A DNA stretch of 23,387 bases, from positions 1-23,387 of the forward strand of contig CAIYYW010000054.1 in the NCBI GenBank assembly GCA_903930515.1, given 5' to 3'. A program made the position numbers and the translations under genes. This DNA comes from an uncultured delta proteobacterium (GTDB lineage: Bacteria > RBG-13-61-14 > DRUE01). Shown piece after piece: positions 1 through 23,387 of the stretch. The notes below the pieces were generated by a model that was not told where the DNA came from, ran no database searches, and saw only the letters and a program-made list of their open reading frames with translations. How positions within the stretch are numbered: the first letter of the stretch is position 1; each line of letters starts with the position of its first letter.

Positions 1-689
1 ATTAAAAAGCCCGAATTGAAAATCATCCGGGATATAAACGTCAACATCTATTTCTTGGCCCACGGAGCAGGTCGGCGGGGCAACCACCCGGACCGGCGCC
101 CAGCCCCCGTCTATCGGCTCTGCCGTATATTCATAGGCCATATCAGAGTAATAACCCGAAACCGTTCCGTCCGCGACATTCCGGCCGTAAATCTTCGCCC
201 AAGCCAGGTGCTGGTGCCAAGGATCTCGTAAACCACTCCCCATCCCGGCCGCAAATTACCGTAGCCGGACAGGGCATTGGCCTGGACTGTCACTGAATCT
301 CCCCTATCCACGGTCAAGGCGTAAAGTTCCGCATCCAAGGAAATGGGATCCCCGGACAGGTCGCTGAAATCTCCGACCAGCCAGCCTTGGATAATGGCGT
401 AGTCCGGGCCATCTAAAAACCCGTTTCCATCCAGGTCCTGCCAGAGGCTGGTCCGGGAACGAAGCCCGCCCGGCGCCTGGTGGTCTGTAATATCCCAGTA
501 TCCCGGGTCCTGGGCGACCAATGCCAATTCCATCGCCCCCATATCCGGGTTGTCAATCATAGTATTGTCCGAGTCGCCCCAGAAATTCGCTCCCGGAAGA
601 TGTTGTTGCGCGTTGGCTGAAAAGGAAAGGATATAAATTGCGGTCAAGCAAAAAAAACCGATCCCCCAAAGCCGCTTAAACTTTTTCAT
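1..689 (-). pseudogene. Secreted dockerin-like EF-hand protein, frameshifted and cut by the window edge
   Basis: The start at 689 gives a Sec signal peptide (Lys/Arg-rich start, hydrophobic core, Ala-x-Ala near residues 25-27) and follows an AGAGGGGG ribosome site. Residues 85-96 read DLDGNGFLDGPD, the calcium-loop spacing of EF-hands and dockerins (Asp85, Asp87, Asn89, Asp96). A beta-rich segment follows (SLDAELYALTVDRG, then a PGWGVVYEIL stretch). After about residue 164 the original frame turns Arg-rich and stops at 111. A neighbouring frame from about position 198 stays open to base 1 and reads AKIYGRNVADGTVSGYYSD, later DVDVYIPDD, which continues the same style of domain. One net frameshift therefore lies between about 195 and 215, and the true C-terminus is outside the window. 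It could be a pseudogene or a base-call error. Function is unknown; a secreted structural or carbohydrate-associated role is a guess. Confidence 0.7.
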
Positions 690-751
690 TATTGCCCCCT
701 CTGTCGTAATCCGCCAAGCCACAAATAAATCCGAGTCTAATGCTCTTAATT

Positions 752-780
752 ATTATACCGAAACCAATTTATAATGTCAA
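752..780 (-). promoter_or_regulatory. Perfect-consensus sigma70 promoter for the dockerin-like gene
   Basis: Read on the minus strand, TTGACA (780-775) and TATAAT (757-752) are separated by exactly 17 bases. This is a full match to the housekeeping consensus. The predicted start of transcription is near 745, giving a leader of about 55 bases before the ATG at 689. Confidence 0.75.
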
Positions 781-801
781 GGGACACGGTTGAACTCGTT
801 T

Positions 802-830
802 TTGCAATTGTGATGGAACGGGGCTATCCT
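802..830 (+). promoter_or_regulatory. Likely sigma70 promoter for the RCC1-repeat gene
   Basis: TTGCAA (802-807), a 17-base spacer and TATCCT (825-830) stand about 70 bases before the ATG at 904. It fires away from the minus-strand promoter at 752-780, so the 690-903 gap is a divergent double promoter. The match is moderate (four of six bases in each box). Confidence 0.4.
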
Positions 831-903
831 GAAATTATTAATGCTTTCAAATTATAACCACCAGCTTGACTCTGACCGAGAGGGTGCAAAAAGGAGTACA
901 AAA

Positions 904-2108
904 ATGGCAAGGTGTAGCAGATTGGTTTCTCTGGCGATCATTCCCGTCATCTTTTTGTTTATGGCTTGCGGGGGCTATCTGAACCCGGGGCCTCGGCGGA
1001 AAACACCAATCCGGACCTTTCCACGGCAATAAGCCAGGTGGACACTCCGCTTACGATCTGGAAACAGGTGTCCGCCGGCCAAAGCCATGCCTGCGCCATC
1101 AGCACCAAGGGCGTGCTCTCTTGCTGGGGATGGAACAACTCAGGCCAACTGGGCTTTAATAATGGCGGCGAGATCGCCTCCCTTCCCACCCAGGTGGGCA
1201 AGGACAGCAACTGGAAGGCCGTTGCCGTGGGTATTTACTATACCTGCGCCATCCAGGGGACCGGGGCGTTGTATTGCTGGGGAGATAATTCCTATGGACA
1301 ACTGGGGGTCAATAAGCCGGGCCAAACCCCCAAGCACTATCGGGTGGGCGGCAACGCCCTGTTCGCCAGTGTGTCGATCGGGCAATCCCATACCTGCGCC
1401 AAGAAGAAGGACGGCACGCTCTGGTGCTGGGGGAAAAACTTCTACGGCCAGATCGGAGACGGGACCACCGCCAACCGCAATGTCCCCACCCGCGCCGGCA
1501 CCGGCGTTGGCTACACGCTGGTTGTCACCGGCGAAAATCATGTCTGCGCCATGGCGGGAGGGGGATTCTATTGTTGGGGCGGAAATGATCAGGGCCAACT
1601 GGGCAACGGGACAACCGCCGACCAGAAATCGCCCGTTTTGGTCGGAGCGGCCGGCATCTGGGCCTCGATCAGCGCCGGCAAAAGCCATACTTGTGGGAGG
1701 AGAACCAATAGCAGCATCTGGTGCTGGGGTTCCAATTTTTGGGGCGAACTCGGGAATAGCATCTCCATAAATAGCAATACCCCTGTCCAGGTTGGAACTG
1801 ACTACGATTGGTCCTCCCTGGCCTTGGGCGAAGATTTCACTTGCGCCAAAAAGATATCCGGCGCCATCTATTGCTGGGGGAACAATGGCTACAGTCAATT
1901 GGCGCAACCGGCGACTTTGAGCTATACGGCGACCCCTCTGCCGGTGGGGACCGATACCGACTGGCTCCTGATCACCGCCGGCCAAAAACATGTCTGCGCC
2001 ACCAAGTCCGGAGGAATCTATTGCTGGGGTTATAATTACGAGGGCCAGATCCCGGATAATTCGGCTTGGTTTGATTACTTCCGCGCCATCAGCGCCAAAT
2101 CCCCCTGA
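904..2108 (+). pseudogene. RCC1-repeat (seven-bladed propeller) lipoprotein with a one-base frameshift
   Basis: The ATG at 904 follows AGGAG (892-896). The first frame gives a signal peptide with a lipobox-like FMAC ending at Cys22, then runs out of frame to a stop at 1030-1032. The main frame, open to 2108, supplies the mature protein. Adding one G to the G5 run at 970-974 joins them as ...FMACGGLSEPGASAENT. The body carries seven RCC1-like units, each with a Cys near an AGxxHxCA strand and a second Cys in a CWGxNxxGQLG motif, enough for a closed seven-blade beta-propeller. The paired Cys in each blade suggest disulfides in an exported protein. RCC1 propellers are protein-binding scaffolds; the partner is unknown. 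Read as it stands, the lipoprotein would be truncated. The propeller frame alone starts only at a weak TTG (966) without an export signal. Confidence 0.75.
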
Positions 2109-2186
2109 GCCGCTCAAGGCCATCGCGATTTCAGCCGGGGCGCAAACACCGGGGCTCAGGCCTATACAATAAACATAAGGATTAAG

Positions 2187-2705
2187 ATGAAAAACCGGAT
2201 GTTGATCGCATTTGGGTTTGTAGCGGCGACCGCGCTATTGAGCCTTTATTACCGGGAAGGGTTGCCCGCTGGCGTGCCCATCCATTTCAATGCCGCGGGC
2301 GTGGCGAACGGCTGGGCGCCGAAAAATCAGGCGCTGATCCTGTTCCCGGCCGTTACCCTTTTTTTGTTCCTGATTTATCTGGCGGCGATAGTGATCAACA
2401 GCAATCCCAAGTACTGGACAAGAAAGCTGAAAAAACCGGTGAGCGATGAGGCCTTGGAGAGGCTGATCCGGCAGTCGCAAAAAGTGCTTGACTTTGTGTT
2501 CCTCGTCATCCTCTCAATGTTCCTCTATCTTCACTGGGCCACCATGCGCATTGCACTCGGCCAAATGAAATCCATCGTGCCCGGCATCTGGATCTTCTTG
2601 GGTATTCTTTTCGCGGGAATGCCCTTCCTCATCATCCGCACCGTCGCCCTCCAGTACCGGGTCCTCCGAGAGCCCAAAAAACCAACCGGCCCGACCAAAA
2701 CTTGA
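2187..2705 (+). CDS. DUF1648 domain integral membrane protein
   Basis: A 172-residue protein that starts after AAGGA (2177-2181). About four membrane helices are visible, near residues 5-22, 48-70, 102-120 and 131-150. Residues 31-46 carry the DUF1648 signature, a Pro-x-His-Phe followed by Asn-Ala-x-Gly and a Gly-Trp-x-x-Lys. In Gram-positives this domain occurs in SdpI-type immunity proteins and related membrane proteins; no function can be assigned here. The final 20 residues are basic and Pro/Thr-rich. It stands alone, facing the minus-strand PHP gene with a 231-base gap between their 3' ends. Confidence 0.75.
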   Translation: MKNRMLIAFGFVAATALLSLYYREGLPAGVPIHFNAAGVANGWAPKNQALILFPAVTLFLFLIYLAAIVINSNPKYWTRKLKKPVSDEALERLIRQSQKVLDFVFLVILSMFLYLHWATMRIALGQMKSIVPGIWIFLGILFAGMPFLIIRTVALQYRVLREPKKPTGPTKT

Positions 2706-2936
2706 GTGGCCGGCTCAACCCGCGAATCCAGAGGGGGCACGGAATCCAGAGGGGGCCGGCCTTAACCTTTAACTGTATCCATATAACAATATTAGATGAT
2801 GATTAAAATACAGTGAAGGAATGACCTGGAGGCGGGTTTCGGATTTCCAGTTATCGCGCCTGAAGGCGCTCGCACATTGAAACCGGTTTGGCAAAGATAG
2901 ATACCGATAAAATCATTTGCTGTCTGGAACAGGAAC
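2706..2936. other. Non-coding convergent spacer with short palindromes
   Basis: This gap separates the 3' ends of two facing genes. It contains a tandem 15-base duplication (2724-2756), a small hairpin GCGCC-TGAA-GGCGC (2856-2869) and the palindrome AAACCGGTTT (2880-2889). Neither hairpin is followed by a T-run, so no intrinsic terminator can be claimed. I find no credible gene in it on either strand. Confidence 0.5.
2724..2756. repeat. Tandem 15-base duplication
   Basis: GAATCCAGAGGGGGC occurs at 2724-2738 and again at 2742-2756, an 18-base period. The pair is flanked by GGCCGGC (2708-2714) and its complement GCCGGCC (2755-2761), so it could sit in the loop of a weak stem. Probably a local slippage product. 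Confidence 0.7.
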
Positions 2937-3590
2937 TCAGACGGTCGGATCTGAAATGCGGGCGTCGTCTCGGCTAAGCGCCTGGACCTTTCCGGATTTG
3001 ATCCCGGCAACCAACTCTTCCATTGACCGGACCTGATCCTGAAACTCGGTCAGGCCCGCTCCCAACTCCTCCAGGAAATGCGCGTCCGACCCTCCCACCT
3101 GGGCCACGCCCAAGCGGTCGGCCAATTCCATCGCCCATATATTTTCATCATCCCGGTTCCCGCCGTTGATCGCCTCAATCGCGTACAAATGCGGCAGCTC
3201 CTTTACCCGCTCGCCCATACTGATCATCCCCCGGAAGGGATGCGCCGGAACCGCCACTCCTTGATGAGCGTCCACTTCCTTCACCAACTCCACCGGGTCC
3301 AGCTTTTGCTGAAAATTAAAACCGCTCATCCATTCCCGGTCCGGGCAGAAAACCAGCAAATGCCCCCAGCGGGTATCGGCCTCGGCCCCGGCCAGGATCA
3401 AAACCCCGTATTTTTCCGACAGGGATCGGTGATCAAAATCAGAAACAAACCTCCGATGCTCGCAAAAAACCAGGCCGTCAATCCGGAAATTTTTCCGCAA
3501 GGCCGATAGGTATTCCACATATTCTTCCGGCCGGACCGGGCTGTCAATGGAAAAGACGGAATGTATATGTAAATCCAGGATCGTGCCCAT
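2937..3590 (-). CDS. PHP-domain metal-dependent phosphoesterase
   Basis: A 217-residue protein with the complete PHP metal-site series: HIHS (His8, His10), Glu44-His45, Glu70 in AGAEAD, His77, His117 in PAHPF, and Asp169/His171 in GGSDAH. PHP proteins are tri-metal phosphoesterases; stand-alone forms of this size include histidinol-phosphatase-like and nucleotide or oligonucleotide phosphatases. The sequence does not reveal the substrate. No signal peptide is present, so it is cytoplasmic. An AGGTG lies about 11 bases before the ATG. The upstream M23 gene ends 25 bases away on the same strand, so the two are probably co-transcribed. Confidence 0.88.
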   Translation of the reverse strand: MGTILDLHIHSVFSIDSPVRPEEYVEYLSALRKNFRIDGLVFCEHRRFVSDFDHRSLSEKYGVLILAGAEADTRWGHLLVFCPDREWMSGFNFQQKLDPVELVKEVDAHQGVAVPAHPFRGMISMGERVKELPHLYAIEAINGGNRDDENIWAMELADRLGVAQVGGSDAHFLEELGAGLTEFQDQVRSMEELVAGIKSGKVQALSRDDARISDPTV

Positions 3591-3615
3591 AGCAATTTTT
3601 ACACCTGTTATATTA

Positions 3616-4986
3616 TTATTTCCCGACCAGGGGACTGAATCCGGCGTCCACCGGACGCAAGACCAGATACGCGCTTTTCAGGGCAGCCATCTCCCGGTCC
3701 AAAAATAGCCGGGCCTGTTGATACCCTGCCGGGTTTTTCACCGGCTTGCCCTTTTCGGTTTTGATATGGCTGGGGTTGATGTTCTTGCCCGAGCGGATCA
3801 CCCGGTAATCCAGATGCGCCCCGGTGGCCAAACCGGTTGCGCCCACATAGCCGATGGTCTGACCCTGCTTGACCTTGGAGCCGGTCTTGATCCCGGGGGC
3901 GAATCCTTTTAGATGTCCGTAGCTGGTCCGGTAGCTGGAATTGTGCTTGAGCTCAATATAGTTCCCATAACCGCCCTTCCAGCCGGCGAAACTCACCGCC
4001 CCCGAAGCAGCCGCCCGAACCCTGGTCCCGGACGGGGCCGCGTAATCAATTGCCAGATGAGGTATCCGCCGGCGCAAAACCGGATGAAAACGCTTGTAGC
4101 TGTACCCGGAACTGATCCGGCCGATCGCCACCGGCCTGATCAAATAAAATCCCTTCAACGCATGCCCGGTCTCGTCATAATATCCGCCCCCGGAATCGTC
4201 CTTATAATAATAGGCCTGATACGGATTGTGGTTGATCTCCATCTCCGTAACCAGCGGTCGCTCGTCTCCGTCCGGGGTCAGCTCGGTCATCACCCAGAAC
4301 CGGTCTCCCTTTCTCACCTGGCTGGAAAAATCTATCACCCCGAAATAAAGGTTGGTCAGGTTTGAGATCAATCCCGGCTCCATTCCCGCATCCACCCCCG
4401 CTTCATAAAAACTGGAGCCGATCTCTCCATAATACAGCCTCCAGTCCTTGCTGTTGAACGCAATATTTTCTTCGCCCTGACCGCCCCGGTTTTTCAGCTC
4501 CGCCTGCCAGCCGCTTTCCGTCCCCGTAAGCGTCAGGCTCTGACGCGGACTGATCGCCAACTCAAACTGAGAAATCTGGCCCGACAATCCATACCGCAGC
4601 CAATATTCCTGACCCGCCTTGATCTTGGCCAAATTGTAAAACGGACCCGCGGCCAGGATCCAGTCCGAAACCTGCCGGTCGGAAATCCCGTATGACTTTA
4701 ATACCGGGGACAAATTATCCCCGAACCGGAATTTTGAATGGACCTCAGCCGGAGCGATGCCGGCTGGAACCGGCCCGGTCTGCTCCACGGCCTTGTTTTC
4801 AGGGGCAGCCGGTTTGCTCAGCCGGCTTTGCAACTCCGCCTTCTGACCGCTGTACCCGACCAAAGCCCCGGCCAGGAATCCGGTGGAAAGCAGAACCAGC
4901 GCAATAACCATAAACCAAGCCCGGACCCCATACCCGACCCTTTCCCGTTCCCTGCTGGTCAATTGGTAGTTCACAATTGATGACAT
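3616..4986 (-). CDS. Membrane-anchored M23 family (LytM/MepM-like) peptidoglycan endopeptidase
   Basis: From the ATG at 4986 the 456-residue protein has a basic cytoplasmic N-terminus, one membrane helix (about 24-45), a low-complexity linker, and a LysM/OapA-like region (about 82-135). A Csd3/MepM-like middle domain (about 190-250) and a C-terminal M23 domain (about 290-405) follow. The M23 zinc site is seen as His310-x3-Asp314 and His358 in YGHL. The usual HxH is HLD (His391, Asp393). The family cleaves peptidoglycan cross-links in the periplasm. The frame is also open upstream to a TTG at 5118, but a TATAAT on the minus strand (5123-5118) overlaps that codon, which argues for a later start. 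No clear ribosome site precedes 4986, so the start is uncertain. It leads the PHP gene. Confidence 0.85.
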   Translation of the reverse strand: MSSIVNYQLTSRERERVGYGVRAWFMVIALVLLSTGFLAGALVGYSGQKAELQSRLSKPAAPENKAVEQTGPVPAGIAPAEVHSKFRFGDNLSPVLKSYGISDRQVSDWILAAGPFYNLAKIKAGQEYWLRYGLSGQISQFELAISPRQSLTLTGTESGWQAELKNRGGQGEENIAFNSKDWRLYYGEIGSSFYEAGVDAGMEPGLISNLTNLYFGVIDFSSQVRKGDRFWVMTELTPDGDERPLVTEMEINHNPYQAYYYKDDSGGGYYDETGHALKGFYLIRPVAIGRISSGYSYKRFHPVLRRRIPHLAIDYAAPSGTRVRAAASGAVSFAGWKGGYGNYIELKHNSSYRTSYGHLKGFAPGIKTGSKVKQGQTIGYVGATGLATGAHLDYRVIRSGKNINPSHIKTEKGKPVKNPAGYQQARLFLDREMAALKSAYLVLRPVDAGFSPLVGK

Positions 4987-5228
4987 TCTACTAAATATTG
5001 CGGAAAAAGGCAACCCCAATTTGCAAAAGCCCAGGCCGATTTCTTCCGTCCCTATCCCCGCCCGCGCAATCATCCACGAGGAACATATGAGGTATGCGGC
5101 GGAATGATCAGGGGTCAATTATATAGTGCTCCGGGTAATAACTGGGGGGGGCTTTGCGGCCTTTGGGCCTTTGCGGTGAAGCATTGTTTTGGGTTCCGCT
5201 TGATTTTTTCCGGTCCGGGCATCTGCGC

Positions 5229-5257
5229 TTGACAAACGGCCGGTTTTTAATTAAATT
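5229..5257 (+). promoter_or_regulatory. sigma70 promoter of the formate dehydrogenase operon
   Basis: TTGACA (5229-5234) is a perfect -35 box. A 17-base spacer leads to TAAATT (5252-5257), a four-of-six -10 box. The predicted start is near 5264. I found no convincing sigma54 (GG-N10-GC) site closer to the gene. Confidence 0.55.
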
Positions 5258-5310
5258 TATGAGCAGGCAAAATTGACCGGATAATAGGGGGAAATTTAAT
5301 TCTCATCCAG

Positions 5311-5413
5311 TCGTTACCGCATGGCAGTTCAGAAAGGGGATCAGCAGTATTTTAAACAACTTGATCTGCTTCGGATATCCGCCAGGGGAATTTTTCACCC
5401 TATCGTTACCGCA
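5311..5413 (+). repeat. Paired 11-base direct repeat in the fdh leader
   Basis: TCGTTACCGCA is present at 5311-5321 and 5403-5413, 92 bases apart. Both copies lie downstream of the predicted promoter, so if functional they would act in the leader RNA or as binding sites for a second promoter. No known regulator is recognised. Confidence 0.5.
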
Positions 5414-5475
5414 AGATTATTAAGCTCAAGGGCGCCTTGCTCGGGAAAGAGTAAAGGCGGCCAAAGGAGTAGCTG

Positions 5476-8400
5476 ATGGTGGATGTATCAAGGAGGAATT
5501 TTTTAGTCGGAAGCGGAAGCTTCCTGGGGTTCCTGGGCCTCAATCTCAAACCTGCCCTCGCGCATGCCGAGAACAAAGCCGCGGCCCTCAAGAAGGGAAG
5601 GATGACCAGCACGATCTGCCCCTATTGCGCGTGCGGTTGTTCCGCGGTGGTGACCTCGGAAGAGCGCAACGGGAAATGGGTGGCGATCAATGTGGAGGGC
5701 GACCCGGACCATCCCATCAATGAGGGCACGCTTTGTTCCAAGGGGTCCTCGCTCTACCAGATGTGCAACGGCGACTCCCGCCTGAGCAAGGTGTTGCATC
5801 GGAAGCCCGGGAGCGACAAGTTTGAAGAAGTGGACTGGAGCACCGCGGCCAAACGGATCGCCCGTCTGATCAAGGATACCCGGGACGCCTCGTTTACGGA
5901 GACCAACAGCCAGGGCCAGGCCGTGAACCGGACCATGGCCATTGCTTCCCTCGGAAGCGCGGCTCTGGACAACGAGGAATGCTGGCTGTATCAGAAGTTC
6001 CTGAGAAGCCTGGGCCTGGTTTATATCGAGCACCAGGCAAGGATCTGTCACTCGGCAACGGTTCCGGCCCTGGCCTCCAGTTACGGACGGGGAGCGATGA
6101 CCAACCACTGGATTGACCTCAAGAACGCCGATGTGGTCCTGATGATGGGGAGCAACCCGGCCGAGAACCATCCGATCTCAATGCATTGGGTGATGAAAGC
6201 CAAAGACCGGGGCGCCAAGCTGATCTGCGTGGACCCGCGTTTTACCAAGTCCGCGTCCATCTCCCAGATCTATGCGCGGCTCCGGGGCGGGACCGACATC
6301 GCCTTCCTGGGCGGGATGATCAAATACATCCTGGACAACGATCTGATCCAGCGCGACTATGTCCTGAACTACACCAACGCCTCCTTCATCGTAAGCGACG
6401 ACTACGGCTTTGACCAGGCCTCCGGCCTGTTCAGCGGATATAACCCGGAAAAGCGCAAATACGACAAATCCAAATGGCAGTATCAAACCACGGCCGGAGA
6501 AATCCCGGAGCCGGTCCGGGATCCGACCCTTCAGAACCCGCGCTGTGTTTATCAGCTGATGAAGAAACATTATTCGCGCTACGATTTTGAGACCGTATCC
6601 AAGGTCACCGGAACGCCGGTCAAGGACCTGGAGCTGGTCTATCAAACTTATGCCGGAACCCATCTGCCGGACAAGGCCGGAACCATTATGTACGCGATGG
6701 GCTGGACCCAGCACACGGTCGGAGTCCAGAACATCCGGGCGATGGCGGCGATCCAGCTTTTACTGGGAAACATCGGCGTGGCTGGCGGCGGGGTCAATGC
6801 CATGCGCGGCGAATCCAATGTCCAGGGCTCAACCGACCACGGCCTGCTCTACCATATCATTACCGGATACCTGAAGACCCCGACCGCGTCCCTGGTCACC
6901 CTGGACGATTACAACAAGGCCGCCACGCCCAAGCCCATCGGCAAGGACAGCGTGAACTGGTGGGGAAACACGCCCAAATATATGGTCAGCTACCTGAAAT
7001 CCATGTATGGCGAAAAGGCCACGCTGGAAAATCAATTCGGGTATGGCTGGATGCCCAAGCTGGATGACGGGGCGGGTTACTCCTGGCTGACCATCTTTGA
7101 CGCGATGTATGAGGGAAAGATCAAGGGACTGTTGGCCTGGGGAATGAACCCGGCCTGCAGCGGCGCCAACTCCAACAAGACCCGGCCGGCCTTGGCCAAG
7201 CTGGACTGGATGGTGAATGTCAATATTTTCCCCAGCGAAACCGGCTGGTTCTGGCAGGACCCGACCCTCGGGATTAAGCCCTCGGAGATCAAGACCGAGG
7301 TGTTCGTGCTCCCGGCCGCGGCCTCAATTGAGAAACAGGGAAGCATCACCAATTCCGGGAGATGGATGCAATGGCGGTATAAAGGCGCGGACGCCCCCGG
7401 CGAGGCGATCCCGGACGCGGACATTATGGGTCTGATCTTCACGGAGCTGAAGTCGCTCTATCAAAAGGAAGGGGGCAAGTTCCCGGAGCCGATCCTGAGC
7501 CTGAAATGGGACGAGTATTTCCATAACAATGAAGTTGACGCGGAAGCCGTCGCCAAGGACATCAACGGATATTTCCTGGAAGATGTGACTATGCCGGACG
7601 GCAAGAGCTTTAAGAAGGGCGAACTGGTTCCGAGCTTTGGGATGCTCCAGGCGGACGGAAAAACCTCCAGCGGCTGCTGGGTTTACGCCGGGTCCTTCAC
7701 CCAGGACGGCAAGAACAAGTCCAAGAAGCGGATCCGCGAAAAGAGCGGGATCGGCATGAACCCGGATTGGGCCTGGGCCTGGCCGGTTAACCGCAGGATC
7801 ATATATAACCGGGCGTCGGTGGACCTGAACGGAGTCCCCTATAACAAGAACCTTCCGGTGGTTCAATGGGACGCGGCAGAGTCTAAGTGGAAAGGCGATG
7901 TTGTGGACGGCCCGGCCACCATCCCGCCGATGGGGATGACGGGAGGGAAACTGCCGTTTATTATGAACGAGGAGGGCGTGGGCCGGCTCTGGACGATGAA
8001 GCTGGAAGACGGTCCGTTCCCGGAACATTATGAGCCGTTTGAATCGCCGGTGGATACAAATCCGTTCAACGGACAGCCCTTCAACCCGGCGAGCAAAATC
8101 TTCAAAGGACCTATGGACAAGCGGGCCGCTTCAGGCGGCTCCGAGTTCCCGATCGTCTGTTCCACCTACCGGGTAACCGAGCATTGGCAAACCGGGGTGA
8201 TGACCCGGCATTGCCCGTGGCTGTTGGAGCTTCAGCCCCAGATGTTCGTGGAGATGAGCGAACAACTCGCGGCGGAGAAAGGGATCAAGGCCGGAGAGGT
8301 AGTGGAAGTGGCCAGCGCCCGGGGATCGGTGCTGGCGGTTGCGATCCCGACCAAGCGCTATCAGCCGCTCACGGTAATGGGCAAGACCGTGCATACCGTG

Positions 8401-8586
8401 GGCCTCCCGTGGTGCTTCGGATGGAAAACCGTGAACGCAGGGGACAGCGCGAACCTGCTCACTCCCAACATCGGAGACGCCAACACCATGATCCCGGAAA
8501 CCAAGACTTTTTTAGTAAATATCAAGAAGGCGCCGGGCAAGACCTTAAAAACGGTCAAGATTGCGGGCGCCAGGAGGAGGGCGTAA
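5476..8586 (+). CDS. fdnG: Formate dehydrogenase (FdnG type) catalytic alpha subunit, Cys form, Tat-exported
   Basis: A 1036-residue periplasmic enzyme oxidising formate to CO2 at a bis-MGD molybdenum or tungsten centre. The Tat motif SRRNFLVG is at residues 5-12, before a hydrophobic stretch ending in ALAHA. Cys48-x2-Cys51-x3-Cys55 and Cys87 bind the proximal 4Fe-4S cluster. The active-site block reads HQARICHSATVPALASSYGR. Cys191 (TGT, 6046-6048) stands where E. coli FdnG has selenocysteine, with the adjacent catalytic His at 192. The C-terminal MGD-binding domain (about 900-1020) is complete, and length matches FdnG (about 1000 residues). AAAGGAG (5463-5469) sits six bases before the ATG. 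The ferredoxin gene begins directly after the stop codon, so this opens a four-gene operon. The choice of Mo or W, and the direction in vivo, cannot be read from sequence. Confidence 0.95.
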   Translation: MVDVSRRNFLVGSGSFLGFLGLNLKPALAHAENKAAALKKGRMTSTICPYCACGCSAVVTSEERNGKWVAINVEGDPDHPINEGTLCSKGSSLYQMCNGDSRLSKVLHRKPGSDKFEEVDWSTAAKRIARLIKDTRDASFTETNSQGQAVNRTMAIASLGSAALDNEECWLYQKFLRSLGLVYIEHQARICHSATVPALASSYGRGAMTNHWIDLKNADVVLMMGSNPAENHPISMHWVMKAKDRGAKLICVDPRFTKSASISQIYARLRGGTDIAFLGGMIKYILDNDLIQRDYVLNYTNASFIVSDDYGFDQASGLFSGYNPEKRKYDKSKWQYQTTAGEIPEPVRDPTLQNPRCVYQLMKKHYSRYDFETVSKVTGTPVKDLELVYQTYAGTHLPDKAGTIMYAMGWTQHTVGVQNIRAMAAIQLLLGNIGVAGGGVNAMRGESNVQGSTDHGLLYHIITGYLKTPTASLVTLDDYNKAATPKPIGKDSVNWWGNTPKYMVSYLKSMYGEKATLENQFGYGWMPKLDDGAGYSWLTIFDAMYEGKIKGLLAWGMNPACSGANSNKTRPALAKLDWMVNVNIFPSETGWFWQDPTLGIKPSEIKTEVFVLPAAASIEKQGSITNSGRWMQWRYKGADAPGEAIPDADIMGLIFTELKSLYQKEGGKFPEPILSLKWDEYFHNNEVDAEAVAKDINGYFLEDVTMPDGKSFKKGELVPSFGMLQADGKTSSGCWVYAGSFTQDGKNKSKKRIREKSGIGMNPDWAWAWPVNRRIIYNRASVDLNGVPYNKNLPVVQWDAAESKWKGDVVDGPATIPPMGMTGGKLPFIMNEEGVGRLWTMKLEDGPFPEHYEPFESPVDTNPFNGQPFNPASKIFKGPMDKRAASGGSEFPIVCSTYRVTEHWQTGVMTRHCPWLLELQPQMFVEMSEQLAAEKGIKAGEVVEVASARGSVLAVAIPTKRYQPLTVMGKTVHTVGLPWCFGWKTVNAGDSANLLTPNIGDANTMIPETKTFLVNIKKAPGKTLKTVKIAGARRRA

Positions 8587-9465
8587 ATGAGTTTAGCGGT
8601 TATGATTGATACCACCAAGTGTATCGGATGCCGTTCCTGCCAGGTCGCGTGCAAGCAGTGGAACGGACTGCCGGCCGAAGTAACGGAACTGGAGGGACGG
8701 TCCACCGGTTTCCAGAACCCGCCGGCGCTGTCCGCCAAGACCCTGACCCTGGTCTCCTTCCGGGAGATTGCGGACCAAGCCGCGCCGTCCGGTCTGAAAA
8801 TGGTGTTCGCCAAGCGCCAGTGCATGCACTGCCAGGATCCGGCCTGCGCGTCCGCCTGCCCGGTTACCGCCTTGCACAAGACCAAGGAAGGGCCGGTGAC
8901 TTATGACAGCGCGAAATGTATGGGTTGCCGGTATTGTATCTGGGCCTGCCCGTTCGGGGTTCCGACCGCGGACTGGGATTCGCTTGCGCCCAAGATCCAT
9001 AAATGCACTATGTGCTTCAACCGGGTGGAGCAAGCCGAGACGCCGAAAACCCTGAACGATCAGCCGCTTTTGCCGGAAGCCCAGGAGCGCTTCCTTGCGG
9101 GCGCGGCCAAGCCCGCGTGCGTGAAAGCCTGCACCACCGGCGCCCTCCGGTTCGGAGAGCGCGATCAGTTGCTGGCCGAGGCCAGGCAGAGGATTGGTTC
9201 TGCGCCCGGGAAATATGTCCCGCACATTTACGGCGAGAAGGAAGTGGGGGGAACCTCGGTCTTGTATCTATCGTCGGTTCCGTTTGAAAAGCTCGGATTC
9301 AGAACCGACCTGGGAGAGCGCAGTTATCCGGGTTATTCCAAGATCCCGCTTGAGATCGTCTCTCCCGCGGTGATGGGAATGGGAGGTCTGCTGGCCGCGG
9401 TTTATTTGATCAAGCGGCGCAAGGCGTTGGTCGCCGGCTCCGCGGAACCGGGAAAAAAGGAGTGA
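8587..9465 (+). CDS. Formate dehydrogenase iron-sulfur beta subunit (FdnH/HybA-like, four 4Fe-4S)
   Basis: A 292-residue ferredoxin-type subunit that wires the catalytic subunit to the membrane anchor. Sixteen Cys form four cluster sets: Cys12/15/18/22, Cys79/82/87/91, Cys111/114/117/121, and Cys140/143/178/182. A single membrane helix (about 255-275, ending in KRRK) anchors the C-terminus, as in FdnH and HybA. It has no signal of its own and is expected to ride out with the Tat-tagged alpha subunit. The ATG directly follows the fdnG stop, which implies translational coupling. It overlaps no neighbour and the next gene starts directly after its TGA. Confidence 0.93.
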   Translation: MSLAVMIDTTKCIGCRSCQVACKQWNGLPAEVTELEGRSTGFQNPPALSAKTLTLVSFREIADQAAPSGLKMVFAKRQCMHCQDPACASACPVTALHKTKEGPVTYDSAKCMGCRYCIWACPFGVPTADWDSLAPKIHKCTMCFNRVEQAETPKTLNDQPLLPEAQERFLAGAAKPACVKACTTGALRFGERDQLLAEARQRIGSAPGKYVPHIYGEKEVGGTSVLYLSSVPFEKLGFRTDLGERSYPGYSKIPLEIVSPAVMGMGGLLAAVYLIKRRKALVAGSAEPGKKE

Positions 9466-10752
9466 ATGATGCATTATGAGGCGGTAAAAACGGATTTCTT
9501 TACCAGGAAGGCGGCCGTCCTGATGGCGCTGATGGCTGCGGGGGGATTCGCGTTTCTGGCCCGGTTCGGACTCGGTCTGGGAGAGACCACCAACCTGAGC
9601 AACAATTACCCCTGGGGTCTCTGGATCGTGTTCGACCTGGTCTGGATCGCGCTCGCCGGAGGAGCCTTTGTAACTGCGGGCATCGTCTATATCTTTATGG
9701 GAGAGGATTTCCATCGCCTGGCCCGGCCCGCGGTCTGGATGGGGTTCCTGAGTTACTCCTTCGTGGTGGTCACCCTGCTCGCGGACCTCGGTCTCCCCTG
9801 GCACTTCTGGCAGCTCGGGATTCAAAGGCCGGAACATTCCGCGATGTATGAGGTGTCCTGGTGCGTCAGTCTTTATGTCACGATCCTGGGACTGGAATTC
9901 GCCCCCACCGTTTTTGAGCGCTTCGGCTGGGACAAGCTCAAAGACCTCTGGAGGGCCTGGTCCCCGGTCTATACCGTGATCGCCCTCGCCCTGTTCACCT
10001 ACCTGATGTCTCATAAAATCTGGATGGCCGCCCTGTCCCTGGTCCTGTTCGCAATCATCACTTTCCTCACCAGAGACTCCGGGAAGCACAGCGGCGTCCC
10101 GGTGATCCTGATCATCGCCGCGGTTACCTTTTCCACCATGCATCAATCTTCCCTCGGCTCCCTCTTCCTGCTGATGCCCGACAAGCTCAGCCATCTCTGG
10201 TGGTCCCCACTGATGTCGCTCCTGTTCTTCCTCTCCGCGGTGGCCTCCGGGATCGCCCTGGTGATGCTGATGGATATGCTGGTCTCATATTTCTTTGACC
10301 GCCCCTTTAACTGGGCCATGCTCGGAAAAATGGGCAAAATCCTCTGGGCAGCCCTCGCAATCTATTATGGGATCAAAATCGTGGACCTCGGCGCGCGCGG
10401 AGAGCTGGGCCTGGCCCTGGTCGGATCTAACGGGGTGTTGTTCCTGATTGAGGTCATCGGCGGGGGACTGATCCCGCTCATTCTGCTCTCCACCCAAAAG
10501 CTCAGAAGCAATAAAAACCTGCTCGTGCCCGGCACCGTCCTCGCCCTCTTGGGGGTGATCTTCAACCGGCTCAATACCGTCCTGCTCGGGATGACCCTGC
10601 CCGGAACCCAGCCCGGCGGACTGGTCGGGACTTACCATCCCAGTATGGTGGAATGGACCCTTGCCATCTCCCTGATCTCGGCCGCGTTTTTCTTCTTCGC
10701 GCTCGGGGTAAAATTCCTGCCCATTCTGCCCAAGGTGGAAGAGACTAACTGA
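9466..10752 (+). CDS. HybB/NrfD-type quinone-reactive membrane anchor (gamma subunit)
   Basis: A 428-residue protein with about ten membrane helices, for example near 17-37, 52-77, 90-108, 130-148, 168-183, 185-202, 212-226, 247-275, 322-342 and 396-418. The HQSSLG loop (226-231) and the YHPSxVEW segment near the end fit HybB/NrfD/PsrC-family anchors, which have no haem and exchange electrons with quinone. It therefore replaces the FdnI cytochrome b of classical formate dehydrogenase N. AGGAG (9458-9462) is only three bases from the ATG at 9466. The next ATG at 9469 has better spacing and may be the true start. It directly follows the beta-subunit stop. Confidence 0.9.
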   Translation: MMHYEAVKTDFFTRKAAVLMALMAAGGFAFLARFGLGLGETTNLSNNYPWGLWIVFDLVWIALAGGAFVTAGIVYIFMGEDFHRLARPAVWMGFLSYSFVVVTLLADLGLPWHFWQLGIQRPEHSAMYEVSWCVSLYVTILGLEFAPTVFERFGWDKLKDLWRAWSPVYTVIALALFTYLMSHKIWMAALSLVLFAIITFLTRDSGKHSGVPVILIIAAVTFSTMHQSSLGSLFLLMPDKLSHLWWSPLMSLLFFLSAVASGIALVMLMDMLVSYFFDRPFNWAMLGKMGKILWAALAIYYGIKIVDLGARGELGLALVGSNGVLFLIEVIGGGLIPLILLSTQKLRSNKNLLVPGTVLALLGVIFNRLNTVLLGMTLPGTQPGGLVGTYHPSMVEWTLAISLISAAFFFFALGVKFLPILPKVEETN

Positions 10753-10758
10753 GAAGCG

Positions 10759-11592
10759 ATGGAGGCATTTGCCGGTCTGCGCGAGCGGATCCTGATCGGG
10801 TTGGAATCGCTCCGGCAAGTTGAGTATGTGCCCGCGGAATACCTTTTTTTCCGGACCAACCTGTTCCGCGCTCAGCTCACGGCTTATGACCATATCCCGC
10901 TGGACTCGTCCGGTTTGCGGTTGCCGGTCCGGCCCGAGTCCTTGAAACTGGATCCCGCGGTCCTGGCTTGTTTTTTTGCTCAAGCCGCTGAATCGCTCAA
11001 ACCGGATCAGCCTATGCAAGAGCAATGGAAAAAAATCCTGGACCATCCCGAAAGGCAGACCAACCTGGTAAAAGCCGCCCTGTTCGGCCCGGACCTTTTG
11101 GCCCTGGAAAAAATCGCAGCGGATACCGGGGCCGATCCGGAAATTATACTCTTTTTCGGACGCGCCGCGGCCGCTCCTTTTCTGAGCAGGATGCTGTGGG
11201 ACGCGCCTGAATCTTTGGCCGAGCCGTCGGCTGAAGCCCGGTCCTGCCCGGATTGCGGGTCCGCGCCCGGGCTGTCCCTGCTCCGGGGCGAGGTTGGACA
11301 GAGGTTTCTGGTTTGTTCCCTGTGCGCCCGGGAGTGGGAATTCCCGCGTTTGAAATGCCCCTTTTGCGCGGGCCAGGAAAAACTGGACCTGATCCGGGAG
11401 GAAAACTCTTCTCCCAGATGGATTGAGACCTGCGGCGCCTGCCGCCAATACCTGATTACCACTGATACCAGAACCTCGGCCGCAAACCACCCATTGATCC
11501 CGCTCCTGGAAACCGTCTCCAACCTCTACCTGGACCTGATCGCGCAAAAACAAGGTTGTCAGCCGGGCGCATCCTATCTATCCCTCAGATGA
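10759..11592 (+). CDS. fdhE: Formate dehydrogenase accessory protein FdhE
   Basis: A 277-residue cytoplasmic maturation factor. Its C-terminal half carries four Cys pairs in zinc-ribbon/rubredoxin style: Cys163-x2-Cys166, Cys186-x2-Cys189, Cys200-x2-Cys203 and Cys225-x2-Cys228. The N-terminal half is helical, as in FdhE. E. coli FdhE binds the respiratory formate dehydrogenase catalytic subunit before Tat export, and its place as last gene here fits the Tat signal on the alpha subunit. Its ATG is six bases after the gamma-subunit stop. No strong Shine-Dalgarno is seen beyond GAGAAGCG, so it probably depends on coupling. fdhD and cofactor synthesis genes are not in the window. Confidence 0.9.
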   Translation: MEAFAGLRERILIGLESLRQVEYVPAEYLFFRTNLFRAQLTAYDHIPLDSSGLRLPVRPESLKLDPAVLACFFAQAAESLKPDQPMQEQWKKILDHPERQTNLVKAALFGPDLLALEKIAADTGADPEIILFFGRAAAAPFLSRMLWDAPESLAEPSAEARSCPDCGSAPGLSLLRGEVGQRFLVCSLCAREWEFPRLKCPFCAGQEKLDLIREENSSPRWIETCGACRQYLITTDTRTSAANHPLIPLLETVSNLYLDLIAQKQGCQPGASYLSLR

Positions 11593-11620
11593 CCTGCTTT
11601 TGTCTTTAGGATCCAATCCC

Positions 11621-11638
11621 CATCCCCGATCGGGAATG
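11621..11638 (+). terminator. Possible terminator or operator: 18-base near-palindrome after fdhE
   Basis: CATCCCCGATCGGGAATG is self-complementary except for one mismatched pair. It lies 28 bases after the fdhE stop and is followed by a broken T-rich stretch (TTTTATTTT, 11646-11654). It may end the fdh operon. The T tract is neither adjacent nor pure, so an operator is equally possible. Confidence 0.3.
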
Positions 11639-11665
11639 CCGATAGTTTTATTTTGAACCCCGCGC

Positions 11666-11671
11666 TATAAT
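11666..11671 (+). promoter_or_regulatory. -10 box upstream of the GH-D-like gene
   Basis: A perfect TATAAT lies 30 bases before the ATG at 11701. No good -35 box is found at 16-18 bases, so an activator may be needed. Confidence 0.35.
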
Positions 11672-11700
11672 TGGGCCAGCTTTTTTTCAGGAGGCGGAAA

Positions 11701-13902
11701 ATGAAAAGGGTGGTATTTTTTTTCAGTCTGATCGCGGCGGCGCTGTTTTCGTTCGCGGCTTTTGCCGGGATCAAACAGGATTTCAGCTACCGGTTCCTCT
11801 GGCCGGCGGATTTGTCCCAGCCGGGAAAAAATCTGCGGGAGCTGAAGGTCAAGGCCATTGGCGCGGAGACCGCTTACACCCCGCTGGGAAAGGCGGAGGT
11901 GGAAATTTTTGAACTGAGCGATCCGAAAGGGGAGCTGGTGGCCCGGGCAAAAGCGATCACTATTTCCGGCCGCGACGATCTGCTGATATTTATGACCGAG
12001 ACCTTGAAGGACATTTCCGCCCCGACCGGCCGATTTGAGGATCCGCATTTTGCCTTGCCCGCGATCAAGCCGGACCGGCGCTTCAATTATGTATTGGATT
12101 TCAAGGAGGAGGAATTTGTCACGCCCTCGCATCGGCCTCATCCGACCAGCGGCCCGGTGGCGATGTATAACCGGGATTTGCAAGTGTTGATGATGTCTCC
12201 GCTGGATACTTTTATGGCCGCCCTGCAGGCGCCGGTGAACGGAGAATGGAGGTGCGGGTTCGGGGGATTGGTTGAGAAAATACCGGCCGGGACCGTGAGC
12301 CAGACCATTCTCGTTTCCGGGAATGGGATCAATGCCTCGTTTATGAAATGGGGATCGCTGATCCAGCAATGGCATCGCCATCAGACCGCGGACGCTTATG
12401 CGGATGCGGCGATGAGCCGCCTCGGATACTGGACTGACAACGGATCCTACTATTACTACCGCACCGAGCCGGGTATCAACTATCAGGACACTTTGCTCGC
12501 GATCAAATCTTATGCGGACCGGCAGGGCATCCCCTACGGATATTTCCAGATTGACTCCTGGTGGTATCCCAAGGCCGAGATAGATTTGAAATCTTCCCAT
12601 AACCGCGGCGGGGTCCTGCTCTGGGAGCCGATCCCGGAGATGTTCCCGCAGGGGCTGGCGGAATTCCGGAAGCAACTCGGGCTCCCGCTGGCGGCACATA
12701 ACCGATATGTGGCCGACACCAGTCCCTACTGCCAAAAATATAATTGCGTCTTCAGCATCGGCGACAAGCGGAGGGGCGCCTTTCCGACCGATCCGAAATT
12801 CTGGGACGAAATTATGGACAACGCGGTCAAATCCGGGGTGACGGTTTACGAGCAGGACTGGCTTTACACGCATATAGATATGATCCCCTGGATGAGGACC
12901 GGGCTGCATAACGCGGAGGGTTGGTATGACAATATGGCTTCCGCGGCCGGAAAACGCGGTCTGACCATGCAATTGTGTATGGCGTCTCCGGGATTTTTGA
13001 TGCAGGCGCTCAAGCATCCGGTGGAAACCCACATCCGGACTTCCCACGACTACAAGGGCGGAATCGCCAAGGCCTTTTTCTGGGTGCCGTTCCACAAGGC
13101 CGGCTTGTTCGCCTGGTCGGTCGGGCTGTGGCCGTTCAAGGTTAATTTCCAATCCACCGCGGGCCAGAAGCCTGCTTACAACATCATTCCCGAGGCAAAC
13201 CCGATGGAAGAAGCCCTGGTCGCGTCCCTTTCGGGAGGACCGGTGGGGCCTTCGGACAAAATCGGGGCCTCAGACCGGGAACTGATCCTGAAGACCTGCC
13301 GCAAGGACGGGCTGCTGTTAAAGCCGGACCGGCCGGCAACCCCGATTGACATAATGTTTGTTTATAACCAGCGCCTGCTGGGCGGGAAAAAGCCCTGGGT
13401 GGTCACCACCGAGAGCAATCATGAGATCGGCAAAACCGTATATCTGGCCGCGTTCAATCTCTGGCCGCAAAGTATGTATCAGCCTTATGTCAGCTTGGCC
13501 GAGGCCGGCATTTCCGGCAAACACCTGATCTATAACTATCTCACCGGCGAATATAAAATCCTGGATGACCGGATAGATTTCGGGGTGATGCGCCCGGAAA
13601 AGGCATATTATTATGTCCTCTGCCCGGTCCTGGCCAATGGAATGTCAATGATCGGCGAGACCGGAAAATTCATCACCCTGAGCCAAAAGCGGTTCCCCTC
13701 CATCAAGCTGGAAAATGAAACCCTGATCATGCAGGTTGAGGGCGTGCCGGGCGAGCAAATTGGAATCTCTATTTACGCGCCTAAACCTTTGCAAGATATT
13801 TCCAGCAAAGATTTAATTACAAAACCAAAACTGGAACCGGGCATAGTCAATTTCAAATTGACCATACCCGATTCAGGGAAAACAACCGTTACGGTCAGGT
13901 AG
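11701..13902 (+). CDS. Secreted TIM-barrel glycosidase-like protein, distant GH36/raffinose-synthase relative
   Basis: The ATG at 11701 follows AGGAGG (11689-11694) and gives a 733-residue protein with a Sec signal peptide (cleavage near FAAFAG). A beta-rich N-terminal part (about 25-235) is followed by a barrel-like core. This has GYWTDNGSYYYYR (242-254), YFQIDSWWY (281-289), VTVYEQDWLY (380-389) and RTSHDY (446-451). A later segment reads SGGPVGPSDKIG (511-522), resembling the SGGPxYVSDxxG motif of raffinose synthase/Sip1-type GH36 proteins, and is followed by a KxDGxLLKPDxPATPID-like continuation. Asp285 and Asp386 are my candidates for catalytic residues, by position at strand ends. The family name and substrate are unknown; an alpha-glycosidase in the GH-D clan is the best guess. 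A secreted GH97 follows 23 bases later, so both probably act on the same alpha-linked glycan. Confidence 0.65.
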   Translation: MKRVVFFFSLIAAALFSFAAFAGIKQDFSYRFLWPADLSQPGKNLRELKVKAIGAETAYTPLGKAEVEIFELSDPKGELVARAKAITISGRDDLLIFMTETLKDISAPTGRFEDPHFALPAIKPDRRFNYVLDFKEEEFVTPSHRPHPTSGPVAMYNRDLQVLMMSPLDTFMAALQAPVNGEWRCGFGGLVEKIPAGTVSQTILVSGNGINASFMKWGSLIQQWHRHQTADAYADAAMSRLGYWTDNGSYYYYRTEPGINYQDTLLAIKSYADRQGIPYGYFQIDSWWYPKAEIDLKSSHNRGGVLLWEPIPEMFPQGLAEFRKQLGLPLAAHNRYVADTSPYCQKYNCVFSIGDKRRGAFPTDPKFWDEIMDNAVKSGVTVYEQDWLYTHIDMIPWMRTGLHNAEGWYDNMASAAGKRGLTMQLCMASPGFLMQALKHPVETHIRTSHDYKGGIAKAFFWVPFHKAGLFAWSVGLWPFKVNFQSTAGQKPAYNIIPEANPMEEALVASLSGGPVGPSDKIGASDRELILKTCRKDGLLLKPDRPATPIDIMFVYNQRLLGGKKPWVVTTESNHEIGKTVYLAAFNLWPQSMYQPYVSLAEAGISGKHLIYNYLTGEYKILDDRIDFGVMRPEKAYYYVLCPVLANGMSMIGETGKFITLSQKRFPSIKLENETLIMQVEGVPGEQIGISIYAPKPLQDISSKDLITKPKLEPGIVNFKLTIPDSGKTTVTVR

Positions 13903-13925
13903 AAAATAAAAACCGGGAGAGGCGG

Positions 13926-15845
13926 ATGTTTGGGAAAAGATTTCAGACATTGAAAAAATCGGCTTGGGCAACGGGAGTTTTTCTGACGGCCTTTGCCACA
14001 GCCGCGGGCGCTCCGGCTGGGTCCGCGACCAAGGAGATGGCCGTGATCGCGAGTCCGGATGGCCGGGGGCGGGTGGAGATTTATTTCAATGACCCGGGCC
14101 GATTGAGCTACGAACTGTTTCGCGACGACCGATTGGTGGTTGAGAAATCTCCGCTCGGGATCATCGTGGACGGTGTTGACCTGGGATCGGGCGTGGAGCC
14201 GGCCGGGTCGTTCGCGGTCAAGACCGTCAATGAAACCAGCGCGACGCGGGGGAAGCATCCGGTGGCGGCAGATCATTGCAACACCGCGGCAATTCCGCTC
14301 CGTCACCAGGGGAGCGGGAAAGCCTGGCAATTGGAATTGCGGGTCTATGATGACGGCCTGGCCTTCCGTTACATCGTTCCGGGACAGGGATCGCTCCGGA
14401 TCAGCGGCGAGTCCACGGGGTTTCAACTCCCGTCGGACGCCGCGCTGTTCTTCCAGCAAAACACCAAAAACGGAGAAGGCATTTACCGGAAACAAAATCT
14501 CGGGCGGATCAATTCAATTATGGGCATCCCGGTCACCGCGGCGCTTCCGGAAAATGCCGGGTATCTGGCGATCACCGAGGCCGCGGTTTATAACTACAGC
14601 GGGATGACCCTGCAAAGCGCGAACGACCGGGTGCTCCGGGCGATCTTTGAGGACGATCAAAGTTGGACGGTGGAAGCGGATAGTGATTCTCCGCTCCGGT
14701 CTCCCTGGCGGGGGATTATGGTTGCGAAAGATTTGAACGGCTTGGTCAATTGCGACATTGCGCATAATCTCAGCCCGGCTCCCTCCCCTGAGCTTTTCCC
14801 CGGAGACCTCTCCTGGATCCAACCGGGACGGGCGCTCTGGTCGTGGTGGAGCGAGGGGACCGGGGACTTGGCGCGGCAGAAGAGATACGCGGACGCGGCG
14901 CAAAAGCTCGGGTTTGAATACATCCTGGTGGACGAGGGGTGGGAACGATGGGCGCCCACGGAAAACCAATACTGGGCAATGATCAAGGAGCTGGTTGATT
15001 ACGCCGGCGACCGCGGGGTCAAGGTCTGGGTCTGGAAACATTACGGCAAGCTGATGGACGAAAAATATCGCGCCGACTTTTTCAGGAAAGTGAAAGCGGC
15101 CGGAGTAGTCGGGGTGAAGATAGATTTTATGGACAGCGAGAGCCAGGGGCTGATCCGGTTTTACCAGGACGCGCTCGAGGACGCGGCGGAATATAAATTG
15201 ATGGTCAATTTCCACGGCGCCAACAAGCCCGCGGGCGAGTCCCGGACCTATCCCAACGAGATGACCCGCGAGGGCCTGCGCGGCCTGGAATACAACCGCG
15301 GGATCATCGCGCCCAATCCGGCCAGCTACAACGCCACTCTCCCCTTCACCCGCTTCCTGGCCGGGCACGGCGATTACACCCCGGTCACTTTCAATTACTG
15401 GAAGATGGGCAAGACCAGCTCCGCGCATCAGCTCGCCACCGCGATCGTGTTCACCTCGCCGATCACCCATTACGCGGACAAACCGGAAAATTTCCTGGCC
15501 AATCCCAAAACCGCGCCGGCGCTTCCGGTGATCAAAGCTATCCCCACGGTCTGGGATGAAACCATCGTTTTACCCGGAAGCGAGATCGGAGAGCTGGCCG
15601 CGTTTGCCCGGCGATCCGGAAAAACCTGGTTCATCGGCGTTTTAAACGGCGGAGACCGGAAAACAATCAGGCTCCGGCTGGACTTTTTGCCCGAAGGAAA
15701 ATACCAGGCGATTCTCCTTTCCGATCATCCTTATGACAAAACCGGACTCTCCCGCGTTGATCAGACGGTATCCGCCGGGGATGAGCTGGAAATAAATATG
15801 CGCCGCGGCGGAGGATTCGTGGCGATGATCAAATCCTCCGGATAG
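13926..15845 (+). CDS. Secreted GH97 alpha-glycosidase, retaining-type active site
   Basis: A 639-residue protein with a signal peptide (cleavage near residue 28-34) and the three-part GH97 layout: N-terminal beta-sandwich (about 40-300), barrel (about 300-570), and C-terminal beta domain (about 575-637). Diagnostic stretches are ALWSWWSEGTGD (303-314), YILVDEGWERW (332-342), GVKIDFMDS (396-404), and TYPNEMTREGLRGLEYNR (441-458). Within GH97 an Asp at the GVKxDF position is the nucleophile of retaining alpha-galactosidase-type members, with the Glu of REGxRG as acid/base. That points to Asp400 and Glu449 here, and away from the inverting SusB type. The GGGAGAGGCGG stretch just before the ATG serves as ribosome site. 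It is probably co-transcribed with the upstream barrel protein. Alpha-galactosidase is favoured but unproven. Confidence 0.9.
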   Translation: MFGKRFQTLKKSAWATGVFLTAFATAAGAPAGSATKEMAVIASPDGRGRVEIYFNDPGRLSYELFRDDRLVVEKSPLGIIVDGVDLGSGVEPAGSFAVKTVNETSATRGKHPVAADHCNTAAIPLRHQGSGKAWQLELRVYDDGLAFRYIVPGQGSLRISGESTGFQLPSDAALFFQQNTKNGEGIYRKQNLGRINSIMGIPVTAALPENAGYLAITEAAVYNYSGMTLQSANDRVLRAIFEDDQSWTVEADSDSPLRSPWRGIMVAKDLNGLVNCDIAHNLSPAPSPELFPGDLSWIQPGRALWSWWSEGTGDLARQKRYADAAQKLGFEYILVDEGWERWAPTENQYWAMIKELVDYAGDRGVKVWVWKHYGKLMDEKYRADFFRKVKAAGVVGVKIDFMDSESQGLIRFYQDALEDAAEYKLMVNFHGANKPAGESRTYPNEMTREGLRGLEYNRGIIAPNPASYNATLPFTRFLAGHGDYTPVTFNYWKMGKTSSAHQLATAIVFTSPITHYADKPENFLANPKTAPALPVIKAIPTVWDETIVLPGSEIGELAAFARRSGKTWFIGVLNGGDRKTIRLRLDFLPEGKYQAILLSDHPYDKTGLSRVDQTVSAGDELEINMRRGGGFVAMIKSSG

Positions 15846-15978
15846 TTCAGGTGCCGGCATCAATTGTAATATAGATCATATTTATCTGCGCGAACTTTTG
15901 CCGGAAGCGGGATACTTTTCCCGGCCGAGCCGCGCCGCCCCCAAAATTGCCTTCCCGGTGAATGGTTTCGCGTTTCGG

Positions 15979-16042
15979 GCCTGCCCCGCGAAGTCCGGGC
16001 AGACCCACGATCCCGGACCTGCGGCGGGCTTGACTGGCAGGC
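15979..16042. repeat. Three-tier palindromic element (REP-like)
   Basis: Nested inverted arms pair over 64 bases: GCCTGCC (15979-15985) with GGCAGGC (16036-16042), CCCGC (15985-15989) with GCGGG (16024-16028), and GTCCGGG (15993-15999) with CCCGGAC (16012-16018). No T-run follows. The shape fits an intergenic palindromic repeat rather than a terminator. No second copy lies in this window. Confidence 0.6.
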
Positions 16043-16054
16043 AATTTAGTCAAG
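16029..16054. promoter_or_regulatory. Perfect inverted repeat before the LpoA-like gene
   Basis: CTTGACT (16029-16035) and AGTCAAG (16048-16054) are exact complements separated by 12 bases, ending nine bases before the ATG at 16064. It may be an operator or an RNA hairpin that affects the AGGG ribosome site. It overlaps the 3' arm of the larger palindrome at 15979-16042. Confidence 0.45.
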
Positions 16055-16063
16055 AATAGGGAT

Positions 16064-17932
16064 ATGAAAAAGCGGGTTCCGAAGATAGTTTTGGGGATGG
16101 CGGCGTTATTGTTTTCGCTGACCTTGTTCGCGGGATATCTTTCCAACCGGCGCTCAATGGATGAGCTGAAGCAGGCGCGGGAGATGGCGGCTTCGGGCAA
16201 GCCCGAGGACGCGATCAGATCGTATCAGGAGCTGATTGAGAAGTATCCGGACAGCGATTATTTGAACACGGCCTGGTTTGAGATGGGGAGGCTCCAGTAT
16301 CAGAAGCAGGCTTACGAGATAGCTTCCCGGAGCTTTGAGCAGGCGAAGAAAAATCAGGGGAACAAGGACCAGTTTTTGGAAACGACGCTCTGGCTTGGGA
16401 GGAGCTACTATCAGCTCCGGAAGTATCAGAATGTGGTGGACGCCCTGAACGGGATCGCGGACCAATACCGTGATTCCGGGCAGAAGGCGGAGATCGCCGG
16501 GGTGTTGTTCCATTCCCATCTGGAGTTGAAGAACTACAAGAATGCGCTGTTATGGCTGGAGAAATACGCGGACTCTGCGAGCGGAGCGGAGCTGGAAAAG
16601 GCGAAGGGCTCGGTCCCGGACTGGCTTTCGTTTTTGAAGGACCAGGAGTTGGAGGAAATTTTTAACAGCCAGGGTCCGGAATGGATCAAAGGCGAGGCCG
16701 GTTATTTGCTGGGGACTCGCTTCTATCAAACGAACCGGCTGAAGGAGTCGAAGGGGGTTTTTGAAAAACTGCTGGAGCGCTATCCGAATTCGTCTCATCA
16801 GGCCGAGATCAGCCGACTGATTGAGCAGTCCGGGGAGTTGATCCAGGTGGTTCCGACCCGGATCGGATTGATCCTTCCCCTGAGCGGGACCTACCAGGCG
16901 TTCGGGGACCGGGCCTTGAAAGGGGCGCTGCTGGCCGCGGGCATTTTCCAGTATCCCAAAACCACCCATAACTTTGAGTTGCGGGTGGAGAACTCTTTGG
17001 GGGACCCGGAGCTGGGTCGGGAAAAGGTCAAGGGGATGATTATGCAGGACCATATCATCGCGCTGGTGGGACCGATCTTAAACCCGGTGGCCATCTCGGT
17101 GGCGGGGGTCAGCGAGGAGTTGAATGTTCCGATGGTGGCGCTCAGCCCTTCTCCGGGGTTGACTGAAAATAAAACCAATGTCTTCCGCAACTGTATGACC
17201 AAGGACAGCCAGGTCAAGCCCCTGCTGGATTGGGCGATGGGCGAAAAGAAGTTCACCAAATTCGCGGTGATCTACCCGGAAGATAAATACGGCGCGGAGT
17301 TCGCGCAGGTTTTCGAGCAGGAAGTGAAGGCGCGCGGGGGACAGTTGGTGAAGAGCGTTCCGTATCCCGCGGAGGAGACGGATTTCCGGGAGGTGATCGG
17401 GGCGCTGGAGCCTCGGGCTTTGACCAAGGGCAAAGAGGAGAAAAAGGAATCGCTGCCGCTGTCATTTGAGGTTTTGTTCATCGCGGACGGTTACGAAAAG
17501 GTCGGGAGCATTGTCCCGCAACTGCTCTTCTACCGGGTCAAGCCGCAGTTGATGGGGACTTCCAGCTGGCATTCCGAAAAAATCTTCGAGCACTGCAAGC
17601 AAAGTTATTTGGAGGACGCGGTGTTCGCGGACCTGTACGCGCCCGAGCTGGATAATAAGGCGTTCGCTGATTACCGCTTTAAATACGAGCAGGCCTTTCA
17701 GGAAGACTCGTCCTTGTTTGATTTGCAGGCTTATGAGACCGTGGCTTTGATCATCGACTTGATGGAAAAGAACCAGATCTCAAGCCGGAGAGAGCTGGCG
17801 CAGGCGCTGAAATCGGTGCGGGGCTGGCCCGGCCCGCTCGGCCCGGTCTCGGTAAACGCTTCCGGAGAATTCGAGCATCAGCTCCACCTGTTCCAGATCA
17901 AGAAAGGCAAGTTCGAGCTGGAGAAGAAATGA
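16064..17932 (+). CDS. TPR plus periplasmic-binding-fold protein, LpoA/ABC-solute-binding-like
   Basis: A 622-residue protein with an N-terminal membrane helix or uncleaved signal (about 8-26; no lipobox Cys) and a TPR region (about 33-250). Repeats such as GKPEDAIRSYQELIEKYPDS and RLKESKGVFEKLLERYPNS are visible. A two-lobed periplasmic-binding domain (about 263-615) begins with TRIGLILPLSGTYQAFGDRA. This order, TPR then a type-I binding fold, matches LpoA-type activators of penicillin-binding protein 1A and related uncharacterised substrate-binding proteins. No transporter genes are nearby, which favours a structural or regulatory role at the envelope over amino-acid uptake. The stop codon overlaps the start of the next gene (ATGA, 17929-17932), so a barrel protein is translated with it. 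The TPR part distinguishes it from plain branched-chain amino-acid binding proteins. Confidence 0.8.
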   Translation: MKKRVPKIVLGMAALLFSLTLFAGYLSNRRSMDELKQAREMAASGKPEDAIRSYQELIEKYPDSDYLNTAWFEMGRLQYQKQAYEIASRSFEQAKKNQGNKDQFLETTLWLGRSYYQLRKYQNVVDALNGIADQYRDSGQKAEIAGVLFHSHLELKNYKNALLWLEKYADSASGAELEKAKGSVPDWLSFLKDQELEEIFNSQGPEWIKGEAGYLLGTRFYQTNRLKESKGVFEKLLERYPNSSHQAEISRLIEQSGELIQVVPTRIGLILPLSGTYQAFGDRALKGALLAAGIFQYPKTTHNFELRVENSLGDPELGREKVKGMIMQDHIIALVGPILNPVAISVAGVSEELNVPMVALSPSPGLTENKTNVFRNCMTKDSQVKPLLDWAMGEKKFTKFAVIYPEDKYGAEFAQVFEQEVKARGGQLVKSVPYPAEETDFREVIGALEPRALTKGKEEKKESLPLSFEVLFIADGYEKVGSIVPQLLFYRVKPQLMGTSSWHSEKIFEHCKQSYLEDAVFADLYAPELDNKAFADYRFKYEQAFQEDSSLFDLQAYETVALIIDLMEKNQISSRRELAQALKSVRGWPGPLGPVSVNASGEFEHQLHLFQIKKGKFELEKK

Positions 17933-18609
17933 ACAACGAATTGCGGTCAACCCCGCGCCCGGTCCTGGCCGCGGTTCTCATTTTGGCTTTCGTCCTGGTC
18001 CCGTTTCAAATCTCCTCCAAAAACAAGGGCGTGGCCTATGTCGGCACCGAGCTCAATTACGAGGACATCTTCTCTCCTTATCAAGGGAATATTTATGGCG
18101 GCGGCCTGCTCCTGGGGGTTGAGGTCAGGAACTTAAACCTCCAGTTCGGCCTTTACTATGACGAGCTTTACGGAGATAATGCGGAGTTCTACAACCTCGG
18201 CAATTGGGACTACAACGCATGGCTGATCTCCACCGGAATGAACCTGAGATGGAACTTCAATCCCAACCAGCCTGTGATTATCTGGGCGGATGCGGGCTTC
18301 AAAGCCGGCACCGGCCTGGTCAATTTCAAGCATAGCGATCAATGGGGGAATTTGGAGTTCAACCAACAGCCCATCACCACCTCCTCGCTCTACACCGACC
18401 TGGGCGTGGATTGGAACTTTGACAAGCACTGGCGGATCGAGACCGGCCTCGGCATCGGCGTAACCTCCATGTTCCTCGAATCCCAAGACTATCACTGCGA
18501 CGGTTACTGCTGCGACTGCAATGAGTATGACGATTACGATTCCAACTCCAATTTGATTAGTTACTACTTTTCCTCCCGAGCCTTCCTCAACCTGATCTAT
18601 AAGTTCTGA
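17929..18609 (+). CDS. Small outer-membrane beta-barrel-like protein with a Cys/Asp-rich loop
   Basis: A 226-residue protein of unrecognised family. An N-terminal hydrophobic signal segment (about 11-28) is followed by alternating amphipathic strands rich in Tyr, Trp and Gly (for example NLQFGLYYDELYG and GMNLRWNFN). The chain ends in NLIYKF, with the C-terminal Phe expected of BAM-assembled barrels. Near residues 187-207 a loop holds Cys190, Cys194, Cys195 and Cys197, then a run of Asp, Glu and Tyr. This might bind metal or form disulfides. Its ATG overlaps the preceding stop by four bases, tying its translation to the TPR/LpoA-like protein. Probably eight strands from the length; the number is a guess. 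Confidence 0.65.
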   Translation: MNNELRSTPRPVLAAVLILAFVLVPFQISSKNKGVAYVGTELNYEDIFSPYQGNIYGGGLLLGVEVRNLNLQFGLYYDELYGDNAEFYNLGNWDYNAWLISTGMNLRWNFNPNQPVIIWADAGFKAGTGLVNFKHSDQWGNLEFNQQPITTSSLYTDLGVDWNFDKHWRIETGLGIGVTSMFLESQDYHCDGYCCDCNEYDDYDSNSNLISYYFSSRAFLNLIYKF

Positions 18610-18664
18610 GCCATTCCTTTTTGCCGCGCTGAAAACTTTTCCGCCTTGATCCCGATTCCGGCAA

Positions 18665-18693
18665 TTGTCTTTATCCGCGCATACCCTTATAAT
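18665..18693 (+). promoter_or_regulatory. sigma70 promoter of the second barrel gene
   Basis: TTGTCT (18665-18670), a 17-base spacer and a perfect TATAAT (18688-18693) stand 42 bases before the ATG at 18736. This gives the second barrel its own promoter, separate from the 16064-18609 unit. Confidence 0.65.
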
Positions 18694-18735
18694 TAAATCA
18701 AAATCACCGGCCAAAGCCGGGAAAGCGAGGATGGG

Positions 18736-19386
18736 ATGAAACAGGCGATAATGCGGTTGTGGGTTGCGGTTTTGATTTTGTTGCCCATGACGGTCTTGTC
18801 CCAGGAAGACCAGGGGTTTGATGCTTTTTACGGCGCCAAGGATTTCAAGGGTTTCTCCGTCGGATACAACTACCTGGCGACCACGCCCGGGTATGTCGGT
18901 TCCGCGGAGTTCTATTACCTGACCCGTTCAAAAAAATCGGACCAGGCGAAATTCTGGCAAAATTATTACGGGGTCTCGCTGGAGGGCGCGTACGCGCAAG
19001 GGGACGATTTTGAATTCGACCAGGGCCGGGCCGACTTTGACGCCTGGTGGGGGTTTTTGTGGATCACGGACCGGATTTATTACCAGGACACCGGAAATGT
19101 CCGGCCTTATTTTGATTTCGGGGTCGGGATGGGCACAGGCCAGTTCGCGGCGAAAGGGACGGAGGCGGGAAATGAGTTTGAGGTTGATTGGAGGTCGCTG
19201 GATTTGGTTCAACTACGGCTCGGGGCTGGGATGGAGATGATGCTGGCCAATAATTACGCCCTGGACTTGGGGGTGAGCGCGGTCGGCCTGGCCGGATACA
19301 GCGCGCGGTTATTGGATGTGGCGGACCTGGAGTATGCCGGGGTGCAGGCGCGGATCGGGATCAGCAAATGGTCGGAAAAGAAATAG
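18736..19386 (+). CDS. Outer-membrane beta-barrel-like protein
   Basis: A 216-residue protein with a clear Sec signal peptide (hydrophobic core near 8-20, cleavage likely after VLS before QED). The remainder has repeated amphipathic strands with Tyr, Trp and Gly, including GFSVGYNYL, RPYFDFGVGMGTGQF and LRLGAGMEMML, typical of small outer-membrane barrels. No known family is recognised. It ends in basic residues (SKWSEKK), not the Phe typical of BAM substrates, so barrel assembly is less certain than for the preceding gene. GCGAGGATGGG precedes the ATG and supplies a purine-rich site. It may be a distant paralogue of the previous barrel, but identity by eye is too low to claim. Confidence 0.6.
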   Translation: MKQAIMRLWVAVLILLPMTVLSQEDQGFDAFYGAKDFKGFSVGYNYLATTPGYVGSAEFYYLTRSKKSDQAKFWQNYYGVSLEGAYAQGDDFEFDQGRADFDAWWGFLWITDRIYYQDTGNVRPYFDFGVGMGTGQFAAKGTEAGNEFEVDWRSLDLVQLRLGAGMEMMLANNYALDLGVSAVGLAGYSARLLDVADLEYAGVQARIGISKWSEKK

Positions 19387-19395
19387 GCGCGCGGA

Positions 19396-19458
19396 CCCTG
19401 CTTCGCTCCTTGAGAGCTTGGCAGGGCAAGCCGGGGTGTTTTCTCCGCGAAAAAACAC
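19396..19458. repeat. Two adjacent hairpins upstream of the LOG-family gene
   Basis: CCCTGC (19396-19401) pairs with GCAGGG (19421-19426), with an inner GCTC/GAG pairing. GTGTTTT (19436-19442) pairs with AAAACAC (19452-19458) around a nine-base loop. The second hairpin ends 10 bases before the AGGAG at 19469-19473. It may be an intergenic palindromic repeat or a transcript-end structure for the barrel gene. The T-run is too short and inside the stem, so I do not call it a terminator. Confidence 0.45.
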
Positions 19459-19479
19459 GCCGCCAAATAGGAGCGAGAA

Positions 19480-20133
19480 ATGAATGAGCAGCAGTATTTG
19501 ATTGACGCCTGGGAACTGGGGGAAAGCTGGAGGCTGTTCCGGATCATTTCCGAACTCGTGGACGGGATTGAAGAACTCCATAAGGTTTATCCCGCGGTAA
19601 GCATCTTCGGGTCGGCCCGGGTGTCTCCGGATGATCCGATTTATAAGAAGGCCGAGCTGATCGCGAGGAAATGCGCCCAGGCCGGGTACACGGTGATCAC
19701 CGGAGGGGGCGGCGGGGTAATGGAAGCCGCAAACAAGGGGGCGGCCGAGGCCGGAGGCGCTTCGGTCGGGATGAACATTGAATTGCCCTTTGAGCAAAAG
19801 CCCAATCCCTACGCCAACATCCGGCTAAGTTTCCGTTACTTCTTCGTGAGAAAGGTTATGTTCGTCAAATACGCGCAAGCCTATATCATCATGCCCGGCG
19901 GGTTCGGCACCCTGGACGAACTCTCCGAGGCCGTCACCCTGATCCAGACCAAAAAGATCAAGCCCTTCCCGGTGTTCCTGATTGACTCCAATTATTGGAA
20001 GCCCCTGGTGGACTGGTTTAAAAACACCATGGCCGCCACCGACAAAATCCTCCCATCTGACCTGGAAATCTTCACCATCATTGACGACCCGGACCAGTTG
20101 ATCAAGGAGCTGACCCGCCGGGTGATTATTTAA
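19480..20133 (+). CDS. TIGR00730/LOG-family Rossmann protein (nucleotide 5'-monophosphate phosphoribohydrolase)
   Basis: A 217-residue cytoplasmic protein. The nucleotide-binding stretch ITGGGGGVMEAANKGA (73-88), Arg124-Lys125 in FFVRKVMF, and PGGFGTLDE (139-147, catalytic Glu147) form the LOG family set. Members cleave the N-glycosidic bond of AMP-type nucleotides or cytokinin riboside monophosphates, releasing the base; others are simply called nucleosidases. In non-plant-associated bacteria the physiological role is usually purine salvage or unknown. AGGAG (19469-19473) is six bases from the ATG. The gene stands alone between palindromic spacers. An N-terminal extension of about 35 residues (helical, Glu/Leu-rich) precedes the core fold. 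Confidence 0.88.
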   Translation: MNEQQYLIDAWELGESWRLFRIISELVDGIEELHKVYPAVSIFGSARVSPDDPIYKKAELIARKCAQAGYTVITGGGGGVMEAANKGAAEAGGASVGMNIELPFEQKPNPYANIRLSFRYFFVRKVMFVKYAQAYIIMPGGFGTLDELSEAVTLIQTKKIKPFPVFLIDSNYWKPLVDWFKNTMAATDKILPSDLEIFTIIDDPDQLIKELTRRVII

Positions 20134-20250
20134 ACTCGGTCCGCGGCGCGCGGGGAGCGAGGAACATTTCCACTCCTCACTCACCCTTCCTTCCAAGCCA
20201 ACGGTGTGGTTCACCTCGTTCCTCGTAAGTGATTCCGGACATTCCTGCAT

Positions 20251-20307
20251 GCCCACCGCAGCCTCTGGTCATCCGTAGCTTTAGCGAAGGATGATCGCGA
20301 AGGCGGG
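20251..20307. repeat. REP-like palindromic element
   Basis: TCATCC (20269-20274) pairs with GGATGA (20289-20294) around GTAGCTTTAGCGAA, which holds its own GCTTTAGC mini-palindrome. Flanking CCGC and GCGG extend the stem loosely. Read in one minus-strand frame it gives SSFAKATDD, a string I associate with translated intergenic repeats in uncultivated bacteria. A separate inverted pair CGAGGAAC (20158-20165) and GTTCCTCG (20218-20225) lies just upstream and may end the LOG transcript. Confidence 0.5.
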
Positions 20308-20321
20308 TTCCTCCCCGATTC

Positions 20322-20351
20322 TTGCAGAATCCGTAATTTTGAGTTTATAAT
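20322..20351 (+). promoter_or_regulatory. sigma70 promoter of the GH3 gene
   Basis: TTGCAG (20322-20327), an 18-base spacer and a perfect TATAAT (20346-20351) lie before a GGAGG (20372-20376) and the ATG at 20383. The leader would be about 25 bases. Confidence 0.6.
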
Positions 20352-20382
20352 GGATGGTAAGAATTTCCGGGGGAGGTAACTA

Positions 20383-22506
20383 ATGAAAGGGAAAAGTTTC
20401 GGCAAAGTCCTGGGAGCGGTCGCGTTGATGGTTCTTTTCACCGGCACGGTTTTCAGCGCGCTCTCGGGCTTGGGCGGGCAGGAGATAGAGCAGAAGGTTA
20501 AGGACACGCTCGGCAAGATGACTTTTGACGAGAAGATCGCTCAGATGCACGGGGTGGTTCCGCTGGGCCGGGCGGTTGGCCTGATCGGGGAATCTCTCAA
20601 CCCGGCTCTGGCGGACACCTGGAACACGGCGGAAAATAAAAGATTGGGGATCCCGGCGCTCCGCTGCATAGACGGCCCTCGGGGAGTGGGCAAGGGCTGG
20701 GCCACGGCGTTTCCGGTTTCAATGTCACGGGGCGCGAGCTGGGACCCGGTCCTGGAGAGACGGATCGGGGAGGCGATGGGATACGAGGCGCGGGCGCAGA
20801 ACGCGAATGTGTTGCTCTCTCCCTGCATCAATCTTTTGCGGCATCCGAGTTGGGGCAGGGCGCAGGAGACCTACGGGGAGGACCCGCTGCACCTGGGGGT
20901 GATGGGATCGGCTCATATCATCGGGGCGCAGAAATATGTGATGGCGTGCGCGAAGCATTTTGCCGCGAACAATATGGAGGAATCGCGCTTTTTCGTGAAC
21001 GCGGTGATGGACGAGCGAACCCTTCGGGAGGTTTACCTGCCCCATTTCAAGATGTGCGTGGACGCGGGAGTGGCGTCGGTGATGAGCGCGTATAACGATT
21101 TAAACGGATTCCTGGCCGGACAAAACAAGCATCTGATCACGGACATCCTCAAGGACGACTGGGGGTTCAAGGGGTTCGTGGTCTCGGACTGGGAGAACGC
21201 GGTGGATGACGCGGTGTTGGCCGGGAACGCGGGACTGGACCTGGAGATGCCGATGGGAGCGCATTTGGGGGAACCCCTGAAGAAGGCGATTGAAGAAGGA
21301 AAGGTTCCAGCCAAGAATATTGACGATTCGGTGGCCCGTTTATTGAGAATGAAATATGCCTTCCTCACCCCGGATTTCACCAAGGGGTTTGACAAATCAA
21401 AGGTGGGCGGCAAGGAGCACGCCCAAATCGCTCTGGAAGCCGCGCAAAAGGGCACAGTGCTGTTGAAGAACGATAAGAACGCGCTGCCTTTGGACCGGGG
21501 CAAGATCAAGACCTTGGTCGTGATCGGCAAGCTCGCGAACACCAAAAACATCGGCGATCACGGCAGCTCGGATGTGGCCACATCTTATGCGGTGACTCCC
21601 CTGCAGGGGATCTTAAGCAAGGCCGGAACCGGGATCAAGGTGGTTTACGAACTGGGAGCGGACCTGGAAAAGGCGAAGCAGGCCGCCCAGGGAGCGGACG
21701 CGGTGATCATTGTCGCGGGGATGACCTGGAAGGACGAGGGAGAAGGCGGGCCGGGATACGGAGACCGGAAGGACTTGAACCTGCACAAGGATGACGAGGC
21801 CTTGATCAAGGCGGTCGCGGGGGTAACCGACCGGCTGATCGTGGTCCTGGAGGCGGGAGCGGTGATCACGCTGGAATCGTGGAAGAACGACGCGGAAGCG
21901 ATTGTGATGGCCTGGTACCCGGGGATGGAAGGCGGAAACGGATTGGCGGACCTCTTGTTCGGCGATGTGAACTTCTCGGGCAAGCTCCCGATTGTCTGGG
22001 GAAAATCTCTGGACCAGTATCCTCCGTTTGATAACAAGGCCAGGGAAGTCAAGATTGATTACTATCATGGCTACCGACTGTTTGACAAGAAGGGACTGGA
22101 GCCGTCTTTCCCGTTCGGATACGGTCTGAGCTATACCAAATACAAGTATTCCAACCTGAAGCTGGACCAAAAACAAATCGGGAAGAGCGGCAAGGTTACG
22201 GCCAGCGTGGATCTCGCCAACACCGGCAAGATGGCCGGAGAGGAAATCGTCCAGCTTTATGTCGGGTCCAACGGCAGCAAGGTGGACCGGCCGGTGAAAG
22301 ACCTGAAAGCCTTCACCCGGGTTGCGCTTAAGCCGGGCGAGACCAAAACCGTGACCCTGGAAGTGAACGCCCAGGACCTGGCTTATTGGAATATGGACAA
22401 GAACGGATGGGAGATTGAGGAAATTGAATACACCGTTCTGGTCGGGCCGTCTTCACGCGCGAATGACCTGGGCTTGAAGGGCTCCTTCAAAATTTCCGGC
22501 AACTGA
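20383..22506 (+). CDS. Secreted GH3 family beta-glucosidase
   Basis: A 707-residue exported enzyme with a signal peptide (hydrophobic 9-25). The GH3 N-terminal barrel (about 40-310) has DGPRG (98-102), a substrate-site KHFAANN (191-197), and GFVVSDWENAV (264-274) with the nucleophile Asp269. A linker leads to the alpha/beta sandwich (about 350-560) and a fibronectin type III-like domain (about 600-695, with ANTGKMAGEEIVQLYV). This three-domain order is that of BglX-type beta-glucosidases, which remove terminal beta-linked glucose or related sugars. The acid/base residue of GH3 is poorly conserved and I do not assign it. The gene is a single unit with its own promoter and a strong terminator. 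Exact specificity (glucosidase or xylosidase) is open. Confidence 0.93.
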   Translation: MKGKSFGKVLGAVALMVLFTGTVFSALSGLGGQEIEQKVKDTLGKMTFDEKIAQMHGVVPLGRAVGLIGESLNPALADTWNTAENKRLGIPALRCIDGPRGVGKGWATAFPVSMSRGASWDPVLERRIGEAMGYEARAQNANVLLSPCINLLRHPSWGRAQETYGEDPLHLGVMGSAHIIGAQKYVMACAKHFAANNMEESRFFVNAVMDERTLREVYLPHFKMCVDAGVASVMSAYNDLNGFLAGQNKHLITDILKDDWGFKGFVVSDWENAVDDAVLAGNAGLDLEMPMGAHLGEPLKKAIEEGKVPAKNIDDSVARLLRMKYAFLTPDFTKGFDKSKVGGKEHAQIALEAAQKGTVLLKNDKNALPLDRGKIKTLVVIGKLANTKNIGDHGSSDVATSYAVTPLQGILSKAGTGIKVVYELGADLEKAKQAAQGADAVIIVAGMTWKDEGEGGPGYGDRKDLNLHKDDEALIKAVAGVTDRLIVVLEAGAVITLESWKNDAEAIVMAWYPGMEGGNGLADLLFGDVNFSGKLPIVWGKSLDQYPPFDNKAREVKIDYYHGYRLFDKKGLEPSFPFGYGLSYTKYKYSNLKLDQKQIGKSGKVTASVDLANTGKMAGEEIVQLYVGSNGSKVDRPVKDLKAFTRVALKPGETKTVTLEVNAQDLAYWNMDKNGWEIEEIEYTVLVGPSSRANDLGLKGSFKISGN

Positions 22507-22526
22507 CATTTTAACTTTGAATCGCG

Positions 22527-22557
22527 CCGGGGCGGGCAAATCCCGCCCCGGTTTTTT
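22527..22557 (+). terminator. Rho-independent terminator after the GH3 gene
   Basis: A perfect 10-base stem, CCGGGGCGGG (22527-22536) and CCCGCCCCGG (22542-22551), closes a five-base loop and is followed at once by six T (22552-22557). Confidence 0.95.
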
Positions 22558-22610
22558 CAAGCGCATCGGGCAAAGTAAGAGCGCAGCCGGGATTCGCTTC
22601 CCGCTTAAAT

Positions 22611-22637
22611 TTGACAGAGCCAAAACCGGGTTATAAC
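22611..22637 (+). promoter_or_regulatory. Possible promoter of the HIT gene
   Basis: TTGACA (22611-22616) and TATAAC (22632-22637) are good boxes but the 15-base spacer is short. The -10 lies inside a perfect palindrome GGTTATAACC (22629-22638), which could bind a regulator. Confidence 0.45.
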
Positions 22638-22661
22638 CTTGCCATCTGAAAAGGAGTACTT

Positions 22662-23099
22662 ATGGCTAAAGCCAAAAAATGTATTTTCTGCGAGATCGTC
22701 GCGGGCAAGGCTAATTCTTACAAGGTTTATGAGGATGACCTATCCCTATGCATCCTGGATATCAATCCTTTTACCCAGGGGCACTGTCTGGTCATTCCCA
22801 AGAGGCATGTCCCCTGGTGGCATGATTTGACCGAGCCGGAGATAGAAAGCCTTTTCAAGACCGCCCGGGTCGCGGCAAAGAAGATGCTGAAAGAGTTCCG
22901 GTCTGATTTCATCTGTCTGTATGCCCGGGGCAGGAGAATACCGCACACGCACCTTTTCCTGGTTCCCACGGTCGCGGGAGATGTCCTGGACCGATTCTTC
23001 AACGCCCTGGAAAAAGTACAGGAATCGCCCCATGAACTGGTCAAGCACCGAAAAAAAACCGCGCTAAGAAACACCGCAAGGCAACTGAGGAAATTATAG
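22662..23099 (+). CDS. HIT-family nucleotide hydrolase/transferase-like protein
   Basis: A 145-residue cytoplasmic protein of normal HIT size. It has the CIFCEI zinc-type start (Cys7, Cys10), LDINPFTQGHCLVIPKRH (32-49) and the catalytic triad region IPHTHLFLVP (93-102). The canonical His-x-His-x-His-x-x is here His95-x-His97-x-Phe99. His97, the position of the nucleophile in Hint/Ap4A hydrolases, is kept. The family hydrolyses nucleoside phosphoramidates, dinucleoside polyphosphates or transfers nucleotides; the substrate here is open. The basic tail (KHRKKTALRNTARQLRKL) replaces the usual C-terminal strand and may bind nucleic acid. AAGGAG precedes the ATG by seven bases. Confidence 0.85.
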   Translation: MAKAKKCIFCEIVAGKANSYKVYEDDLSLCILDINPFTQGHCLVIPKRHVPWWHDLTEPEIESLFKTARVAAKKMLKEFRSDFICLYARGRRIPHTHLFLVPTVAGDVLDRFFNALEKVQESPHELVKHRKKTALRNTARQLRKL

Positions 23100-23140
23100 T
23101 GGATGGATCGTAGAGGCTTTTGGAAATCTATGTTTATGAA

Positions 23141-23387
23141 TTAGAACCTAATCCCAAGAAGGCAGCCCTTTTCATTTAGATCTGTGAGCCTGGCCCGGAT
23201 GAACTGCTTAATATCAAACTGTTTGGAAAAGTCGTCAGCCGGGACATTGTCGCTATTGAGGGTACAGATGTATTGAAATCCAAACTTTTGCGATTCCTCA
23301 GCGGCCATTTCAAGTGCAACGGCGCGCTGTCGCTCATCCACTCCATCAAAAATAGTGCTGTCATGAATCAACAACCGAGGCGAAGGA
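23141..23387 (-). CDS. DUF2326 protein C-terminus (ABC-three-component ATPase type), cut by the window edge
   Basis: About 81 C-terminal codons before a TAA stop at 23143-23141; the frame is open to the window end, so the gene starts outside. The segment reads LLIHDSTIFDGVDERQR, then AAEESQKFGFQYICTLNSDN, and ends GCLLGIRF. These are the characteristic C-terminal motifs of DUF2326 (ATPase-like Walker B/switch region: HDS and GVDERQ). DUF2326 proteins are SMC/RecN-like ATPases found in ABC-three-component loci, proposed anti-phage or mobile-element conflict systems. The surrounding bases are visibly AT-richer than the rest of the window. It converges on the HIT gene, with 41 bases between the two 3' ends. 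Confidence 0.8.
   Translation of the reverse strand, partial: PSPRLLIHDSTIFDGVDERQRAVALEMAAEESQKFGFQYICTLNSDNVPADDFSKQFDIKQFIRARLTDLNEKGCLLGIRF

Follow-up and report, generated by a model that had tools for sequence, protein, structure and literature searches.

The window analysed here, a stretch of DNA of 23,387 nucleotides, carries at 11701-13902 the gene of a 733-residue protein that stands beside a GH97 gene, and it raises the question of what kind of enzyme this protein is and on which sugar it would act. The initial annotation had described the protein as a secreted GH-D-like barrel. This description was borne out: a predicted Sec-type signal peptide (MKRVVFFFSLIAAALFSFAAFA) forms the N-terminus, and the (beta/alpha)8 barrel of the alpha-galactosidase superfamily, by which clan GH-D is recognised, is present in the structural models described below. 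The motifs quoted in that annotation, namely GYWTDNGSYYYYR, YFQIDSWWY, VYEQDWLY (residues 382-389) and RTSHDY, were all found in the protein, and residues 285 and 386 were confirmed to be Asp.

The ATG at 11701, with an AGGAGG six bases 5' of it, was taken as the start codon. The TTG at 11671 given in the list of open reading frames is a mechanical choice. Comparison with the copy in a genome of the same genus gave dN of about 0.19, dS of about 1.10 and dN/dS of about 0.18, which shows the gene to be kept by purifying selection. An open reading frame of 495 residues runs antisense to the gene on the minus strand (11665-13152); most probably it is an artefact that arises from the high G+C content of the codons. 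The features of the locus are as follows.

11689-11694, plus strand: AGGAGG ribosome-binding site, read from the sequence
11701-13902, plus strand: gene of the 733-residue protein with its stop codon, GH-D-like and outside Pfam and NCBIfam (open reading frame, relatives, dN/dS)
11701-11766, plus strand: predicted Sec signal peptide, residues 1-22 (hydrophobic N-terminus; helix 2-17 in the AlphaFold (AF2) model)
11767-12387, plus strand: N-terminal beta-sandwich domain and linker helix, residues about 23-229 (AF2 model; 7exf aligned from its residue 5)
12388-13329, plus strand: catalytic (beta/alpha)8 barrel, residues about 230-543 (AF2 strands 242-244, 281-284, 330-334, 380-385, 422-425, 442-446 and 477-479)
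12424-12462, plus strand: strand-1 motif GYWTDNGSYYYYR, residues 242-254, with D246 at the position of the relatives' platform Trp (alignment)
12541-12567, plus strand: strand-2 motif YFQIDSWWY, residues 281-289, with D285-S286 at the relatives' Asp-Asp (alignment)
12697-12705, plus strand: H333 and R335 of AHNR, where strand 3 ends, in 30/30 members (alignment)
12850-12852, plus strand: E384, in place of the KxD lysine, in 30/30 members (alignment)
12856-12858, plus strand: D386, predicted nucleophile at the end of strand 4 (register G379+7, as D383 of AtAkaGal3; PMC9912918)
13036-13053, plus strand: strand-6 motif RTSHDY, residues 446-451, with R446 and the predicted acid/base D450 (aligned with RASGDF; PMC9912918)
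13231-13266, plus strand: Sip1-like SGGP...SDKIG block, residues 511-522 (alignment)
13330-13899, plus strand: C-terminal beta domain, residues about 544-733 (AF2 model; the 7exf match reaches residue 733)
13926-15845, plus strand: neighbouring GH97 of the retaining type, VKIDF with D400 and HG in NFHGANKP (Pfam/NCBIfam match, signature motifs)

Searches for a known family

At E<=10 the 733-residue protein had no match among Pfam families, NCBIfam families or PDB sequences, and the HMM search against the Pfam GH families, which the initial annotation had proposed as a check, was thus negative at this threshold. The GH97 models (PF10566, PF14508 and PF14509) were among those not matched at E<=10, as was the GH31 barrel model PF01055, which also found none of 24 aligned relatives; the GH27/GH36 melibiase models, including PF02065, matched neither the protein nor these 24 members. 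The relatives, gathered from public genomes, share 26-73% identity with the protein, and the aligned 24 showed no real match to any Pfam or NCBIfam family. A single one of them touched PF05691 (raffinose synthase/Sip1; E 0.0023), the model cut-off of which is 20 bits and to which the 733-residue protein gave 0 matches. The remaining weak matches among the 24, few in number, involved unrelated families and are probably due to chance. A PDB search with a profile of 22 members gave chance matches and a 10-bit match to a GH36 alpha-galactosidase, the viral library yielded, apart from weak barrels, just an alpha-galactosidase from Tetraselmis virus 1, and literature searches found nothing on the family. 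The family is therefore absent from the Pfam and NCBIfam models; it may already carry a CAZy number.

Kinship to raffinose synthases and alkaline alpha-galactosidases

Comparison of profiles did reveal kin. In hhalign, the 24 members matched four PF05691-type proteins with a probability of 99.2% (E 9.1e-20) over 563 columns. A comparison of the family with a single PF05691 protein gave 98.6% (E 5.8e-16). The controls, which were the GH97 neighbour and GH3 and GH2 proteins, gave probabilities of 0.2-2.1%; GH97 was ruled out as the parent family, the value for the neighbouring GH97 being 0.2%. The resemblance to raffinose synthase/Sip1 that the initial annotation had seen in the SGGPxxxSDKIG block is real. 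In the alignment, a PF05691 protein from the same genome has LSGGPVYITDKPG opposite LSGGPVGPSDKIG of the 733-residue protein.

The AlphaFold model, built from 22 members, has three domains and a high overall confidence (pLDDT 89.8, pTM 0.90), with moderate values in the strand-1 loop (pLDDT 74 for residues 241-250 and 69 for 251-260). The best Foldseek matches of the model were 7exh/7exf, Arabidopsis AtAkaGal3 (E 4e-25). In VIA-align, 7exf scored Z 28.5 over 607 residues, spanning residues 22-733, and the next entry scored 22.8. A second model, led by a member of 29% identity, also gave Z 28.5 to AtAkaGal3, followed by 21.8. The order of N-domain, barrel and C-domain is that of AtAkaGal3, so that the three-domain layout is common to both over the full length, together with the blocks LSGGP...DK.G and DG.(V/L).(R/K)PD..P..P. 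In contrast to AtAkaGal3 and the raffinose synthases, to which the family is 12-15% identical, below Pfam detection, most members are exported or lipoproteins.

Other relatives were more remote. The bacterial GH36 alpha-galactosidases and FpGalNase share the clan GH-D barrel and the catalytic positions (Foldseek E 2e-20 for FpGalNase), but with a lower structural score (Z mostly 19-22). The GH27 alpha-galactosidases share the barrel and catalytic geometry (1uas, Z 22.8), but the match is limited to residues 229-643 and there is no profile match. GH97 belongs to the same barrel superfamily (Foldseek E 6e-16 to 5e1q), but the family has neither a GH97 Pfam match nor profile similarity to it.

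The profile match and the fold match agree: on alignment and modelled fold, the family is a distant sister group to the branch of raffinose synthases and alkaline alpha-galactosidases, which is usually filed in GH36. The view that the protein fits no named family holds for Pfam and NCBIfam; it does not hold for its kinship, which can be placed. The PF05691 sequence stands on a very long branch in the tree, which holds one such sequence, and we therefore kept the kinship claim at the level of sisters. The family is an uncharacterised one of the clan GH-D type, neither isolated nor plain GH36.

The window's own genome also has tandem PF05691 raffinose-synthase-like genes (L052, 1-2995, and L073, 1-1260; contigs C119 and C117 of G000), one of which is probably split across two contig ends. 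A PF05691 search of 57 genomes of the Myxococcota sample gave no match, but the control set was also silent, so the lack of a match carries little weight.

Distribution and gene neighbourhoods

The family is rare and patchy, in at least five bacterial lineages. It occurs in 3/3 genomes examined of the home phylum (one being the MAG RBG_13_61_14), each with signs of a second copy, in 17/282 genomes of a second phylum, labelled Myxococcota by the tree tool, in 5/7 of a third, and among 297 genomes of a fourth as four clear cases and one partial. A further member is carried by a plasmid of Methylovirgula, an alphaproteobacterium. A spread of 290 relatives yielded only two genomes outside the home phylum with the family. 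Most members have a signal peptide or lipobox; the 7 of the first 24 members that have neither are a six-member Myxococcota clade and the plasmid copy.

Several copies deserve a remark of their own. The second copy in the window's genome (G000:C273:5665-7872; L053, L002) is 38-42% identical and sits between Mfd-like and RNA-methyltransferase-like genes; its counterpart in the same-genus genome is split over contigs C748 and C252. One member (L044, 2147-4216; G135:C80) is interrupted by a TAA codon in frame, located after the D386 region and before that of D450, which may reflect a pseudogene, an assembly error or recoding. On the Methylovirgula plasmid pHY1, the full-length member (L070, 11560-13641) appears in the record only as a pair of hypothetical proteins, of which one is placed on the other strand, and the true frame spans both.

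The GH97 gene beside the family gene in the window does encode an enzyme of the retaining type, as the initial annotation had stated, with D400 in the KIDF signature and the HG signature; retaining GH97 enzymes are marked by (K/M)(I/V)DF and HG (PMC2670981). The two genes are 23 bp apart. The pairing is kept in a second genome of the genus with a gap of 828 bp, and no GH97 partner was found beside any other member whose flanks were read. The two-enzyme step on one glycan that had been suggested from the pairing appears doubtful, the pairing being confined to these two genomes of one genus.

The neighbours of other members vary by lineage. In one genome of the fourth phylum, a GH13 cyclomaltodextrinase/SusA-like gene and a GH31 alpha-glucosidase gene lie upstream, the latter ending 5 bp before the family gene, and a glucosamine-6-phosphate-deaminase-like gene is divergent at the same locus. 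This locus (L086, 3-17181) holds TonB-like receptors, the GH13 and GH31 genes, the family member, a LacI regulator, the NagB-like gene and a GH88 gene, and was read as an alpha-glucan-type utilisation locus. A CsxA-type exo-beta-D-glucosaminidase (1e-185) is encoded directly downstream of the member in another genome, and a glucokinase downstream of the member on the Methylovirgula plasmid. GHMP sugar kinases adjoin three signal-less Myxococcota members (L046, 9897-10895; L047, 10023-11033; L051, 6381-7367); in L051 a sugar-1-phosphate nucleotidyltransferase comes after the kinase, a sign that the released sugar may be salvaged. GH2 proteins, sulfatases with GH28-like proteins, and rhamnosidase-like proteins are also among the neighbours of the family. 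These contexts fit a glycosidase and hint at glucose or glucosamine without agreeing on one glycan. Deduction of the substrate from the neighbours was accordingly given up, as there was no convergence.

Elsewhere in the window, a formate dehydrogenase cluster read from the sequence lies directly upstream (5476-11592), with a catalytic subunit having Cys, not Sec, in CHSATVP, an FeS subunit, a membrane subunit and an FdhE-like protein. A secreted GH3 is encoded at 20383-22506, for which the best NCBIfam model, exo-alpha-(1->6)-L-arabinopyranosidase, scored far below its cut-off, and an RCC1-like repeat protein with repeated CWG motifs was read from the sequence at 966-2108.

Catalytic pair, sugar pocket and proposed function

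AtAkaGal3 uses D383 of its KVD motif as nucleophile and D447 of RASDD as acid/base, and the alanine mutants of both are inactive (PMC9912918). SGVTVYEQD of the 733-residue protein aligns without gaps with AGVDFVKVD of the PF05691 profile, and RTSHD aligns with RASGD. In the model, D386 comes after strand 4 (380-385) and D450 after strand 6 (442-446). All 30 members, down to 26% identity, have D386, D450 and R446 as well as the RxxxD acid/base motif; the two catalytic positions and the Arg of RxxxD are thus common to the family and to AtAkaGal3 and the raffinose synthases. On the alignment and the model, the catalytic pair is best assigned as D386, the predicted nucleophile, and D450, the predicted acid/base. 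By analogy with these relatives, the anomeric configuration would be retained. Asp386 would attack a terminal alpha-linked sugar at its anomeric carbon, so that a covalent beta-glycosyl-enzyme forms; Asp450 would first protonate the leaving group and then activate water or an acceptor sugar.

The sugar pocket appears to have been rebuilt around this pair. Relatives in the clan bind galactose through the Trp of strand 1, the Asp pair of strand 2 and the Lys of KxD. The strand-2 Asp pair and the Lys of AtAkaGal3 contact galactose (PMC9912918). FpGalNase, although it acts on galactosamine, retains W317, D346, D347, W387, K461 and D463 (PMC11762096). The new family has lost the residues that the bacterial GH36 enzymes and FpGalNase retain (W, DD, W and KxD). 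The strand-1 Trp position is Asp246 in 29/30 members, the second Asp of strand 2 is Ser286 in 30/30, and the Lys of KxD, which is kept in all three home-phylum PF05691-type proteins covering strand 4, is Glu384 in 30/30. H333 and R335 at the end of strand 3 are new invariant residues (30/30). The joint loss of the galactose contacts, with the catalytic pair kept, suggests a different sugar at subsite -1. This sugar is probably other than galactose, Asp246, Ser286 and Glu384 standing where the galactose-binding Trp, second Asp and Lys would be; a gluco-configured one (glucose or glucosamine) may serve as a first guess, from the gene neighbours in other genomes.

We therefore propose, with a probability of about 0.72, that the protein is exported and acts as a retaining alpha-glycosidase or transglycosidase of the clan GH-D type, from an undescribed family sister to the raffinose-synthase/alkaline alpha-galactosidase branch, with a sugar other than galactose at subsite -1. 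More tentatively, the family could be a new one of clan GH-D in which the acidic pair Glu384/Asp246, standing in for the galactose-binding Lys and Trp, recognises a sugar of gluco configuration instead of galactose, one that may carry an amino group.

It is worth considering whether the enzyme is a transglycosidase and not a hydrolase, taking its sugar from an oligosaccharide donor as raffinose synthases do. The sister branch includes synthases and the dual-function AtAkaGal3 (PMC9912918), and the invariant Trp/Tyr-rich motifs could form acceptor sites. The acceptor-site WW box FRSKxWW, however, was found in 0/30 members. Its absence discriminates weakly, since it was also found in 0/4 bacterial PF05691-type proteins (one of them without the N-domain). 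Exported members, moreover, are located with degradative enzymes, and a strict transglycosidase seems to us unlikely.

Another explanation is that the protein, though strongly diverged, is still an ordinary alpha-galactosidase or a galactosyltransferase like the raffinose synthases, holding galactose at -1 by other residues. All the nearest relatives by fold and profile are galactose enzymes, and the GH97 neighbour is closest to a retaining alpha-galactosidase. To keep galactose, however, the family would have to do so with three contact positions replaced in all or 29 of its 30 members, among them the Asp and Lys that touch galactose in AtAkaGal3 (PMC9912918), whereas even FpGalNase, an amino-sugar enzyme, keeps the Trp, the Asp pair and the Lys (PMC11762096). 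This explanation is, in our judgement, quite improbable.

The heavy change of the -1 site might also be expected of a non-catalytic, sugar-binding descendant of the barrel, but the invariance of D386, D450 and R446 over 30 sequences and the low dN/dS make this hardly credible. Equally hard to sustain is a catalytic pair of Asp285 and Asp386 in an enzyme acting with the adjoining retaining GH97 on one glycan: both residues end strands of one barrel, but D285 falls opposite a substrate-binding residue, the first of the two strand-2 Asp, and a single member has Asn instead (Asp in 29/30), D450 aligns with the proven acid/base, and the GH97 pairing is confined to one genus. The Asp285/Asp386 pair of the initial annotation was thus half right, D386 corresponding to D383 of AtAkaGal3 and D450, not D285, being its more likely partner.

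With a fixed catalytic pair and the -1 contacts replaced as a set, the family offers a natural test of how specificity changes within clan GH-D. If the protein is active, a new CAZy family or GH36 subfamily would start with it, and if the acidic-pair reading is true, the enzyme would be an alpha-glucosaminidase, or a specialised alpha-glucosidase or transglucosidase. Annotation built on Pfam and NCBIfam will miss the family, since neither models it, and its members span a little-studied phylum, the Myxococcota, an alphaproteobacterium and at least two further phyla.
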